DNA of 64,000 bases from a virus, in the IMG/VR virus record IMGVR_UViG_3300048018_000619, positions 29,253-93,252 of that record; one strand, 5' to 3'. Below, one piece after another: positions 1-64,000 of the stretch (within the stretch, counting starts at the first letter, position 1; each line of letters opens with the position of its first letter). Both the position numbers and the translations under genes were made by a program. The notes beneath the pieces were generated by a model. That model saw only the letters and a program-made list of their open reading frames with translations, was not told the origin of the DNA and searched no databases.

Positions 1-1076
1 TCATGGTGTTTACCCATATGTCCCAATAAGTAAATTCCTTTAATTGGGGTCTCTAAATCATACTGTACTTTGTATTTACCACCATACGAAGATTCACAGT
101 AATGACCAACAAGAATAGATGAAGAACCATCTAAATACTCTACGTCAGGTTTATATGATTGACCTAATATAATAATCGGTAGGTTACGTTTATTTGATTC
201 AACAACTAACTTAGTTGCAATGTTTTTTGCTTGTACTTCTCTTGCTAACATAATCGCATCAAATAAGTCATACCCTAAATTCAATTCTTGGGCCATGTAT
301 CTTAATGCGATATTATCACGAGGATGACATCCTCCACCATCTCCCATTCCTGCTTTCATATATGCGGGTCCTAAAATTCTATATGTGGATCTTTCAAGTG
401 CTCCTGTAATAACATCAGTATTAATGTTACCCGATTTTTCAGCAACGTCTTGAATCATGTTAACCAGTGCGACTTTGGTCGATATAAACGTATTGTAAAA
501 TATTTTAATTCCTTCGGCTTCATCCCACGTACCAAGTTCATACCTCGTACCTTCAGTAATAAATGTTTTATAAAAGTCTAATAGTAATTTCGCGTCTCCC
601 GTTTCGGAACCATCTTCTGTTCCGATGATAATCATTTCAGGATTTACCATATCCCATTTTACAGTACCCATTGCAATTAGATATGGATTATATATAAACC
701 TACCATTTGGTATTAAGTCAATAAATTCTCGTCTAATAGTACCAGGTAGGACTGTTGAGATTAAGACAATGAGTTGATCTTTAGAGACATATTTATTTAC
801 CTCCGTTAGAACTTCTTTCACTATGTCGTAATTAAAATCCTTATTTTCTAAATGTGATGTTGGGTATCTTCCATCATAGTCTGGATGGTGTGGTGTTGGA
901 ACAGCAATGAAAATTAGTTCTCTACCACCTTCACAAACATCCTTAATTGTTGGGACCATTCTAAAGTTATCTGGTTGTACTTCAGTTATGTCATAACCAA
1001 CGACGTTATGTTTCTCCGCCATTACTTCGGCCGCGTCTTTTCCGAGTTTACCAACTCCAATAAATCCTACGTTCAT
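1..1076 (-). CDS. UDP-glucose/GDP-mannose dehydrogenase family protein (3' end outside window)
   Basis: Reading from ATG at 1076 gives about 358 residues before the window edge, with no stop. The N-terminus has a Rossmann NAD-binding motif (GFIGVGKLG, residues 4-12). The central domain has the family's catalytic lysine context (K191 with N195). The nucleophilic cysteine is C250 in GDGGGCHPRD, matching the GGxCxPKD signature. The family oxidises a nucleotide sugar twice, at C6, to a uronic acid. The C-terminal domain is cut off. Its position ahead of several glycosyltransferases suggests it supplies a uronic-acid donor for glycan synthesis; the actual sugar cannot be read from the sequence. 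Confidence 0.85.
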   Translation of the reverse strand, partial: MNVGFIGVGKLGKDAAEVMAEKHNVVGYDITEVQPDNFRMVPTIKDVCEGGRELIFIAVPTPHHPDYDGRYPTSHLENKDFNYDIVKEVLTEVNKYVSKDQLIVLISTVLPGTIRREFIDLIPNGRFIYNPYLIAMGTVKWDMVNPEMIIIGTEDGSETGDAKLLLDFYKTFITEGTRYELGTWDEAEGIKIFYNTFISTKVALVNMIQDVAEKSGNINTDVITGALERSTYRILGPAYMKAGMGDGGGCHPRDNIALRYMAQELNLGYDLFDAIMLAREVQAKNIATKLVVESNKRNLPIIILGQSYKPDVEYLDGSSSILVGHYCESSYGGKYKVQYDLETPIKGIYLLGHMGKHH

Positions 1077-1143
1077 ATTTTACATGTATTTAATACATAT
1101 AATGTATAATAAAATGACGTATTAGTAAAGTGTTTTAATGTCT

Positions 1144-2622
1144 TTAAATTATCGTTTTATGGGTTTTTGTATATTGTTTTTTTGTGTGTGAAGGGTCTAT
1201 TTCTTTAAATAGATCTTGTAGTGTTTGACCCTTCATTAAGACATTGAAGTTATGTAATAGATTAGGTAACATCTCCTGAGTTATCTTAAAACACTTTTCC
1301 ATATCCCAAGACGCAATTTCTTTCATTACATCAAAAATTTTATTCATCCTTTTATAGTAGTCAAGTTCTTCATCATAACTCTCATCCCACCATTTAGAAA
1401 ATGTCTTGTATCCTTGACTTCGTAAAACCTCTAACGACCTGGGGTTACCCACCAATATAAATGGTTGAGCAACAAATATGGGTTTGTATATTTTCTCTGA
1501 GAAAAATACCGTCGTTTCATGAGTTAATGATTCAGACACGATATTTACAAATGAATCCGTATGTGCTTTCATATTTAAATTCATTGCCTTATTATTTTCC
1601 AAGTCAGGTTCATCGTACCAATAGTGTTCTCTCGCATCGTGATTCCTGTAGTAATTTTTAATGGTGTTTTTCCATTTATCATTATACTCCTTAGGTACAC
1701 TTTGATCAACCCAATTCAAATACTCATCTGGATTATTTGTACGAAGTCCACCCAAGGATGAAATGAATTTACCCTCAAAAATATCGTGACTTTTTAATAA
1801 TCCGTAAATTAAAACCCTATGTAGTTTGGGCACCCTATTGAAATTTAAGAAATGGTATTTTTTTCTTTTTGTAAGTGATGATTTGATAAAATCAGATAGT
1901 TTCTCCCTTCCACCTATCTCACATTTAGGGTCAGTTATTTGACCTGGCTCATGAAACCATAGATTACAACCAAAATATGTGTAATCTAATATAGTATATG
2001 AATCTTTTGTTATGTGACCATTCGTCTCTAAAAACTCTTTACGTTTTTTTGCAATTAAATTAGTTGTAATCATATAGAGATTAGTTTTATCTAAACCATA
2101 TTTTTTAGATAAATTATCAAACCACACATAATTATGGTCATCTTGACCAAAGAAACCTTCTGTAGGTTGTAAAAAACATATTTTACATTTACCACTTTTC
2201 GAGTCCTCGATTATTTTAGGATCTATATCAACCGTACTATACGCATCAAACAATTCGTTATTGTATAAAACAATTGGGTATATATATTTGATATCGGGAT
2301 TATCCGTTTTTATATCATCTAACGTATAAATTTTGTGTCTAAAAACGTCATGATCTAAAAAAACCTCAAAACTTTGACTCCTCAAGCAGTGAAAGTGATC
2401 CATTATCTCTTTACTCTCATCACCAGTTCTTTTATAGGGAAATACAATACCTAACTTATCACTTAATATATTAATAAATTCATAATTACCATCACGATCG
2501 TGTTCAGTTAGTAGTGGGTGGGTGTGCCATGGGTGAATATTATATGATGGGAGGTTTGAACTTACAAACTCAGGTCGACCTTGAGTGTCGTACACAAATA
2601 TTTCATTATAAACTAGATTCAT
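1144..2622 (-). CDS. Putative glycosyltransferase, GT10-like C-terminal half
   Basis: A 492-residue protein with no signal peptide. The recognisable part is the C-terminal third: around residues 355-420 it has NIVSESLTHET, then FFSEKIYKPI, then QPFILVG and a final WWDESYDEE. This resembles the donor-binding segment of fucosyltransferase-type (GT10/GT-B) enzymes and of many phage-encoded relatives. The N-terminal two thirds are not recognised. It follows the next gene upstream (330 aa), which carries the same C-terminal pattern, by one base, so the two are co-transcribed paralogues. Role as a sugar transferase is inferred; donor and acceptor are unknown. Confidence 0.55.
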   Translation of the reverse strand: MNLVYNEIFVYDTQGRPEFVSSNLPSYNIHPWHTHPLLTEHDRDGNYEFINILSDKLGIVFPYKRTGDESKEIMDHFHCLRSQSFEVFLDHDVFRHKIYTLDDIKTDNPDIKYIYPIVLYNNELFDAYSTVDIDPKIIEDSKSGKCKICFLQPTEGFFGQDDHNYVWFDNLSKKYGLDKTNLYMITTNLIAKKRKEFLETNGHITKDSYTILDYTYFGCNLWFHEPGQITDPKCEIGGREKLSDFIKSSLTKRKKYHFLNFNRVPKLHRVLIYGLLKSHDIFEGKFISSLGGLRTNNPDEYLNWVDQSVPKEYNDKWKNTIKNYYRNHDAREHYWYDEPDLENNKAMNLNMKAHTDSFVNIVSESLTHETTVFFSEKIYKPIFVAQPFILVGNPRSLEVLRSQGYKTFSKWWDESYDEELDYYKRMNKIFDVMKEIASWDMEKCFKITQEMLPNLLHNFNVLMKGQTLQDLFKEIDPSHTKKQYTKTHKTII

Positions 2623-2623
2623 T

Positions 2624-3616
2624 TTAATTTAGTATTTTATCCTCGATAATATTAATTATTTTATCCAACCGTTTCCATATATCACCAATTTCATCGTAAG
2701 ATGTGTCACACCAATCTGTTAGGTGAGTGATATCAAGATTCAGGTGTTCTTTTACTTCATGTTTAAGGTTTGTCAGCGACCCCTTACTTGAGAGTAATAT
2801 GAACTTCTTATCTTGTTGGATACATTTCATTGTTTTTTCTGTTATAAAATGTAAACCTTCTGACACATCACTTTCAACTACTATTACAAAGTCAACGACT
2901 TTATAATAATCACCGTTATAATAACGTGTGTGTGAAATCCCATGTGTAAGATTATTGACATCTAAAACCAATTTTTTTGGGAGTTTTGATAACCCGTCTT
3001 TAATCTTTATTTTTTGACTTTCAGTAATACCAACCTCGTTGAGGTAATCCGATGTTTTATCATAAAAGAAATTACCCTTATTATTCGTAACTCCATCACC
3101 AAAAAAACTAACATGTCCATTACCAATTAAATTGTGGTGAGACAGCAAACCAACCATAGAAGTTCTTGGTGGTTTACTTTTTCCACTTAGAAACAAATAG
3201 TCTTTATGTTTAATATCTTTATCTGAATACATAGGTTTGTATTGATCCATATATTTTATAAAAAATGGTAAAAAAACCACGTTACCACCTTTCGTTCTAA
3301 TTGAATTAATATCGTTTTCAAATTCTAATTCATAGGTGTTTGCATATATGGTAATTAAAGATGAATCCTCAAGATCTAAAACAAAATCAATAGTTAATTT
3401 ACCAATAATTTCCGTAGATGCATCTATTATCAATTTACGACCATCATTAAGAAAACCCATTAAGTCTCTTTTATATAAATCAACATCAAACCCATATGGT
3501 GATACAACAACCGTTTCACAATGTTCGATTGTTTTCGTTTGGTTGGGGAATTTTAAAAAACTTAATTCGGGTTGGTGATCATAACCGTGGATATAAACTA
3601 ATTCATTTATTACCAT
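2624..3616 (-). CDS. Putative glycosyltransferase, GT10-like, shorter paralogue of neighbour
   Basis: A 330-residue protein. Near residues 240-320 it has VVESDVSEGLHFITEKTMK, then KKFILLSSKGSL and WCDTSYDE. These match position for position the SES...SEKIYKPI...PFILVGNPRSL...WWDESYDE pattern of the gene it abuts at 2622. The TEKxxK motif is where GT10 enzymes bind the nucleotide-sugar donor. The N-terminal half is not recognised. It ends one base before the next start and begins three bases after the SGNH gene's stop, inside one operon. Enzyme class is inferred, and activity could differ between the two paralogues. Confidence 0.5.
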   Translation of the reverse strand: MVINELVYIHGYDHQPELSFLKFPNQTKTIEHCETVVVSPYGFDVDLYKRDLMGFLNDGRKLIIDASTEIIGKLTIDFVLDLEDSSLITIYANTYELEFENDINSIRTKGGNVVFLPFFIKYMDQYKPMYSDKDIKHKDYLFLSGKSKPPRTSMVGLLSHHNLIGNGHVSFFGDGVTNNKGNFFYDKTSDYLNEVGITESQKIKIKDGLSKLPKKLVLDVNNLTHGISHTRYYNGDYYKVVDFVIVVESDVSEGLHFITEKTMKCIQQDKKFILLSSKGSLTNLKHEVKEHLNLDITHLTDWCDTSYDEIGDIWKRLDKIINIIEDKILN

Positions 3617-3619
3617 AAA

Positions 3620-4414
3620 TTAAATTAATTTTCGTTTAGTTTTTATGTTATCCGAATTTTTAGTTTTTATGTTATTCGAACTCAAATGAGGTATAATTAC
3701 CTCTTCAGCAAATTTTTCATGACCATAGGATGTTGGGTGTACACCTCGATTACCATCCTTGTCAAATGACATTGGCATCCCTAACTCATCATAGTTATTT
3801 TGAACCCATTCCATACAACCGTCAATAGGTAGAAATTTATCTAGATTTACCTTAGAGAAAAGAGGTACTATTTCAGGGTGATATTTTAAGTGTCCCCATT
3901 TAAATATATCCATATAAGTTGACATAAAATAATCAATACCCAAACTGTCTAAGTACCACTGAATTCTTAATATGTGTTCGATAGTAAAGACCATGGATGA
4001 TATTTCATTATGAAAGACTTCATAGTATGATTTAACTTCTTTACTTTCCCAATTAATGTTTAATATTCTCCAATTAAACTTACCATCAATAACATCGGTT
4101 GGATTTTTTATAGTATTATCATCTTTACTAAAAAATCCCCATGTTTTGACATCTTCTGTGTCTTCAGTATAATACTCATGTCTATTAACTCCCGACCACA
4201 TTATACCAACTAATATTTCTTCTTTCTTATATGTTTTAAGTAACTCATCTAATCCTGAAATAACCTTACGAGAAATTAGTCCATTACCTTGTGATGCCAT
4301 TCCTTTGTTCATCACATTTAAATTTAATTTTTGTGCCAAATGTCCCGGCCAATTCCAATCTTCAAATGTGAAACTACACCCACTTGCTAATAATACTTTT
4401 TTCCCCTCAACCAT
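3620..4414 (-). CDS. SGNH/GDSL-type hydrolase-like protein
   Basis: A 264-residue protein. It opens with VLLASGCSFTFED, the block I position of the SGNH superfamily (Gly-x-Ser), and near the C-terminus has HPTSYGHEKFAEEVI, the block V histidine. SGNH enzymes remove or transfer acyl groups, often O-acetyl on sugars, so a glycan-decorating role fits the glycosyltransferase context. The last 20 residues carry a near-duplicate (NIKTKNSDNIKTK), visible as a tandem repeat at 3631-3680. A late-type ATATTTATA motif lies 15 bases upstream of the ATG. Many phages carry uncharacterised relatives, and catalysis is not proven by the motifs alone. Confidence 0.6.
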   Translation of the reverse strand: MVEGKKVLLASGCSFTFEDWNWPGHLAQKLNLNVMNKGMASQGNGLISRKVISGLDELLKTYKKEEILVGIMWSGVNRHEYYTEDTEDVKTWGFFSKDDNTIKNPTDVIDGKFNWRILNINWESKEVKSYYEVFHNEISSMVFTIEHILRIQWYLDSLGIDYFMSTYMDIFKWGHLKYHPEIVPLFSKVNLDKFLPIDGCMEWVQNNYDELGMPMSFDKDGNRGVHPTSYGHEKFAEEVIIPHLSSNNIKTKNSDNIKTKRKLI

Positions 4415-4429
4415 TCTTAGAGTTTTTAT

Positions 4430-4437
4430 TATAAATA
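4430..4437 (-). promoter_or_regulatory. Late-type promoter motif TATTTATA
   Basis: In coding orientation the gap before the SGNH gene reads ATATTTATAATAAAA, ending 15 bases before the ATG. The same string recurs in other intergenic gaps ahead of structural genes in this window. Confidence 0.45.
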
Positions 4438-4443
4438 TAAATC

Positions 4444-6012
4444 TTATAATTTTTTAATGTAGTCAAGTATGTTTATCTCCTCAGGGGATTCAACATAATC
4501 TTGTGCACCAGGATTAGCCCACTGAGGTTCTAAAACCCAACCTTCTTCCTTAGCAATGGTGAGTACTTCATTAACATATTTATTATGTTTAGTATCATCA
4601 CCATTTAATGTTGTCTCCAACTCCTTGATATTTGTGTCAGGTATCAAATCCCACCACTTTTTTAACATAGGGAACGTTTCTAAGAAATTTTTACCTCTAC
4701 GTTTATCATATTGTTTGTAAAATGATTTAAAATCCCGTTCTCTAGTCTCTATAGATGATGTATGGTCATGACCTTCCTCAGTATTTCTTAGATAGTTGAT
4801 TAAACGGACCATACCATCACGCTCCCAATCCATAAAATAGTTAGAACCATCAGTGTAATTGTCCTCGATCCATTTTTCGAGTGCATCCGCCCTTTCTAAT
4901 CTCATTTGCATTGGTAATGTCACAATTGATTGAAATGACGGGAATCTTAGAATGTTAAAAGAACATACAGGTGATGAGGATTTATGTCTTCTTTTAATTT
5001 TCATCATTTCATCCATAAACTCAGGTAAACTAAAAAGACATAATGAGTTTATTGTTAACATCATATTAAGTGATTTAATATTTCCCTCATCTAATATTCT
5101 ATCTACATTTTTTAACCACTTCCTCCAATCTAATCCGTCTCTAATATATTCCGCATGAGTTCCATACGCTTCACAACTTGTATAAATGTGAAATGATTTA
5201 ACATTGTGACTATACTTAATAAGTGCGTCCATTATTTTATCACTTATACCCAAGTTAGAGTTTATTGCAAAATCAATTTCTGAGTTTTGGTTTGTTTCCC
5301 ACCACTTCATTAATTTCCAAAAATTACGGGACATTGATGGTTCACCACCTGTTACCCTTAACTCTCGTAATGAGTGTTGTAATTCACCCTCCCACCATTT
5401 CCAAAATGCGTCGACATAGGGGTTTTTTAAATTTAATTTTCCATAAGGCATTGCATGGTCACCATTATGTTGAAATGCACCCGCACCATCACTTACCAGA
5501 TTTTGGTAGGGACCATTCTTATTGATGTCTTTTTGCCATGTTGTGGAAAACGATGAGTTACAATATGAACAAGCAAAGTTACATACAGGATCAAACGAAA
5601 TTTCTAAAGTCCTTAGATCCACATCTTCACTTGCACCTAACTTTTCCTTGGCATCAACCAATTCTTTATCAGTGTAAATGACTGATTTATGTGTTCTATC
5701 AGAAATCATATCTTTCCCCAAATCTTCTATTCTCCAACAGTAATCACATTCTTTTGGACGTACACCCTCCAACATTTGTTTACGTACCGCCTTCTTATAT
5801 GTGGTATTATGGATTGCTTTATACGATTTTTCAAGATCTGTTAGTGGTATCTTATGTGACGGTGGGTGATGACAACTTGTTGTTGCCCCGTTACCTAACC
5901 ATATCGTTGCATTATACCATTTAGCCCCACAAAATGAAGGTGAAATTTTGTTAATTACCCGATCTCGATATTCGAGAAATGTTTCACCGGGTTTTCTTGC
6001 ATCTATACTCAT
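4444..6012 (-). CDS. Radical SAM protein with N-terminal twitch-like cysteine set
   Basis: A 522-residue protein. The radical-SAM CxxxCxxC motif is C144-C148-C151 (VCNFACSYC), followed by the GGEP motif (RVTGGEPSMS). Four further cysteines lie ahead of it: C28, C47 (CHHP), C89 and C92 (CDYCW). This is the layout of twitch/SPASM-type proteins, which hold an auxiliary iron-sulfur cluster, but here the module is N-terminal. The family cleaves S-adenosylmethionine to start radical chemistry; the substrate is unknown. A paralogue at 6598-7974 keeps exactly the same cysteine spacing. Lying among glycosyltransferases, it may modify a sugar or a peptide, which is inference. No Shine-Dalgarno is visible; the upstream bases are A/T only. 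Confidence 0.8.
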   Translation of the reverse strand: MSIDARKPGETFLEYRDRVINKISPSFCGAKWYNATIWLGNGATTSCHHPPSHKIPLTDLEKSYKAIHNTTYKKAVRKQMLEGVRPKECDYCWRIEDLGKDMISDRTHKSVIYTDKELVDAKEKLGASEDVDLRTLEISFDPVCNFACSYCNSSFSTTWQKDINKNGPYQNLVSDGAGAFQHNGDHAMPYGKLNLKNPYVDAFWKWWEGELQHSLRELRVTGGEPSMSRNFWKLMKWWETNQNSEIDFAINSNLGISDKIMDALIKYSHNVKSFHIYTSCEAYGTHAEYIRDGLDWRKWLKNVDRILDEGNIKSLNMMLTINSLCLFSLPEFMDEMMKIKRRHKSSSPVCSFNILRFPSFQSIVTLPMQMRLERADALEKWIEDNYTDGSNYFMDWERDGMVRLINYLRNTEEGHDHTSSIETRERDFKSFYKQYDKRRGKNFLETFPMLKKWWDLIPDTNIKELETTLNGDDTKHNKYVNEVLTIAKEEGWVLEPQWANPGAQDYVESPEEINILDYIKKL

Positions 6013-6029
6013 TATTTTATATTATAATT

Positions 6030-6614
6030 TTAAATTTTATGTAGGAAATTACAATTCCCTGAAATATCTACTGATTTGTTATGTATAAATTCCTCAAACG
6101 TATGTTCAGATATTAATTTACCATCTGTTATTAGTTTAAACTTATGAAACTCAAATTCAGTATAATTTGTATTCGTTTTATTCTTAGGGAAGTTACCCGC
6201 ACCAAAAATTATGTGAGGTGAGTGGTCTAAACCTAATTCCCTTTCACTCAAATCAACATTTAATATTACTTCACCATTTAAAAACAATTCAAACCTATCT
6301 TTATAAATGTGATTTAATTTAATATTAGTTAGTTGATTAGGGACCACCATATGTTCTAAGGTATAATATTCTACATCATCTTGAAAAGTGATTGTAAATG
6401 AGATATTAGTAGGGTTAATATTTAAACCCATATACCTTGGTACTAATGCAAATAGAGTTTTCTCCAAATCACTCTCATCTGTTAATACAAAATCAACTTC
6501 TAAGGTGTAATTTAATTTATTGGATAGTATTTTGTTTCCCGCATCTTCAGGAAATGTTTCACAAATACTATTAGGCCAAAATATCCAAGGTTCCCCTTTA
6601 TTGATTTTTAACAT
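6030..6614 (-). CDS. Concanavalin A-like (LamG-type) domain protein
   Basis: A 194-residue protein made of alternating beta-strand segments. It contains FELFLNGEVILNV, the typical 'feature of an inserted sugar-binding sheet' seen in LamG/laminin-G folds, and the C-terminal F.F.KFKLI strand. It has no catalytic motif. Its start overlaps the end of the radical-SAM gene 6598-7974 by 17 bases in another frame, so the two are translationally coupled. It sits between the two radical-SAM paralogues. A role in binding carbohydrate or as a partner of those enzymes is plausible but not shown. Confidence 0.5.
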   Translation of the reverse strand: MLKINKGEPWIFWPNSICETFPEDAGNKILSNKLNYTLEVDFVLTDESDLEKTLFALVPRYMGLNINPTNISFTITFQDDVEYYTLEHMVVPNQLTNIKLNHIYKDRFELFLNGEVILNVDLSERELGLDHSPHIIFGAGNFPKNKTNTNYTEFEFHKFKLITDGKLISEHTFEEFIHNKSVDISGNCNFLHKI

Positions 6615-7974
6615 AGAACTCTTTTAGTTGTGGAAATGTGTCCAAAAAATTTAATTTTCGTCTTTTATCGTACTGATCAACGAATTTAACGAAATCCTTC
6701 CTGTTGGTTTCAACGTCGAAGTCGTCCGTACTAATTGCGTAATCATATGTTCGTTTTAATTTTTGTATTTCTACGGTAGAAAACCCATAATTATCATGAG
6801 TGAATTCCTTCATACCATAATATAACATTTTTTTAGCTGATTGTAAAATCAATTCTTTATGATTATCCTCTAAAATTTTAACTGACAGGTGTTTAGGGTG
6901 TCGTATGTATGATGTGTCTAATTGTATTGCAGACACCCAATACCTTTCATTATTTTGGTATTTTCTTTTCAGATCAAATACTCTATCAATTAAATCATCA
7001 TATGTGAATACAGATAATGCGTTGTATGTTGACATTATATTAATAGTCACTTTTGGTAACTTACTAAGTATTTTCTCAACATTAGTCCAAAATTTACTAG
7101 TATCTAACCCATACCTCAGATATTCTGCTTGTGACTTGGTTGCTTCGATTGATGTAAAAACAATAAACTCCTTTACTTTATTGTTTTCTGTTAAATCTTC
7201 TATGATATTGATGAACCTATCAATGATATCATCACTCACACCTAAATTTGTGTTTATGGCTAACGATAGGTTAGGATTTACTTCGTGGTTATTTTGTATA
7301 TATTCCAATAACTTAAAAGTGTCTGATGATAGTAGTGGTTCACCTCCCGTCACCCTAAATGTGTGTAGGTCAGGATACAAATCAGGGAACCATTTCCAAA
7401 ACGCCTCAACATATGGATTAAAATCATTATGATGAATTGGCATTTCATTTTTCTTTTTTAAATGTTCCGTATCATTATAATCATACGATAATTTATAAGC
7501 ACCATTTTTATTTATCTCATTCACCCATTTCGATGAGAATTGTGGTCCACAATACGCACATTTAAAATTACATACGTTTGAGAAAGAAACCTCAACATAT
7601 TTTGGATTATAATTACCTCTCCATCCGTATTCTTTAATTTCTTCTATGTATGGTGCTGACCATGACTCTGAAGATTTAAATACCCTGTCTGAGAATGAGT
7701 TTGAGTTGTCCTCGATCTTCCAACAATAATCACACTCACTAGGTCTTTCACCTTCCAACATTTGTTTACGAGCCCTCTTTTTGTGTTGTGTGTTGTGTAG
7801 TGCCGATGGGTTATTTCTTAATTCGGCTAAACCAATTTTATGTGGGTTGGGGTGGTGACATGAATGTGTTAACCCCGTACCTAAATGTATAGTTACTTGT
7901 GTCCACTTTGCAGCACAAAAACCTCTACCCTTTTGGTCTAGTTGTTTCTTTATGTTGGATAGTAACTCACTCAT
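6598..7974 (-). CDS. Radical SAM protein, paralogue of the 522-residue enzyme
   Basis: A 458-residue protein. The radical-SAM cysteines are C135-C139-C142 (VCNFKCAYC), followed by RVTGGEPLLS. The N-terminal cysteines are C20, C39 (CHHP), C81 and C84 (CDYC). Spacings of 18, 41 and 2 residues between these four are identical to the neighbour at 4444-6012, which argues for a shared auxiliary metal site. The two proteins also share the C-terminal QYDKRRxxNFLxTFP segment. The gene overlaps the upstream galactosyltransferase-like gene by four bases (ATGA). Substrate unknown. Two diverged copies in one operon suggest two related substrates or a heterodimer. Confidence 0.8.
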   Translation of the reverse strand: MSELLSNIKKQLDQKGRGFCAAKWTQVTIHLGTGLTHSCHHPNPHKIGLAELRNNPSALHNTQHKKRARKQMLEGERPSECDYCWKIEDNSNSFSDRVFKSSESWSAPYIEEIKEYGWRGNYNPKYVEVSFSNVCNFKCAYCGPQFSSKWVNEINKNGAYKLSYDYNDTEHLKKKNEMPIHHNDFNPYVEAFWKWFPDLYPDLHTFRVTGGEPLLSSDTFKLLEYIQNNHEVNPNLSLAINTNLGVSDDIIDRFINIIEDLTENNKVKEFIVFTSIEATKSQAEYLRYGLDTSKFWTNVEKILSKLPKVTINIMSTYNALSVFTYDDLIDRVFDLKRKYQNNERYWVSAIQLDTSYIRHPKHLSVKILEDNHKELILQSAKKMLYYGMKEFTHDNYGFSTVEIQKLKRTYDYAISTDDFDVETNRKDFVKFVDQYDKRRKLNFLDTFPQLKEFYVKNQ

Positions 7975-9356
7975 AACTTAACATTAAAGATTTTACATTT
8001 TTCTGTATGTTGGATAGTTTCAACTAGTTCATATTTTAAACTATTAATACCATCAGTTTTATAATCTAACTTACCTTGTTGCATTTCAGTGACAAATCTT
8101 TTTTCATTTCTTGCGGTAGTTTCACCTTTAGCCCACCTTCCATTCACTAAACCTTCATCTAAATGTGGTAAACAATAAAATTTACCTTCTCGTCTATATG
8201 GTAAGATACTTTCATCAATTTCGATAGTCTCTTTCTGTAATTCCACATCATTTTTTATACTATCTTCATCATTGTTCATGTCGTATATGATATTTTCATT
8301 ATTTAATTTACACTCTTCAAATGTGTCGAAGAATCTATCGTATATTTTTAATTCTGCAACCTTACCCTTAAAATTGGTATTTTGGTGATTACATCTACCA
8401 ATATTAAAATCACCCATCAATGAGTGAGATCTTATTTTATCTGGTAGATCAATGGGTTTAGATTTAAGAACATCTCCATTATTAGAAACTAATTTATTAT
8501 TTGAAAATATGTACAACTTTTGTTCATCGTGTTTATATGAAACGGTGAACCATGTCCATTTATTCTCTACCGCCTTTGACCAGTGATATAACGGATTGTT
8601 TATCTTATCGTGATTCAGTATCGATAATGCTCTTGAATTGTTAAACGATATCCCCCAAGTCCAACTTCCGTCTTTTCTTAGTATGGGATATTCTATAAAT
8701 TTTCTTTCTTCATCACCCACTAACCATATTGGTACAACTTCAGGTTGTTGTTCAGGTGAAACTAATATAGAGATGGTGTGATCTCTAAACAAAGGTGTGG
8801 TTAAACCTCTATGTGATTTAAAAGTTAATGATGATGTTTCACCATTAAATAGATGTACTTCTTTATCTTCAATAGTTTCATATATTTTTCTATCAGAATG
8901 TCCTTCATAGAAACATCTCCAAAATAAATCATCATCCTCTTGTCCCCAATCCCAATAGTTGTTAGAATACCCATTTGTTTGTACTAAATGTTCTTTATTG
9001 AAAAGTACGACACCTCCAAAATATTGTTCATAACCCATAGACCATGAGTATTTTGATAATTTTGTTGCAATATGTGTCGGAGTATCATAGGGATATGAAT
9101 AGTCACATGTCTCATCATGAGGTAACATATCAACATCATGAAATGCAACATAATCACAACCGTCTTCCATTGCTTTAACAGCAGCAATATTCTTCATTGC
9201 ACCTCTATTGAATAGTTTATCATCTACTTGATGCCCAACATAAACACAGTACTCTATACCCTGTTTATTTAGATGTTTATCTAATTTAGGTAATAACTCA
9301 TTCAAGTGTGATTCCCTGTTTCTATATGGTATGCATATTCCTAATTTATGACTCAT
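7971..9356 (-). CDS. Galactosyltransferase-like (GT7) protein with an inserted LamG domain
   Basis: A 461-residue protein. Residues 1-150 look like beta-1,4-galactosyltransferase: PYRNRESHL near 10-18, the metal-binding DVD at 74-76 (FHDVDMLPHD), and YFGGVVLFNK...NGYSNNYWDWGQEDDDLFWR. About residues 185-365 form a LamG/concanavalin A-like sheet (ISILVSPEQ, FTVSYKHDEQKLYIFSNNK, FNIGRCN, ELKIYDRFF). Residues 385-461 then return to the galactosyltransferase ending (RNEKRF...TDGINSLKYELVE). So the lectin-like domain is inserted inside the transferase fold rather than appended. The next gene upstream has the same architecture. Sugar donor and acceptor are unknown. The start overlaps the upstream stop (ATGA). 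Confidence 0.7.
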   Translation of the reverse strand: MSHKLGICIPYRNRESHLNELLPKLDKHLNKQGIEYCVYVGHQVDDKLFNRGAMKNIAAVKAMEDGCDYVAFHDVDMLPHDETCDYSYPYDTPTHIATKLSKYSWSMGYEQYFGGVVLFNKEHLVQTNGYSNNYWDWGQEDDDLFWRCFYEGHSDRKIYETIEDKEVHLFNGETSSLTFKSHRGLTTPLFRDHTISILVSPEQQPEVVPIWLVGDEERKFIEYPILRKDGSWTWGISFNNSRALSILNHDKINNPLYHWSKAVENKWTWFTVSYKHDEQKLYIFSNNKLVSNNGDVLKSKPIDLPDKIRSHSLMGDFNIGRCNHQNTNFKGKVAELKIYDRFFDTFEECKLNNENIIYDMNNDEDSIKNDVELQKETIEIDESILPYRREGKFYCLPHLDEGLVNGRWAKGETTARNEKRFVTEMQQGKLDYKTDGINSLKYELVETIQHTEKCKIFNVKL

Positions 9357-10777
9357 ATCCCAACATTTATATGTATTTGATTATTTTTTGAGGTCCTGTT
9401 CCATATTTTAAAATCTAAATTAGAAAGACCGTCTTTATTAGGGTCTCTAAACCCTTTTTCCATTTCGTTATGAAACCTAAGTTGATTATAACGTATATTA
9501 ATATCTGACCACACACCGTTTTTATATCCGGTGGTCTCATGAGGTAACATCTCAAAATAAGATGTTCTCCTAAATGGTACCTTTATTATATGTTCAATAT
9601 CATAAGTATAATGTACTAGTTCACATTTTTCTAATTGTAAGTAATTTTCCCTATCGACTAAATCCATGACCCTATATTCACTTATGTACTTCATATCGAA
9701 ATAGTGACGTAAAGCATGAGAAGATCCATACTTGCCAAAATCCATTGTTAATGAGTACTTTTCGTTGGTTGATATTTCTTCTATTTCTTTCGATTTCAAT
9801 ATTTTATTATAAATCGCAACCTGTGATATAATACCTTTAAATAAATCTTTTTCTTTATTAGTTGATCCGACAAACAACTCTTTTTTGATGCATTTAGGTA
9901 TAGTCTTTGAAAATTTCATAGACCCAACCTCTTTGGAATCTTGGTACATAGTTAGGATCTTTCTTTCCACACTAAGTGTTACAACTAAAGTTGTTTTTCT
10001 GTTGGTTTCAATTTTACTGTCAACATAACACCAATCATTATTATCTTTCATTAAAACCTTATATCTTCTAAAAGAATCGTAACTAATGGTTAAATCTAAT
10101 TTAGGAATAGAGAGTGCGGTATATCTATCGTACGATTGATCAGTATCACACACAATTCCATCAGGGTCGATTGTAACCATAATAGTTAAATCATCTTCAC
10201 TTGTATCGATATCTACATATCCCTCAGAATAAGCGTTCATACCATTAAATTTAATTGCCGAGTTTGGACCTCCTTGTGTATTTACATATTTTAAATCATA
10301 CGGAATACCCTTGTCAACACATCTTTTGAAGAGATCGTCATCTTCAAAACCCCATCCCCAATATTCATTAGAGTAACCATTGATAATTTCAAACGACTCT
10401 ATTGGAAATATGGTAACACCCCCAAAATATTGATCATATAACTCCCTCTTAAAGGTTTTATCTTCAGATAAGAAATCAGTGGCTAAGTGTATTGGTACAT
10501 CCGAATATGAATAATCGACTTTCAATGGTATCATATCTATGTCATGAAAAACCACATAATTGCAATTTGATTTTACTGCCTCTTTATATCCTATATTTAA
10601 TAATTTACCTCTATTAAATAATTTAGCATCATCCTGTTCTACCACTATTAAAACATAATCAATACCGTTTTCACTCAAGTACTCACCAATCTTTTCTTTA
10701 AATTTTAATAATTGTCTATACCTATCTCGGTATGGGACTATGACCGCTATCTTATTCTTCTTCTTCGTCTTCGTCAT
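9353..10777 (-). CDS. Galactosyltransferase-like (GT7) protein with inserted LamG domain, paralogue
   Basis: I start this gene at the ATG at 10777 (MTKTKKKNKIAV), giving 474 residues. A longer frame back to 10831 would overlap the upstream gene heavily and adds no domain residues. N-terminal marks are VPYRDRYRQLL, FHDIDMIP (DxD) and YFGGVTIFP...NGYSNEYWGWGFEDDDLFKR. A beta-rich LamG-type insert follows (LTIMVTIDPD, VTLSVERKILTMYQDSKEV, QVAIYNKILKS). The C-terminus returns to transferase sequence (NQLRFHNEM...DGLSNLDFKIW). Architecture matches the 461-residue neighbour, with which it overlaps by four bases. A sugar-transfer role is inferred from the family. Confidence 0.68.
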   Translation of the reverse strand: MTKTKKKNKIAVIVPYRDRYRQLLKFKEKIGEYLSENGIDYVLIVVEQDDAKLFNRGKLLNIGYKEAVKSNCNYVVFHDIDMIPLKVDYSYSDVPIHLATDFLSEDKTFKRELYDQYFGGVTIFPIESFEIINGYSNEYWGWGFEDDDLFKRCVDKGIPYDLKYVNTQGGPNSAIKFNGMNAYSEGYVDIDTSEDDLTIMVTIDPDGIVCDTDQSYDRYTALSIPKLDLTISYDSFRRYKVLMKDNNDWCYVDSKIETNRKTTLVVTLSVERKILTMYQDSKEVGSMKFSKTIPKCIKKELFVGSTNKEKDLFKGIISQVAIYNKILKSKEIEEISTNEKYSLTMDFGKYGSSHALRHYFDMKYISEYRVMDLVDRENYLQLEKCELVHYTYDIEHIIKVPFRRTSYFEMLPHETTGYKNGVWSDINIRYNQLRFHNEMEKGFRDPNKDGLSNLDFKIWNRTSKNNQIHINVGI

Positions 10778-10979
10778 TATCTTGTATAGTGTGTTTATGC
10801 CATTCGTGCATATAATATTGGATTCTTTCATCCCAACCCGATTTGTCTATTTCTTCAAACCATATTGTTAGTGCATCCAAAGTATTTGCAATTTTTTCTA
10901 ACGATTTAACTTTTCTTTCTTCTAAGATTAATCTTTCTTCTTCAAAAGATATATTTGTTTTTATTTGTTTTTTTGCCAT
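10752..10979 (-). CDS. Small acidic-tailed hypothetical protein
   Basis: 75 residues, not recognised. It has a charged helical N-terminal half (EEERLILEERKVKSLEKIANTL), a tryptophan-containing middle and a very acidic tail (DNDEDEEEE). No signal peptide or membrane segment is visible. It lies two bases after the upstream glycosyltransferase stop and overlaps the next gene by about 26 bases, so it belongs to the glycan operon. It may be a small partner protein, but nothing in the sequence shows for what. Confidence 0.5.
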   Translation of the reverse strand: MAKKQIKTNISFEEERLILEERKVKSLEKIANTLDALTIWFEEIDKSGWDERIQYYMHEWHKHTIQDNDEDEEEE

Positions 10980-10981
10980 GA

Positions 10982-11836
10982 TTATATACTTATTATTTTT
11001 CTTATTAATTTATCCCAATGTTTATATGAACTGTAGATTGGTTTACTTGACTTTAAAAATAGGTAGTCTTTATTTTTAAGATTAACTATGAAGTTCGTTT
11101 TTCTCAATTCATCATAAAGTTTTAAATATTCTTTAGAATATGCGTACGGTTCGTTAACATCTACCACTTTTTTAATACGACTCTTACAGGTTTCATCCCA
11201 TTTAAAATGGTGTACTTGTACGGAATGTTCTTTATATGGGGCAATCATTGGATGTGTCCATCCTTGCCACCTCCAAGTGGTATGACCATCTATATTCGCA
11301 TAATGTTGACCATTAGTTATTTCAATATTACCTTTTACCACACATATCTTGTTGGGACATGCATTACTCATAGGATACCTAAAAAAACCTGCGTATGGGA
11401 ATTGTTCAAATATGGGTGTCGAACTTTCTAATTTAGGGAACTCACCTTTAGGTCCGACCCTATCTATAAAACCACCTCTAACTACCGACCATAAATTTTC
11501 ATCACATTCTTTAATCATATCACGTAAGTTACTGTAAGGATATACGTGGAATTCATCTATATCTGCAATAACCCACCAATCATTCTTTTTCTTTGATTTA
11601 ATCATATTATAGAGAATGGTTACTTTTTCCCAATCGAAAACACGATCTCTTACCACCTTTACTATTTTACAATTATCGTATTTTTCAATTATTGGTTTTG
11701 ACCTACTTAGTATTCTTGATGATGCTTCAGATTCATATATGACAAATTGTAATTCATCTACATGTTTACTGTAATGTTCAATAAAATGGGGTAATAACTC
11801 ATGTCCATGACCCAAAACACATAATAATCTTATCAT
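10982..11836 (-). CDS. Glycosyltransferase, GT2/GT92-like
   Basis: 284 residues. The protein opens with RLLCVLGHGHELLPHFIEHYSKHVDEL, the usual start of GT92/'glycosyltransferase 2 family' proteins that read 'hnE..~l..~..hy'. It has DWEKVTILYN, then the metal-binding WVIADIDEFHVYP (DxD-type) near residue 95, and later HFKW, close to the C-terminal histidine of the fold. These are GT-A enzymes that use nucleotide-sugar donors. It overlaps the upstream methyltransferase by four bases. Donor and acceptor are unknown. Confidence 0.62.
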   Translation of the reverse strand: MIRLLCVLGHGHELLPHFIEHYSKHVDELQFVIYESEASSRILSRSKPIIEKYDNCKIVKVVRDRVFDWEKVTILYNMIKSKKKNDWWVIADIDEFHVYPYSNLRDMIKECDENLWSVVRGGFIDRVGPKGEFPKLESSTPIFEQFPYAGFFRYPMSNACPNKICVVKGNIEITNGQHYANIDGHTTWRWQGWTHPMIAPYKEHSVQVHHFKWDETCKSRIKKVVDVNEPYAYSKEYLKLYDELRKTNFIVNLKNKDYLFLKSSKPIYSSYKHWDKLIRKIISI

Positions 11837-12558
11837 TTTCTCTTAATTATTGTTATTCCTGTTGAGGAAGGTTTATCTTTTATGTTTCCGAAATTAAATA
11901 AGTCCATTACTACCCACTCATCGTTATTTTTTAACTCTTCTACTAACTTGGAAGGACCATCGAAGGGGAAGAAATCTTTTTTAGAATCTTCAGATATAAT
12001 TAAAGTTTCGGAATATGAAGAATCACTATCGTGCACCATTATTAAACCGTTGGGGTTTAACCTTTTTGAGTACAGATCAAAATCTTTCTTCACACCTTCG
12101 TACGAATGGTCACCATCAATAAAAAGTAAATCAATCATGATATCTTCTCTAACAAAAAAATCATAATACGCTTTTTCTGATGTCTCCTTTATGAATCTTG
12201 GGAAGAAGGTCTTCTGATAAAAACCTTCCATATCACATATATTACTATCACCACCAACACCATTACAAGGATCAACAACATATGTTGTTCCAATATCACC
12301 CCAACTATACGTGGGGTTACCTTCAAAAATTCCTTGTTTATGTAGATCGATTCTTGCTTGTGTCATTATTCTCGGAATGTAACCACCCCCCGTTCCAATA
12401 CAAACACAATTTTTATATCTCATGTGTTGTATCATGGAGTAAACAACAATCCCATCACCCAAATGACTGTTAGTTGCACCATGTGTCCACAGAAAAGGTA
12501 GTTTTTCACCATTATCTGTAGTTATATTGGACTCTATGTAATTTTGGTTAGTTATCAT
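11833..12558 (-). CDS. Class I SAM-dependent methyltransferase
   Basis: 241 residues. The SAM-binding loop is CVCIGTGGGYIPRIM, and the later acidic motif is DLLFIDGDHSYEGVKKDF, typical of the Methyltransf_24 / cephalosporin-hydroxylase-like group. It ends that block with NPNGLIMVHDSDS. Such proteins often methylate sugars or small molecules in polysaccharide clusters, which fits the setting. It overlaps both neighbours by four bases, so it is translated together with two glycosyltransferases. The substrate is not readable from the sequence. Confidence 0.72.
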   Translation of the reverse strand: MITNQNYIESNITTDNGEKLPFLWTHGATNSHLGDGIVVYSMIQHMRYKNCVCIGTGGGYIPRIMTQARIDLHKQGIFEGNPTYSWGDIGTTYVVDPCNGVGGDSNICDMEGFYQKTFFPRFIKETSEKAYYDFFVREDIMIDLLFIDGDHSYEGVKKDFDLYSKRLNPNGLIMVHDSDSSYSETLIISEDSKKDFFPFDGPSKLVEELKNNDEWVVMDLFNFGNIKDKPSSTGITIIKRK

Positions 12559-13289
12559 TTTAAGTGATGAGGTATTTCTCTACTTGGAGTATGTCTTGTG
12601 ATGGGTTTTAATACATTACTTGTTAATGAAACCAATTTTAAATCTTTTTGTATGGGTATTTGATTCAATTTACATGCAATGGACACGGATACCCCTTCAC
12701 CAGCACCCGAAACATCTTTATTGTACCTTAAATCACAATATTCTTTTACTATTTGTAATTTCTCATATGATTTAAAAAAATCATTAGTTTTAAAACCACT
12801 TTTATTGAATACAATAAAATATTCCCAAAGTGTTTCTAAGTTATCTATATTAGGATATAACGATTTAGCATAATTTTTATACTCTAACCATTCATCTCCC
12901 TGCATTGGGATATCACCTACAGTTTTAAATTTTGCACTATGATTCCATAAGGTATCTATATATGAAACACCGTCTTTGAAGTTGTAATTTCTGAATCTCT
13001 CAAATAAATTGTAATCTTTGACGTATAAGTCGGCATCTAATAAAATACATACGTCGTGAACTCTATGAATTTCTTTTACTAAAAGAACCTTATCATAATA
13101 TGATTTGTATGTTCTCTTATAAGGAACTATGGTTATCCTCCCCCAATACTTCTCTAAAAAGTGGTTTTCATTATCGGTAAGTACATAACAAGGAAACCCC
13201 ATCTTAGTGAGGTTGTCTATAATATCCTTTGCTCCTTTGAAGTATTTATCATCACCGAAGCACATAATTCCGAAACCTATGTTCTCCAT
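12555..13289 (-). CDS. Putative glycosyltransferase, GT8-like
   Basis: 244 residues. It opens with IGFGIMCFGDDKYFKGAKDIIDNL and FPCYVLTDN. Then comes SYYDKVLLVKEIHRVHDVCILLDADLYV, in which DAD is the DxD metal and donor site near residue 85. A later histidine-rich end (TRHTPSREIPHHLK) could complete the site. The order resembles GT8/GT6-type retaining transferases. It is the first gene of the group 7.9-13.3 kb; a weak promoter (TTA-N20-TATATTTT, 13306-13336) lies just upstream. Family placement is moderate and the substrate is unknown. Confidence 0.55.
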   Translation of the reverse strand: MENIGFGIMCFGDDKYFKGAKDIIDNLTKMGFPCYVLTDNENHFLEKYWGRITIVPYKRTYKSYYDKVLLVKEIHRVHDVCILLDADLYVKDYNLFERFRNYNFKDGVSYIDTLWNHSAKFKTVGDIPMQGDEWLEYKNYAKSLYPNIDNLETLWEYFIVFNKSGFKTNDFFKSYEKLQIVKEYCDLRYNKDVSGAGEGVSVSIACKLNQIPIQKDLKLVSLTSNVLKPITRHTPSREIPHHLK

Positions 13290-13305
13290 AGGTATTAATA
13301 TAAAG

Positions 13306-13336
13306 AAAATATACTAAAAAAACAAGTCTAATCTAA
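13306..13336 (-). promoter_or_regulatory. Possible host-type promoter (weak)
   Basis: Coding strand shows TTA, 20 bases, then TATATTTT, ending about 16 bases before the ATG at 13289. The upstream element departs from TTG by one base, so this is weaker than the other matches in the window. Confidence 0.25.
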
Positions 13337-14830
13337 ACCAAATGGTGTTTTAAATGAGATATAATTTTGATATACCTCATTATCTGACAATTCATTATTG
13401 TATCTTCTAAATACAGGTATGGTACCATCGAAATAAGCGTTCCAACTTTTACCTATACTATTCACAGGACCACCATTTGTTGTATAACTATTAAATCCTG
13501 AGGTACTGTCTTTAACACCGTTTATGTAAAGGTCCATTGAAGAGTTATAACCCCTATTCACCCATACTAAATGATAATATTCATTATAGTTTACCGTAAT
13601 ATTACTGTTGTGGTTTTTCCATGATCCATCATAATTTCTATAATGCATCTTATTACCATATATCCCAAATGCGTTTGTAACGGGACCTCCCGAATTATTA
13701 GATAATATTGAATAACTGGAACTATGTGCGTTTACAATAACCTCTATAGCCCAACTACCATTACCTAAAGTAACACTATCTATGTCAATATAATTAGAAC
13801 TACCATTAAATTCGGGATAACCATCAGATGTCCAAGAAATATTTGTTGTGTCTAATGTTTGGTTACCCTTAATATCAATTAATGATTCAGTGTTTGATCG
13901 TGTACCTTGAGTGAATTTTGTTGCCTCATCTTTATTAATCTCAACCATAAAATCACACATATCAATTGAGTATGGTTGGGTTGGTGTGTTTGGCCACCAA
14001 TATGATATAAAGGAATAGGTGTTTGATGCCGTCCAACTAAATTCATATTTCTTCCATTGTGTTGTAAGTGGTCCAAATGAAGTTGAACTACCTGAAAACC
14101 CCGAACCAAAATACGTCGAGTACCCCAAAGATTTACCTTCACCTCTTCCGTCCGCTAATTTTAACCATACACTTACAGTGACCACATCACCTTGAGTTAC
14201 AGGTGTATTAACACCATAAGCCATACCATCAACTACACCATCGGGTCTATACGCATGTAATCTCATTGCATTAGTACCGTGTCTTATTCCTTCGTTTGGT
14301 ACTATCTCCTTAATTAATCCCGAATTTGGAAGGTGTGGTCCTCCCCACCACATCGTTGGGAAGTTAGTTGCATTTATTGATATTCTTGTGTCATTTACAT
14401 ATGCATCATGAACTTTAAAAAATCCCGTGTCAGGGTTTATATATCCTTGAGAACCGTTTTGAGATGAATTATATTCATGTAAAGTGAATGAATCAGTATT
14501 GTTTATTTTTTTAATAACGTAATTAGTACCTGCGGTTACCCCACCACCACTTGTTTGTGGTTTCAGAACATCAAAACTTCTGATAGTCCGTCCAACCGTA
14601 CCTAAAATTACTATATTATTAGCTACCGATTGAATTGTACCTATTGAGAAGTAGGTATTACTATTATATTGATTGGTGTTGTAGGTACTCCAACCATTTT
14701 GAATGGTGAAATTACTATTATGTTGAGGTGAGGGTACTAAATTAGTTGTTGGTTCACCACCAAAGGAGAAACCTTGGGAATCATAACCAAAAACCAAATT
14801 TTCATTATTTAGACCACCACCTATTTTCAT
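13328..14830 (-). CDS. LamG-type tail fiber/adhesin protein
   Basis: 500 residues. The N-terminus (GGLNNENLVFGYDSQG) matches the 'GLVFSxD' opening of the neighbouring fiber genes. A carbohydrate-binding-module-like beta region sits at about 170-300 (MRLHAYRPDG, TVSVWLKLADG). A LamG sheet follows at about 325-480 (WAIEVIVNAHSS, YYHLVWVNR, MDLYINGVKDS), and the C-terminus is DNEVYQNYISFKTPFGL. The shared ending xDEIxQNYNxxKxRFGL marks a paralogous family here. Probably a virion surface protein that binds glycans on the cell. It overlaps the next gene upstream by four bases (ATGA). Confidence 0.65.
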   Translation of the reverse strand: MKIGGGLNNENLVFGYDSQGFSFGGEPTTNLVPSPQHNSNFTIQNGWSTYNTNQYNSNTYFSIGTIQSVANNIVILGTVGRTIRSFDVLKPQTSGGGVTAGTNYVIKKINNTDSFTLHEYNSSQNGSQGYINPDTGFFKVHDAYVNDTRISINATNFPTMWWGGPHLPNSGLIKEIVPNEGIRHGTNAMRLHAYRPDGVVDGMAYGVNTPVTQGDVVTVSVWLKLADGRGEGKSLGYSTYFGSGFSGSSTSFGPLTTQWKKYEFSWTASNTYSFISYWWPNTPTQPYSIDMCDFMVEINKDEATKFTQGTRSNTESLIDIKGNQTLDTTNISWTSDGYPEFNGSSNYIDIDSVTLGNGSWAIEVIVNAHSSSYSILSNNSGGPVTNAFGIYGNKMHYRNYDGSWKNHNSNITVNYNEYYHLVWVNRGYNSSMDLYINGVKDSTSGFNSYTTNGGPVNSIGKSWNAYFDGTIPVFRRYNNELSDNEVYQNYISFKTPFGLD

Positions 14831-15534
14831 AATCCGTACCTTTCTTTACCGTTATTATATATTTGTAAAATTTCATCATCAGACAATGTAATATTGTACC
14901 CATATACCTGACCTATATTACCCGTGTGATAATAACCTGCGGAGTGATAATCAGCACCAAGTAATGTGTTACCACTATCATTAACCCCTCCTCTAAAATT
15001 TCCATTTGTGTTTGTAAATCCAACAGTATTTTTTAAAACACCGTCAACATAAATTTTGATGTCACCTGTACCACCATTTCGTGTACAAACCAATAAATGA
15101 TATTCTCCATCACCTGTTATATCTACATTGGAACTTAGTAAATGAGATGCACCACCACCATCACCCATCCAAGCCGCGGCCGCTCCGTGATACCTACTCA
15201 TTAATTTAAGACCGTATAAATAACTACTTGAAGTTCCTATCACGGTTTGGTGTGGGGCACCAGTACTTCCCTGTTTAACCCAACCAACTAATGAGACATC
15301 GTATAGATTTCGTAGGGGACTTGTTGTCCCATAATTAAAATAACTACCATTTGCACCAAAGGTAAATGTCCCACCACCATCGGTTACGTGTGTAATTGTT
15401 CCTGTAATGGTCGTACTATCATCTGAATGTGCGGTATTTCTATAATTAAGACCATCCCACGATTTTGTACTCGCAGGATCTACTGAAAAAATTAAACCTT
15501 CTTTAGGTATGTTTGGTCCTAAGTGTATTCCCAT
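14827..15534 (-). CDS. LamG-type adhesin protein, short
   Basis: Start chosen at ATG 15534 (MGIHLGPNIPKEGLIFS), 235 residues, because this matches the MGIxxGPN opening of sister genes; a longer frame would overlap the small upstream gene. A single LamG domain fills the protein (VSLVGWVKQG, YHLLVCTRNGGTGDIKIYVDG) and it ends in SDDEILQIYNNGKERYGL. It overlaps the 38-residue gene upstream by TAATG coupling. Likely a fiber tip or adhesin subunit; the receptor is unknown. Confidence 0.62.
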   Translation of the reverse strand: MGIHLGPNIPKEGLIFSVDPASTKSWDGLNYRNTAHSDDSTTITGTITHVTDGGGTFTFGANGSYFNYGTTSPLRNLYDVSLVGWVKQGSTGAPHQTVIGTSSSYLYGLKLMSRYHGAAAAWMGDGGGASHLLSSNVDITGDGEYHLLVCTRNGGTGDIKIYVDGVLKNTVGFTNTNGNFRGGVNDSGNTLLGADYHSAGYYHTGNIGQVYGYNITLSDDEILQIYNNGKERYGL

Positions 15535-15650
15535 TATAAATTCTGTTCTGCCTCTTCTAATGTTTCGTATACACCGACTAAGTTTGCATCTTCCAAGACA
15601 AACCAACACCGTACACCATCTTTATTTATACCTTCTTCTATTATTTTCAT
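15534..15650 (-). CDS. 38-residue protein in the fiber array
   Basis: A short reading frame that begins by overlapping the upstream LamG gene stop (ATGA at 15647-15650) and ends by overlapping the next start (TAATG at 15532-15536). The product begins MKIIEEGINKDGV and ends YETLEEAEQNL. It is acidic, with one cysteine and one tryptophan, and no membrane segment. Both junctions are the coupled type used by the real genes around it, which is the main support. It also closes an otherwise empty 110-base gap. Function unknown. Confidence 0.55.
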   Translation of the reverse strand: MKIIEEGINKDGVRCWFVLEDANLVGVYETLEEAEQNL

Positions 15651-16321
15651 AATCCAAATCTCGATTTTTGTGCATTATAGTTTTGTAAAACTTGGTCACC
15701 ACTTACAGTGTTATTATAAACCTTAATCACTGATATTCCACCTGAAAATTGTCTACTGTCACCCTCCCAACCAATATTAAGGTCAGAATAGTATGTCCCC
15801 GTAGTTGTGGATGTTGTTACGGTATTTTCTAAAACACCATTTATGTACTGATAAAGTTTTCCCGTTGAGGAATCCCATACCGACATTAAGTGATGCCACC
15901 TGTTTCGATCCATTTGTGTTGTTGGTTCATGATATCCACTTGGACTTGCCGAATACCAATAATTACTTAATCTTCTATTTGACTTATTCCAACTTAAATA
16001 ACAATACCCCTGAATTACTGCACCTCTATCTCCTGAACTTACTTCGTCTTGAGGATATATCCATGCTTCCAATGTTAGATCATTTGTAGTTCTATTATTA
16101 TCGGTATTGGCGTTAAATCGTTTTCCCACCGCATCTAATATGAAACATTTAGCACCACCTAATTCCCCATGAGTTGGGGAACCGATAATATCCGCATTGT
16201 GACCATTACCACTCAAATCGTACCAAGTAGTACCACTACCCGGATATGATCTTTGTGACGCCGCATCTAAAATTAAATTAGCCTGAACACTATTTGTGTG
16301 TGCACCTCTGAATATTCCCAT
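15647..16321 (-). CDS. LamG-type adhesin protein
   Basis: 224 residues. It opens MGIFRGAHTNSVQANLILDA, then YPGSGTTWYDLSGNGHNADI, the standard linker found before LamG domains in phage and bacterial adhesins. The LamG sheet runs to about residue 195 (LTLEAWIYPQDE, RWHHLMSVWDSSTGKLYQYING). The ending is SGDQVLQNYNAQKSRFGL, the family signature. Three bases upstream of the ATG is TATTTATA, so a transcript from it would be nearly leaderless. Probable virion adhesin. Confidence 0.65.
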   Translation of the reverse strand: MGIFRGAHTNSVQANLILDAASQRSYPGSGTTWYDLSGNGHNADIIGSPTHGELGGAKCFILDAVGKRFNANTDNNRTTNDLTLEAWIYPQDEVSSGDRGAVIQGYCYLSWNKSNRRLSNYWYSASPSGYHEPTTQMDRNRWHHLMSVWDSSTGKLYQYINGVLENTVTTSTTTGTYYSDLNIGWEGDSRQFSGGISVIKVYNNTVSGDQVLQNYNAQKSRFGL

Positions 16322-16324
16322 AAC

Positions 16325-16332
16325 TATAAATA
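16325..16332 (-). promoter_or_regulatory. Late-type promoter motif TATTTATA, very close to ATG
   Basis: Coding strand GATATTTATAGTTATG: the motif ends three bases before the start codon, which would give a leaderless message if it acts as a -10 element. Confidence 0.35.
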
Positions 16333-16338
16333 TCTAAT

Positions 16339-16986
16339 CTATTGGTTTGATGAACCAAATTTGTAAATTCCTAAGTGACCTATTTCTCTACTCAAATTGG
16401 TATCTATGTATATATTTTTACCAATATTTCTAAACTTAGTAAATAAGTTAAAATCTTCACCTAACCAATCATCGGTTTCCTTATTATAAGTGAATTCAAA
16501 GTAAGGTTTATTAATTTCTTTGAATAAATCTGTCTTTATTAATATACAACCCATACCAACACCCTCAACTTTGACAAGATCCTTCTTTTCGTCTAAAGAA
16601 ACCCAACTATCCCAATTACCAATTTCTCTATATGCAACAGGTGTCTGTGGGTTAGATCTTTTTTTGTAGTTACATCCCACTATCTCTTTATCATGTGATA
16701 ATAGTCTTAATAATGTGGTCGATGGGAAGGTCATGTCACTATCTAACCATAACGTGTAGTCGGATTCAACCTCCATAGACGATTTAACTAATTTCTCTCT
16801 CTGATTTAATAATACAGATCCTGAGTTAAAGAATAGGAATGTTTCAATTCCCGCATTTTCAGAAGTTTTTATTAGTTGAGTTAATGAGAATGCAAAACCA
16901 CTATGAACCATATCCCTTGTCGGAACGACAATAGATATTCTTTTAGGTTGATTTATCCATATTGATGTGTTATTCTTTGATTTCAA
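16339..16986 (-). CDS. Glycosyltransferase-like protein, GT2-type
   Basis: 215 residues from a TTG at 16986 that overlaps the upstream stop as TTGA; no ATG is available before the first core strand. RISIVVPTRDMVHSG is the first strand and YTLWLDSDMTFP (DSD) the metal and donor site near residue 85. A later GVGMGCILIKTDLFK and WLGEDFNLFTKFR follow the GT2 pattern, in which the ED is near the catalytic base. It lies between LamG adhesin genes, so it may glycosylate the fibers themselves, an inference from position only. Confidence 0.6.
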   Translation of the reverse strand: MKSKNNTSIWINQPKRISIVVPTRDMVHSGFAFSLTQLIKTSENAGIETFLFFNSGSVLLNQREKLVKSSMEVESDYTLWLDSDMTFPSTTLLRLLSHDKEIVGCNYKKRSNPQTPVAYREIGNWDSWVSLDEKKDLVKVEGVGMGCILIKTDLFKEINKPYFEFTYNKETDDWLGEDFNLFTKFRNIGKNIYIDTNLSREIGHLGIYKFGSSNQ

Positions 16987-17429
16987 TCTCCCGGTAAGTT
17001 TTCTCCCAATCCATCATTTTGAACATAAACAGATTGTCCTATTTTTATGAGTTCCTGTACTCTCTTGGTTACCAAATCAAAATCACTCTTTGGTAGGTTA
17101 CTTATTTGTTTATATGTGTCTGTGTTGTATGTTCCTGAGGTTAGTATTTCTATTGACCCATTCCTTGATAATCTTTCAATGTGAGATAATCTTGAGGTTG
17201 TTTCATCATTACTTAGTAGGTTAAATATTTTAACCCTACCATAGTGATCTACAATATTGATCATAAATTCCAACTCTTTTTTATATGTAGTACTGAATAT
17301 TGATAGGAACTTAATCCACCTGAATCGTCTAACGAATCTCCTTAGGATTTTACGATCGTATTGTACACCCTCCCATTTTATATAGAGTGTTTCGTATTTT
17401 GAAAGTTTGTTTTTGAATCTAAGTTTCAT
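16983..17429 (-). CDS. Hypothetical basic protein next to glycosyltransferase
   Basis: 148 residues, not recognised. The N-terminal 50 residues are strongly basic and aromatic (RRFVRRFRWIKF). The rest is mixed helix and strand with no cysteines or membrane segment. It is coupled to the glycosyltransferase downstream by a TTGA overlap. A late-type TATTTATA lies 19 bases upstream of the ATG. Similar hypothetical proteins often accompany phage glycosyltransferases, but no role can be assigned. Confidence 0.5.
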   Translation of the reverse strand: MKLRFKNKLSKYETLYIKWEGVQYDRKILRRFVRRFRWIKFLSIFSTTYKKELEFMINIVDHYGRVKIFNLLSNDETTSRLSHIERLSRNGSIEILTSGTYNTDTYKQISNLPKSDFDLVTKRVQELIKIGQSVYVQNDGLGENLPGD

Positions 17430-17448
17430 TTTTATATATATAACTTAA

Positions 17449-17456
17449 TATAAATA
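17449..17456 (-). promoter_or_regulatory. Late-type promoter motif TATTTATA
   Basis: In the 48-base gap before the gene starting at 17429, the coding strand reads TTTTATTTATATTAAG. The motif is 19 bases from the ATG. Confidence 0.4.
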
Positions 17457-17477
17457 AAATAACTTAGTTTTTAAAGG

Positions 17478-17699
17478 TTAATAGTTGTTCGGTGTATCTA
17501 ACCCCCCGAAATCACCCGACTCTTCAGTTGAAGACCCTGATATGATAGATGATATGTTTGTAATAGCATTACTTCTATTAATACCTAAAGTACCGTTAAG
17601 TTTAATTTGTGATGGGGGTGGATATGATGTAGAAGTACCTAATGCTCTAGATATTCTACCCATACTTACTTCTGACCCTGTTGCTGGTATTATTCCCAT
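17478..17699 (-). CDS. Small virion-associated protein
   Basis: 73 residues. The segment GSEVSMGRISRALGTS resembles the short 'iSmsxIxxeLG' module that appears in many phage tail proteins. The rest is serine- and glycine-rich (SSIISGSSTEESGDFGG). It has no cysteine or membrane segment. It lies between a glycosyltransferase pair and the next LamG adhesin, so it is probably a minor structural protein. Assignment rests on that one motif and position. Confidence 0.45.
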   Translation of the reverse strand: MGIIPATGSEVSMGRISRALGTSTSYPPPSQIKLNGTLGINRSNAITNISSIISGSSTEESGDFGGLDTPNNY

Positions 17700-17713
17700 A
17701 TCACTTTACTTTT

Positions 17714-19093
17714 TTAAACCGGATAAGTACCCATATTAATTTTATTTTTTTGTGCATCATAGTTCTCTTGAACTTGATCTGAACTTAAATTTTTACTCCA
17801 TAATCTAAATGATAAAATATCATTAGTACCTGGTCTATTAGTTGCTCCTCTTCCTAAAGAATGTAAACCTAGACTTTCTCCATGAGTGAACGTCCAACCA
17901 AACGTTGTTGTTTTTTCATTACCATTCTTATATAATGTAAATGTTCCTTGATTAGATCCTGTAGATTCATAAACAATGGTTAGATGATAGAATCTACCTT
18001 GAGGGAAAACCGACGCCTTAGTCCAACCAGTGTATTTTATTTGGGAACTACCATTGTAACCTTCATAGTATGTCAATTGATTACTATGAAACATCCAATA
18101 TCCACCATTACCTAAGTCTCCTCCGAATATACCAGACCAACTACCATCATTAACATCCCAAGGGTTAAATACCACTTCCGCAGTCCAACTTTGTGATGGT
18201 GAATATGTAATTGGATCCACCGAAATATAATCATCAGTACCGTCCATATCAAAATAGTTTAATTGTCTATAACCATCTCTCATACTTGAAAACTCTCCCG
18301 AGTTATTAGGTGTCATATATTGTTTGTCCGATCCTAAACTTTTAAAACTTGATTCCCCCCTAAATAATAATTGTTCAATTGTTGGTTCATTACCGTCAAT
18401 TTTGTCGATTCTTGGATATGCAAATTCAAGCCCCGATGACGTGTTTGTTGTATAAAAATGATAAGTTCTGTGTTGTGCCGATGTGGTTGTTTCATTCCAT
18501 CTGGTGTCTTGATCACCACAATTACCATAACTTTTATCACTTATTTTAGTCCCATTTTCATACCACCCCGATTTAGGATGTCTACCACCACTATAACCCG
18601 CATAAAATACGTGAGCAACCACCAAATACCATTGATTATGTATTAAATTTGAAATTGATGGGTATGTAAAATAAGGATTACCTTGAGAGGATCCGTTATC
18701 ATTTCTTATTGGGTTTGGGTTCATTCCCATGTAAAAGGTACCTCCCGTTCCTGAAGTATGTCGTCTAACCCAAACAGAATACCTGTAAGTGTATTGTACA
18801 TCAACATTATAATAACTACTATTCCAACCACCATCAGCACCTGAAGTTGCATCGGGTGTTGTTCTCCAAATAACCGATTGTCTACCCCAAGGATCATCAG
18901 AAATTACCGCCCTTAATTGTTCGGTGGAACTTCCATTAGAACCATACCCCGTAAAACCTCCAGTACCTGTTTGCCAAAACCCCGGATCTGTAAGAATGTT
19001 ACTTGTTTGTAAATTCCTTAATGTCGATCTTATACTTTGAGCATCCACCGATAATACTAAGTTGTCTGTATGTATTTTTGATCCTATATTCAT
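17714..19093 (-). CDS. LamG-type tail fiber/adhesin protein
   Basis: 459 residues. It opens MNIGSKIHTDNLVLSVDAQS, as in the sister fibers. A carbohydrate-binding-type beta region occupies about 30-230 (YRYSVWVRRHTSG, WYLVVAHVFYAG, GLEFAYPRID). A LamG domain covers about 290-440 (SWTAEVVFNPWDV, YHLTIVYESTGSNQGTFTLYKNG) and it ends SSDQVQENYDAQKNKI. Length and order match the 500-residue protein at 13328. It overlaps the start of the gene downstream in the array by one base. Probable virion receptor-binding protein. Confidence 0.65.
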   Translation of the reverse strand: MNIGSKIHTDNLVLSVDAQSIRSTLRNLQTSNILTDPGFWQTGTGGFTGYGSNGSSTEQLRAVISDDPWGRQSVIWRTTPDATSGADGGWNSSYYNVDVQYTYRYSVWVRRHTSGTGGTFYMGMNPNPIRNDNGSSQGNPYFTYPSISNLIHNQWYLVVAHVFYAGYSGGRHPKSGWYENGTKISDKSYGNCGDQDTRWNETTTSAQHRTYHFYTTNTSSGLEFAYPRIDKIDGNEPTIEQLLFRGESSFKSLGSDKQYMTPNNSGEFSSMRDGYRQLNYFDMDGTDDYISVDPITYSPSQSWTAEVVFNPWDVNDGSWSGIFGGDLGNGGYWMFHSNQLTYYEGYNGSSQIKYTGWTKASVFPQGRFYHLTIVYESTGSNQGTFTLYKNGNEKTTTFGWTFTHGESLGLHSLGRGATNRPGTNDILSFRLWSKNLSSDQVQENYDAQKNKINMGTYPV

Positions 19094-20325
19094 TATATAT
19101 TAAATCTTCTTTTATAAGAATTAAAATTTCTTTTAATTTGGTTATCATCTAAAGGTTGTTTGTACAGTTTGATTACCGGCATCTCACCGTTAAAATATCT
19201 TGAATAACCACCATTATATTCATATCTACCAACGTATCTTGTTTTCAAAGCACTAAAACTTGATGAAAAGGAAAACGACGTGTGGTCACCCCCCTCAGGT
19301 TCACCATTAACATAGTACTGCATACTAGTTCCTGATTTTTGGACGAACGCAACATGGTACCAAGTATCACTATTAAATACCGTGTTACCATATTTCCATA
19401 CCCCTTGCCCATGATCCCAAACCGCTAATTTCGATTGGTATATTGCTAACCAATTAGCGTTAAAATCGTCCGCTTCCGCAGAGTTAAAATGTTGTAAGGT
19501 GGACGCACTATGAGTATAAAAAACATATTCGGCTGTCCATCCTTTATTATTTGGTGATAACATTATATCACTCCCGAAATCAATAAACTCATTAGTTCCA
19601 TCAAAAGTAAAATTCGCAGTAGGGGTTTCATAGGGTATTACACTATTTAAATGTGCAACCGCACCTCCCGATTCATTCTCATAACCCCATCCGAATGCAT
19701 TTCCTGCACCTAAACCAGGTCTACCAACTAAAACAAATTCTCTCCTTCCATTTGCCCATGTTAAAACTTCTTTAGGTGCCCCCAAATCCACCAAAGTCTC
19801 TCTAATTCCCGTAACATCATATCTATCATTTGCATGACTTGCAATTATTACGTGAGTAGCATCAGGAAAATTTGATTTGATTATCTCATAATCATCTAAA
19901 AATTTATTTGACTCACTAACATAATCCGTAGATGAATATAAATCATAACAATGACCATTTATTCTCATTCCTGTGAAATAGGAATCAGGTACCCAATCAA
20001 CTCCATCATGAACATAATAGTTAAGTGACCTACTAGCACCATAAGTCATACTTCCGAATTGTACGTTATGACCTGGTGTGACACCATCTCTATTTGCGGG
20101 ACTATAGTTACCTTCAGGGTAAGTTATGGCATATAAAGTATAATATTGTGCATCAGTTAAGTGTGGAGAGAAGGTACTTGGGTATTCACTCTTATCAATT
20201 AAATTTTTAATAATGTTATCCGCAGAATATGTACCGTTAGGTGTGAACCCTCGTATTGAACTTCCCGAGTCTAAGGAAATTACCAACCCATCTCTCTTTA
20301 TTTTAGGACCTGACGATACACCCAT
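19093..20325 (-). CDS. Adhesin with ILEI/FAM3-like region and LamG domain
   Basis: 410 residues. It opens MGVSSGPKIKRDGLVISLDSG and ends DNQIKRNFNSYKRRFNI, as in the other LamG fibers. Between them, about residues 75-235 differ from the sister proteins. They read RMINGHCYDLYSS-like, then SNFPDATHVIIASHANDRYD, LVDLGAP and GRREFVLVGRPGLGAGNAF. This order recalls the ILEI/FAM3 (interleukin-like) domain of animal proteins: 'a..iV~~s.~d', 'L..LGa', 'r.~~v~iG~~G'. A LamG sheet follows at about 250-390. The ILEI call is tentative; the fiber call is firmer. Confidence 0.55.
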   Translation of the reverse strand: MGVSSGPKIKRDGLVISLDSGSSIRGFTPNGTYSADNIIKNLIDKSEYPSTFSPHLTDAQYYTLYAITYPEGNYSPANRDGVTPGHNVQFGSMTYGASRSLNYYVHDGVDWVPDSYFTGMRINGHCYDLYSSTDYVSESNKFLDDYEIIKSNFPDATHVIIASHANDRYDVTGIRETLVDLGAPKEVLTWANGRREFVLVGRPGLGAGNAFGWGYENESGGAVAHLNSVIPYETPTANFTFDGTNEFIDFGSDIMLSPNNKGWTAEYVFYTHSASTLQHFNSAEADDFNANWLAIYQSKLAVWDHGQGVWKYGNTVFNSDTWYHVAFVQKSGTSMQYYVNGEPEGGDHTSFSFSSSFSALKTRYVGRYEYNGGYSRYFNGEMPVIKLYKQPLDDNQIKRNFNSYKRRFNI

Positions 20326-20327
20326 CT

Positions 20328-20660
20328 TTATTGAATATCATTACTTGGGCTCCACTCAGGAGACCTTAATAATTCTAAGATTTCCTTGTGGTTATATTCT
20401 TGGTACTCTTCAGAATAAATTGAAGGTCTACCATAAACTCCAACTTCTATTGTATTAGTATAAATTATTGTAGGGTCTTCGGCGTCTTGATATTCCTCAT
20501 TATATTCTTCTGTTACCACATTAACCTCATATTTAATAAAAGTTTTTGAACCATCTACAGAAAATCTTAATGATTCTGATGATGACTCAAGTACTTGATT
20601 GAAATCAATTGTATCTATTAATGTTGTTGGTATTACTAACCATCTTCTGTTTTCGTACAT
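20328..20660 (-). CDS. Hypothetical protein between fiber genes
   Basis: 110 residues, beginning MYENRRWLVIPTTLIDTIDF. It has a compact strand-rich middle (LRFSVDGSKTFIKYEVNV) and an acidic tail (EEYQEYNHKEILELL). Nothing in it matches a catalytic family. Two bases separate it from the adhesin downstream and four from the one upstream, so it is part of the fiber operon. It might be a fiber-assembly helper or a short structural piece; not assignable. Confidence 0.5.
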   Translation of the reverse strand: MYENRRWLVIPTTLIDTIDFNQVLESSSESLRFSVDGSKTFIKYEVNVVTEEYNEEYQDAEDPTIIYTNTIEVGVYGRPSIYSEEYQEYNHKEILELLRSPEWSPSNDIQ

Positions 20661-20664
20661 ATCG

Positions 20665-21837
20665 TTATAAGTTAAATCTGTTTTTATAGCTGTTATAATT
20701 TTGTTTTATCTCGTCGGATGTGAGTGCTCTACCATATACTTTACCAACATACACCGCACCATTAAAATAATAATCATTATATATTGGTGTCCATCTACCT
20801 GAACATATGGGTTGAGGTATAAAATTGGGAGTTGATGAAAGACTATACGTCGAATCTGATACTCCATTTATAAACCACTCTATTGTGTTATTAGATGAGT
20901 CGTATTTTAATACGGCATGAAATGGTACATTCTCTTGAATAACGTAAGATGTGTTTTTGGACGCATATTCTCTTGACCCATTTGTATATCCAATAGAGGC
21001 ACCTAACCTACTTCCACTTACATAGTTTATTCCAAAATTAGATTGTGGAGACTGAAAGTGGTGATTTGTTAGTATACCCGCAGGTGAGTCGGGGGCTCCT
21101 GTAGACATAGCTACAATTTCCCATGTTTGATCTCCCTTTATTAGAAAGTCCTCATAAGTAACAAGATAATCGTTTGTACCATCAAAAGTAGGTTGTCCTG
21201 TTGAATCAAACGATAGGTTAGACATATCAATATCTGTTGTTCTTTTTAGATCTATGAGTGACTCTGTTGATGGTCGGTCACCATCCACATGTGGGGTTAC
21301 GACACTTCCTAATTCATATTGAGGTGCCGTAAAGTAAGCAACTCCGTTGGTTCTATATGCGTTTGCAACATTACCGTAATTATTAACATCATTAGTAACT
21401 GTTTGAGATAACCTTACCCACCTACCTAAAGGTGGATTTTGTGTGTCACCATACGCCCATGGATTCCAATGTTGACCCACCGTTACGATTGTTCCTGATT
21501 CTAAATAACAGTAAACACTATGGACATAATTACCACCCACACCATTTACTACGTTAGAGGTTCCCATTATACCTTGATTTAATCCACCATCGTTAGATTG
21601 TAACTTATAAACTTCAAACCCTTGAGCTTCAAGTGGTGGTGGTACGGGTGGTGTTGCATTTCTTGTGGCGGTTATATTCCCACTGGTGTAACTATGTGAG
21701 TTTTTATTCCAAGTATTAGTTGTGGGTTTACCTTGGTAAAACCTACTACTCGTGTGATTGTCGCACACACCGTGTCCACTATCATATCCGAATACTAATC
21801 CACCTTTTTCCATATTTGGTCCTCTATGAATTCCCAT
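20665..21837 (-). CDS. LamG-type tail fiber/adhesin protein
   Basis: 390 residues. It opens MGIHRGPNMEKGGLVFGYDSG. About 40-190 is a carbohydrate-binding-type region (YVHSVYCYLESG, GRWVRLSQTV). About 225-370 is a LamG sheet (TWEIVAMSTGAPD, FHAVLKYDSSNNTIEWFINGV). It ends TSDEIKQNYNSYKNRFNL. It starts on the base next to the stop of the giant fiber gene, so it is translated from the same message. The arrangement long fiber then small LamG proteins suggests alternative or accessory tips on one fiber. Confidence 0.66.
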   Translation of the reverse strand: MGIHRGPNMEKGGLVFGYDSGHGVCDNHTSSRFYQGKPTTNTWNKNSHSYTSGNITATRNATPPVPPPLEAQGFEVYKLQSNDGGLNQGIMGTSNVVNGVGGNYVHSVYCYLESGTIVTVGQHWNPWAYGDTQNPPLGRWVRLSQTVTNDVNNYGNVANAYRTNGVAYFTAPQYELGSVVTPHVDGDRPSTESLIDLKRTTDIDMSNLSFDSTGQPTFDGTNDYLVTYEDFLIKGDQTWEIVAMSTGAPDSPAGILTNHHFQSPQSNFGINYVSGSRLGASIGYTNGSREYASKNTSYVIQENVPFHAVLKYDSSNNTIEWFINGVSDSTYSLSSTPNFIPQPICSGRWTPIYNDYYFNGAVYVGKVYGRALTSDEIKQNYNSYKNRFNL

Positions 21838-24800
21838 CTATTTCTTTAGTTTAGATTCGAGTTCTTCTACTCTCGCAATTAATTCTTTATTTGATTGTAT
21901 TAGTAGTGCTGTTAGTTTTTCGTACTTAACACCTTTATAACCATCACTTCTTGTTCCAACAAGTTCAGGTAATACTTCTTCTATTTCTTGTGCAATAACA
22001 CCCACATCATGACCATTGTTATTTTTTGAGTTTGAATTCCAATCGAACTCATAACCACCAATCATTTTTATTTTATCAATTGCGTTTTCAATAGGTTTAA
22101 TATTGTCTTTCAATCTCTTATCGGATGCGTAGTATGCAATAACATCTCCCGTTACATGTAAAGTATCGTCTACAGTTACTACACCTGAAGAATTAACAGT
22201 TAAGATTGGTATACCCGATATGTCGGATACTTCAAATATGTCCCCTATTAAACTATCTGTTATTGAGAATAACTGACCACTTGTACCTTGTACCTCGAAT
22301 ACTGTTTCACCTGCAGTTGTACCTTCAACATATAATGGTGTGTCACTTGGGTTTGTTATCGTCTCACCCTGACCAACTGATAGTGATTTTGCAATAACCA
22401 TTTTACCTTCGGTGGTGATTGACGCGGCTCCTTGGTCATCGGTATGTGAGGTGTCTCCCCACCACCAACCTCTACCGGCGGTATTACTCATTTGGAATGA
22501 CATTGCGTATTCACCTGATCCTATATGACCGTAATCATACCCATTCTTCATACCAATCGAATACTCACTTGAATCCCAAACTCTTATTTTATCTCTTGTT
22601 TGAGAACTGTATCCAAGGATAAGACCTATGTTGTATCTCGTACTCTGCGAGAATCTCGCCGCTACAAATGTACCACTTGTAATATCACTCGTCGAGTGTG
22701 TGTGTGATGAAGATGCGTAACCAGCACTTGCGTGGTTACCCCATCCATATGCGGTGTTCCATTGTGATGAATTACCATGGGATGTTGTTGTTATAGTACC
22801 ATCTGTCCATATACCCGCCCCAATGGCAGATACAGTAGTACCATTCCTCATTATTAACATTTGATGATCTAAACCTGATTTAGATTCTCCACCAACATTT
22901 GTGTGTGTAAACGCTAATCCGTATAAATTACCTGCACTTGTACCGTCATCTGAGAGATTATAACTCGTACCCATAGACCATACGTGTTGGTATCTTGTTG
23001 AGGAATATATACCATAAACACCTCGTCCATAGTTATTAGCCACTAACGCCTTTTGAGTACCCATTGTTATAGTACCTGTGAAAGTGTCCGCCGTGTTACT
23101 TCTTAAAAACTCTGAAGAATCAATACCATCAAGTTTATCTGAATCCGCGGCCTTATCTGATATTTTTAAATACCTACCATCAATATCGACAGTGAACCCT
23201 GCATTACCCACACCTGTACCTGTGATAACACCCGTACCTGTATCGAATGATGCTGAATTTATATAGTCAATATCATTATCAAAACTTTTTATATAACCTT
23301 CTTGTGAATGATCACCCCATCCATACGCTGTATTCCAATTACCTGAGTTTCCTCCTGATGCGGTTACACTACCTGTTACAACAACGTTACCGTCACCTCT
23401 AATTACCATGTTAGTAGTACCAGCTACACCACCATCCTTAAATGCAATGTCTTCACCTCCCGATGTGGCAATAATGAAATGTTCGTCATTTGTGTCTGTC
23501 GATTGTAAAAATCCTCTCGTAGTACCAGCAGCGGTTTTAAATGATATAATACTTCCACTTTCTATAGTGTCGTCAACATCAGTTCTTAGATATTTTGATT
23601 GTGTTGAACTACTTGTTAGATATCCCACTTGTGAATGATCTCCCCATCCATACGCTGTATTCCAATTACCTGAGTTACCACCTGTCGCTACTATCTGACC
23701 TTGTGCAGTAACCGTTCCATTGTAACTAACTCTGAACTGTTCCGCTAAACCACTACTATTACCTAACTCATCACTACCAACAGGTGCAGTATATACCACA
23801 AACGAACCCGCACCTTCTTTAGACATTGCGTTTGCGTCCGCATCTGGACCAACCTGTGCACCTATACGTACTTGTGGTGTGTAATTTGCGTTAGTGTCAG
23901 TAAACTTAAAATCAATAAAAGACTGTTGTTGTGATATATCAGAATTTTCGTTATGTAACGTTAATAAACTCTTACCGGCGGTTGTTGATGTATTTGTATC
24001 CTCTTTAATTGTGATTAAACCATCAAACTGACCACCACTTGATTTGGACACAAAGTCTGTCGCTTGAGAAGTTATGTATCCTGCAGTACTGTGATCACCC
24101 CATCCATACGCTGTATTCCAATTACTTGAGTTGTTGGTGAAATTACCTGAATGATAAACTTGTAACCATGCTTGAGTTGAGTTTATTGCCGCCGCACTAA
24201 ACTTTCTATAATATATGTTACCGTTAGAACTAAACCCTAACTGACTATTGTATTCACCTGAGTGTCTATTAATATTTAAGAATGCATTTGAATTATCTAC
24301 GGTAGGCATCCCCAATGCTCCTGAACCTGCACTTACTTGACCTGTAAATATTACCTTATTTGTGCCAGGGTGAGTATTTGCAGATCCACCATCACCCAAG
24401 AAACTGTTAGATTCTGAAGTTAAATATCTACCATCTAAATCAACAGTATATGTGTCTCCACCATTCTTAGTAAAAGTTACAACACCATTACCACTGTTAA
24501 ATGTTGCACCTGTTGTATGTAAAACCGTATCGACTGCGAACCCCGTAACATCTACACTACTTCCATTTGATTTATTAAGTGTTAATGTTTGGTTAGCGTC
24601 ATTATATGTACCACCAGTGACATTTATATCAGTTAAAGTACTACTAATATCAACAGTGTACTGATCTCCATCATTTCTTGTAAATGTGATTATACCATTA
24701 CCACCATTAAATGTTGCACCTGTGGTATACTCATCATTATAAGAGGTTAAATAACCCTCTTGTGAATGATCTCCCCATTCATATGCGGTATCCCAATTAG

Positions 24801-27800
24801 TTACGTTCGCGTCACTTGCACCTGCAATAGTACCACCGATGAAATTACCCGACCCATTAATACCTTTACTTGTACCATCAACAAAGAAACCTGCGTCGGC
24901 TCTTATGTATCTTGGTGTGTATATATTTTTACTTGTGTTTTGATTAATTCTTAACCATGTATCATCTTGTGCACCAATCTCACCAATACGAGTTGTTCCA
25001 TTATAAAATACAATATGATCCGATACGTCGTTATCCGCTTTCTTTATTATAAGTCTTGCTTGGTTAGTACCCTCACCAATTGTAAGTGCTCCCGTTGTAG
25101 TATCATCAGTATCACTTCTTAAGTATTTACTTTGAGTTGAACTTGAAGTTAAGTATCCCGCTTGTGAGTGATCTCCCCATCCATACGCTGTATTCCAATT
25201 AGATGAGTTGTTGGCAAAGTTAGCACTTGTCCATACGGTTCTCATAGATTGCCAAGTAGTACCATTACCCTGTCTAAAATATAGGTTTGTATCTCCAATA
25301 CCACTATCCGCTTCCGATATTAATTGCCAAGCCGCATATGTACCTGTCCAACCTTTTAAAGTTATTCCACTATACCATGAACCTAAAGAACCATATTCAT
25401 CGGTAAAATCTAACGAAAGGTGTTGATCGGTATATTCATTAGGTGTTTTTTCTGCCGCTCGTGTATCAGGAATCCTTAATTCTGACAATTGTCTTGTAGA
25501 ATGACTTGTTATTACACCATCAGTCATTGTTAATTGGTCAACAACATAAGAACCTGATGTATTTATATCTGAGTCCGTACCTATAATAGTATTTCCACTT
25601 GAGGTTACGTATCCCGCTTGTGAATGATCACCCCATCCATATGCGGTATCCCAATTTGTTTTATTATACCCACTTGCAGAAAGAGTACCCGAAATTTCAA
25701 CGTTTTGATTGGCATCTATGGTAATTGCAGTGGTTGAGTTTGTTTGTAAGTATAGTTCGTTTGCGGTTGTGGTTCTAATAGTACCTGTACCACTTGTAAA
25801 TGATAATCTTCTACTTGCACCATTAATATTTAAATCAGTTGAACCTTGTACATGTACATCGCCACTAACTAAGAATCTTTCTGAAGTACCACTATATACA
25901 TGAAGTGCACCTGAAGGATTAACCTTATTAATACCAACATTACCTCCAAATGGTTGTAATGACATGTCCCAATCAGCGGTACCCGCACCATTTGTAAATT
26001 GTAAACCAACTGAGTTACCCGCATCCACTTGTGCTATTGCTAAAGTACCCGAATTCGTAGAATGGGGTCTAAACTTAGCAACCCCCATACTTAACATCTC
26101 CGCCTTAGTCGTTGCGTTCTGTGCTGATTGGTGAGATGCTAGGAAATCACCAACACTAATAGAATTGTTTGTTGAATTTCCTCTTGATGTTACACTACTT
26201 AAGGTGTCTGTTTCTGTAAATGAAGTTAAATATCTCCCATCGATATCAACAGTAAATTGGTCTCCATCGTTTCTTGTGAATGTAATTACACCATTACTTG
26301 TATTGAATGTTGCACCTGTGGTGTACTCATTATTGTATGTTGTTAAGTATCCTGCTTGTGAGTGATCTCCCCATCCATATGCTGTGTTCCATTGGGCAAC
26401 CTTACCATCAGTTATGGTATTGGTTCCCATATCTACACCACCAGTGGCAGTAAATTGTATACCATTACCCATAGTTATTTTACCATCAGGTAGGAAAGTC
26501 ATTAAAGTGGTTACTGTTCCTGCTGAAGAATCAGACCATTGAATCATACCATTATTTCCACCCGCTCTAACTCTAAACCTATCGGCAGTGTCAGTAAAAC
26601 TATTAGTATCTACAAAATCCAAATAAGGGAATGTATCGGATATTGTTAATCCACCAACTTGTAGATCGTTACTCGTTGTCGCACCTAAGGTAGTTACGTC
26701 ATTTAATGTTTGTGTTTCGGTGTAACTTGTCAAGAATCTACCGTCAATATCAACAGTATATGTATCTCCACCATTTTTAGTAAATGTTATTACACCATTA
26801 CTACTGTTAAATGTCGCACCTGTTGTATGAAGTACAGTGTCCACCGCAAATCCAGTTACATCCACACTACTTCCATTTGATTTATTAAGTGTTAATGTTT
26901 GGTTAGCATCGTTATATGTACCACCAGTGACATTTATATCGGTAAGTGTTGAACTGATGTCTACGGTATAGGTGTCACCATCATTTCTTGTGAAAGTAAT
27001 AATACCATTACCACCATTAAAAGTAGCTCCTGTTGTATATTCATCGTTATATGATGTAAGGTATCCGGCACTTCCATGATCACCCCATCCATATGCTGTA
27101 TCCCAATTACTTATTTGAGTTGATGTAATATCGTAAGCGGCATGGGATGTGAATACTGGGTCAGTCTCCGTGAATGAAGTCAAATACCCCGCAGTACCAT
27201 GGTCTCCCCATCCATATGCCGTATTCCAATTGTTTCTATCATTTGCTGAGAAGTGATTTGTCGTCCAAACCTCAGTCCAGTTCTGCCAACCAGATCCTTG
27301 TGGAGATGCCGAGTTACCGTTGTATTGTCTAACCCATAATCCTGATTCAGAATAATCTTCATTGGTTCCTAACTGTAAGGCGTTATATCCACCACCTAAA
27401 GTGTAAACAGTTGACCAATTAACAGGTCTATTTGAAGTAGATCCATTAGTATTATTAGCACTGAATATTGTTCTTGTAACATTATTAACGTCTGAAGTAT
27501 TACCATTGGTTTCAAACTCCAAATACCTACCGTCTAAATCAACTGTAAATGTATCACCACCATTGTTTCTTGTGAATGTAACAATTCCATTTCCATCATT
27601 AAAAGTTGCTCCCGTTACAAATTCGTTCGTATCTGTATATGATGTTAGATAACCAGCACTAGCATGGTTACCCCATCCGTATGCGGTATCCCAATTTGAT
27701 ATTTGGGTAGAAGTAATGTCATAAACCGCATGTGCCGTAAATATTGGATCCGTTTCTGTGAATGAGGTTAAGTATCTTCCATCAAGATCAACGGTGTACG

Positions 27801-30642
27801 TATCCCCACCATTCTTAGTAAAGGTAACCACACCATTACTTGAATTAAATGTTGCTCCTGTTGTGTGAAGTACGGTGTCCACCGCAAATCCAGTTACATC
27901 AATAGAAGTACCATTTGATTTATTAAGTCTTAGTGTTTGGGTTGAGTCATTATATGTACCACCAGTAACATTTATGTCAGTTAAAGTACTACTAATATTA
28001 AGGGTGTAAGTATCTCCATCATTTCTTGTGAAAGTAATAATACCGTTGGATCCATTAAATGTGGCCCCCGTTGTATACTCATTATTGTATGTTGTAAGAT
28101 ATCCTTCTTGTGAATGATCACCCCATCCATATGCGGTGTCCCAATTACCTATTTGAGTTGATGTAATGTCATAAACTGCGTGTGCAGTAAATATTGGGTC
28201 TGTTTCTGTAAATGAAGTTAAATACCTACCATCAAGATCGACCGTGTATTGATCACCATCATTTCTTGTAAATGTTACAACACCATTTGAAGTACTAAAA
28301 GTCGCCCCTGTAGTGTATTCGTCATTATATGATGTTAGATAACTACCCGTACTCGATTCAATACTATCTAATCTACCATTCTGTGTACTGTTTGTGTCGT
28401 CGTTAGATGATGTGTATGTATTTAAATCATTTCTTAAGTCTGTTACATCATCATCCGTGGCATATGTTAAATCAATACTACTTGTAAAAGATTCAATACT
28501 ATCTAATCTACCATCAACTAAATTATAATTTGTAGTTCCTGTTATATCTATTTGTGCGGAACCACTTACAACTGTTTCAGTATTTAATTTAGATTTTACA
28601 CCACTTAAGAAGTGTACCGATCCAGTATCGAGAGTTAAACTCCTATTTGTATCGATAGTACCTCCACCAGTTAGACCCTTACCACTACCAATTGTTATGG
28701 ATGAGTGGTCAATGTGTTCATTACCTACGTAATTTGTGGTCGCATCATGATCTATCTGTATAGAACCACTTATTACACCATCGTTATTTAATTTACCCTT
28801 AATTGTGGTATTAATACTACTCGTAAATGAATTTAGTGAGGACGTTGATATTTCAATTCTATCAATTCTATCTTCGTGGGAACCACTAGTAGATTCTAAA
28901 CTATCTAACCTACCATCTAATGTTGTAAGATCACTATTAATTAGTAATCTTTCTTCACTTCCTTTAGTACCCGCTTTCCAAGTATTTTCACCCGTATCGT
29001 ATATTAAAGAACCCGATAAAACACCTGGGGACTCCGTATCTCTTACTTCTATACCCGCATTTGCCGCACCACTACCATTAAGTGATAAAATGTTATCGTC
29101 AATGTCTACTGTGGTTGAATCTACCCTTGTTTCTGTCCCTTTAACTAATAAATTACCCTTTATTGTTACGTTTGAACCTGTAAACTCCAACCCTGTATCA
29201 ACTTTAGTCTCAAAAGTTTCAAGATCGGTTAATCTTCCATCGTGGGACCCTGAAGTTGTTTCTAAAGAATCTAATCTTCCATCATGTGAACCACTTGTTG
29301 TTTCTAAACTACTTAGTTTTCCCTCATGAGAACCTGAAGTTGTTTCTAAAGACCCAATCTTCCCTTCTATTGTTGAAAGGTCGTTAGAAACAAGGAAACT
29401 CCCCGTTTTAGATTCAATACTATCTAACCTACCGTCATGGGACCCACTTATTGTCTCTAAACTGTTTAATCTGCCGTGATGTGAAGAAGTGACGGACTCT
29501 ATATAATCTAACCTTAGATTACTTGATCCACTTGTTGTCTCTAAAGAATCTAATCTACCATCGGTTGATGATGTGTATGTATTTAAATCGGTTCTGAGTG
29601 TTGTAACATCATTATCCGTAGCATAAGTATCGTCAATACTTGAAGTGAATTCCTCAAGACTATCTAATCTACCATTTTGATTACTATTTGTGTTATCATT
29701 TGATGATGTGTATGTGTTAAAGGAACCAGTATCAACTAAAGTGGAAAAATCAATAGATCCACTAAGTATTCCTGTTTTCCAAGTTGCAATACCATTATTA
29801 TCTACCGATAAAACTCTATTCTCATATCCTGAGTCAATTGATGGTAATCCACCACCGACAGTTGCCGTTACAGTACCTGTTTGAGGTGATGCAAAACTAA
29901 CAACCACTTGATTAACACTTGTTGCCTCTATTTTCTGTGGGATAATAACCTCATCATTACTGTCAAAAACCTCAATAGAGGGGTGTTTTTCGTTTAAATT
30001 GTGATTTAATGTCCATGTACTTGTTGCACTTGTAACTTCTAACTTTGCAGTTTTACCTTCTCCACCGTCCGATTCCGAGGCAACCCCTGAAAGGAATACA
30101 ACCGCATCACCACCTGTGGTACCACTTATTTTTATACCTGTTGAATCATCGAATTTAATTCTTGTGAACGTAGAATCGATAGAAGTCGATCCCGCGTCTG
30201 ATCCTGAGATTTTAATTGGCACATCTGTTAAACCTAAACCACTACCTGTAAATTCTGTTGCTGTGAGAGACCCTGTTACTGTAGTATCCGTATTAATATG
30301 TAAACCATCCGCATCAATAGATGCTGTGGAGGTTGAACTCGCTATTCGATCTAAACTAAGACCCGTAACTCCTGATGCAGGAATATTATAAAGTCCACCA
30401 CCATCACCAATAAAGGATGAACTGATATTAGTTGCCGTTAAATCGCCAACTAAGTCAATATTACCAAAATTTTGTGTGTTTGTGATTATTACTTCTTCGA
30501 CGGAAGGTCCGTTTGAACCTGATTTTGATAAGAAAATCTTACCGTCGGTTGTATTCATGGATAATTCACCAAGTAGTAGTTGTGAATTAATCGGAATCTT
30601 ACCGGATATAGCGCTTCTACGCAGTTTAACTGTCTGTCCCAT
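21838..30642 (-). CDS. Giant tail fiber with C-terminal S74 intramolecular chaperone
   Basis: 2934 residues. The N-terminus (KLRRSAISGKIPINSQLLLGELSMNTTDGKIFLSK) is the usual phage fiber attachment module. A coiled-coil stretch follows with repeats of SLETTSGSHDGRLD (about residues 350-480). Next is the shared DNIxxLNG...SGSLxYD module, then a long repetitive shaft with twelve copies of NWDTAYGWGDHSQAGYLT. The last 110 residues (SDKRLKDNIKPIENAIDKI, then VGVIAQEIEEVLPELV) are the S74 endosialidase-type chaperone. S74 domains fold a trimeric fiber and are then cleaved off. This gene is about 14% of the window. It is probably the main receptor-binding fiber. Confidence 0.88.
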   Translation of the reverse strand: MGQTVKLRRSAISGKIPINSQLLLGELSMNTTDGKIFLSKSGSNGPSVEEVIITNTQNFGNIDLVGDLTATNISSSFIGDGGGLYNIPASGVTGLSLDRIASSTSTASIDADGLHINTDTTVTGSLTATEFTGSGLGLTDVPIKISGSDAGSTSIDSTFTRIKFDDSTGIKISGTTGGDAVVFLSGVASESDGGEGKTAKLEVTSATSTWTLNHNLNEKHPSIEVFDSNDEVIIPQKIEATSVNQVVVSFASPQTGTVTATVGGGLPSIDSGYENRVLSVDNNGIATWKTGILSGSIDFSTLVDTGSFNTYTSSNDNTNSNQNGRLDSLEEFTSSIDDTYATDNDVTTLRTDLNTYTSSTDGRLDSLETTSGSSNLRLDYIESVTSSHHGRLNSLETISGSHDGRLDSIESKTGSFLVSNDLSTIEGKIGSLETTSGSHEGKLSSLETTSGSHDGRLDSLETTSGSHDGRLTDLETFETKVDTGLEFTGSNVTIKGNLLVKGTETRVDSTTVDIDDNILSLNGSGAANAGIEVRDTESPGVLSGSLIYDTGENTWKAGTKGSEERLLINSDLTTLDGRLDSLESTSGSHEDRIDRIEISTSSLNSFTSSINTTIKGKLNNDGVISGSIQIDHDATTNYVGNEHIDHSSITIGSGKGLTGGGTIDTNRSLTLDTGSVHFLSGVKSKLNTETVVSGSAQIDITGTTNYNLVDGRLDSIESFTSSIDLTYATDDDVTDLRNDLNTYTSSNDDTNSTQNGRLDSIESSTGSYLTSYNDEYTTGATFSTSNGVVTFTRNDGDQYTVDLDGRYLTSFTETDPIFTAHAVYDITSTQIGNWDTAYGWGDHSQEGYLTTYNNEYTTGATFNGSNGIITFTRNDGDTYTLNISSTLTDINVTGGTYNDSTQTLRLNKSNGTSIDVTGFAVDTVLHTTGATFNSSNGVVTFTKNGGDTYTVDLDGRYLTSFTETDPIFTAHAVYDITSTQISNWDTAYGWGNHASAGYLTSYTDTNEFVTGATFNDGNGIVTFTRNNGGDTFTVDLDGRYLEFETNGNTSDVNNVTRTIFSANNTNGSTSNRPVNWSTVYTLGGGYNALQLGTNEDYSESGLWVRQYNGNSASPQGSGWQNWTEVWTTNHFSANDRNNWNTAYGWGDHGTAGYLTSFTETDPVFTSHAAYDITSTQISNWDTAYGWGDHGSAGYLTSYNDEYTTGATFNGGNGIITFTRNDGDTYTVDISSTLTDINVTGGTYNDANQTLTLNKSNGSSVDVTGFAVDTVLHTTGATFNSSNGVITFTKNGGDTYTVDIDGRFLTSYTETQTLNDVTTLGATTSNDLQVGGLTISDTFPYLDFVDTNSFTDTADRFRVRAGGNNGMIQWSDSSAGTVTTLMTFLPDGKITMGNGIQFTATGGVDMGTNTITDGKVAQWNTAYGWGDHSQAGYLTTYNNEYTTGATFNTSNGVITFTRNDGDQFTVDIDGRYLTSFTETDTLSSVTSRGNSTNNSISVGDFLASHQSAQNATTKAEMLSMGVAKFRPHSTNSGTLAIAQVDAGNSVGLQFTNGAGTADWDMSLQPFGGNVGINKVNPSGALHVYSGTSERFLVSGDVHVQGSTDLNINGASRRLSFTSGTGTIRTTTANELYLQTNSTTAITIDANQNVEISGTLSASGYNKTNWDTAYGWGDHSQAGYVTSSGNTIIGTDSDINTSGSYVVDQLTMTDGVITSHSTRQLSELRIPDTRAAEKTPNEYTDQHLSLDFTDEYGSLGSWYSGITLKGWTGTYAAWQLISEADSGIGDTNLYFRQGNGTTWQSMRTVWTSANFANNSSNWNTAYGWGDHSQAGYLTSSSTQSKYLRSDTDDTTTGALTIGEGTNQARLIIKKADNDVSDHIVFYNGTTRIGEIGAQDDTWLRINQNTSKNIYTPRYIRADAGFFVDGTSKGINGSGNFIGGTIAGASDANVTNWDTAYEWGDHSQEGYLTSYNDEYTTGATFNGGNGIITFTRNDGDQYTVDISSTLTDINVTGGTYNDANQTLTLNKSNGSSVDVTGFAVDTVLHTTGATFNSGNGVVTFTKNGGDTYTVDLDGRYLTSESNSFLGDGGSANTHPGTNKVIFTGQVSAGSGALGMPTVDNSNAFLNINRHSGEYNSQLGFSSNGNIYYRKFSAAAINSTQAWLQVYHSGNFTNNSSNWNTAYGWGDHSTAGYITSQATDFVSKSSGGQFDGLITIKEDTNTSTTAGKSLLTLHNENSDISQQQSFIDFKFTDTNANYTPQVRIGAQVGPDADANAMSKEGAGSFVVYTAPVGSDELGNSSGLAEQFRVSYNGTVTAQGQIVATGGNSGNWNTAYGWGDHSQVGYLTSSSTQSKYLRTDVDDTIESGSIISFKTAAGTTRGFLQSTDTNDEHFIIATSGGEDIAFKDGGVAGTTNMVIRGDGNVVVTGSVTASGGNSGNWNTAYGWGDHSQEGYIKSFDNDIDYINSASFDTGTGVITGTGVGNAGFTVDIDGRYLKISDKAADSDKLDGIDSSEFLRSNTADTFTGTITMGTQKALVANNYGRGVYGIYSSTRYQHVWSMGTSYNLSDDGTSAGNLYGLAFTHTNVGGESKSGLDHQMLIMRNGTTVSAIGAGIWTDGTITTTSHGNSSQWNTAYGWGNHASAGYASSSHTHSTSDITSGTFVAARFSQSTRYNIGLILGYSSQTRDKIRVWDSSEYSIGMKNGYDYGHIGSGEYAMSFQMSNTAGRGWWWGDTSHTDDQGAASITTEGKMVIAKSLSVGQGETITNPSDTPLYVEGTTAGETVFEVQGTSGQLFSITDSLIGDIFEVSDISGIPILTVNSSGVVTVDDTLHVTGDVIAYYASDKRLKDNIKPIENAIDKIKMIGGYEFDWNSNSKNNNGHDVGVIAQEIEEVLPELVGTRSDGYKGVKYEKLTALLIQSNKELIARVEELESKLKK
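22720..28145 (-). repeat. Coding repeats of the fiber shaft
   Basis: Twelve copies of a W(N/D)TAYGWG(D/N)H motif, spaced unevenly and interleaved with TxTTGATFNxxNGxxTFTxxxGD and TDINVTGGTYND blocks. At the DNA level the unit is seen as ccccatccatatgcggt-type strings. The copies vary at third positions, so the repeats are old and kept by selection rather than recent duplications. They could support recombination and length change. Confidence 0.7.
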
Positions 30643-30663
30643 ATATATGGATCTCTCTAAATG

Positions 30664-30671
30664 TATTTATA
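30664..30671 (-). promoter_or_regulatory. TATAAATA motif upstream of the giant fiber (coding strand)
   Basis: On the minus (coding) strand this reads CTATAAATACAT, the T4 late-promoter consensus, ending about 21 bases before the fiber ATG at 30642. It is the opposite orientation to the recurring TATTTATA motif. Confidence 0.35.
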
Positions 30672-30708
30672 GTGATATCTATCACTTTTATTATGATCTA
30701 TATAGATC
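30671..30708. promoter_or_regulatory. Pair of palindromes upstream of the giant fiber
   Basis: Two perfect inverted repeats lie side by side: AGTGATATCTATCACT (30671-30686) and GATCTATATAGATC (30695-30708). They fall between the TATAAATA and TATTTATA motifs. Operator-like sites for a dimeric DNA-binding protein or cruciform elements are both possible. Confidence 0.45.
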
Positions 30709-30713
30709 TTTAT

Positions 30714-30721
30714 TATAAATA
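30714..30721 (-). promoter_or_regulatory. Late-type promoter motif TATTTATA
   Basis: Coding strand GTATTTATAATAAAG, in the 156-base gap between the two long fiber genes, upstream of the paired palindromes. It is 71 bases from the fiber ATG. Confidence 0.4.
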
Positions 30722-30740
30722 CTACTTAATATCAATATAT

Positions 30741-30775
30741 AAAGAAAATCCCCTGATTTCTCAAGGGATTTTTGT
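30741..30775 (-). terminator. Rho-independent terminator after the 713-residue fiber
   Basis: Stem AAAATCCC (30745-30752) pairs with GGGATTTT (30765-30772) around a short loop. It is 24 bases downstream of the stop of the gene 30799-32940. The flanks are A/T on both sides, so it could act in both directions. Confidence 0.6.
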
Positions 30776-30798
30776 GTAATAAATATTTAATTTAGTTT

Positions 30799-32940
30799 TT
30801 AGTAAGTTCCTCCATCAATAACGGTAGAAAATACTAAAGATCCATCACTTGATTTGTAACCTAAGATACCGTCTAAAACATCAGTTGTTCCTGTACTCGT
30901 TATATAACCTATTTCACTACTTGAATTTCTAAATACAATTTTTGAAGTAGTATTTCCCGAATCAAGTCCACCACCACCACTAAGTGTTACGTTACCCGCA
31001 ATTAAAGTAGAACCAGTGTCTTTATCAACTGTAAATTTGTTTGTGTTATATGCCAATACACTACCATCATCAGTAAGTAAAGAATCACCCATAGTGTTCT
31101 TACCTGTTGCTACAGGTATTGAACCAATTCCTAAACTACTTTCCGAACCGTAAGCTCCCGCAGTTGTCCCAAGTAATTTACTTGATTTTCCTGATGAAGA
31201 AACAAACATCCAATGGTCATCTTGTGAATCCCATACTAAAGATGCAGATACACCTGAAGATCCTGAATCCATAACCTCAAAACCTGCGTATCTTTCAAAT
31301 GGTGAATATGCGTTTAATTTAATAATATTGTCATCGATTTCGACTGTTTGTGATTGTATATTCACTTCGGTAGCCGTACCTAATATTTCTAAGTTACCTG
31401 ATATTGTTACATTATCATTAACTGTTAATGTTCCATCAATTTCAGTATTACCTGTTACACCAAGTGTTCCACCTATAGTAGAATTACCTGTGATGGTTGC
31501 CGTGGCACCACCTAAATCACCTGATGCTTCAACATCACCAGTTACGTCTAATGTTGATCCGTCAAATGTTAACTTTGAACTATCTTCAATTGCTCCTCCC
31601 GTACCTGCTAATACTACTCTACCTGATGTTAAATCTTCTACGATTGCACTTGCTAATGTAGATTCACCATCAACATCTAAACTAGATTTTAATTGTGCAG
31701 AACCTGTAACGTTTAGTGTTGAATTAATTCCGACCGCACCTTTTAGTTCCGTAGTACCTACCGAAGTTAATGAACTTGCCGCAGATATATCGTTACCAAT
31801 TGTTGAACTACCCACACTAATAACATTAGTTGTTGAGTTGTATGTTAAATCAGCGTCATCCTGTAATGAGTCTCCGTCAACTGCGAAAGGTATTCTGTTA
31901 GCAGTTAATGGTGTACCATTATTATCAAGTAATGTCTCTCCTTGTACCCTTGAGTCTAATGTGTCTTGTACTAATTTGTTATTTCCGTCTAAACCAATAA
32001 AGATTGCTGTATCTCCGTCAGGAATATTTGATAATTCAATGTCTCCCGAATTTACAGTAATTGTGTCCGAACTTGCATCACCTAAAGTAACGTTACCTTT
32101 TAAGTCTGTAGTTCCTGATACCGTTAAGTCACCTGGTAGAGCCAAACTATTTACAGATAATCCACCTTCAAGGTTTAAGTCTTGAATGTGTGCCGTTCCA
32201 CTTACGTATAATTCTCTCCATGCCTTAGTTGTAGAACCTAAATCAAATGCGTCATTTACATCTGGTATGAATGAAGATGATATATCCGCACCAAATGAAA
32301 CAAAGTCTGTTGATGCATCACCAACACTAATATTTCCACCTAAGTTTATATTTCCTGCAATGTCCGCATCTCCCGTAAGTCTAAGATTTGAACCCGTAAT
32401 TTCTCCTTCCGAAACTAATTTTCCTACAGTCGCAGTTAAAGCAACCCCTAAACTATCTCCTAGGTTTGTTGCTCCCGTAACTCCTAAAGTTCCACCGATA
32501 GTTTGATTTCCTGTTACGGTTACCGTACCACCAGTTACATTTGTTAGGTTAGCGTTAGAACCTGTAAGTGATGTTATTGTTACATTAGAAATTAAATTAC
32601 CCTCTATGTTACCTGTTAAATCTACCCTGTCATTACCAACTCCATCATTATTTAATATGTATAATGATTCGTCTCCTGACGCGTAAAATGGAGTTCCGTC
32701 TAAAATTGATCCGTAAGTACCAACACCTATTGTGGGTGCATTGGTTCCTGAATATATTTTTGATGTTGGTTTGAACGCTCCGGCGACTCCTTCGTCACTA
32801 GAAACGGGTGACCCAACAAATACGAAAGGTCCAGCTAAATCTGAGATCGATCCTGACGCTATCAAGACTTCACCATTTCTTGTGGTTGTTGCCTTTACAC
32901 TGTCTATCGAACCTCTTCTGTGTTTAATAATTTGAGCCAT
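30799..32940 (-). CDS. Tail fiber protein with repetitive beta shaft
   Basis: 713 residues. It begins MAQIIKHRRGSIDSVKATTTRNGEVLIASG, a typical phage fiber N-terminus. The body is low-complexity beta repeats such as NQTIGGTLGVTGATNLGDS and SGTTDLKGNVTLGDASSD. The shared module is at about 545-610 (VEIDDNIIKLN, then SASLVWDSQDDHWMF). It has no S74 domain, no cysteines and no enzyme motif. A late-type ATATTTATA lies 37 bases upstream. Likely a trimeric fiber or fiber segment joined to the giant fiber. Confidence 0.75.
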   Translation of the reverse strand: MAQIIKHRRGSIDSVKATTTRNGEVLIASGSISDLAGPFVFVGSPVSSDEGVAGAFKPTSKIYSGTNAPTIGVGTYGSILDGTPFYASGDESLYILNNDGVGNDRVDLTGNIEGNLISNVTITSLTGSNANLTNVTGGTVTVTGNQTIGGTLGVTGATNLGDSLGVALTATVGKLVSEGEITGSNLRLTGDADIAGNINLGGNISVGDASTDFVSFGADISSSFIPDVNDAFDLGSTTKAWRELYVSGTAHIQDLNLEGGLSVNSLALPGDLTVSGTTDLKGNVTLGDASSDTITVNSGDIELSNIPDGDTAIFIGLDGNNKLVQDTLDSRVQGETLLDNNGTPLTANRIPFAVDGDSLQDDADLTYNSTTNVISVGSSTIGNDISAASSLTSVGTTELKGAVGINSTLNVTGSAQLKSSLDVDGESTLASAIVEDLTSGRVVLAGTGGAIEDSSKLTFDGSTLDVTGDVEASGDLGGATATITGNSTIGGTLGVTGNTEIDGTLTVNDNVTISGNLEILGTATEVNIQSQTVEIDDNIIKLNAYSPFERYAGFEVMDSGSSGVSASLVWDSQDDHWMFVSSSGKSSKLLGTTAGAYGSESSLGIGSIPVATGKNTMGDSLLTDDGSVLAYNTNKFTVDKDTGSTLIAGNVTLSGGGGLDSGNTTSKIVFRNSSSEIGYITSTGTTDVLDGILGYKSSDGSLVFSTVIDGGTY

Positions 32941-32977
32941 CTTCTTTTTTAAATTTTGTCTTTATTTGATTTATTAT

Positions 32978-32985
32978 TATAAATA
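32978..32985 (-). promoter_or_regulatory. Late-type promoter motif TATTTATA
   Basis: Coding strand GATATTTATAATAATAAATC in the 54-base gap ahead of the gene starting at 32940, 37 bases from the ATG. Confidence 0.5.
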
Positions 32986-32994
32986 TCTTGAATA

Positions 32995-34203
32995 TTAGAA
33001 ACCACCAAGGTCCATGACAGAATTATTATTAATATCTCCTATCGATCCTAAGTTTTCAATGTTTAGTGATGCGGACCTTATTTGATTCTCTATTTGATTT
33101 TTTAATATACTCATCGCACCCGACACAATTAATGAATCTTGAGTTATGTCTTGCGATTGTAATGTTGTTTGTCCTTCAACCTTTAAGTCTCCTTTTATTA
33201 TGACCGAGCCAGTTACTTGTAGATCACTTGTTGATGACCAATATGAACCTGAATTACCCCATACTAAATCGTCTTGTCTTGCAATTGGTAATTCACTTCC
33301 CTCTTGACCCGCAATCCACTGATCATTCGTAGCATCCCATAATAAAGAACCTGATACGGTATTAGGATTTACTGTGTCTTTAATACTTAATCCACCAAAA
33401 TTAGATTCGTTACCGTTTAACTCTATAATATTATCATTAACGATAACCGTCTCAGATAATGATGAGGTTACAGTTCCATGTACAGTAAAGTCTCCTGTTA
33501 AATCTAAAGATCCACTTATCTGTATGTCATTCGTAGTGGCATAAAATGAACCTGTAGGTTTAAATATATCTTGTATAGCACTAGCACCACCTCCACCTAA
33601 TTGGTCACTTAATGTTCTACCAACATATTGGTAAACACTCATGTATACATATTGATTACTTGAAGGGGTACCACTTATAAATTGTACTACACCTGTTTTG
33701 TAATCAAAAGAATAGGTAGATGGTTGTCTTAAATCACTATTTGATGGGGAGGAAGAATTAGTTGAAACAAAAAGTTTAATTAAATAACCTGGTGTGGAAT
33801 CCTCAACTGTTGAGTTTGCCAAACCTGATATGGCATATTTTGGTGAAATGAAATTTACTTCTTGATCATTACTAATCAACTGTGCCCCTATACCGTCATT
33901 TGAACCGACGGGATCTAAGAAAAACCAAACCTCCCTATTTAAATCAGATTTAGTTAATTTATGTCTGTACCAATATTTTAATACATCTAAACTTGTATCA
34001 CTATCGGTATAGACAGATAAGTGATCTGAACTACCATTAAATGGTAAGTTTGAAGAAGGTATGAGACTTTGGTCAACATAAATTTCACTACTATTTAAAT
34101 CCAATACAGAAGTGAATGATTCTTGTGAATCTAGTAGGTTGTTGTGTGTATACCTCTTACTTTGGAGGAACCTTGATGATTTTATATTCTTATCGTATGC
34201 CAT
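32995..34203 (-). CDS. Tail fiber/baseplate-associated structural protein
   Basis: 402 residues. The N-terminal 200 residues form strands without repeats (VYTDSDTSLDVLKYWYRHK, VWFFLDPVGSNDGIGAQL, VQFISGTPSSNQYVYMSVYQYVG). After a linker it carries the shared fiber module at about 240-310 (IVNDNIIELNGNESNFGGLSI, SGSLLWDATNDQW). It ends in a short coiled region (LSIKNQIENQIRSASL-like). It lies between two longer fiber genes, five bases from one of them. It probably joins fiber segments; that is inferred from shared modules. Confidence 0.65.
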   Translation of the reverse strand: MAYDKNIKSSRFLQSKRYTHNNLLDSQESFTSVLDLNSSEIYVDQSLIPSSNLPFNGSSDHLSVYTDSDTSLDVLKYWYRHKLTKSDLNREVWFFLDPVGSNDGIGAQLISNDQEVNFISPKYAISGLANSTVEDSTPGYLIKLFVSTNSSSPSNSDLRQPSTYSFDYKTGVVQFISGTPSSNQYVYMSVYQYVGRTLSDQLGGGGASAIQDIFKPTGSFYATTNDIQISGSLDLTGDFTVHGTVTSSLSETVIVNDNIIELNGNESNFGGLSIKDTVNPNTVSGSLLWDATNDQWIAGQEGSELPIARQDDLVWGNSGSYWSSTSDLQVTGSVIIKGDLKVEGQTTLQSQDITQDSLIVSGAMSILKNQIENQIRSASLNIENLGSIGDINNNSVMDLGGF

Positions 34204-34208
34204 GTCTC

Positions 34209-37200
34209 TTAACTAAAACTTACACTTAAACTTGTTATGGGTGTTGGGTCCCCTTTGTATCTAACCAATACCATAATTTCATTATAGGTTGAATTCAGGA
34301 ACATACCGTCTGAATTTCTCATAGGTAAAGAATATGAACCCCCTGAACCCGATCCACCTGTATTACCGTACAAATCTATATCTAAACCAAATGGGTTAGT
34401 ACCATCTGTGTTAGAACTTATTGATCCAACAAAATTTTCTAATGTTTTAGTTGGGTCATAAAATCTTGCGTTTGCATAAACATTAGTTGTAGAAGATTCA
34501 AATAGTATTACCACAGATGCTGAGTTATTATTTGTTGAGTCCCATGAAACTAAAGACGTTCCACCTACATTAATACTCATACTTGTTTTTGTTCCTGATG
34601 TGGAAAATTTTCTAACATAATACTTATAATCACTACTATTACTTGGGTTAGTTAACCAATATCCATTGTTACCACCTGGTTTAACTAAACGGTTAGGTCT
34701 TACTTGTAAATCTTTAGGACCCAAAATACCATATTCATTATAGGTGTTATCCCAAGAAGTTCCACCAAATGAAAGTAAATTATCATTCAGTTCTAATCTT
34801 CTACCCTCACCCGTAAAATTTTCAGAAGTGTTAGATGAACCATCGTATGTTTGTGATCTACCATAATAATGTAAACTACCACTTGATGCCGGTTGTCCAA
34901 ACGTTCCCGCTATGTGTACGGACCTACTTTCAGAATCAGACCTACTTCCACCGAATCCGGCTCCACTTATTGAAACCGACTGGTTAGCTGAGGTACCATA
35001 CGAATTACCCGCACTCCAACTCAAACCTGAATTAAGTTTTATTTTATCATTAATGTGTGGAATTGTACCACTCGACCTTAAATCTGTAAATGTTTCATCA
35101 TAAAACACATTACTTGTTGATATTCTACCGTTAGAGACACTTGCAGTTCTTTGACCACTATTACCTGACATTGAACCGTGTGTACCGTTTTGGTACAACT
35201 TATTAAATGTACCCCCAATGGACCCACTCGCGTTAAACGTTGCCGTTTGTAAGTATGGTGCCCCACTTAAAGATCTTGATGTTGCGGTTAATTGTTCCAT
35301 AGAATCAATATTTGCCGAAACACCTAAATTAGTTGACCCTATACCACTTTCAATTGTCGGCATTGGTCCATATAGTATCTCAGTATTACTCTCTATTGGT
35401 GTGGTAAAATCACTTGACCCACTTGCTATAGATATCGAACTTGATATATGGTAATACCCAATATCGTCTATAGTATTACCAGCATTTAAAATTGTTGGAC
35501 TAAAGACTCCACTATATTTACCGTCTTGATACCCTGCGGGAATTAATTCAGGATTTGCCGATTCAATCTTACCAAGAGTAACTCCATTAGTTGTTCCCGC
35601 ACCAGATTGTATTATTAAATGATTAGAACTTGATTCTTCCAATAAAACTCTGTTATGGTCGAATTTTTTAAACGTAAAAGATCCTGAAACTTTAAACGTT
35701 GTGGGTGTTCCGCTACTTAATCTACCTAAACCAAATAAATTACCATCATTTGATGATCTAACAGTTGTTGAACCACCGTATCTACTTGTAAATGAGTGTC
35801 TATAATTACTATTTGTATAAAAAGTACCGAATGACCCTAAGATTGTTCCACCAATACTAGCAAATCCACTATCAATAAGGTCAATTAGTGTTGTATTTGT
35901 TGTTCCTGAAGGAAGATATCCACCAATACCCGAATCTGTTGATGTATTAAATGTGTTTTTAGTATATCCGTTATAATATTTGGTGTTTGGAGAGGCATCA
36001 GGTGCTGAAGAGGATAATAACCCCGCCATAAACCTAATAATCTCCGAAACGTCTGTGTTTTCATTAAAATTATTAAAATATGAACCATTCATGGTCCCCC
36101 AATCATTTGAAGTGGGTTGACCCACGTTAATATTTTCTGCATGTAATGATTTTGACACAATTACACCATATTTTCCTGTTATAGAACCATCGGGTGAATC
36201 TAAACCACTACCCGATATTTGTAAATTTTCAGATGTACCATAATATGAACCTGTTTGTTGGAATATATTACTTGCTTCGATATCTGTTTGTGCATTACCA
36301 ATAGCATCACTTAAAGATGCGGAAATGTCTTCTAATTCTTGGTCTGTCGCATAAGTGTTATCTAAAGAAGTACTAAATAATTCTAAACCATCAATCCTTG
36401 TTTCATGATCAGACCCTGTCGTTTCTAATTCGACTAACCTACCATCATGTAATGTGAATGTGGAATCAACCGATTGTGATAATTCGTTTATCGAAGATGA
36501 TAATGACGATGATAAATCAGTTAGGTCATTATTAACCTGATCAAAAGATGAGGATACTGACTGTGATAAATCATTTATTGATGATGATAATGATGAGGAC
36601 AATTCACTTATTGATCCTGATAATGAAGACGATAAGTCTGTTAATTGTTGGTCTGTCGCGAATGTGGCGTCTAATGAAGAACTAAAGTCCTCCAAATTCA
36701 CAACCCTACCATCTAATGAAGACGATAGATCACCTATTGATGAGGTGATTGATTGTGATAAATCCGTTAATTGTTGGTCCGTTGCAAATGTTGCATCTAA
36801 TGAAGAACTAAATAACTCTAAGTCAACTAACCTACCGTCATGTAGAGTAAACGTAGAGTCGACAGATGAAGATAATTCATTTATTGATGATGATAATGAT
36901 GAGGATAAATCTGTTAAATCTGTATTGACTTGGTCAAACGACGACGACACTGATTGTGATAAATCATTAATCGATGACGACACTGAAGACGATAAATCTG
37001 TTAAATCCGTATTAACCTGATCAAATGATGAGGATACTGATTGTGATAATTCGTTTATAGAAGATGATATTGAAGATGAAAGAGTTGTTAATTCACTCTC
37101 TATTACTATATTTTCTTCTAACCCTAAAGGTCCTCCAACCCATCTATCAGTTGTTGTATCCCACAACAATGATCCTGAAACTAAATTAGGGTTTGTGGGG

Positions 37201-37568
37201 TCTTTTATTAATAAACCACCAAACGCCTTGTCAGTACCATTTAATTCAATGATATTATCATCTAAGGTGACCGTTTCCGATTTAATAGAGGTATATGTTC
37301 CTAAGACATTCAAATCACCTTTAACGGTCATATTTGAACCTGTAAATTCTAAAGACGTTAAAACCGAAGCACTAAATTGATTTAAAGGGTCAATCCCTTC
37401 GGTTATTCCTCCACCAATTAAATCATTTAAACTTTGTGTACCGTTTATAAAGAAGTTATCCGCATAAACATTCTTCAAAGACGCTGTCGGGTTACCTAAA
37501 TTTACCGTTTGTCCTGAGGTTATATCCTCGGTCGCAATTTGTTCCCAATATATTTGTTGTAATGCCAT
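34209..37568 (-). CDS. Long tail fiber protein with coiled-coil repeats
   Basis: 1119 residues. The N-terminus (MALQQIYWEQIATEDITSGQTVNLGNPTASL) and the shared module at about 85-150 (TLDDNIIELNGTDKAFGGLLI, SGSLLWDTTTDRW) are fiber-type. About 160-405 is a long heptad-like region built from repeats of SSSINELSQSVSSSFDQVNT. The rest is glycine/serine-rich beta structure ending in PMRNSDGMFLNSTYNE. No S74 domain is seen. A late-type motif lies 17 bases upstream. It is the first gene of the fiber operon and is likely a trimeric long-fiber subunit. Confidence 0.72.
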   Translation of the reverse strand: MALQQIYWEQIATEDITSGQTVNLGNPTASLKNVYADNFFINGTQSLNDLIGGGITEGIDPLNQFSASVLTSLEFTGSNMTVKGDLNVLGTYTSIKSETVTLDDNIIELNGTDKAFGGLLIKDPTNPNLVSGSLLWDTTTDRWVGGPLGLEENIVIESELTTLSSSISSSINELSQSVSSSFDQVNTDLTDLSSSVSSSINDLSQSVSSSFDQVNTDLTDLSSSLSSSINELSSSVDSTFTLHDGRLVDLELFSSSLDATFATDQQLTDLSQSITSSIGDLSSSLDGRVVNLEDFSSSLDATFATDQQLTDLSSSLSGSISELSSSLSSSINDLSQSVSSSFDQVNNDLTDLSSSLSSSINELSQSVDSTFTLHDGRLVELETTGSDHETRIDGLELFSTSLDNTYATDQELEDISASLSDAIGNAQTDIEASNIFQQTGSYYGTSENLQISGSGLDSPDGSITGKYGVIVSKSLHAENINVGQPTSNDWGTMNGSYFNNFNENTDVSEIIRFMAGLLSSSAPDASPNTKYYNGYTKNTFNTSTDSGIGGYLPSGTTNTTLIDLIDSGFASIGGTILGSFGTFYTNSNYRHSFTSRYGGSTTVRSSNDGNLFGLGRLSSGTPTTFKVSGSFTFKKFDHNRVLLEESSSNHLIIQSGAGTTNGVTLGKIESANPELIPAGYQDGKYSGVFSPTILNAGNTIDDIGYYHISSSISIASGSSDFTTPIESNTEILYGPMPTIESGIGSTNLGVSANIDSMEQLTATSRSLSGAPYLQTATFNASGSIGGTFNKLYQNGTHGSMSGNSGQRTASVSNGRISTSNVFYDETFTDLRSSGTIPHINDKIKLNSGLSWSAGNSYGTSANQSVSISGAGFGGSRSDSESRSVHIAGTFGQPASSGSLHYYGRSQTYDGSSNTSENFTGEGRRLELNDNLLSFGGTSWDNTYNEYGILGPKDLQVRPNRLVKPGGNNGYWLTNPSNSSDYKYYVRKFSTSGTKTSMSINVGGTSLVSWDSTNNNSASVVILFESSTTNVYANARFYDPTKTLENFVGSISSNTDGTNPFGLDIDLYGNTGGSGSGGSYSLPMRNSDGMFLNSTYNEIMVLVRYKGDPTPITSLSVSFS
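36460..37090 (-). repeat. Coiled-coil coding repeats of the 1119-residue fiber
   Basis: Several near-copies of a unit encoding SSSINELSQSVSSSFDQVNT(D/N)LTDL, alternating with DGRLVxLExFSSSLDATFATDQQLTDL. The DNA copies differ mostly at third positions. Copy-number change by recombination would alter the length of the coiled-coil rod without breaking the frame. Confidence 0.65.
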
Positions 37569-37585
37569 CTAAAAGTTTACTTTAT

Positions 37586-37593
37586 TATAAATA
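37586..37593 (-). promoter_or_regulatory. Late-type promoter motif TATTTATA
   Basis: Coding strand GGTATTTATAATAAAGTAAAC, 17 bases before the ATG of the first fiber gene at 37568. Confidence 0.55.
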
Positions 37594-37616
37594 CCTGACA
37601 AATGGATCTTGGAAAC

Positions 37617-37646
37617 AAAAAGGGGAGACTTTTTTGTCCCCCCCTT
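37617..37646 (-). terminator. Rho-independent terminator after the glutaredoxin gene
   Basis: AGGGGAGAC (37621-37629) pairs with GTCCCCCCCTT (37636-37646) around a T-rich loop. On the minus strand it is followed by a T run (37617-37621). It sits five bases downstream of the glutaredoxin stop, between the redox operon and the fiber operon. Confidence 0.75.
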
Positions 37647-37650
37647 GATT

Positions 37651-37920
37651 TTATATATTTTCTTTGATTTTTTCTAACATCTCTTCTTGACTTTCCACAT
37701 TTATATCTGGCATTAGAAGTACCCCTAAACTATCTTTTTCATTCCTTATAAACACTGTGGGTAGGTTTTCTTCACCAATCTGATTTACAACTTGATCCCA
37801 TAGATATTGATTGTCGTCAACATCATACTCTTGATAACTTAAGTTTTCTTTTTTTAATATTTCTTTAAATTCATCACAATATGAACATCCCCTCATTGTA
37901 AAAACACATATTGTTGTCAT
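37651..37920 (-). CDS. Glutaredoxin
   Basis: 89 residues. The active site is MRGCSYCDEFK (C14-C17), and the later NLPTVFIRN holds the conserved cis-proline of the thioredoxin fold. Length is right for a small glutaredoxin. Phage glutaredoxins reduce ribonucleotide reductase and other disulfides during infection. Its ATG overlaps the thioredoxin stop (TAATG), so the two redox proteins are made together. The 3' end is followed by a strong terminator. Confidence 0.88.
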   Translation of the reverse strand: MTTICVFTMRGCSYCDEFKEILKKENLSYQEYDVDDNQYLWDQVVNQIGEENLPTVFIRNEKDSLGVLLMPDINVESQEEMLEKIKENI

Positions 37921-38225
37921 TACAATTTATCTAAAATGTCTGTATAGTTTGTGTCTGCCTGAGCACCCGTTAATCTACCGACTTCAATGTCTCCATCAAA
38001 GATAATTACCGTAGGTACACTTCTTATACCCAATCCTTGAGCGTATGATCTATCTTCATCCACATTAACTTTTACGAATTCTACATTTTCGTATTTTTCG
38101 TCCATATTTTCTAATCTAGGGATTAGTGACTTACATGGTCCACACCATGGTGCCCATAAATCCACTAAAACTTTCTTACCTTCTTTTTGTAGTGACAAAA
38201 TTTCTTGTCCTGTTGTATTTTTCAT
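37920..38225 (-). CDS. Thioredoxin
   Basis: 101 residues. The active site is LWAPWCGPCKSLIPRL (WCGPC) at about 27-31, and the cis-proline motif is IRSVPTVIIFDGD. It is a full-length classical thioredoxin, cytoplasmic, with no signal peptide. It donates electrons to ribonucleotide reductase and similar enzymes; in T7 host thioredoxin also serves as a DNA polymerase factor. It is coupled to the glutaredoxin gene downstream and lies two bases after the AAA ATPase stop. Confidence 0.92.
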   Translation of the reverse strand: MKNTTGQEILSLQKEGKKVLVDLWAPWCGPCKSLIPRLENMDEKYENVEFVKVNVDEDRSYAQGLGIRSVPTVIIFDGDIEVGRLTGAQADTNYTDILDKL

Positions 38226-38227
38226 AA

Positions 38228-39307
38228 TTAAAAACCTATTTTACCTTTTTGTTTAATTGTTTTATAGATATCAACATCTATATTGTATATATCGGATAAT
38301 GCCATTTCTTCTTCTGTTATAACGTCTTTAGAAAGTGATTCCAATAATTTATTACTCTCCTCTATTGATAATTTAGTAAACTTATGTTCGGCAATTAACC
38401 TTCCTTTTCTCATAAATGCATCATCAATGTTATCTCTTTTCGTGTTGAAAGTCGCCACAATTTGTATATTTAAACAATCCCCCAAGATACCATCGGTTAA
38501 GTTAAGTAGGTTAGATGTACTCTGTGACATATTGTTTGAATTCTCTCGAGTACCTAAAACTTTCTCAGCATCTTCAATTATTAGAATACTATTTTTATAT
38601 TCCATTAAGAATGGTATAATCGTTGGGTCTGTTAGTGATTCCGCCATCATAGGTGGAACAAATATGATTTGTTTTTCTTTTATTAATGAGGATAAATATT
38701 TTATATAGGTCGTTTTACCCGTACCAGGTTCACCATGTAAAAGAACAATACCCTTATCATTATCCCTATTTAACCTCTTAACTATAGTATCGTGGATTTT
38801 CTTAAAATCTTTACCATAATTAAGTTTTAAATCCGTTTTAGGTATTTTCAATTCATACTCTTCCAAATCTAAAAATCCACCGCTATGAGACTTTATTAAA
38901 GATATATTACCTTTCTTTTTTTTCGTAATATGTCTTTTTAATTTGTCTAAATTGTACTGAGACTCAATACTACCATTGTCGTGAGAATAATAAAAAGTTA
39001 GAGTAATATTTTTATTCCCTTTACCTCTTTTAGTTTTAATTAGTAATTCCTTATCATCAAAATGATATAGAGTCTCTTCAGATGTTCTCCCAATTAGGGT
39101 CCTTATACTTGTCTGGTACTCACTACTTAATTTACTCAGTATTGAAAACCCGTCCTTAGTTATGAGTTCCAAAACTCTTTCGCTGAAGGGTACCCTATAT
39201 GACTTTACTGAAGGTAATTTTTCGTATTTTAGTATGAAGATTTGTTCACTGGCAATCTCCTCACTATATGTTGATTCAAATATTGGATAATATTTAGGTA
39301 TATTCAT
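38228..39307 (-). CDS. AAA-family ATPase, BCS1-like core
   Basis: 359 residues. The Walker A motif is HGEPGTGKTT (192-199) and Walker B is ILIIEDAEK (241-247). The sensor segment is IVATFNTKRDNIDDAFMRKGRL with the arginine finger region, typical of classical AAA proteins of the BCS1 type. About 190 unrecognised residues come before the ATPase. Such proteins act as rings that remodel or unfold partners. The partner is unknown; the gene overlaps the 109-residue protein upstream by four bases. Confidence 0.8.
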   Translation of the reverse strand: MNIPKYYPIFESTYSEEIASEQIFILKYEKLPSVKSYRVPFSERVLELITKDGFSILSKLSSEYQTSIRTLIGRTSEETLYHFDDKELLIKTKRGKGNKNITLTFYYSHDNGSIESQYNLDKLKRHITKKKKGNISLIKSHSGGFLDLEEYELKIPKTDLKLNYGKDFKKIHDTIVKRLNRDNDKGIVLLHGEPGTGKTTYIKYLSSLIKEKQIIFVPPMMAESLTDPTIIPFLMEYKNSILIIEDAEKVLGTRENSNNMSQSTSNLLNLTDGILGDCLNIQIVATFNTKRDNIDDAFMRKGRLIAEHKFTKLSIEESNKLLESLSKDVITEEEMALSDIYNIDVDIYKTIKQKGKIGF

Positions 39308-39633
39308 TTAGTTTTAATTGTTTCAAGACCTCTTTCATCTATAAAGATTGTAGGTTCATAATAACTATCGTCTCTATTAGAAATTTCATTTATTTCTTCC
39401 ATAATGCCCTTCTTTAACTCCGACGACCTCATGGACTTTCTTATTTGTTCAAATTGATCCATTGATAATGTGGGGTCGTTCTTTTTTTCGAAGTTCCCCA
39501 TTGCAATCATAGTGACATTTTCTAAGAAAATTTCCACGTCTAAATCACCAACAAAATGTTCTCTCGCATTTTTATTGGTATCCAAATACTTTGTTAGTTT
39601 CGCAATATATAATAACACCTCAGCGTCTATCAT
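39304..39633 (-). CDS. Hypothetical protein coupled to AAA ATPase
   Basis: 109 residues, mostly helical, without cysteines or membrane segment (KLTKYLDTNKNAREHFVGDLDVEIFLENV, then FEQIRKSMRSSELKKGIMEEI). It overlaps the NusG-like gene upstream and the AAA gene downstream by four bases each. Because the three are coupled it may be a partner of the ATPase or of the transcription factor. No family is recognised. Confidence 0.5.
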   Translation of the reverse strand: MIDAEVLLYIAKLTKYLDTNKNAREHFVGDLDVEIFLENVTMIAMGNFEKKNDPTLSMDQFEQIRKSMRSSELKKGIMEEINEISNRDDSYYEPTIFIDERGLETIKTK

Positions 39634-40151
39634 AATTTATCTATCTGTTCTTTTGATAACGTAACTTTGGTAGGTCTACCAAAAACCTTAACATCTACAT
39701 CAACCTTATCACCATTTATAGATCTGATTTCACCATCGAAGGTGTTAAACGGTCCGTCAATAACCTTAATTGTTTCACCTATGTTGTATTGTATACTACT
39801 TACGATTTCCTGACCTTCTTGACCATTTTTTAGAACCCTTTGAATTTCCCTATCTCTGACTCTTATCGGTCTTTTGTCCCCCAAAACTTTCATGGTGTCA
39901 GGTAAGTAGGACAAGTTAGTTAGATCGTCTTCTGTTAGAAGTTCATCCGTATTAAAATATAAGTAACCTGTGTATATTACTTTTTCTCTTACGACTTTCT
40001 TTGTTTTGACCATTTTAAGTTCTTTCTCTAATGGACAAACAAATTCTTTTATTCCTCTGATGTTACCCAACTCAATATCCGAATTGAATTTATCTTTAAG
40101 TTGTCTCTCTTTACCTGGCAGTACTTTTACTAAATACCAATAACTACCCAT
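39630..40151 (-). CDS. NusG-like transcription elongation factor (NGN + KOW)
   Basis: 173 residues, close to the length of bacterial NusG. Residues 1-110 form an NGN domain (GSYWYLVKVLPGKERQLKDKF, IYTGYLYFN, SYLPDTMKVLGD). Residues 120-160 form a KOW domain (NIGETIKVIDGPFNTFDGEI). NusG binds RNA polymerase and controls pausing, termination or antitermination. A phage copy suggests the phage adjusts host polymerase, which is inferred. Upstream is the adenine methylase gene, and the start overlaps nothing. It may work with the phage sigma factor at 49565-50377. Confidence 0.82.
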   Translation of the reverse strand: MGSYWYLVKVLPGKERQLKDKFNSDIELGNIRGIKEFVCPLEKELKMVKTKKVVREKVIYTGYLYFNTDELLTEDDLTNLSYLPDTMKVLGDKRPIRVRDREIQRVLKNGQEGQEIVSSIQYNIGETIKVIDGPFNTFDGEIRSINGDKVDVDVKVFGRPTKVTLSKEQIDKL

Positions 40152-40173
40152 ACTTTATATAATAAACTATAAA

Positions 40174-41118
40174 CTACAGTTTAGGGACTAATATTTTTTT
40201 TGTTTTGTCCTTTTCATCATCCACAAGTTCAAACATACTTAGTTGTTCTCCCTCCTTGTATGATGGTTGTCCGTAGTTCATTATCAGAATTTCAATACCT
40301 GTATTTTGTGTACCGTCTTTCTTCGCTGCTGCGGATTTTTTAAAACCCTTCTTTTCCCATTTGTAATCCGTGTAAGGAAACCACGTCTGTAATAATGGAA
40401 AGTCATAATACGATAAACTGTATCTCCCTTCCGAATTTTTTAAACAGTCCGCTAATCTCTCATGGTCTGACCTATCAAAATCGTGATTCGAATAATAGTT
40501 TTCAGTTTTCCAATAAGGTGGGTCAGTATAGAAGTAAGAGGTGGGAGAATCATATTTCTCTATTACATCTTGAAAATCCATATTTTCCACGAACGTTATT
40601 TTGTCGAAGTGTTCTCTAAACTTACCATTCTTCAACTTATCCATAAATATCAAGACTTTACAACGATACTTACCTTTATAATCTGTGTAGTTTGAGGTTT
40701 CAGGTTTGGATCCTGAAAATATTTGTGTTAATACGTAAACATATTTTACTGCTGCCTCGTAATTTGGATACTCCCCTATTTCGTAGTCAGGATGAAAGAC
40801 CTCTTCTTGACATCTATTGAAGAATTCTCTACATTCGGGAGGTGTATTTTCTTCACCGACTACCTGCACATATTCGATATACTTATTTAATTCTTCATGC
40901 ATTCTATCATAGTCTAAAGAACACTTCATTAGGTTTGCGTTCAACCCATTGAAGTCATTATACACTACTGTCTTAAGATTAGGATATTTTTTAAGGTCCA
41001 TATTGAAGAACACCCAAAACATCCCTGAGAAAGGTTCAACGTATGTCTCGATGTCATTAGGAATGAACGGAACTATCCATTTCCCTATTCTGGCTTTACC
41101 TCCAATATAACTTATCAT
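40174..41118 (-). CDS. DNA adenine N6-methyltransferase (D12 class)
   Basis: 314 residues. It opens MISYIGGKARIGKWIVPFIP, the class alpha FxGxK-type SAM site. The catalytic motif is TSYFYTDPPYWKTENYY (DPPY). This D12/Dam group methylates adenine at N6, often GATC. It may protect phage DNA from host restriction. A TTG-N20-TATATTTT promoter lies 29 bases upstream. The sequence specificity is not readable; length is slightly above the E. coli Dam protein. Confidence 0.88.
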   Translation of the reverse strand: MISYIGGKARIGKWIVPFIPNDIETYVEPFSGMFWVFFNMDLKKYPNLKTVVYNDFNGLNANLMKCSLDYDRMHEELNKYIEYVQVVGEENTPPECREFFNRCQEEVFHPDYEIGEYPNYEAAVKYVYVLTQIFSGSKPETSNYTDYKGKYRCKVLIFMDKLKNGKFREHFDKITFVENMDFQDVIEKYDSPTSYFYTDPPYWKTENYYSNHDFDRSDHERLADCLKNSEGRYSLSYYDFPLLQTWFPYTDYKWEKKGFKKSAAAKKDGTQNTGIEILIMNYGQPSYKEGEQLSMFELVDDEKDKTKKILVPKL

Positions 41119-41146
41119 GTAATTTCGATGTTTCGTTTACTTATAT

Positions 41147-41177
41147 AAAATATACAGAAAAAGAATGAGTAAGTCAA
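41147..41177 (-). promoter_or_regulatory. Host-type promoter, TTG-N20-TATATTTT
   Basis: Coding strand TTGACTTAC... then 20 bases after TTG a TATATTTT box, ending 28 bases before the methylase ATG. This fits the flavobacterial TTG / TAnnTTTG pattern except for the last base. Confidence 0.55.
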
Positions 41178-41182
41178 CCTCG

Positions 41183-41935
41183 TTATCTCTTGTTTTTTAG
41201 GAATTCAAATAAATCTTCACCCAACTTCTCACCTAACTTAGAATCGCTAGGAAAATGTACGCGACCCACATTTCTACTTATGGATATTTTTTCGGCAATA
41301 TTACGATACCCCACGTCTTTAGTGACTTCAACTAATATTTCTCCAACTATTTTAGATTGAGTTGAATGACCAGATGGGTATGATGGTGATTTTGCACTTT
41401 CTAAATCCATACCACCTATCTTCATATCATTATGTTCCGCTATTTGTTGTGGTCTTGGTCTGTTAAAATGATACTTTAATTCATAAATTATACCCGCCGC
41501 ACTTTTAATAACCTCTTTAATTTGGGTTTTAGGTATTTTATGGTCCCGTTGTTCCGCATATTTTTTAAATGATTTGAATATTCGATCATATTTTTCAACG
41601 AAGTCCTTTTGTTCGGGTAGTGATGATAATGTTTTCAATTCTTCTTTTGCAATCTTAGAGTCATTACTCGGAGGATACATTTTCTTATATTTAGAAATGT
41701 CAAAGTCCTTAAACAAACCACTTTCCCTATTATAATCTATTTCTTTTTGATGTTTATCACTTATTGATTCACTGAACTTAAGGTCTTTTAGTGATTCATT
41801 TATGGTATCGGCATTCGTGTCGTTACCACATTTATGACAAATGTATAAGTCGTCACCACCTTCGGATATTTTCCAACTCCATCCGCAGCTCTCACACTTT
41901 ATTTTATCACCCTCGACTATTTCCAAAAGTTTCAT
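41183..41935 (-). CDS. Zinc ribbon fused to PAP2-type acid phosphatase
   Basis: 250 residues. The N-terminal zinc ribbon has CESC (C14, C17) and CHKC (C33, C36). Residues 150-235 hold all three PAP2/vanadium-haloperoxidase motifs: KYHFNRPRP (154-162), PSYPSGHS (184-191) and SRNVGRVHFPSD (220-231). These form a phosphatase active site using a histidine nucleophile. The motifs are complete, so catalysis is likely. Unlike most PAP2 enzymes it has no signal peptide and no membrane helices, so it should be cytoplasmic. The substrate is unknown; a phosphate-sugar or nucleotide is possible. Confidence 0.78.
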   Translation of the reverse strand: MKLLEIVEGDKIKCESCGWSWKISEGGDDLYICHKCGNDTNADTINESLKDLKFSESISDKHQKEIDYNRESGLFKDFDISKYKKMYPPSNDSKIAKEELKTLSSLPEQKDFVEKYDRIFKSFKKYAEQRDHKIPKTQIKEVIKSAAGIIYELKYHFNRPRPQQIAEHNDMKIGGMDLESAKSPSYPSGHSTQSKIVGEILVEVTKDVGYRNIAEKISISRNVGRVHFPSDSKLGEKLGEDLFEFLKNKR

Positions 41936-41936
41936 A

Positions 41937-41967
41937 TTGATAAATAGTTATAAATTACATATATTAT
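41937..41967 (+). promoter_or_regulatory. Host-type promoter on plus strand, TTG-N20-TATATTAT
   Basis: TTG at 41937-41939, 20 bases, then TATATTAT at 41960-41967. Transcription would begin at or next to the ATG of the plus-strand gene at 41972, suggesting a leaderless message. Confidence 0.45.
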
Positions 41968-41971
41968 TATT

Positions 41972-42136
41972 ATGAAGAAAAAAAAGGAATCTTGCTCAAA
42001 GTGTAAGAAAAAACAAGAAAGGGAAGAACTACTTCAAGAAGTAATCAAAGTAGAAAAAAGTATTAAAATATCCCTATTCATAGTTTTAGGTTTATCCGTG
42101 TACGGACTTTACAAAATCCTATCTCTGTTATTTTGA
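41972..42136 (+). CDS. Small membrane protein with N-terminal CxxC motif
   Basis: 54 residues, on the plus strand. The N-terminus is very basic with one CxxC (MKKKKESCSKCKKKQEREE). The C-terminus is a single hydrophobic segment (ISLFIVLGLSVYGLYKILSLLF). The basic end would stay in the cytoplasm. Four bases separate it from a TATATTAT box, and it overlaps the next gene's possible TTG start. It is one of only two plus-strand genes here. Not recognised; possibly a regulator or a holin-like peptide, but this is open. Confidence 0.5.
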   Translation: MKKKKESCSKCKKKQEREELLQEVIKVEKSIKISLFIVLGLSVYGLYKILSLLF

Positions 42137-42138
42137 GT

Positions 42139-42789
42139 ATGAAAAAGAAGAAGAAATATAAAATAATACTCTTCTGTAATAAAAAAAGAAAGAAACTCTT
42201 TTACCAAACTATTAGTCTTCCCGCAATACGTGATATGTGGTATGAGTTAAAAACCGAAAAGAAACCGAGGTATACAAAAGAGTACGGTGGTAAACGCAAC
42301 CAAAAGTTAGATTACGAACTCGCACTAATATATCCCGATAATAGATGGGCAAAGAAAAAAACAGTTGTCAAAAGAGATGAGTTCGGTAGATTGTACGAAG
42401 CGGGTGTTGATATGAAGGGTTTCAGAATGAAGGAAATAGTTCCTTATTGGCAGGAAGAGAAAATATACGATCATGATAATAAGGGACACATTAGATATCA
42501 CCAACTATTAGATTTATTGGTTGAGGTCGACGAGATTGCACAAATATTCACTCTTAATACTAAATTGTTTCTTCAAATAGAAGATAACGTTAGGATGTTC
42601 GGTAATAAGAACTTATACGACTCTGACAGATTATTTGATTTACTTAGGGAAGATTTATTAAAACATAAAAAAAAGGGTAATTTCATTTTTGTGAAAGATA
42701 TTACTACCACACAAAGAAAAACCCTATACAACTTACTTGAAAAGAAAGGTTACAAACGTACCGATCTATTTAGACACTATTCTTACTAA
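42139..42789 (+). CDS. Hypothetical basic protein on the plus strand
   Basis: 216 residues from ATG 42139. A TTG six bases earlier is possible but lies in the 54-residue gene. Contents are basic with many lysine clusters (MKKKKKYKIILF, KKRKKLFYQ), then an acidic patch (LLDLLVEVDEIAQIF) and a helical C-terminus (RKTLYNLLEKKGYKR). No catalytic motif, cysteine set or membrane segment is visible. It is the second gene of the plus-strand pair and converges on a minus-strand gene, overlapping its end by 20 bases. Function unknown. Confidence 0.55.
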   Translation: MKKKKKYKIILFCNKKRKKLFYQTISLPAIRDMWYELKTEKKPRYTKEYGGKRNQKLDYELALIYPDNRWAKKKTVVKRDEFGRLYEAGVDMKGFRMKEIVPYWQEEKIYDHDNKGHIRYHQLLDLLVEVDEIAQIFTLNTKLFLQIEDNVRMFGNKNLYDSDRLFDLLREDLLKHKKKGNFIFVKDITTTQRKTLYNLLEKKGYKRTDLFRHYSY

Positions 42790-43015
42790 ACATAAAGGAG
42801 ATGTCCCCTATTAAAATGGAAAATGTATTAGAATCAGTTTCCTCAACCTCATTACCATCAAATTTAGTTTTAATGTATTCTAATATTTTATCGTATTCTT
42901 CCTCAGTTAATTCATAAAATACCGTACCCCCATTAAAATCAAATGCGACTTTTTCTATTAGATCTGAAATAATGGCTAATTGATTTAATATGTCACCTTT
43001 TTTTTCTTTTGACAT
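42770..43015 (-). CDS. Small hypothetical protein
   Basis: 81 residues, mixed helix and strand (GGTVFYELTEEEYDKILEYI, then FSILIGDISFMFSK). It has no cysteines or membrane helix. The start overlaps the upstream stop by one base. The 3' end overlaps the convergent plus-strand gene by 20 bases. No family recognised; part of the accessory minus-strand operon. Confidence 0.45.
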   Translation of the reverse strand: MSKEKKGDILNQLAIISDLIEKVAFDFNGGTVFYELTEEEYDKILEYIKTKFDGNEVEETDSNTFSILIGDISFMFSKNSV

Positions 43016-43221
43016 TATATACCTAATATTTTACCTACTTTGGTTAGTAGGTCTTTAAATTTATTTGTTTTTTTACTTTCAGGGACTTTGAATAGATCCT
43101 CCTTCTTCGTCTTCATCAGTTGTTGAATCATTTTTTTCTTGTGTGTCTCCACTTCCAACTGATCCTTTTGAATCTCCTTCTCCAACCAATCTAATTCTTT
43201 GCGTGTCGTATTCTTGGACAT
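43015..43221 (-). CDS. Small helical protein overlapping its neighbour
   Basis: 68 residues from ATG 43221. The product is charged and helical (TTRKELDWLEKEIQKDQLEV, then FKDLLTKVGKILGI). The first 143 bases overlap the 3' part of the 166-residue gene in another frame. Small phage proteins with the same 'TxxELxWLExEI' opening are known to me as hypothetical. Its stop overlaps the next start by one base, which supports a real gene. Function unknown. Confidence 0.5.
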   Translation of the reverse strand: MSKNTTRKELDWLEKEIQKDQLEVETHKKKMIQQLMKTKKEDLFKVPESKKTNKFKDLLTKVGKILGI

Positions 43222-43579
43222 TACTTTCAAATTTTAAATTTTCGAGATCATCTAACTTACTTTCCTCAAACAATGCTCTCATTTCTCTAACTTTCTTATC
43301 GAACAACTCTCTCTTCTTTTCATCTTCAATGTTTTTTTCAACCACTTCATTTGCACATTGTAGTGCCGTGTTGTATCCATCTTGAGATGATTCACATATA
43401 AAAGAGACTAAAACATCTTTATCGTTTTTGTCTTGGACCTTTATTTTTAAGGTCTTATAAACAGAAACAATTTCTTCGTATTTCCATTTTGATGGAAGTT
43501 TTAAATCTAAACTAACATTTCCCTTAATCTCTCTTAGAGAAAAGAAATAAGGTCTTAAAGGTTTTATTATTTCGTACAC
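43079..43579 (-). CDS. Hypothetical protein with disordered acidic tail
   Basis: 166 residues from a GTG at 43579; no ATG is available and a stop precedes it directly. About residues 1-80 are strand-rich (YFFSLREIKGNVSLDLKL, KTLKIKVQDKNDKDVLVSF). The C-terminal 50 residues are disordered and rich in Ser, Gly, Asp and Glu. The last 143 bases overlap the 68-residue gene in another frame. No family recognised. The small membrane protein upstream ends six bases before this start. Confidence 0.5.
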   Translation of the reverse strand: MYEIIKPLRPYFFSLREIKGNVSLDLKLPSKWKYEEIVSVYKTLKIKVQDKNDKDVLVSFICESSQDGYNTALQCANEVVEKNIEDEKKRELFDKKVREMRALFEESKLDDLENLKFESNVQEYDTQRIRLVGEGDSKGSVGSGDTQEKNDSTTDEDEEGGSIQSP

Positions 43580-43584
43580 TTATT

Positions 43585-43764
43585 TTATGTTATTATATAT
43601 GTTATTATATATGAGATTGCGAAGTATAGAGTTACTTTCTCATATTTATTTGTTGATAATGGTTCTGCAGATGTTATAAATAATTTTACTATAAACTCAA
43701 CTATAAATCTTAGAACGAAAACTATCGATAAGACCAAAATGTATAATTCTATATTATTTATCAT
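43585..43764 (-). CDS. Small two-helix membrane protein
   Basis: 59 residues, MINNIELYILVLSIVFVLRF at the start and YFAISYIITYIIT at the end, with two hydrophobic segments around a polar turn (SAEPLSTNKYEK). It overlaps the end of the histone-like gene by 11 bases and fills an otherwise empty 170-base gap. The 3' end holds a tandem TGTTATTATATA repeat. It may be a holin-like or anti-host small membrane protein; that is speculation. Confidence 0.45.
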   Translation of the reverse strand: MINNIELYILVLSIVFVLRFIVEFIVKLFITSAEPLSTNKYEKVTLYFAISYIITYIIT

Positions 43765-43936
43765 GTCTCTTTATTTCGTCTAATATTTCTTTTCTGAATG
43801 ATGCAATAAGACTCTTTACTTCTTGAGCGTATTTTCGTGCTCTGATTGATGCAGATCTGTTACCTTTGTCGTATACCTTGTGAGTGTCAACCGACATTTT
43901 CTCTACAAGGTCCTTAATTTTTCCTAACGTTTCCAT
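43754..43936 (-). CDS. Histone H1-like DNA-associated protein
   Basis: 60 residues, opening METLGKIKDLVEKMSVDTHK. The part VYDKGNRSASIRARKYAQEVKSL matches the 'yekGNkaAgtRaRKalqElkkl' core of Bacteroidota histone H1-like (Hc1-type) small proteins. It is basic and helical, so it likely binds DNA or RNA polymerase. Its presence is a lineage hint for the host. A TTG-N20-TATATTAC promoter lies 21 bases upstream. Role in phage DNA packing or host gene silencing is inferred. Confidence 0.7.
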   Translation of the reverse strand: METLGKIKDLVEKMSVDTHKVYDKGNRSASIRARKYAQEVKSLIASFRKEILDEIKRHDK

Positions 43937-43957
43937 ACTTTATTACCGTTTCTGATA

Positions 43958-43988
43958 GTAATATACGGAATTTATTTTACTAGTTCAA
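43958..43988 (-). promoter_or_regulatory. Host-type promoter, TTG-N20-TATATTAC
   Basis: Coding strand TTGAACTAG... with TATATTAC 20 bases after TTG. The -10-like box ends 21 bases before the ATG at 43936. The TTG falls in the 3' end of the upstream gene. Confidence 0.5.
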
Positions 43989-44435
43989 GTTATTTTCTAG
44001 TAATTTATAAATTTCTGTTAGAACCGCTAGTTCAGATCTTGTCTTTTTGTGGTTGTAATTGAAGAGTCTATAGAGATATTCCTTAATTTTAATTTCTTCC
44101 TCATCCATTTTTAAATAATAAAATGATTCTAAAAAGAAATCCCAAAAATATTCATAGTGTATTCCCCTACTATTAAAATTTATCTTTTCTTTAGATAGAT
44201 TATTAATGACTTTATCCCAACACCATGTAAAATGTTTTCTTTGTTCATCTTCTGTAATGATAGCGTCAGGACCTAAGTAGGTTTGATCCACTATTCTATA
44301 GAGTGAATCCACTAAGTCGTAGAATAGTTCTATTTTTTCTGTTGTGATACTGTAAGCACGATACCACACTTCCGTCTGGTATCCGTAGTCTTGATCCTTG
44401 AGTATTGATTTAAGATATGTGTCTTTATTTTCCAT
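43980..44435 (-). CDS. Hypothetical protein
   Basis: 151 residues, rich in aromatic and acidic residues (GIHYEYFWDFFLESFYYLKMDEEE) and mostly helical. No cysteine set, membrane segment or catalytic motif. Preceded by a TTG-N20-TATATTTT promoter whose box ends ten bases before the ATG, so it is probably expressed early. Similar hypothetical proteins are frequent in large phages. Function unknown. Confidence 0.5.
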   Translation of the reverse strand: MENKDTYLKSILKDQDYGYQTEVWYRAYSITTEKIELFYDLVDSLYRIVDQTYLGPDAIITEDEQRKHFTWCWDKVINNLSKEKINFNSRGIHYEYFWDFFLESFYYLKMDEEEIKIKEYLYRLFNYNHKKTRSELAVLTEIYKLLENNLN

Positions 44436-44445
44436 ATTTTCATTA

Positions 44446-44476
44446 AAAATATACGAATAAAAGAAAACAAAGACAA
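44446..44476 (-). promoter_or_regulatory. Host-type promoter, TTG-N20-TATATTTT
   Basis: Coding strand TTGTCTTTG..., 20 bases, TATATTTT, ending ten bases before the ATG at 44435. Confidence 0.55.
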
Positions 44477-44481
44477 CAATA

Positions 44482-45831
44482 TTATTGAGTCTTTTCGTTA
44501 TAATTTGAAAGATCCTTCAATCTTTGAATTTCTTCCTCTAAAACGTTTGTTTTTTCTTTTGATTCGGTTAATTCTTCTTTCTCTTCTTTAACAACTTTAA
44601 CAGGTTGTATATCTTTCTTATACATAGGTTGATTTTCATACCTTTCTTTTCTTTTCTCGGCTGTCTTAGCCAAATTTTTACCTGTTTCAGTAGGAATTGT
44701 GTTTCCACCGTCTGCATTACCCATAGTAGAGTCACCTTCTAACGCCTTTTTAACTCTATCTTTAAACTCGTCACTAGGTTCGTGATCATAATCTAAATCT
44801 AACACATGTTCCCCTCTTTCCATATCTACCTCTTCATTCTCTTCTTCGGTATTATGTACTACTTTTTTAGGGTCTATTTCACCTTTCCCTGATGCATTTG
44901 GAAATTCAGGATTGTCATTACCTTCAATCGATAATGCCTTCTTTAATTTCTTATCTACGTTAGCCATATGTTCTTTTGTTTCTTTATTACTTAATTTATG
45001 GGAATCTTTAACCGCCTTTAAACCCGGTGTTACTGCTTCATTAACTAATTTACTGATCATATCTATTAATTGTGATTCCGATAATCTAAGTACTTTAGGT
45101 TCTTTACCTTCGTGTTGTTTACCACAAGATTCATACATTTCTTTTAATTTTTCCTTATCACATTTTGAATATTTTTCACAAATATCTTCATATGTCATTC
45201 CTTCTTTAACACATTTAGATATTTCATTCATAGTTGGGAGTGAATCTTTATCTTCTGATTCTTCCATACTTCCACACTCACATAAAGGTTTCCCACATTC
45301 CTCACACTGACCTTCATAAAGTGGTTCAACAGTTCCTTCCTCATCTTCGTACATTTTATCTCCACACTCTTGACATTCTTCTTTCTCGTCAATATCTGTT
45401 TTAATTGTTACGGGATGCATCTTTCCACTTCCTTCAGGGAATTCAAATTCATCCTTACCAGCATCTTTAGCCGCATCTGCCGCCAAAACAAATGCTGATT
45501 CATTTTGATCTTGTTCTAATTCTTCTATTGAATGGTCTTTTTTCATGTCTTTTGAGTCTAATTCTTCACCTAACTGATCTAATTTATCTAATAAATCTTG
45601 TTTTGATTCGTAGGTTTCTATTTCCACAACAAAATCTTTGTCGGGGTTATTTTTATTATATTCTTCACATTTTTGGTCCGCCTCCTCTTTTGTGTCACAA
45701 ACCTCAACGTATTCACCCTCACACTTAATACAGTATGCGGTCTTATCACCACTTCCTTCTTTCAGAATGGTGTCCTTTATCTCTTGTGAGATCGTTTCTT
45801 CAATAATTTTATTTAGTTCTGAAACTTTCAT
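44482..45831 (-). CDS. Acidic protein with several zinc-binding CxxC pairs
   Basis: 449 residues. It holds CIKC (near 35), CQEC (near 155) and CEEC/CEC (near 175-190), plus CSKC-like clusters, so it may bind two or more zinc ions. The rest is long, acidic and helical (ESKEKTNVLEEEIQRLKDL at the end). No enzyme motif is seen. It overlaps the 173-residue gene upstream. Acidic disordered proteins in such positions are often scaffolding or prohead core components, but I cannot show this. Confidence 0.45.
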   Translation of the reverse strand: MKVSELNKIIEETISQEIKDTILKEGSGDKTAYCIKCEGEYVEVCDTKEEADQKCEEYNKNNPDKDFVVEIETYESKQDLLDKLDQLGEELDSKDMKKDHSIEELEQDQNESAFVLAADAAKDAGKDEFEFPEGSGKMHPVTIKTDIDEKEECQECGDKMYEDEEGTVEPLYEGQCEECGKPLCECGSMEESEDKDSLPTMNEISKCVKEGMTYEDICEKYSKCDKEKLKEMYESCGKQHEGKEPKVLRLSESQLIDMISKLVNEAVTPGLKAVKDSHKLSNKETKEHMANVDKKLKKALSIEGNDNPEFPNASGKGEIDPKKVVHNTEEENEEVDMERGEHVLDLDYDHEPSDEFKDRVKKALEGDSTMGNADGGNTIPTETGKNLAKTAEKRKERYENQPMYKKDIQPVKVVKEEKEELTESKEKTNVLEEEIQRLKDLSNYNEKTQ

Positions 45832-46330
45832 ATTCTATAAATATATCCTTTATCTCATTTATTACTAATTTCTCCACCTCTTTATAAGGTAATCCGTATT
45901 TTTTTGAAACGTTCTTCACTGCCTCATTTAATTCATCATTTTCATAGAATTCTAAAGCATTAATGTCTCCCTCCTCACAGTATGGAAATTTTTTACATTT
46001 TTCCTTCACTTTAACATATGAACCACCCTTTCCACCATACATTGGGAAATTAGTTTTTCTCATATGTTTCATACGTTGTACAATCGTCTTAGGTCCACCT
46101 ATTTTAAGTGGATCTTTACCCCCACTACCAAACGGTGCGTCGTATTGTCCCGCCGATGACGTAGCTGAAGTCATTGCTTCAGTAAATTCCTCTTCTTTAG
46201 GTTCTTCCTCGTTGTATTTCTTACTATTATGGATTTTATATATTTCTCTCTTACTAATAAAATTCATAGGTGCCTCAAATGATCCTGAAGAACCACCCGC
46301 CATTGTTGCTTCCTTGGTTTCTTTTTTCAT
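45809..46330 (-). CDS. Hypothetical, probably structural protein
   Basis: 173 residues. The middle is glycine/serine-rich (TSATSSAGQYDAPFGSGGKD), followed by VKVKEKCKKFPYCEEGDINAL, and the end is helical (YGLPYKEVEKLVINEI). I recall this KEKCKKFPYC...GDINAL segment in uncharacterised phage proteins. It overlaps its upstream neighbour by one base and downstream gene by 23 bases. A late-type TATTTATA precedes the downstream gene. Function unknown; a virion role is an inference from position. Confidence 0.45.
   Translation of the reverse strand: MKKETKEATMAGGSSGSFEAPMNFISKREIYKIHNSKKYNEEEPKEEEFTEAMTSATSSAGQYDAPFGSGGKDPLKIGGPKTIVQRMKHMRKTNFPMYGGKGGSYVKVKEKCKKFPYCEEGDINALEFYENDELNEAVKNVSKKYGLPYKEVEKLVINEIKDIFIEYESFRTK
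45836..45843 (-). promoter_or_regulatory. Late-type promoter motif TATTTATA, close to ATG
   Basis: Coding strand ATATATTTATAGAATATG: the motif ends four bases before the ATG at 45831, inside the 3' end of the upstream gene. Confidence 0.3.
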
Positions 46331-46575
46331 TACTTAGTGTTAATGTTTTTCAAAGGTCCTTCCCAAAAAGACTTACGTTGCCATAATTGTTTAAACAACT
46401 CAACAACAACTTTAGTAGATAATTCCACCACCTTTTTATTAATGTCTCTTGCCCCCATCTCTTTTTTAACCATATCAACCACGATTTTATGTGCTTGAGT
46501 ACCATTAAGAAAGTCCTTTATCTCTTTCTTAGCAATAGTCTGTATTTGATTTTTATCTGTGGTTGTAAGAGCCAT
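46330..46575 (-). CDS. Small hypothetical protein
   Basis: 81 residues, helical and basic (QTIAKKEIKDFLNGTQAHKIVVDMVKKEM). No cysteine or membrane helix. It begins one base after the 165-residue gene's stop and overlaps the next start by one base. The form suggests a small DNA-binding or virion head protein; not recognised. Confidence 0.4.
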   Translation of the reverse strand: MALTTTDKNQIQTIAKKEIKDFLNGTQAHKIVVDMVKKEMGARDINKKVVELSTKVVVELFKQLWQRKSFWEGPLKNINTK

Positions 46576-46576
46576 A

Positions 46577-47074
46577 TTAATCTATTCTTCTTTGAGATAT
46601 TAGGTCATTCATTGCATCTGCGAATACATCTTCAAACTTTAAAAGTTTTTGAATTGACTCTAATAGGTCATAATTCACTTTTAACATAGCGGTATTAAGG
46701 TATGTACCTTTATTTTCACCTGCAATTATTACAAAATCTAAACCAACGTCAGGTAAATTACCATCTAATCTTACTTGATTAGATTGTATTGTAACGCCTG
46801 GTCGAAGATCACCTAAATCCGATACCTGTGTACCGAAATTACTAATCACGTCCCCTATGGTCTTCTTTTGTACCTCGTTAACATCCAAATCCTCATCAGT
46901 TGAAGAAATGAGTCTCACTTCAACACCATTGACGACGATTACATTGTCTTTTAATTCTTTTTTCTCCTCTTGCTCTGAAATTGTCCCTTTTTCAAGTGTT
47001 GACTCTGTCAGATTCCTTAGAGTATTCAACATTTTTTTAGTATTATCGTAGTTCATATGTGTTTTATATTTCAT
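46577..47074 (-). CDS. Hypothetical protein
   Basis: 165 residues. A charged N-terminal part (TLRNLTESTLEKGTISEQEEKK) is followed by strands (NVIVVNGVEVRLISS, GLDFVIIAGENKGTYLNTA). It could start at 47074 or at the second ATG, 47056. It overlaps the amidase-like gene by 11 bases at the longer start. A TATTTATA also sits 42 bases upstream, inside the amidase-like gene. Not recognised; a virion or assembly role is only suggested by context. Confidence 0.42.
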   Translation of the reverse strand: MKYKTHMNYDNTKKMLNTLRNLTESTLEKGTISEQEEKKELKDNVIVVNGVEVRLISSTDEDLDVNEVQKKTIGDVISNFGTQVSDLGDLRPGVTIQSNQVRLDGNLPDVGLDFVIIAGENKGTYLNTAMLKVNYDLLESIQKLLKFEDVFADAMNDLISQRRID

Positions 47075-47669
47075 CGTCTAAGAATTTTTTAAAATTAAAC
47101 GAAGGGTTTATATCTGTATAAATATTTGAAAAATTGGATTTACATACAATTCCTTTAAATTTATCTATCTTTTCTATGTAACCGTGACTGGGAACCACTC
47201 TTTTATGTATTTGTTTCTCTTCACAGATATATTCACATAAATTAACAATACTTTCCATTTGTTGGTCAGTATAACGATCCCAATAAAATTTATCTCTCCA
47301 ACTTCTAATAAATGGGTCACTTCTATGGGGGTCACCTATCCAATTACTATAATAACCCGTTATAGTGTTCTTTTGTAACCACCCCAAATTTTCAACCGCA
47401 ATTTTAACTTGTTTTTTGTCTAATTCATGATTACCAAACGTAACTGAAGAATAATCCATGTCCAAAACTTGGTATATGTCCCCCATCTTAGAAACAATAA
47501 AATGAGGAATATCCTCATAATTACCATCTTGTCTATATTTTAATTTACCGACAAAGTCATCAATCCTACGTTTAGTATCATATAAAAGAATTTGTTTCTT
47601 TTTATATTTTCTACCAATGTGGTTTAATTTTTTTTTATCTATTGTTTCTACGTCTCGAATTTCCAACAT
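47064..47669 (-). CDS. N-acetylmuramoyl-L-alanine amidase-like (PGRP fold) protein
   Basis: 201 residues. The fold markers are [18 protein letters not shown] (like the 'yHfvIdrdGtiyql' strand), [37 protein letters not shown] and [14 protein letters not shown] (like the 'DPGpaFdw' end). In active amidases the first strand carries a zinc-binding histidine; here it reads ILLYDTKR, without one. So the fold looks kept, but one zinc ligand appears lost. It could be a weak or altered enzyme, or a structural peptidoglycan-binding protein. Confidence 0.58.
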
Positions 47670-48042
47670 TTCTAGTGATTACTTTTGACCCTACCATCAT
47701 ATATGGTTCTTGTGGTATAACTTTAGGTTCCATATAAAGGTCGTCCACAAATACTGTGGGTGATGGTGTAGGTGTATTGGTTGGAGTTGGTGTGGGTGTA
47801 CCACTTACCGTGGGTGTGGGAGTTGGAGTATTAGTAGGGTTTGGTGTAGGACTACTTGTGGGGTAAGGTGTAGGTTGTGGTGTACTAGTTGGAATTACCG
47901 TACTTGTGGGGTAAGGTGTAGGTTGTGGTGTACTAGTTGGAATTACCGTACTTGTGGGGTAAGGTGTGGGAGTATTAAAAGGTACCGAAGTCAATGTTGG
48001 AATTTGGGTTCCTGTAGGTAGTACTTCTTCTAATTTTTTTTT
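47635..48042 (-). CDS. Pro-Thr-rich extension frame, probably joined by -1 frameshift
   Basis: The frame is open from 48042 to a stop at 47635. It has no ATG before its last part; the only early start is a TTG at 47994. The product is rich in PTP repeats, including a 16-residue unit [16 protein letters not shown] in tandem, and ends in a short basic tail (NSRRRNNR). The preceding gene ends in the other frame at an A10 run (48034-48043), just where a -1 slip would continue into this frame. So it is probably the C-terminal tail of the upstream membrane protein. Confidence 0.5.
47855..47967 (-). repeat. 48-base tandem repeat coding for a Pro-Thr unit
   Basis: A 48-base unit, encoding [16 protein letters not shown], occurs about 2.3 times and the copies are nearly identical at DNA level. 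Such recent duplications suggest copy-number change in this tail. Confidence 0.8.
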
Positions 48043-49244
48043 TCAGGTTCTGTTTGATCCTGCAATTCGTCTTGTATTTTTCCAACAACGAAGTTTGGAA
48101 ATGGTGAAGTAGTGGGGGTTGGTGTGGGTGATGGTTTTATCTCCACATCGACATCAAAATCATTCTTTGGGGTAAATTGATTTTCATCTATATCAACACT
48201 AACCTCTTTCTTTGGTGTGGGTGTCGAAATTTCTCCTGTCTGTAAATCTAACTCCGCAGTTTCTATTGTATCTGGTAATATACCTTCCTTTTCTTTTGAA
48301 TCCCAATCAGTACTTTTAGTTAAATAATCACTTCTTTGTTCATATCTATTGGAGACTTTATTAGGGGTAGGTTCTTCTTTCACTTCTTCAGGTTCGTTAA
48401 CCTCAATTTCTTTAAGGTCCTCCTCTGTTAAATCTTGAACCATATCATTCATTACCATATCTAATGCATGATCTTCGTCCCACTCGTCTTCAGATTCCTT
48501 AGCCCATTGTTCCAATTCCTCATCACTTATTGGAGGTTGTTCAGTAAACCACTCAGGTGGTTTTTCATCAAAGACATCTTCTACTTTTGAAGGTGGTTCA
48601 AAACCTCTCGCTTCATCAGGTAAGTCGGGTGTTGGTGGTTCGACTCTTTCCTCTGGTTTGAATTTGTTTAATAAGTGTTCTAACTTATCTAATTCTTCAT
48701 TAGTGGGTTTTATTTTTGTTTCTTCTTCAATTACTTTTTTAGTGTCTTCTCCGTTCTCCTCTTTAGTTGCATCAACATTATTCTCCTCATTAAATTTTAC
48801 TAACATGTGTAGGAATGATAATGAAATTAGTGGTAACATACCACCCGCAAATATCGCTAAGAATCTTCTATGTGATTGTAAGTCCCCTTGTTCTATACCA
48901 ATGTATTCCAATATTGGTCCTGTTAACTCTACCCAAGAGAGAAACTGTTCATTACCTATTTTAATGAATTCAAATGCGAAGAAAATATTACCAATAAACT
49001 GTATTAAGGTAACAATACCAAAGGGTACATAAACTTTAGATCCCATTTGAGCCGAGATGGCGGCCAATGCGGATAATGCGGCAATCTCTATCCCTATTGA
49101 TAGATATAATGCCCATGACATTGGATTAGATATACCATACCATACAGTAACGTGAGATATAGAAACTATCGCTACCGTTATGATCGGAACTAAAAACGAA
49201 ATATAAATTAATAACCTAAAGTTATTCTTCAACCATTTACCCAT
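48030..49244 (-). CDS. Membrane protein with four N-terminal helices and long acidic Pro-rich tail
   Basis: 404 residues. Four hydrophobic segments occupy about 10-170 ([79 protein letters not shown]). The following 230 residues are acidic and Pro-rich, ending in [14 protein letters not shown]. The last bases form an A10 run immediately before the stop, with a Pro-Thr frame continuing in -1. The gene overlaps the 100-residue membrane gene by one base. Not recognised as a known family; a cell-envelope or lysis-stage role is possible. Confidence 0.5.
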
Positions 49245-49547
49245 CTACTTTAAAAGTTCACTTTGTAATAGCTCTAACTCTTTTTCAATTTGAGTTTGTC
49301 TGTTTAAGTCAAACATTTTTCTGTCAGTTGCCTGTATCATTCTATGTTCACTCTTTAATCCTTCGATTTTTAATCTTAGATCTAATTGTTCTTTAGTATA
49401 AGTTCTTTCTTTGGTGAACTCCTTTAATTCTACCATTTCTTTTTTCAATGCAGACATTTCTCTACTATCACCACAACCTCTAAAAAAGGTAAAAAGTAAT
49501 ATGACGAAAACTACAGTGATAAAATGTTTTTCTAAAAATTTTTTCAT
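49245..49547 (-). CDS. Small membrane-anchored coiled-coil protein
   Basis: 100 residues. One N-terminal hydrophobic segment (FITVVFVILLFTFF) is followed by RGCGDS, and then a long charged helix (LKKEMVELKEFTKERTYTK). The cysteine after the segment could be a lipid site, but the preceding bases do not fit a good lipobox. Inner-membrane spanins look like this (helix anchor plus coiled coil), and it is next to a sigma gene. The spanin idea is a guess. A TATTTATA lies 18 bases upstream. Confidence 0.42.
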   Translation of the reverse strand: MKKFLEKHFITVVFVILLFTFFRGCGDSREMSALKKEMVELKEFTKERTYTKEQLDLRLKIEGLKSEHRMIQATDRKMFDLNRQTQIEKELELLQSELLK

Positions 49548-49564
49548 AATTATATTTTTTCCTA

Positions 49565-50377
49565 TTATAAATATTTTAATAATGTAAAACTCTCGTTTCT
49601 AAGTTTTTTCATTGCCTTTTCTTTTACCTGTCTGATCCTTTCTTTGGTACATCCAAACTCTTCACCCAAGTCTTCTAAATTACATTGTACCCCATTTAAT
49701 CCAAAGTATTTTTCAATTATCGTTCTTTCTTTATCGTTTAGAATTGATAGAGCGTTCTTCACTTGTTTTTTTCTTTCTTGTTCATTTTCCAAATAACTCT
49801 CAGGATTCAGAGAGTCCTTATTAACGACAATATCAATCAATTGATCACCTTCTTCATTAATAGGATTACTTAAACTTACGGTTTTTGGAACATATTGTGA
49901 AGCCTGTTTGTTATATTTTTCCACAAAATCGGGATCATCTTCAGAAACTACCATTCTTTTTGCTTTCTGATGTTCTTGAATAATATTAGATGGTAATCTT
50001 ATTGTTCTTGCATTTTCATTCAAAGAAGACATTATTGCCTGTCTAATCCACCACACAGCATAAGAAATGAATCTGACTTTTTTATGAGGGTCAAATTCTT
50101 CAGATGCTCTAATCATACCAATATTTCCTTCTGAAATTAAATCAGGTAAATCTAACCCCTGATTTGAATATTGTTTAGCAACACTAATAACAAACCTAAG
50201 ATTACCTTTTACCAACTCATGTTGTAACGCCGATTTTTCTTTTTCGGTTATGTTTTCTTGTTTAAGACTATGAATAATTTCTTTAAGTCTTTTGTTGTTG
50301 GTTGTTGGTATTTTTTTTACGTCTTTAAGGTAGAAACTTATCTCTTCGGTGTTTAGAAAACTGTTGCTTTTGTTCAT
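49565..50377 (-). CDS. Sigma-70 family RNA polymerase sigma factor
   Basis: 270 residues. Region 1.2-like NTEEISFYLKDVKKIP is followed by region 2 (NLRFVISVAKQYSNQGLDLPDL, GNIGMIRA and FISYAVWWIRQAIM), close to the primary RpoD of Bacteroidota. Region 3 is short (SLSNPINEEGDQLIDIVV). Region 4 is CTKERIRQVKEKAMKKL, with the helix-turn-helix that reads -35. A host-type promoter (TTG-N19-TATTTTAG) lies upstream. This phage factor may direct host polymerase to a different -10 such as TATTTATA. That link is inference. Confidence 0.88.
   Translation of the reverse strand: MNKSNSFLNTEEISFYLKDVKKIPTTNNKRLKEIIHSLKQENITEKEKSALQHELVKGNLRFVISVAKQYSNQGLDLPDLISEGNIGMIRASEEFDPHKKVRFISYAVWWIRQAIMSSLNENARTIRLPSNIIQEHQKAKRMVVSEDDPDFVEKYNKQASQYVPKTVSLSNPINEEGDQLIDIVVNKDSLNPESYLENEQERKKQVKNALSILNDKERTIIEKYFGLNGVQCNLEDLGEEFGCTKERIRQVKEKAMKKLRNESFTLLKYL
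49566..49573 (-). promoter_or_regulatory. Late-type promoter motif TATTTATA
   Basis: Coding strand AATATTTATAATAGG, 18 bases before the ATG at 49547. It lies inside the 3' end of the sigma gene. Confidence 0.4.
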
Positions 50378-50413
50378 GGTTGTGGTAAATTTTTAAATGT
50401 GAATACTGAACTA

Positions 50414-50443
50414 CTAAAATATGTAAACAAAGTCAATAATCAA
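50414..50443 (-). promoter_or_regulatory. Possible host-type promoter ahead of the sigma gene
   Basis: Coding strand TTG, 19 bases, TATTTTAG, ending 36 bases before the sigma ATG at 50377. The spacing is one base shorter than in the other matches. Confidence 0.35.
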
Positions 50444-50885
50444 AATTATCTAAGAACTTTTTTTCGTCTTTTGTTAAACTATCTATTCCTTTGTTTTTAA
50501 TTTTTTCAAGAACCTCATCTAAGTCAAGTGAATCAACCTTACTTATCTTAGAATACTGTACCATAATATATTTCTCCTCTTCCTTTACTTCCCCATAAAT
50601 AAATTTCTTTACTTGTTCAGGTATGTGTGCAGACACGATCTCATCTCTCCTAAATATAAAATAGAATTTTACGTTCTGATCAAGTAAATCTTTATGTAGT
50701 GATTTACTCAATTCTTTTTGTGTTTTATCTGACTCTATTAATACTATTAAATTCTTAGAATTTTCTACTATAAATCTTAATGATTTAACCGCAGGATTTT
50801 CTAATAGTATTTCATTACAATAGAACTCAATATCCTCAGTGTCCTCAAACATACCGAAAATAAAAAGTATAAAAGTATTTGTCAT
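50433..50885 (-). CDS. Hypothetical protein with a DUF6576-like C-terminus
   Basis: 150 residues. The last 30 (DLDEVLEKIKNKGIDSLTKDEKKFLDNF) resemble the short C-terminal helix pair (DUF6576-type) found behind rhomboid proteases of Bacteroidota. The first 110 residues (ILFIFGMFEDTEDIEFYCNEILLEN) are mixed alpha/beta with no catalytic motif. It abuts the membrane protein at 50886. The motif points to a Bacteroidota origin; its function here is unknown. Confidence 0.5.
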   Translation of the reverse strand: MTNTFILFIFGMFEDTEDIEFYCNEILLENPAVKSLRFIVENSKNLIVLIESDKTQKELSKSLHKDLLDQNVKFYFIFRRDEIVSAHIPEQVKKFIYGEVKEEEKYIMVQYSKISKVDSLDLDEVLEKIKNKGIDSLTKDEKKFLDNFDY

Positions 50886-51581
50886 TTATTTTTTCTTAAG
50901 ATTTAACTTCCAATACATACCACCACCAATGTAAGGTGTAAGACTTGATGTGGGGGTCGGTTGATTTATTAAACCAATATTAAGTTGGTATAATTTATCC
51001 TTCTTAGTCTTCAATATAAGTCCTCCTCCGACACTTGAGAAGATATCTGTTCTATTTAAACCTAAATTAAAACCATAATACAATTGTGTTTTAGGTAAAT
51101 CCTTAACAATTTTAGTATTATATACAGTAGGTATTTTAAAGACCCAATTTACATTTCTCGATTGTATGGAGTTCTGACTAATCACGTCGGTCAAAATACC
51201 GTAACCTAAATTAGATGGTGGTTTATTACCTAACGAATCCTTAACCTCTTCGGGAAAATCGTAATCAAGTTGTAATGTATCTCTTACAGTTATTTTGGTG
51301 TAGTAATCTTTAACTACCGCCAATGAATCTATATCTGCAGGAATCTTAACTTCTTTTATTACCTCTTTAGTAATGTACTTCGGTACATAGGTTGGAACTT
51401 TAACAGTCTTTTCAATAATTACGGTATCGACCTTTTGTTCTAATAATTCGTACTTTTTACCGTCAACCTTAACTATGTCTCGAGTCTCGGAATCACCATT
51501 CGAACAATTTCTTAATAAAAGGAATACACATAACACGATGATCGCAACTGTTTTGATATCCATGTTTAATAAACGTTTCAT
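50886..51581 (-). CDS. Membrane-anchored protein with beta-rich C-terminus
   Basis: 231 residues. A hydrophobic N-terminal segment (VAIIVLCVFLLLRNCSNGDS) carries a cysteine that could be a lipid site. Then comes an extended stretch (VDTVIIEKTVKVPTYVPKYI). The last 80 residues look like outer-membrane-type strands (YYGFNLGLNRTDIFSSVGGG, then YIGGGMYWKL). It could span the envelope, as spanin proteins do, or sit in the outer membrane. A TATTTATA lies 19 bases upstream. Not a recognised family. Confidence 0.45.
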   Translation of the reverse strand: MKRLLNMDIKTVAIIVLCVFLLLRNCSNGDSETRDIVKVDGKKYELLEQKVDTVIIEKTVKVPTYVPKYITKEVIKEVKIPADIDSLAVVKDYYTKITVRDTLQLDYDFPEEVKDSLGNKPPSNLGYGILTDVISQNSIQSRNVNWVFKIPTVYNTKIVKDLPKTQLYYGFNLGLNRTDIFSSVGGGLILKTKKDKLYQLNIGLINQPTPTSSLTPYIGGGMYWKLNLKKK

Positions 51582-51600
51582 GTTGTGTATGTTATATTCC

Positions 51601-51608
51601 TATAAATA
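51601..51608 (-). promoter_or_regulatory. Late-type promoter motif TATTTATA
   Basis: Coding strand CAATATTTATAGGAATATAAC, 19 bases before the ATG at 51581, in the 38-base gap after ClpP. Confidence 0.5.
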
Positions 51609-51619
51609 TTGATTTTTAT

Positions 51620-52294
51620 TTATTTTTTCTTTTTTACCACTTTGTCGATGATTCCATACTTAAGTGCCTCGTCTGCGGATAACCACATATCACGAGTTGC
51701 GTCCTCCATGACTACCGACGCTGGTTTATCACAGTACTCCCCTAAAAGATCGAATAGTTGGTGATTAAGTTTTTTCCACTCAACCATGTCAATTTCCGCA
51801 TCTTGTATGTTTCCTCTAAAACCTCCACTTGATTGATGTAACATTGTTCTTGAAAATCTAAGTGACCCTCTTTTCCCTTTGGTTCCTGCACCTAAAAGAA
51901 TAGAACCCATAGACGCCGCCATTCCCGTATTAATGGTTTGTATGTCGGAATCTATATAATCCATTACATCCACCATAGACAGACCCGATTTAACAGAACC
52001 ACCTGGTGTGTCGATATGCATTGTAATGTCATTATTATCGATACTATCTAAGAACATAAGTTGTGCCTGAACGATTGTTGACATGTTATCATTCACAGGA
52101 CCCGCAACCCATATGATTCTCTCCATCATTAATCTTGAGAACACATCCATTACGGTAACGTTCATTTGTCTCTCTTCTAATATATAAGGAGTTAGACTAT
52201 TCTCTATTTGTTTATTGTAATAATCTAATTGAGAACCACTCACTTTTTGGTCTCTTGCGTAAAGGTTGAAATCTTTATATTCTTTTGGTATCAT
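51620..52294 (-). CDS. clpP: ClpP-family serine protease
   Basis: 224 residues from ATG 52294 (MIPKEYKDFN); a frame extending to 52327 begins only with TTG. The Ser-His-Asp triad is S128 in TGMAASMGSILL, H153 in TMLHQSSGG, and D202 in DATRDMWLSADEA. IDTPGGSVKSG is the ClpP substrate-binding strand. The host ClpX or ClpA would be needed to feed it, since no ClpX is seen here, though the phage AAA ATPase at 38228 could be tested. ClpP homologues in phages may process virion precursors or host proteins. Confidence 0.9.
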   Translation of the reverse strand: MIPKEYKDFNLYARDQKVSGSQLDYYNKQIENSLTPYILEERQMNVTVMDVFSRLMMERIIWVAGPVNDNMSTIVQAQLMFLDSIDNNDITMHIDTPGGSVKSGLSMVDVMDYIDSDIQTINTGMAASMGSILLGAGTKGKRGSLRFSRTMLHQSSGGFRGNIQDAEIDMVEWKKLNHQLFDLLGEYCDKPASVVMEDATRDMWLSADEALKYGIIDKVVKKKK

Positions 52295-52353
52295 AATGTG
52301 TTTTGTTGATTTTTCAAAGTTAAACAAATTTGTTGAATGTACAAGTATTCTTG

Positions 52354-54693
52354 TTATATTTTTGTATTAATTGATTGTATTGATGATATGTTTTCATTTT
52401 TCTCAATCATAAGTAGGTTATCCGACCATGTCCTAATTAATGGGTTATGTGAAATTACTAGTATGTGTTCGAAATATTCTTTAATTTTGATGAAGAATTC
52501 ACCCACCATTTCTAAATTTTCGTCCGCAATCTTCCCAAATACTTCATCCATAACTACAATGTTTGGTTTTGGTAATGATGAAACCTTTGTTAGTACACTT
52601 CTAAGTGCTAAGGATGCAATTGTTCTTTCATACCCCGAACCAGCGTAAAGGGGTTTCACAACCCTGGTATCTGTATCTATCATTATGAAATCAAGTTCAT
52701 TACTACTATTAATTTTAATCTCTAATTTAAACATACAACTATCATCCAATAAATGACTTAGTTCATTGTTTAAAAATGGGATCATGTCTCTCAGAATAGT
52801 TTTAGAAATACCATTTTTACCAAACACGGTTAAATATACTTTATATGTTTCTAAAACTTTCTCCTCCACCAATATTTCTTTTATTAATTTCTTATTAATG
52901 TCGATTTTTTCGTTAAAGTTCTTTATATCATTCTTATACCTTTCAACCAAAATATTTGATTGTTTAATGTCAGAAGACGCAGTGTCTATTTGAGTTCTGA
53001 GTACTATTAGATCTTTATCTATTTGTATATTTCTTTCGTGTTTCTTTTTGTTAGCTTCAAAAAATTCTAGTTTGTTTTTTTTATCCTTCTTATCCATCTC
53101 GATTTGTCTAATCTCAAGTTCGTATCGAGTATTGATAAGTTTATTTTTTTCATAGGTCTCGTATTCTTTTTTCAGTGTTGAGAATTTGACTTCCTCTTCG
53201 GTCGTTATTTCAATTGTCTTATTAGTTTTATCAATGGTTTTCTCAAAATCCTTGATTTCTAATTTTTTAGAGTTTATTTCTTTGGTGTGGTCCACGCCCT
53301 CTAAAGGTCGTTTACATGTAGGACATGTGCTCCCCTCAGTTAATTGGTGTATTTGGTCCTCACATTTTTTTATGTTGTGAGTATCCTCCTTTACTTTAAA
53401 TGATAAATCCCTCAATAAGTCCTTTATTGAATCATGTTTTTCTTCTAAATAATAATCTTTAGGTTCCTTTACAACTGTTTCTTTTAAAGTCTTATTAAGT
53501 CTTTTTATTTTTTCATCACAATCTTTAATTTCACTCTTAATTGTGGTTGGATTGGTCTTCACTAAGGTCTGATCAACATCAGTGTGTTTCTCACTTAATA
53601 TTTTCTCTTTCTTTTCTTCTAAATCTTTTAATTTTTTAGTTGCATCTGTTAAATCCTTCTTTTTCTTAGAAATTTCCCCATCCTTTATTTTAATCTGATC
53701 ATAATATGTCTCTATCTGATTCTCTAAGGTAAACTTATCTTTAGTGTTAGATAACATCTTTCTTTCATAGGTGTTTTTCATTTCCCTACAAACCCTTTCC
53801 TTCTCTTTTAACGCCTCTAGACCTATAAATTTCGTAAGTATTTGACCTCTTTCGGTTGGTTTGGTGTCTATCAACTCCTCTAAGTTATATCCTGTGGTTA
53901 ATATTGTTGAGAGGAAGTCTTTTTTCGTTCCTATTGCTTTGACAATGAACTTTTCCGTTTCTTTACGTTGTTCTCCCGATAAGTTCTTATATGTGCCATC
54001 TTCAAGAATTTTATGAAACTGTAAATCATTTTTTACTGTGTATTTCTCAGATCTACCTAATTTTCTAGTTACTTCTCTTTCAATCACATAGTCCTCACCA
54101 TCGATAGTTATCACACCTTTTACATGTACACGGTTTTTATCGGTAAATCTATTAAAAATCTCTTCAGATTTGTTTGTTTTGGTGGTGCTGTTAAAGAATA
54201 AAAACATTAATAAATCTACTGTAGAGGTAGATTTCCCACCAAAATTCCTTGGATTAGATTCCACAACAGTAATACCGTCTAAATTCTCAAAATCTATTTT
54301 ATTGTTTTCCCCAAAAGATAGAAAGTTTGAAAACTCAACATTTTTAATATACCACCTATTATACTTGATAATTGTCTCATCTTGTGCAAAAATAGTTTCA
54401 TTAACCTTATTATCTAATCTATCAATCATGTCACCATGAGTAACAATGTTATTTTGTTTAATGAAGTCATTCATTAATAACTTCTGATAATTAGGATCTA
54501 AAATACTTTCACTTATTTCTAGTGATTTTAGTTTATTATTATTGTTTGTGGTTTGAATTTTGGTAATTACCTTAATGAATCTAGTGTTGTATTTTTCTTT
54601 AAAGTAATTTTTAACCCTCTTCATTTTTTCAGGTGTGAATGCTTCAGGGGTATCATGCCATGTTACTTTTATGTATGGATTTTCGTGTTTCAT
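52354..54693 (-). CDS. 46: SbcC/Rad50-type recombination nuclease subunit (T4 gp46-like)
   Basis: 779 residues. Walker A is SNPRNFGGKST (near 145-157), the zinc hook CPTC sits in the middle of a long coiled coil (about 455), the ABC signature is YAGSGYERTIASLAL and Walker B is NIVVMDEVFG. This is the Rad50/SbcC family that works with gp47. About 110 unrecognised residues precede the ATPase, whereas most relatives begin directly there. It is separated from its partner gene by three small genes. It processes DNA ends in recombination. Confidence 0.9.
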   Translation of the reverse strand: MKHENPYIKVTWHDTPEAFTPEKMKRVKNYFKEKYNTRFIKVITKIQTTNNNNKLKSLEISESILDPNYQKLLMNDFIKQNNIVTHGDMIDRLDNKVNETIFAQDETIIKYNRWYIKNVEFSNFLSFGENNKIDFENLDGITVVESNPRNFGGKSTSTVDLLMFLFFNSTTKTNKSEEIFNRFTDKNRVHVKGVITIDGEDYVIEREVTRKLGRSEKYTVKNDLQFHKILEDGTYKNLSGEQRKETEKFIVKAIGTKKDFLSTILTTGYNLEELIDTKPTERGQILTKFIGLEALKEKERVCREMKNTYERKMLSNTKDKFTLENQIETYYDQIKIKDGEISKKKKDLTDATKKLKDLEEKKEKILSEKHTDVDQTLVKTNPTTIKSEIKDCDEKIKRLNKTLKETVVKEPKDYYLEEKHDSIKDLLRDLSFKVKEDTHNIKKCEDQIHQLTEGSTCPTCKRPLEGVDHTKEINSKKLEIKDFEKTIDKTNKTIEITTEEEVKFSTLKKEYETYEKNKLINTRYELEIRQIEMDKKDKKNKLEFFEANKKKHERNIQIDKDLIVLRTQIDTASSDIKQSNILVERYKNDIKNFNEKIDINKKLIKEILVEEKVLETYKVYLTVFGKNGISKTILRDMIPFLNNELSHLLDDSCMFKLEIKINSSNELDFIMIDTDTRVVKPLYAGSGYERTIASLALRSVLTKVSSLPKPNIVVMDEVFGKIADENLEMVGEFFIKIKEYFEHILVISHNPLIRTWSDNLLMIEKNENISSIQSINTKI

Positions 54694-55206
54694 TTATTTT
54701 ACTTTATAGTATTTTCCATTTTTTACATTGTAAGTTTCTACATCACTTTCCCTGAAGGATAACCATTCCTCAACTTCATTACTGTTTGAAGGTTTAAATT
54801 TGGTTCTAACTAACTTTTTAGAATTCCTAACCGTCTCGGGACGAATGATCAAGAACTGAGTGAAATCAACATTAGACCTTACAAATATATTCTTATGACT
54901 ACTTGGATTAACCCTTACTTTATTGTAGTACGTATATTCATCTAACCAATACTTCTCTTTCCTAATTGGGATATTTGCAGTCCTAAAAGACTGTTCAGAT
55001 ATAAGTGAGTAATTGTTGTTTTCCCAAAAATTACCGCTCCATTTACCATGTTCAACCTCCACACCTAACGTGGGATCGTTTATACCTACAAGATCTATCT
55101 TATTGTGTATGTCATTATGTTTTAAATTAATTCTAAACCGTTGTTTAAAAAATTTAATCACTTCATTCCTAATAAGAGTATCATTGAATTTACCCGGTAT
55201 AAACAT
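54694..55206 (-). CDS. Hypothetical protein, possible PD-(D/E)XK-type nuclease
   Basis: 170 residues. The motif NKIDLVGINDPTLGVEVEHGKW could be the D...ExE core of a restriction-type nuclease (D at about 42, E at 55 and 57), followed by WLDEYTYYNKVRVN. No clear lysine of the ExK pair is seen, so the match is weak. It sits between the gp46 gene and small membrane gene, among DNA repair genes. The call is tentative. Confidence 0.35.
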   Translation of the reverse strand: MFIPGKFNDTLIRNEVIKFFKQRFRINLKHNDIHNKIDLVGINDPTLGVEVEHGKWSGNFWENNNYSLISEQSFRTANIPIRKEKYWLDEYTYYNKVRVNPSSHKNIFVRSNVDFTQFLIIRPETVRNSKKLVRTKFKPSNSNEVEEWLSFRESDVETYNVKNGKYYKVK

Positions 55207-55214
55207 TCATGGTC

Positions 55215-55526
55215 TTATTTTATTCTACTTTCTTCGAAAAATTCTACAAAAGAGTTTATTGCCCAAACGACACCCGCGGTGAATAATCCGTCAAAGAATA
55301 TCCCAAAATAACCTACCGAGAAAATTTTTGAACTTATACCTCCTAAGGTTAACGATAAAAAGAAACCCACCCATGTTGATGTACATAGAGGACAATTAAC
55401 TAATTCACCGAAAAACTTTGAGTGTTTGTTGATCCAATTACGAAGACCTTCGAATATTGATCCGTATACTATTATGGTCGTCATTCCATACGCCATAAAA
55501 CTCCAAAATATTAATAAACCTATCAT
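55215..55526 (-). CDS. DUF1360-like membrane protein
   Basis: 103 residues, two to three hydrophobic segments (MIGLLIFWSFMAYGMTTIIV at the start, FSVGYFGIFFDGLFTAGVVW near the end). The central motif CPLCTSTWVGFFLSL has the 'CxxCxxxWVG' form typical of DUF1360 proteins. Phage and Bacteroidota copies have no known function. A host-type promoter (TTG-N20-TATCTTTT) lies directly upstream, ending three bases before the ATG. Confidence 0.65.
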   Translation of the reverse strand: MIGLLIFWSFMAYGMTTIIVYGSIFEGLRNWINKHSKFFGELVNCPLCTSTWVGFFLSLTLGGISSKIFSVGYFGIFFDGLFTAGVVWAINSFVEFFEESRIK

Positions 55527-55529
55527 ATT

Positions 55530-55560
55530 AAAAGATACGTAAATTAATATTAAGAGTCAA
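55530..55560 (-). promoter_or_regulatory. Host-type promoter, TTG-N20-TATCTTTT
   Basis: Coding strand TTGACTCTT..., 20 bases after TTG, then TATCTTTT, ending three bases before the ATG at 55526. A transcript would be nearly leaderless. Confidence 0.5.
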
Positions 55561-55566
55561 CCCCGT

Positions 55567-56157
55567 TTACTCGTCGTATAATGAGTTTAGGTTGGAATTT
55601 TTAATGTATTTTGCTTTGTTTAGGTTGGATAGAGATGAGGTTATTTTTTCTAACTCCTCTTTAAGTTTTTTATTCTCTTCTTTCAATTTCTCAATCTCAT
55701 CGTTATTGATAACCTCCTTTACAACTTTCTTAGGTTTCTTTTTAAGTTTTGTCTCAAGTGAGGTGACTTTTTTTGATAGTCCTTTTTTATCTTTTTCTAA
55801 TTCAGAGATTTTATCACCGAGTTGTTTGACCTGCTCGTCATCAGTTATGTATATTTCCTTTTCTACTATTACTTCGATAGGTTTTTCTACTTCAACTATC
55901 TTTTCAACCTCTTTGATTACTTCAACAGGTTTTTCTACTTCTTTGATTACTTCAATTTCTTTTACGACTTCTTTCTCAATCTCCTTAATGACTTCCTTAC
56001 CTTTTAAAAAGGAGGGAGTTTCACCGTATTTTAAGATAGTGAATCCTCTGTCAAATGTTTCCTTTGCTAACTTGTTTACCTTAACTATTTTATTTAGTTC
56101 ACAGTATTCAAGGAATTCATCATCCAATATTAAGGAGGATTTCTTTTTCATCATCAA
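55567..56157 (-). CDS. Coiled-coil protein with Glu-Val-Lys repeats
   Basis: 196 residues. A repeat region at about 62-105 reads EVIKEVEKPVEVIKEVEKIV, then the protein forms a long coiled coil (DKISELEKDKKGLSKKVTSL, LEEELEKITSSL-like). There is no enzyme motif. The start overlaps the gp47 gene by 38 bases. The repeats and coiled coil suggest a rod or bridging protein; linked position between gp47 and gp46 hints at a role with them, which is inference. Confidence 0.5.
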   Translation of the reverse strand: MMMKKKSSLILDDEFLEYCELNKIVKVNKLAKETFDRGFTILKYGETPSFLKGKEVIKEIEKEVVKEIEVIKEVEKPVEVIKEVEKIVEVEKPIEVIVEKEIYITDDEQVKQLGDKISELEKDKKGLSKKVTSLETKLKKKPKKVVKEVINNDEIEKLKEENKKLKEELEKITSSLSNLNKAKYIKNSNLNSLYDE

Positions 56158-56923
56158 TATCTTTAATGTCGTTTATTGAGAAGTGAAGAAATGGTTGTTT
56201 GTTTTCCAAATCAAAGAACTCATAGTCATCGGTCTCTACATCATAAATACCATATCCGTGATGTTTTACCGTTTCGCCAAAGTTTTGTTGTACTAATGAA
56301 CCAACCATAACCGCTCTCCCACCATCAGGTAATTCAAAAACTTGTCTCTTATGAATGTCTCCACATAATAATATGTCAAGGTCCTTAAAATTTAAAGGAG
56401 AATATCCGTCTTCAAACTCATAACCAGTGTCGGTGGATAATCCCGCAATTGGACTATGGAAAAGACCGACATATAACCCGTCTTCTTTTTCAAATACAGG
56501 TCTTTGATTGTGTTGGTATAGTGAGTAGACAACCCAATTAATATTCTCGTCTTTATAAACCTCACTATCTTTATAGTAGACAATGTTGTCGTTTTTCATC
56601 ATTTCAACAACAGGTGTTATACTATCAACCCTTTCGTGATTATTTTCTAAGAAATCATGATTACCGGGTATGATAACTACCTTACCTATTTCACGAGTAA
56701 TGTCATTTAAGAATTTAGATAATATTACTAATTGTTCGTTAGATATGTTTATCTTTTCATGAACCAAGTCACCCGCAATAACGACCCTTATTTCGTGGTA
56801 TTCATAACCCTTTACTTGTTCCTTAGCACTCTCAATAAACTTTTCAAATTGTTCAATATACATATCGTGGTACTTAGTCCTACGTATATGTATGTCGGCA
56901 GTATGTATAATTTTTTTAATCAT
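56120..56923 (-). CDS. 47: SbcD/Mre11-type nuclease subunit (T4 gp47-like)
   Basis: 267 residues, about 20% shorter than T4 gp47. The metallophosphoesterase motifs are all present: HTADIHI (D-x-H), VIAGDLVH, IPGNHDF, LFHSPIAG and LCGDIHK. These bind two metal ions and cut DNA together with the ATPase gp46. Its gene overlaps the small basic gene upstream by eight bases. The intact motifs make enzyme activity likely. Confidence 0.9.
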   Translation of the reverse strand: MIKKIIHTADIHIRRTKYHDMYIEQFEKFIESAKEQVKGYEYHEIRVVIAGDLVHEKINISNEQLVILSKFLNDITREIGKVVIIPGNHDFLENNHERVDSITPVVEMMKNDNIVYYKDSEVYKDENINWVVYSLYQHNQRPVFEKEDGLYVGLFHSPIAGLSTDTGYEFEDGYSPLNFKDLDILLCGDIHKRQVFELPDGGRAVMVGSLVQQNFGETVKHHGYGIYDVETDDYEFFDLENKQPFLHFSINDIKDIDDEKEILLNIG

Positions 56924-57155
56924 TTCTATTTGATTTAGCTCGTTTTCTTTCTCTTCTAAGTTTTTTATCTGATAAACCTCTGTTTTCTATATCTTTAGTT
57001 TCGGTTTTGTTGTTAGTTTTTACCTTAACAGATTTTCTATTTTTCTTATATTCTTCTTTACTACAATAAAACCAAGAACCACTACTAACCAACATTTCTG
57101 CAGTAGAGTCATCAACTCTTCTTACGTCTTCACTATTATTTTTAACTGTTTTCAT
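56916..57155 (-). CDS. Small basic protein next to gp47
   Basis: 79 residues. It has a short WFYCSKEEYKKNRKSVKVK core and an extremely basic tail (DKKLRRERKRAKSNRND). It may bind nucleic acid. The gene lies one base from the stop of the nucleotidyltransferase gene and overlaps the gp47 start by eight bases. Not a recognised family. Placement with the DNA end-processing genes makes a DNA-related helper plausible. Confidence 0.45.
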   Translation of the reverse strand: MKTVKNNSEDVRRVDDSTAEMLVSSGSWFYCSKEEYKKNRKSVKVKTNNKTETKDIENRGLSDKKLRRERKRAKSNRND

Positions 57156-57156
57156 A

Positions 57157-57912
57157 TTACTCTCTTTTATAATCGTCTTCTATTCTAATGATATCGTCCT
57201 CACCAAAGTAAGTTCCTGTTTGGACTTCTACAAATTCAACAACCTCATCTGTCTCATTCCATGCTCTGTGTTTTCTCCCTTTAGGTATTCTAACTGATTG
57301 TCCCTCACCTCTAAAAATTTTTTCATCATCTAATACAATGGTCAAAGTTCCTTTGGTGACTGTCCATACCTCCTGCCTTTCAGTATGGTATTGGTAAGAC
57401 ATTCTTTGTTCTGGATTTAATATAATATTCTTTACTTTACATTTATCTGTTTCGTAAACTACTTTATATTCACCCCAAGGTTTAACCTCACTTTGATAAG
57501 TCGACTCACTTATCAGTTTTTTAAATTTTGTGGTAGACCATCCATGATCCCTATTAATCCATGATATTGGAATATCTAACTCATCGCCAGTGAATTTTCG
57601 GTCTTTATAGTCAACACCTTGGAACCTTACGTCGGGTTTTATCTCTTTAAGAAGTTCAACCAAATCCTTTTCATATGTATATGTATATATATTTGAAATG
57701 AATCTTATAGAGAAAAGGATCTGCATTCTTTCCTGTATATCTAAAATTGGTTTTAATTTTTCTTTAGGTCTTTCAATTGATGGATCGGTATGTAATAAAA
57801 TTATAAACTCTTCACATTGATCGAAACACTCTTTAAACATGTGAACATAACCTGGATGAATAATATCAAAATTACCCGCAATAACTCCTTTCTTAAATTT
57901 CTTCTCCATCAT
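57157..57912 (-). CDS. Nucleotidyltransferase-cupin fusion protein
   Basis: 251 residues. Residues 1-135 are a cytidylyltransferase-like Rossmann domain: GNFDIIHPGYVHMF (the usual HxGH reads HPGY), DYKDRKFTGDEL and HGWSTTKFK. Residues 140-251 form a cupin of the mannose-6-phosphate-isomerase-type: WGEYKVVYETD, then QMSYQYHTERQEVWTVTKG-like, IPKGRKHRAW and VQTGTYFGEDD. Such fusions may make and modify a nucleotide-linked sugar or polyol. The shorter neighbour at 57893 has the first domain only. The second histidine of HxGH is Tyr here, so catalysis is uncertain. Confidence 0.72.
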   Translation of the reverse strand: MMEKKFKKGVIAGNFDIIHPGYVHMFKECFDQCEEFIILLHTDPSIERPKEKLKPILDIQERMQILFSIRFISNIYTYTYEKDLVELLKEIKPDVRFQGVDYKDRKFTGDELDIPISWINRDHGWSTTKFKKLISESTYQSEVKPWGEYKVVYETDKCKVKNIILNPEQRMSYQYHTERQEVWTVTKGTLTIVLDDEKIFRGEGQSVRIPKGRKHRAWNETDEVVEFVEVQTGTYFGEDDIIRIEDDYKRE

Positions 57913-58342
57913 TTAATATGTTTGGGTTTTGTTGTATGGTCTGTCTTGTAATAAGATCTTTTATTTTAGTAGTTGACCAATTATGGGATCTAGTTGTATA
58001 TATTACCTCTATTGGTAGTTCTTTCCCTGTGAAATCTTTACCTAAATAATCTTCACCCAATATTCTGATATCAGGTTTAATTATATTTATCAATTCTAAT
58101 AATTCTTCTTCTGTTTGGTATACGAATACTTCATCTATGTATTGTATAGACATTAGAGTTTTATATCTTTCGTAAAGAGGGATAACAGGTTTATATTTAC
58201 TTTTTCTATGTAAAGATGGATCTCTTTGTAGGAAGACAATAAACCAATCACAATGTTGTTTTGCGGTCTCGAAAGTGTATATATAACCCGGATGTAATAA
58301 ATCAAAATTACCCGCAGTAAAACCTATCTTTCCTTTTCCCAT
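57893..58342 (-). CDS. Cytidylyltransferase-like nucleotidyltransferase
   Basis: 149 residues. It has GNFDLLHPGYIYTFETA, DYLGKDFTGKEL and HNWSTTKIK, the same motifs as the N-terminal half of the fusion neighbour, with the HxGH site again HPGY. This family transfers a nucleotide to a phosphorylated alcohol or sugar. The two genes overlap by 20 bases, so they are coupled paralogues. Possible substrates are glycerol-3-phosphate, ribitol phosphate or sugar phosphates; none can be told apart here. Confidence 0.75.
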   Translation of the reverse strand: MGKGKIGFTAGNFDLLHPGYIYTFETAKQHCDWFIVFLQRDPSLHRKSKYKPVIPLYERYKTLMSIQYIDEVFVYQTEEELLELINIIKPDIRILGEDYLGKDFTGKELPIEVIYTTRSHNWSTTKIKDLITRQTIQQNPNILNDGEEI

Positions 58343-59196
58343 TATTTTAAAACTTTATCCATATCCATTAAAAGGATTTTATGTGTGACATCTTTAGGTA
58401 CCCTATATTCCTCATAACTCATATCTTCCTTTACCAAGACGATTATACAACCTAACAATTTCTTGTGTTCAAAATCCGAACCCTCTAACATCTTCATAAG
58501 AAGTCTACCGTAAAAGGGTAGTTGTAAATAATAGTGACCTAATGCAGTACTATCTACATTATCAAAAGGTGGATACATTTTTTTTGTGTAATGTTTCTTT
58601 TTAAAGTTTTCAGGTTTATTTGTTTTCCAATCAGTAATAACAATACCATAATCGGTACCTTCTTTATTCTCAACTAACCACACCTTATCAGGTTGACCCA
58701 CATAACCTAAATCAGGATCACCTAAGACAATTTCCGTATCGAGTAATACTGCATTTCTTTCGTGCATTAACTTTATAAAGTCTTTTCCCGCACCTATCAT
58801 ATTATTACTTCGTTCTATTTGTTCCTCATCACATTGATATATTGGTTCTCTTACATCTTTATAATCTCCGTACTCTGAGATCAACTCTTTTTCTAAAATG
58901 TAATGTACCCTACTCCCTTGGTTAGTTGCGTAAGTTCCTTTATCGGCCCACTCCTTTAATAATTCTTTCTGTTTTTGTTTGTCTCCCTTAGACATTCTCC
59001 ATGAGATACCTTCAGAATCAAACTCTTCATAGAATTTTTTTATAACCTTGGATACCGATGGATAATTAGACCTAATCATACCATTATTATCCCTCATGAA
59101 ATATAAATGGTCTTCCTCAATAAAAGTTAAACTTATATCTTCTCTTCTTTTATTTAGTATTTTTCTTATTTTCTCTGCCTCTTTATTTAAATCCAT
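58342..59196 (-). CDS. PD-(D/E)XK exonuclease, Cas4/RecB-like
   Basis: 284 residues. Motifs are NQGSRVHYILEKEL (GxxxHxxxE), GYVGQPDKVWLVE (the 'D' of motif II) and YGIVITDWKTNKPENF (the 'DxK' of motif III), then HYYLQLPFYGRLL (QLxxY). These four match RecB/Cas4-type nucleases. No four-cysteine iron-sulfur set is seen. The gene is between the primase and nucleotidyltransferase genes, in a replication-repair block. It likely trims or resects DNA ends. Confidence 0.8.
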   Translation of the reverse strand: MDLNKEAEKIRKILNKRREDISLTFIEEDHLYFMRDNNGMIRSNYPSVSKVIKKFYEEFDSEGISWRMSKGDKQKQKELLKEWADKGTYATNQGSRVHYILEKELISEYGDYKDVREPIYQCDEEQIERSNNMIGAGKDFIKLMHERNAVLLDTEIVLGDPDLGYVGQPDKVWLVENKEGTDYGIVITDWKTNKPENFKKKHYTKKMYPPFDNVDSTALGHYYLQLPFYGRLLMKMLEGSDFEHKKLLGCIIVLVKEDMSYEEYRVPKDVTHKILLMDMDKVLK

Positions 59197-60137
59197 TAAT
59201 CTAATTGTGTTTCGTTGTGATTTGATAAGTCACCACCCATATCGGCAATGTCCTTATCTGAGTCTAATTTTATTACCCATATTTTACCCATGAGTCTTCC
59301 CACATTCATTCTGTGGTATAATTTTACAGTATCTGACCACGCATCCCCATCCAAAACAATGGTTACTTTATTTGCGTTATCATATATTTTTTCCAATAAA
59401 TTATCGGTAATGAACTTACCTAACATTGGTATAGAGTTTTCTAAAAATAAACTATCAAATGCCCCCTCAACAATATAAACGGGTTTGTCCCAATCTATCA
59501 AATGTTCGTTCCATATTAGATTATCTTTATCTGCTTGGGGATTCATATACTTTCTCCTACTATACCTTGTAAAAGACCTAGCAACAAAATAATTTATGTC
59601 ATCGTATTCATCGTACGACGGTATAATTACCCTATTTTCATATAAACCATTGTCACAATAACCAATTCGGTATTTTTTAATCATTTCATCGGTTATATTT
59701 CTACCCCTCAAATAATTGTATGCTCGTTTATATTGGTGTGTCAATTTTCTACCTGTACTCGCCTCTGAAAATTCTATAAATTCTTTAGGTAGTCTTAATT
59801 TTTTAAATTTTTTATCTGCCCGATATACAAATTCATCAGGACTATATAATTTGAAATCTCTAATTTGTATTTTACTACCATACTTGTAAACTAACCTATT
59901 TAAATGTCCGTGTGTGTGGTGGGTTTCAGAACAAACCCAACATTTATATACAAACATTTTATAGTTTATCTCTAAATTACCTTTACCATCACCTTCATCT
60001 AAACCCTTTACATCATGTGAACATACGGGACAATCGAACGTAATTTGACCCCTCGCATCATTGTGTGATCTACTGTCACCAAATATATCGTGGAGAACAT
60101 CAACTAACGGTATAAAATCTACTTCTTGGGTCATCAT
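59196..60137 (-). CDS. DnaG-type primase (T4 gp61-like)
   Basis: 313 residues from the ATG at 60137 (MMTQEVDF). The N-terminal zinc site is CPVC (C36, C39) and CWVC (C66, C69). The central part resembles the DnaG core (YKRAYNYLRGRNITDEMIKK). The Toprim motifs are VYIVEGAFDSLFLEN and KVTIVLDGDAWS. It makes RNA primers for lagging-strand synthesis. Its helicase partner is not in this window. The start lies 24 bases from the terminator of the RuvC-like operon, so it begins a new transcript. Confidence 0.82.
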   Translation of the reverse strand: MMTQEVDFIPLVDVLHDIFGDSRSHNDARGQITFDCPVCSHDVKGLDEGDGKGNLEINYKMFVYKCWVCSETHHTHGHLNRLVYKYGSKIQIRDFKLYSPDEFVYRADKKFKKLRLPKEFIEFSEASTGRKLTHQYKRAYNYLRGRNITDEMIKKYRIGYCDNGLYENRVIIPSYDEYDDINYFVARSFTRYSRRKYMNPQADKDNLIWNEHLIDWDKPVYIVEGAFDSLFLENSIPMLGKFITDNLLEKIYDNANKVTIVLDGDAWSDTVKLYHRMNVGRLMGKIWVIKLDSDKDIADMGGDLSNHNETQLD

Positions 60138-60141
60138 AGTT

Positions 60142-60149
60142 ATAATATA
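60142..60149 (-). promoter_or_regulatory. Possible -10 box TATATTAT before the primase gene
   Basis: Coding strand CGTATATTATAACTATG, four bases before the ATG at 60137. The CG before the box repeats in other host-type promoters here, but the TTG is not at 20 bases, so this is weak. Confidence 0.25.
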
Positions 60150-60164
60150 CGAAAAATAAATGAC

Positions 60165-60200
60165 AAAAAAAAGTCCCCAGGAACACCACTCCCTGGGGAC
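60165..60200 (-). terminator. Strong Rho-independent terminator
   Basis: Stem GTCCCCAGG (60173-60181) pairs perfectly with CCTGGGGAC (60192-60200), and the minus strand continues with a run of eight T (60165-60172). It is the strongest terminator in the window. It lies 97 bases after the RuvC-like stop. Confidence 0.85.
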
Positions 60201-60262
60201 AACCAACCAACGTATAAGGAATAAACCCTATACGCCCCGTTTTCTCTTTTCATTAATAAATA
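60165..60262 (-). ncRNA. Candidate small structured RNA ending in the strong terminator
   Basis: The 97 bases between the RuvC-like stop and the terminator hold no gene. On the minus strand they have a promoter-like TTATATTTATTA at about 60255-60266. A near-perfect hairpin (CGTATA...TATACG) lies at 60211-60234, and then the perfect terminator stem follows. A separate RNA of 80-100 nt is one reading; an elaborate 3' UTR is the other. Confidence 0.35.
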
Positions 60263-60296
60263 TAAGTAATTTTATTAAGAAAGTAAAGTCCCTTTC

Positions 60297-60902
60297 TTAT
60301 TTCCCCTCACTTTTTATTTTATTTATGTATCCTATAACCGCAGTGGCCGCATCACTCATGTCATAGTTTTCTTTTTTAAGGTTACCTGTCCTTGCGAGTG
60401 GCCATTCGACTTCAGGAAATAAATCATTTACGTGCTCCCATACCACATGTTTTTTATCTATGGTTTTAGGGTAACCCCCAAACAATACGTTTCTACCCTT
60501 TGTGTTTTTACCCACTAGATCGGGGAATGCAAATTTTCTTGCATTATATGTTGATATAAAAGTTGGTACAATACCTAAGACATCAAAACATGATAAAAGA
60601 ATCATACTATTATATCTAAGTAGAGTACCTACCGTGTAAACATTGTTTGAATTTAATAGTGGTTCTTCGATAATGACCTTAGTAATACCAATATCTTTAT
60701 AGTTTTCTAAGTGTTTTCTAAAACCATCCGCCTTTTTAAGTAGTTCTTCTATCTTATCTTCGGGTTTTGGTTTTATCTTAGGTGAAAAGTGAGTTAACTC
60801 AAGTAAATGAGAACCAGTTATGTCAAATAATGCCCACCCAATTGTTTTTGTGGAAATATCTAACCCTAATATTTTTGGTTTATTTTTAAATTTCTTGTCC
60901 AT
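60297..60902 (-). CDS. RuvC-like Holliday junction resolvase
   Basis: 201 residues from ATG 60902 (MDKKFKNKPKIL); a frame to 60920 starts with TTG. The RNase H-fold acidic sites are ILGLDISTKTIGWAL (first D), VIIEEPLL (E) and the final YDMSDAATAVIGYI (D...D). Length and order fit phage RuvC-like enzymes that cut branched DNA before packaging. No SAM or kinase motif confuses the call. It precedes the structured region and terminator. Confidence 0.78.
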   Translation of the reverse strand: MDKKFKNKPKILGLDISTKTIGWALFDITGSHLLELTHFSPKIKPKPEDKIEELLKKADGFRKHLENYKDIGITKVIIEEPLLNSNNVYTVGTLLRYNSMILLSCFDVLGIVPTFISTYNARKFAFPDLVGKNTKGRNVLFGGYPKTIDKKHVVWEHVNDLFPEVEWPLARTGNLKKENYDMSDAATAVIGYINKIKSEGK

Positions 60903-60951
60903 ATAAATGTATATAGACAATTAATAAGTAAATTTAAGGAGATTGTAAAGA

Positions 60952-63243
60952 TTAAAAATCTATTTTTACTGAAATGACTTGAGACCCCTTCCTCTTAATT
61001 GGGGTTGATGTCTTAGCCGTAACTAAAGTTTCTTTATTCTGATTAAGTAAGGCCACTTCAGTAATTCTTTCTTCATTGGATCTCATACCATTATTATATG
61101 TTGGGTTTTGAGTTATATTCCATTGAGTATGTGGTAAATTAACCAAAAATCTCATTTCTTCAATGTCAGTACATCTAACTAATTTGACACTCCCCGGAAA
61201 AGGTTGCTCATCTCCAAATTGTGGGTCAGAAGATGGGTCTTGACTACCCATATAATCGGTACCCGTTGGTAATTCTTTTAAATAATTTTCTAAATCAAAT
61301 AGGTTACCTCCGTCTATATCATTTTGTGTTATTACAAAGGTATGGTCCCTAAGATTAGTAGGGTCTATTAACCCCGATACGTGATTAGGTATCTTATCCG
61401 TAATATCTATTTTAGTCCATTGTGTAGGGTCGGGTATCAAACCAACCTCATTTGTTGTTTCTTGTACTAAAACCCATAATTTATTTGCGATATAACCCTT
61501 AGTTGAACCACTGAAGGTTGTGTTCATGTGTTGGAATGATCCTACATTATTTGGGTGATCTGTCCCTCCCCATTTAAATCCTATGTTTGCGGGATACTTA
61601 ATCTCACATTCATTATCAACTATATTTATTTGTACTTTAGAGAAATTATTACACGGTAAACTGTTTAATTGGAATTCATTGCCTGATTCATAACTCAACA
61701 TATATGTTAAATAATATGTTTGTGCAGTTGTTCCCGAAAAACACGACTCCGCTACTACCCCATCACTTGGGATATGGTAAACTTTTGGTGTTGGTAAGGT
61801 ATATCTTCTATTAGATCTATAATCTAGTAAAGCAACCATTTCTTGATCATCAAATACTATGATTTTCTTATCTACAAATATTTTACCAACTCTTTTACCT
61901 ATTTCATCTAAAACGTATCTAAACTTAACATATTTGGTTCTTATATCTCCAGGTGTCCCTGCGACTGTTGAGTCCATAAAATAATCCGTCACATCCATTT
62001 TAAATTCAGCGCCCACTGTAGTTCCCGTACTATTTTCATAATATATAAATGGTATGTATATATTAAAAAATTCTACATCTGAAATAACTTCTTCATCAAC
62101 CAATACACCTTTTGTGGTTCCTGTGGAACTACCGACGTAATCATCATACTTAAAAAATCTTTCAGGATCCTCAAATACATGACCTAATTCAGAATAGTGG
62201 ATTACCGCTATACATTTTTGTTCTTCTGGCGAAACAACAATCTCCTCATTAAATGAATTAAAATATGTTGTACCTGTGTTTGTAACTTGACCTTCTGAAG
62301 TACCATAACCTAAATACTCCATTGTGGATATGTGTTTTGCACTGGTGTATCCACTTATACTTTCATCGTCAATCTGACCACCTATTGGTAATTCCTTCCA
62401 AACAGTATTTAATGTCCATGGGTCATGTTGTTCACTTGGATCAACTTGGTTTGACACACAGACTTCAGAAGTAGTTCCTGATAAAGGATGTTCTATTTTA
62501 CATTTATTACAAACGACTTCAGCATAACCATTAATTGAACTAAAATCGGGGGTGTACCTATCAACAGTTATTGTTGTTTGTCCTGTTATTACTTCATCAC
62601 AATTAGGTGTTGTTGTAACTCCCGTAACTGTTGTTATATTTAAAATTTTATAAACTAAACTAGTTGAATTTCCTGTAACAACTTGTTCTTCACTCACAAA
62701 TTCATTATTGAAAACTATGGTGATGTATTCGCATTGATTAAATCTTGATAAGTAATCAGTATCTATAGAAGAAACCGATCCATTATCACAATCTAAATAT
62801 GCCTGTGTTTCCGTAAATGTAATCGTATTAGTTGCACTAACCCCACTTAGAGGTATTCTAACTGTTGCACATTCTATAGTAGTACCACTACAATTAACCT
62901 CATCATACTCTTTATATTCTGTTATGAACCCTGCAGGTCCCATTCCATTTCTTAGAGTTTCAGTAATTGAATCCTTTATTGGTACACCATACGTTGTAGT
63001 TTGGTTATTATCCATTAAATAAGGATACTTTACTTGACTATCTTTATCAAAAGGTGCAAAAACATTTTGTTGTGGTGTATCTATCTCACCAGTTAATTGG
63101 TTAAAGGGTTGAGTATAATCGAACTCAGAATCACCAACCTGAAAAAACTTTATTTGGAAGTCCCCTTCTGCAATAGACTTTCTCCCTTTTTGGGTTAATC
63201 TCGCTGACAGGAACTCTGCATTATTTTGATTTAAGAAACTCAT
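60952..63243 (-). CDS. Large virion structural protein, tail or baseplate type
   Basis: 763 residues. It opens MSFLNQNNAEFLSARLTQKG, then GRKSIAEGDFQIKFFQVGDSEFDY, a block I associate with uncharacterised phage structural proteins. The middle is strand-rich, with many Cys and Thr (CSGTTIECATVRIPLSG, CDNGSVSS). The end is KTSTPIKRKGSQVISVKIDF. There is no enzyme motif. A late-type ATATTTATA lies 29 bases upstream. It may be a baseplate or tail protein; the exact part is not readable. Confidence 0.55.
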   Translation of the reverse strand: MSFLNQNNAEFLSARLTQKGRKSIAEGDFQIKFFQVGDSEFDYTQPFNQLTGEIDTPQQNVFAPFDKDSQVKYPYLMDNNQTTTYGVPIKDSITETLRNGMGPAGFITEYKEYDEVNCSGTTIECATVRIPLSGVSATNTITFTETQAYLDCDNGSVSSIDTDYLSRFNQCEYITIVFNNEFVSEEQVVTGNSTSLVYKILNITTVTGVTTTPNCDEVITGQTTITVDRYTPDFSSINGYAEVVCNKCKIEHPLSGTTSEVCVSNQVDPSEQHDPWTLNTVWKELPIGGQIDDESISGYTSAKHISTMEYLGYGTSEGQVTNTGTTYFNSFNEEIVVSPEEQKCIAVIHYSELGHVFEDPERFFKYDDYVGSSTGTTKGVLVDEEVISDVEFFNIYIPFIYYENSTGTTVGAEFKMDVTDYFMDSTVAGTPGDIRTKYVKFRYVLDEIGKRVGKIFVDKKIIVFDDQEMVALLDYRSNRRYTLPTPKVYHIPSDGVVAESCFSGTTAQTYYLTYMLSYESGNEFQLNSLPCNNFSKVQINIVDNECEIKYPANIGFKWGGTDHPNNVGSFQHMNTTFSGSTKGYIANKLWVLVQETTNEVGLIPDPTQWTKIDITDKIPNHVSGLIDPTNLRDHTFVITQNDIDGGNLFDLENYLKELPTGTDYMGSQDPSSDPQFGDEQPFPGSVKLVRCTDIEEMRFLVNLPHTQWNITQNPTYNNGMRSNEERITEVALLNQNKETLVTAKTSTPIKRKGSQVISVKIDF

Positions 63244-63272
63244 AATTAAAGTATACGCTTTTTAATGTTAAT

Positions 63273-63280
63273 TATAAATA
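63273..63280 (-). promoter_or_regulatory. Late-type promoter motif TATTTATA
   Basis: Coding strand GATATTTATAATTAACA, 29 bases before the ATG at 63243, in a 53-base gap. Confidence 0.5.
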
Positions 63281-63296
63281 TCATAGAATAATTTTA

Positions 63297-64000
63297 TTAT
63301 CTGGGTTCTTCTACTCTATCATTATCAGGACAACTACCTTCAAAACAATTACCTGTTATTTGATATTGTACTTTAGGGTCCGATACTGTTATGTTGTTAC
63401 CATCTCCACACACCTTTTCCGTCGCATATGACCCAACAACCACTGTTTGTGATATTCCACTACAATCATCGTAATATCCCGCCCTGTCACCAGTTGAAAT
63501 GTTTGTAAACTCTATACACACACAAGTCGGTAATGCTGTCGGTACAGGTGTTGCTGTTTGTGGTGGTGGTGATCCTGCACAATCTCCTGGTAGTAATGTT
63601 ACAGGTTCCATATTGTTTGGATTACTATATATCCATGAATTACTTCTAACACATCTAGGTGGTTGTACACAATCCCCACCAGGTACAGATAGATTATATG
63701 TGATACCATCACATCCTTCATATTGTACTTCAGAACCTGCAGTCCCTTCCTTCGAACAAAATTCTATATCAACACAGGTTTCTGTAGGTGTTGGGGTTGG
63801 TGTCTCTGTTGGAATAGGAGTATATGTCGGTATTGGTGTATCTGTAGGTATTGGTGTAGGACTACTTGTTGGTGTAGGTGTAGGTGTCTCCGTACTTGTT
63901 GGAGTGGGAGTAGGGGTAGGTGTTTCTGTACTTGTGGGTGTTGGACTACTTGTAGGTGTAGGTGTTGGACTACTTGTAGGTGTAGGTGTTGGACTACTTG
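63297..64000 (-). CDS. Pro-Thr-rich cysteine-containing protein (5' end outside window)
   Basis: The frame is open from the window edge to a stop at 63297, so only the C-terminal 233 residues are visible. The first 75 are repeats of PTPTPTSS. Then come two cysteine-rich beta modules of similar order: one opening [11 protein letters not shown]...[10 protein letters not shown], the other CVCIEFTN...[25 protein letters not shown], each ending in a Gly-x-Cys. The ATG at 63611 lies inside the first module's end and is not the true start. Likely a virion surface protein with a Pro-Thr stalk. Confidence 0.6.
63937..64000 (-). repeat. 24-base tandem repeats coding for PTPTPTSS
   Basis: The unit GGTGTTGGACTACTTGTAGG plus TGTA (24 bases) is repeated with no change to the window edge, about 2.7 copies visible. 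Together with the variable copies at 63770-63936 it forms the Pro-Thr stalk region. Confidence 0.8.

Follow-up and report, generated by a model that had tools for sequence, protein, structure and literature searches.

Conserved homopolymeric runs that yield two proteins from one gene have been documented in a few bacterial genes, and the closest precedents for the locus described here, tssM1 and spa13, are bacterial. Citrobacter rodentium tssM1 and Yersinia pseudotuberculosis tssM3 are subject to transcriptional slippage (PMC4256274). As in our locus, a poly-A run lies shortly before an early stop codon in the gene of an inner-membrane protein, and one extra A gives access to the long form. 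Slippage extends the product of tssM1 and truncates that of tssM3 (PMC4256274), two outcomes that mirror the shift and fused classes described below. In contrast to our case, the tssM genes are bacterial secretion genes encoding an unrelated protein, slippage was demonstrated by mass spectrometry of the mRNA (PMC4256274) whereas here it is proposed from sequence, and only two cases of slippage were found by the authors among tssM genes (PMC4256274), against the 27 clusters reported here. Transcriptional slippage likewise adds a C-terminal extension to the products of Shigella spa13 and mxiE (PMC5009743). The coding end of the spa13 extension overlaps the next gene and affects its expression (PMC5009743), a coupling for which our locus is a candidate, although the genes and their context differ. 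A third bacterial case is Thermus thermophilus dnaX, where transcriptional slippage on an A9 run endows one gene with two C-termini (PMC3711429), and dnaX genes with A10 are predicted to slip likewise (PMC3711429); it is, however, a cellular DNA polymerase gene, and its protein is unrelated.

Among phages, the shift of lambda G/GT and the related tail-chaperone shifts resemble our locus in being conserved -1 events near the gene end that give a short and a long product (PMC5009743), but they are ribosomal, concern a tail-assembly gene rather than a membrane protein and occur without a long homopolymer (PMC5009743). Our search, which covered the open-access literature, found no case of a conserved homopolymer yielding two products in a tailed phage. 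The closest phage case was a frameshifted methyltransferase gene of a Campylobacter phage, which according to its authors slippage could express (PMC2853527). The mechanism proposed below is thus of a known kind, and the gene family and the virus group appear to be new to it within the open-access literature searched.

Results

The window, that is, the whole 64-kb stretch of DNA that was analysed, belongs to a 93-kb IMG/VR virus record. The features of the locus are listed in Table 1. Read in the 0-frame of the minus strand, the junction is CCT GAA AAA AAA AAT TAG. This A10 run is the only one in the window with both strands counted; since chance alone would give 2.8, the presence of such a run is not in itself improbable, and what is improbable is its conservation. 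A TGA immediately 5′ of the run closes the -1 frame, which afterwards stays open for 135 codons, so that any shift must occur within the run. This frame has its first ATG 99 codons past the 0-frame stop; one TTG is present, 12 codons in. A preliminary description of this DNA had placed an A10 run followed by a stop at exactly the positions found here, and its account of a 135-codon frame devoid of an early ATG was also confirmed. It had further put a PTPTPT segment at the end of the membrane protein; the segment exists, but some 30 residues upstream of the 0-frame terminus. Over 9.2 kb the window was 100% identical to another IMG/VR record (L001), exactly A10 included.

Table 1. Features of the putative slip site and of the surrounding genes, in window coordinates
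Feature	Position	Strand	Remarks
A10 run, putative slip site	48034..48043	-	0-frame GAA AAA AAA AAT; heptamers A_AAA_AAA and A_AAA_AAT within
0-frame TAG stop	48030..48032	-	directly 3′ of the A10 run; terminates the 404-aa short form
Short form, 404 aa	48030..49244	-	minus-strand ORF; four-helix membrane domain, then an acidic tail with P/T
Conserved four-transmembrane-helix domain, residues 1-155	48780..49244	-	hydropathy, AlphaFold2 helices (moderate confidence), alignments
-1 frame extension, predicted for the long form only	47635..48042	-	135 codons (47638-48042) plus stop (47635-47637); Pro/Thr-rich; dN/dS ~0.24 vs L002
DDLYME, local copy of the D-x-LYWE-like peptide	47728..47745	-	peptide type confined to tails
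Amidase_2 (N-acetylmuramoyl-L-alanine amidase, likely endolysin)	47064..47669	-	Pfam PF01510, E=1.3e-8
Small membrane/coiled-coil-like protein	49245..49547	-	directly upstream of the membrane protein; syntenic in all three classes
Phage sigma-70-type factor	49565..50377	-	Pfam and PHROG matches; syntenic in all three classes

Scanning IMG/VR at the protein level retrieved L002, L003 and L004, with 76, 61 and 53% identity over the best segment, and the distant L005. The first three keep the junction [CT]CT GAA AAA AAA AAT (CAA) TAG with a -1 frame of 117-124 codons. With two profile scans added, 72 distinct homologous loci were obtained, and all of them fell into three classes; a pattern scan of viral contigs with GAAAAAAAAAATN{0,6}TAG was too unspecific to use. 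The shift class comprises 46 loci whose run is A10 in 36 cases, A11 in eight and A9 in two. The 0-frame stop follows the run after 0-3 codons in 46/46, and past it the -1 tail continues for 32-150 codons (the contig ends within one tail), as far as the beginning of the downstream amidase gene. Linking loci at ≥80% nucleotide identity over at least half of the compared region gave 27 shift clusters. Proteins of the no-shift class (n = 22) measure 230-290 aa and extend straight to the amidase start, without a run of A9 or more at the junction. The fused class (n = 4; L011, L019, L215 and L241) encodes the long form in frame 0 and retains A10 runs, six in all. A fused frame, for which the preliminary description had proposed to look in relatives, exists in 4 of the 72 loci. 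The immediate stops that slippage would bring about in fused genes do not, by our estimate, reach significance on their own in AT-rich DNA. When a tree of the membrane domain was built (midpoint root), the no-shift loci formed one side of a branch with support 90/74; shift loci were placed on both sides of the no-shift branch, and fused loci were scattered inside the shift group.

Two smaller features of these classes are worth recording. L215 carries two in-frame A10 runs (3767-3776 and 4046-4055), both within EEKKN and flanking a Pro-Thr segment; L011 has two A10 runs, and L019 one A9 and one A10. In an A11 subgroup of the shift class (L269, L273, L275 and L278), the -1 tails are very short, 32-33 codons beyond the stop; they keep a YWE-type peptide and terminate either at the amidase start or next to it, the usual basic C-terminus being absent.

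How exceptional the junction run is can be judged from the sequence around it. Sense coding sequence in the flanks (411 kb, related flanks being partly redundant) contained 424 A7, 98 A8, 12 A9, one A10 and no A11 runs, and past the membrane domain the shift genes themselves had 46 runs of at least nine at the junction vs four elsewhere. Because runs of A9 or more are rare in the flanks, their presence at 46/46 junctions indicates selection. The codon context differs among loci (GAA-AAA-AAA-AAT, TTA-AAA-AAA-AAA, GTA-AAA-AAA-AAG, ATA-AAA-AAA-AAC), as do the encoded peptide (EKKN, LKKK, VKKK, IKKN) and the codon phase of the run, while the run itself is constant. The shift needed to enter the tail is -1 in 46 of the 50 run-bearing loci; four are in frame, and none requires +1. 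On these comparative grounds, the junction is a conserved frameshift site.

To evaluate the tail as coding sequence, dN and dS were estimated pairwise in the -1 frame, leaving aside the 13 final codons, which overlap the amidase start. Between the window and L002, dN was 0.173 and dS 0.714, the changes numbering 17 at first, 17 at second and 41 at third codon positions. dN was lower than dS in most tail pairs with enough changes; in several very short, close pairs (e.g. L032 with L050), dN was not below dS. The last ~11 residues are constrained by the overlap with the amidase start. A D-x-LYWE-like peptide was present in 29/46 shift tails and 2/4 fused proteins, and in 0/46 short forms and 0/22 no-shift proteins. 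Peptides of this type occurred in 0.5% of shuffled tails; the pattern was chosen after viewing the tails, and the contrast between classes consequently weighs more than the shuffle figure. The tails show purifying selection at the protein level. The preliminary description had stressed their Pro-Thr composition, which is true of this locus and is incidental to the family, since the tails of many relatives are acidic, in several lineages. The conserved features are the run, the direction of the shift, the arrival of the tail at the amidase start and, for the majority of tails, the D-x-LYWE-like peptide.

The gene order (sigma factor, 100-aa small protein, membrane protein, amidase, and proteins of 165, 81 and 173 aa) is broadly kept in representatives of all three classes. 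The AlphaFold2 model of the membrane domain had a mean pLDDT of 71.8 and four predicted helices, in agreement with hydropathy. The short form matched no Pfam and no PHROG family, and no significant match by family, fold or solved structure pointed to a named function. A fold search returned two significant matches, both uncharacterised Caudovirales proteins, with no holin among them, and none was significant against PDB. The gene adjoins the amidase, and a PHROG holin match was weak (best E=0.012, 5/55 members), which by itself does not establish holin identity. The amidase neighbourhood suggests, by position, a lysis module. Among annotated phages, the membrane domain had a single match, distant and unannotated, and the amidase had none.

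A Shine-Dalgarno-like motif was found upstream of only 3/48 major genes of the window. Two reports describe Bacteroidota ribosomes as not using Shine-Dalgarno sequences (PMC6847099, PMC9976891), and the low use seen here resembles this, which suggests a Bacteroidota-type host. The Bacteroidota-type promoter pattern TTTG-N17-21-TAnnTTTG showed no excess, and a tRNA search found none. A genome collection gave one match, L290, a 3.3-kb contig of the no-shift type with the same gene order. L290 comes from the bin of a Lake Lanier Alphaproteobacteria genome; it is probably a phage contig, so that the bin does not settle the host.

Discussion

Comparative evidence supports the run, its length, the direction of the shift and the tail as selected coding sequence, and programmed frameshifting of one kind or the other is highly probable. 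That polymerase rather than ribosome slips, the ratio of products and the lysis-related role are steps that we infer. According to the full model, which we consider likely, RNA polymerase would slip on the A10 run, and a minority of transcripts would gain one extra A. Unslipped transcripts would be translated into the 404-aa short membrane protein, and those with the additional A into a long form of about 536 aa, whose -1 tail would extend to where the amidase gene begins. Both lengths, made probably at a fixed ratio, would serve an inner-membrane function beside the endolysin, and translation of the tail may also affect amidase expression. Polymerase slippage is favoured over ribosomal frameshifting by the length of the run, by the direction and by the lack of conserved stimulators. 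In A/T runs, the polymerase mostly inserts a single base, and insertions increase exponentially as the run lengthens (PMC5574713); this dominant insertion error, of one base, matches the uniform -1 direction. We also count for polymerase slippage the retention of runs in the fused genes, where slippage would truncate the protein instead.

The same long form could be made by programmed -1 ribosomal frameshifting on A_AAA_AAA or A_AAA_AAT. Ribosomal slippage could contribute or even dominate, since good -1 heptamers lie inside the run: A_AAA_AAN is present in the right frame at every shift site, the direction is -1, a few sites have AAG as in dnaX, and a Shine-Dalgarno-like GAGGAAG lies just upstream of a subset of sites. 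As the source of the long form we nevertheless regard it as unlikely. An A7 heptamer suffices for the ribosome, yet the minimum run at the shift sites is nine, a length rare elsewhere. Downstream of the sites no consistent stem-loop was predicted (mean z -0.39 over 45 sites), an Rfam search gave no match, and a Shine-Dalgarno stimulator is improbable in a virus that hardly uses Shine-Dalgarno sequences. A stimulator is not required by every ribosomal shift.

Compatible with slippage by the polymerase is the idea that the shift serves mainly to couple translation to the amidase start rather than to produce a functional long protein. Arguing for it, most shift loci have the tail stop 29-35 nt beyond the ATG of the amidase (in the window the overlap is 35 nt, tail stop included), and spa13 slippage affects spa32 in Shigella (PMC5009743). 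Nearly all genes lack a Shine-Dalgarno sequence, and its absence before the amidase is therefore uninformative on coupling. We think it improbable that coupling is the main purpose, because the tail bears signs of protein-level selection and a conserved peptide, the tails of L238, L269 and L273 stop just before the amidase start, and the no-shift clade reaches the amidase without any shift.

It is far less plausible that the run is a phase-variable contingency locus, in which replication slippage would change its length in the DNA and toggle the extension. Long homopolymers do mutate readily, and in four loci the long form is encoded in frame. Nevertheless, exactly A10 was found in 12/12 contigs of one virus group and an identical A10 in five contigs of another, and switching would fill all phases, of which +1 is absent; given the constant run length among close relatives, we reject phase variation. 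Still harder to sustain is a tail gene with its own start, for which the TTG in the window might serve: this TTG is missing from L002-L004, the first half of 39/45 tails lacks an ATG, it is at the run that the -1 frame becomes open, and the fused genes encode both parts as one protein. Comparison with relatives, in none of which the tail frame has a conserved start codon (the preliminary description had named such a start as evidence against a shift), leads us to reject it. Finally, of the three explanations originally offered, frameshifting by ribosome or polymerase is supported, and the third, a homopolymer sequencing or assembly error, is hardly credible despite the error-prone nature of homopolymers, being refuted by relatives that share the run and the -1 tail in 46 distinct loci and 27 divergent clusters from many metagenomes, down to ~53% protein identity in the window's subgroup.

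These results add an unnamed membrane protein family, carried by scores of environmental phages, to the recoded genes, and standard gene calling truncates its members. A broader reading, which we put forward as tentative, is that in widespread uncultured phages, perhaps of Bacteroidota, polymerase slippage on a deeply conserved run determines the ratio in which a lysis-module membrane protein is made in its two lengths, that some lineages invert the default, and that slippage may also gate endolysin expression. If such gating is true, the timing of lysis would depend on polymerase fidelity.

Two further observations concern the window itself. In the Pro-Thr tail, at positions 47853-47967, a 67-base sequence recurs without mismatch as a direct repeat at an offset of 48, and tail length may vary through change in this repeat. 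At 4444-7974, two radical SAM-like genes lie near each other.
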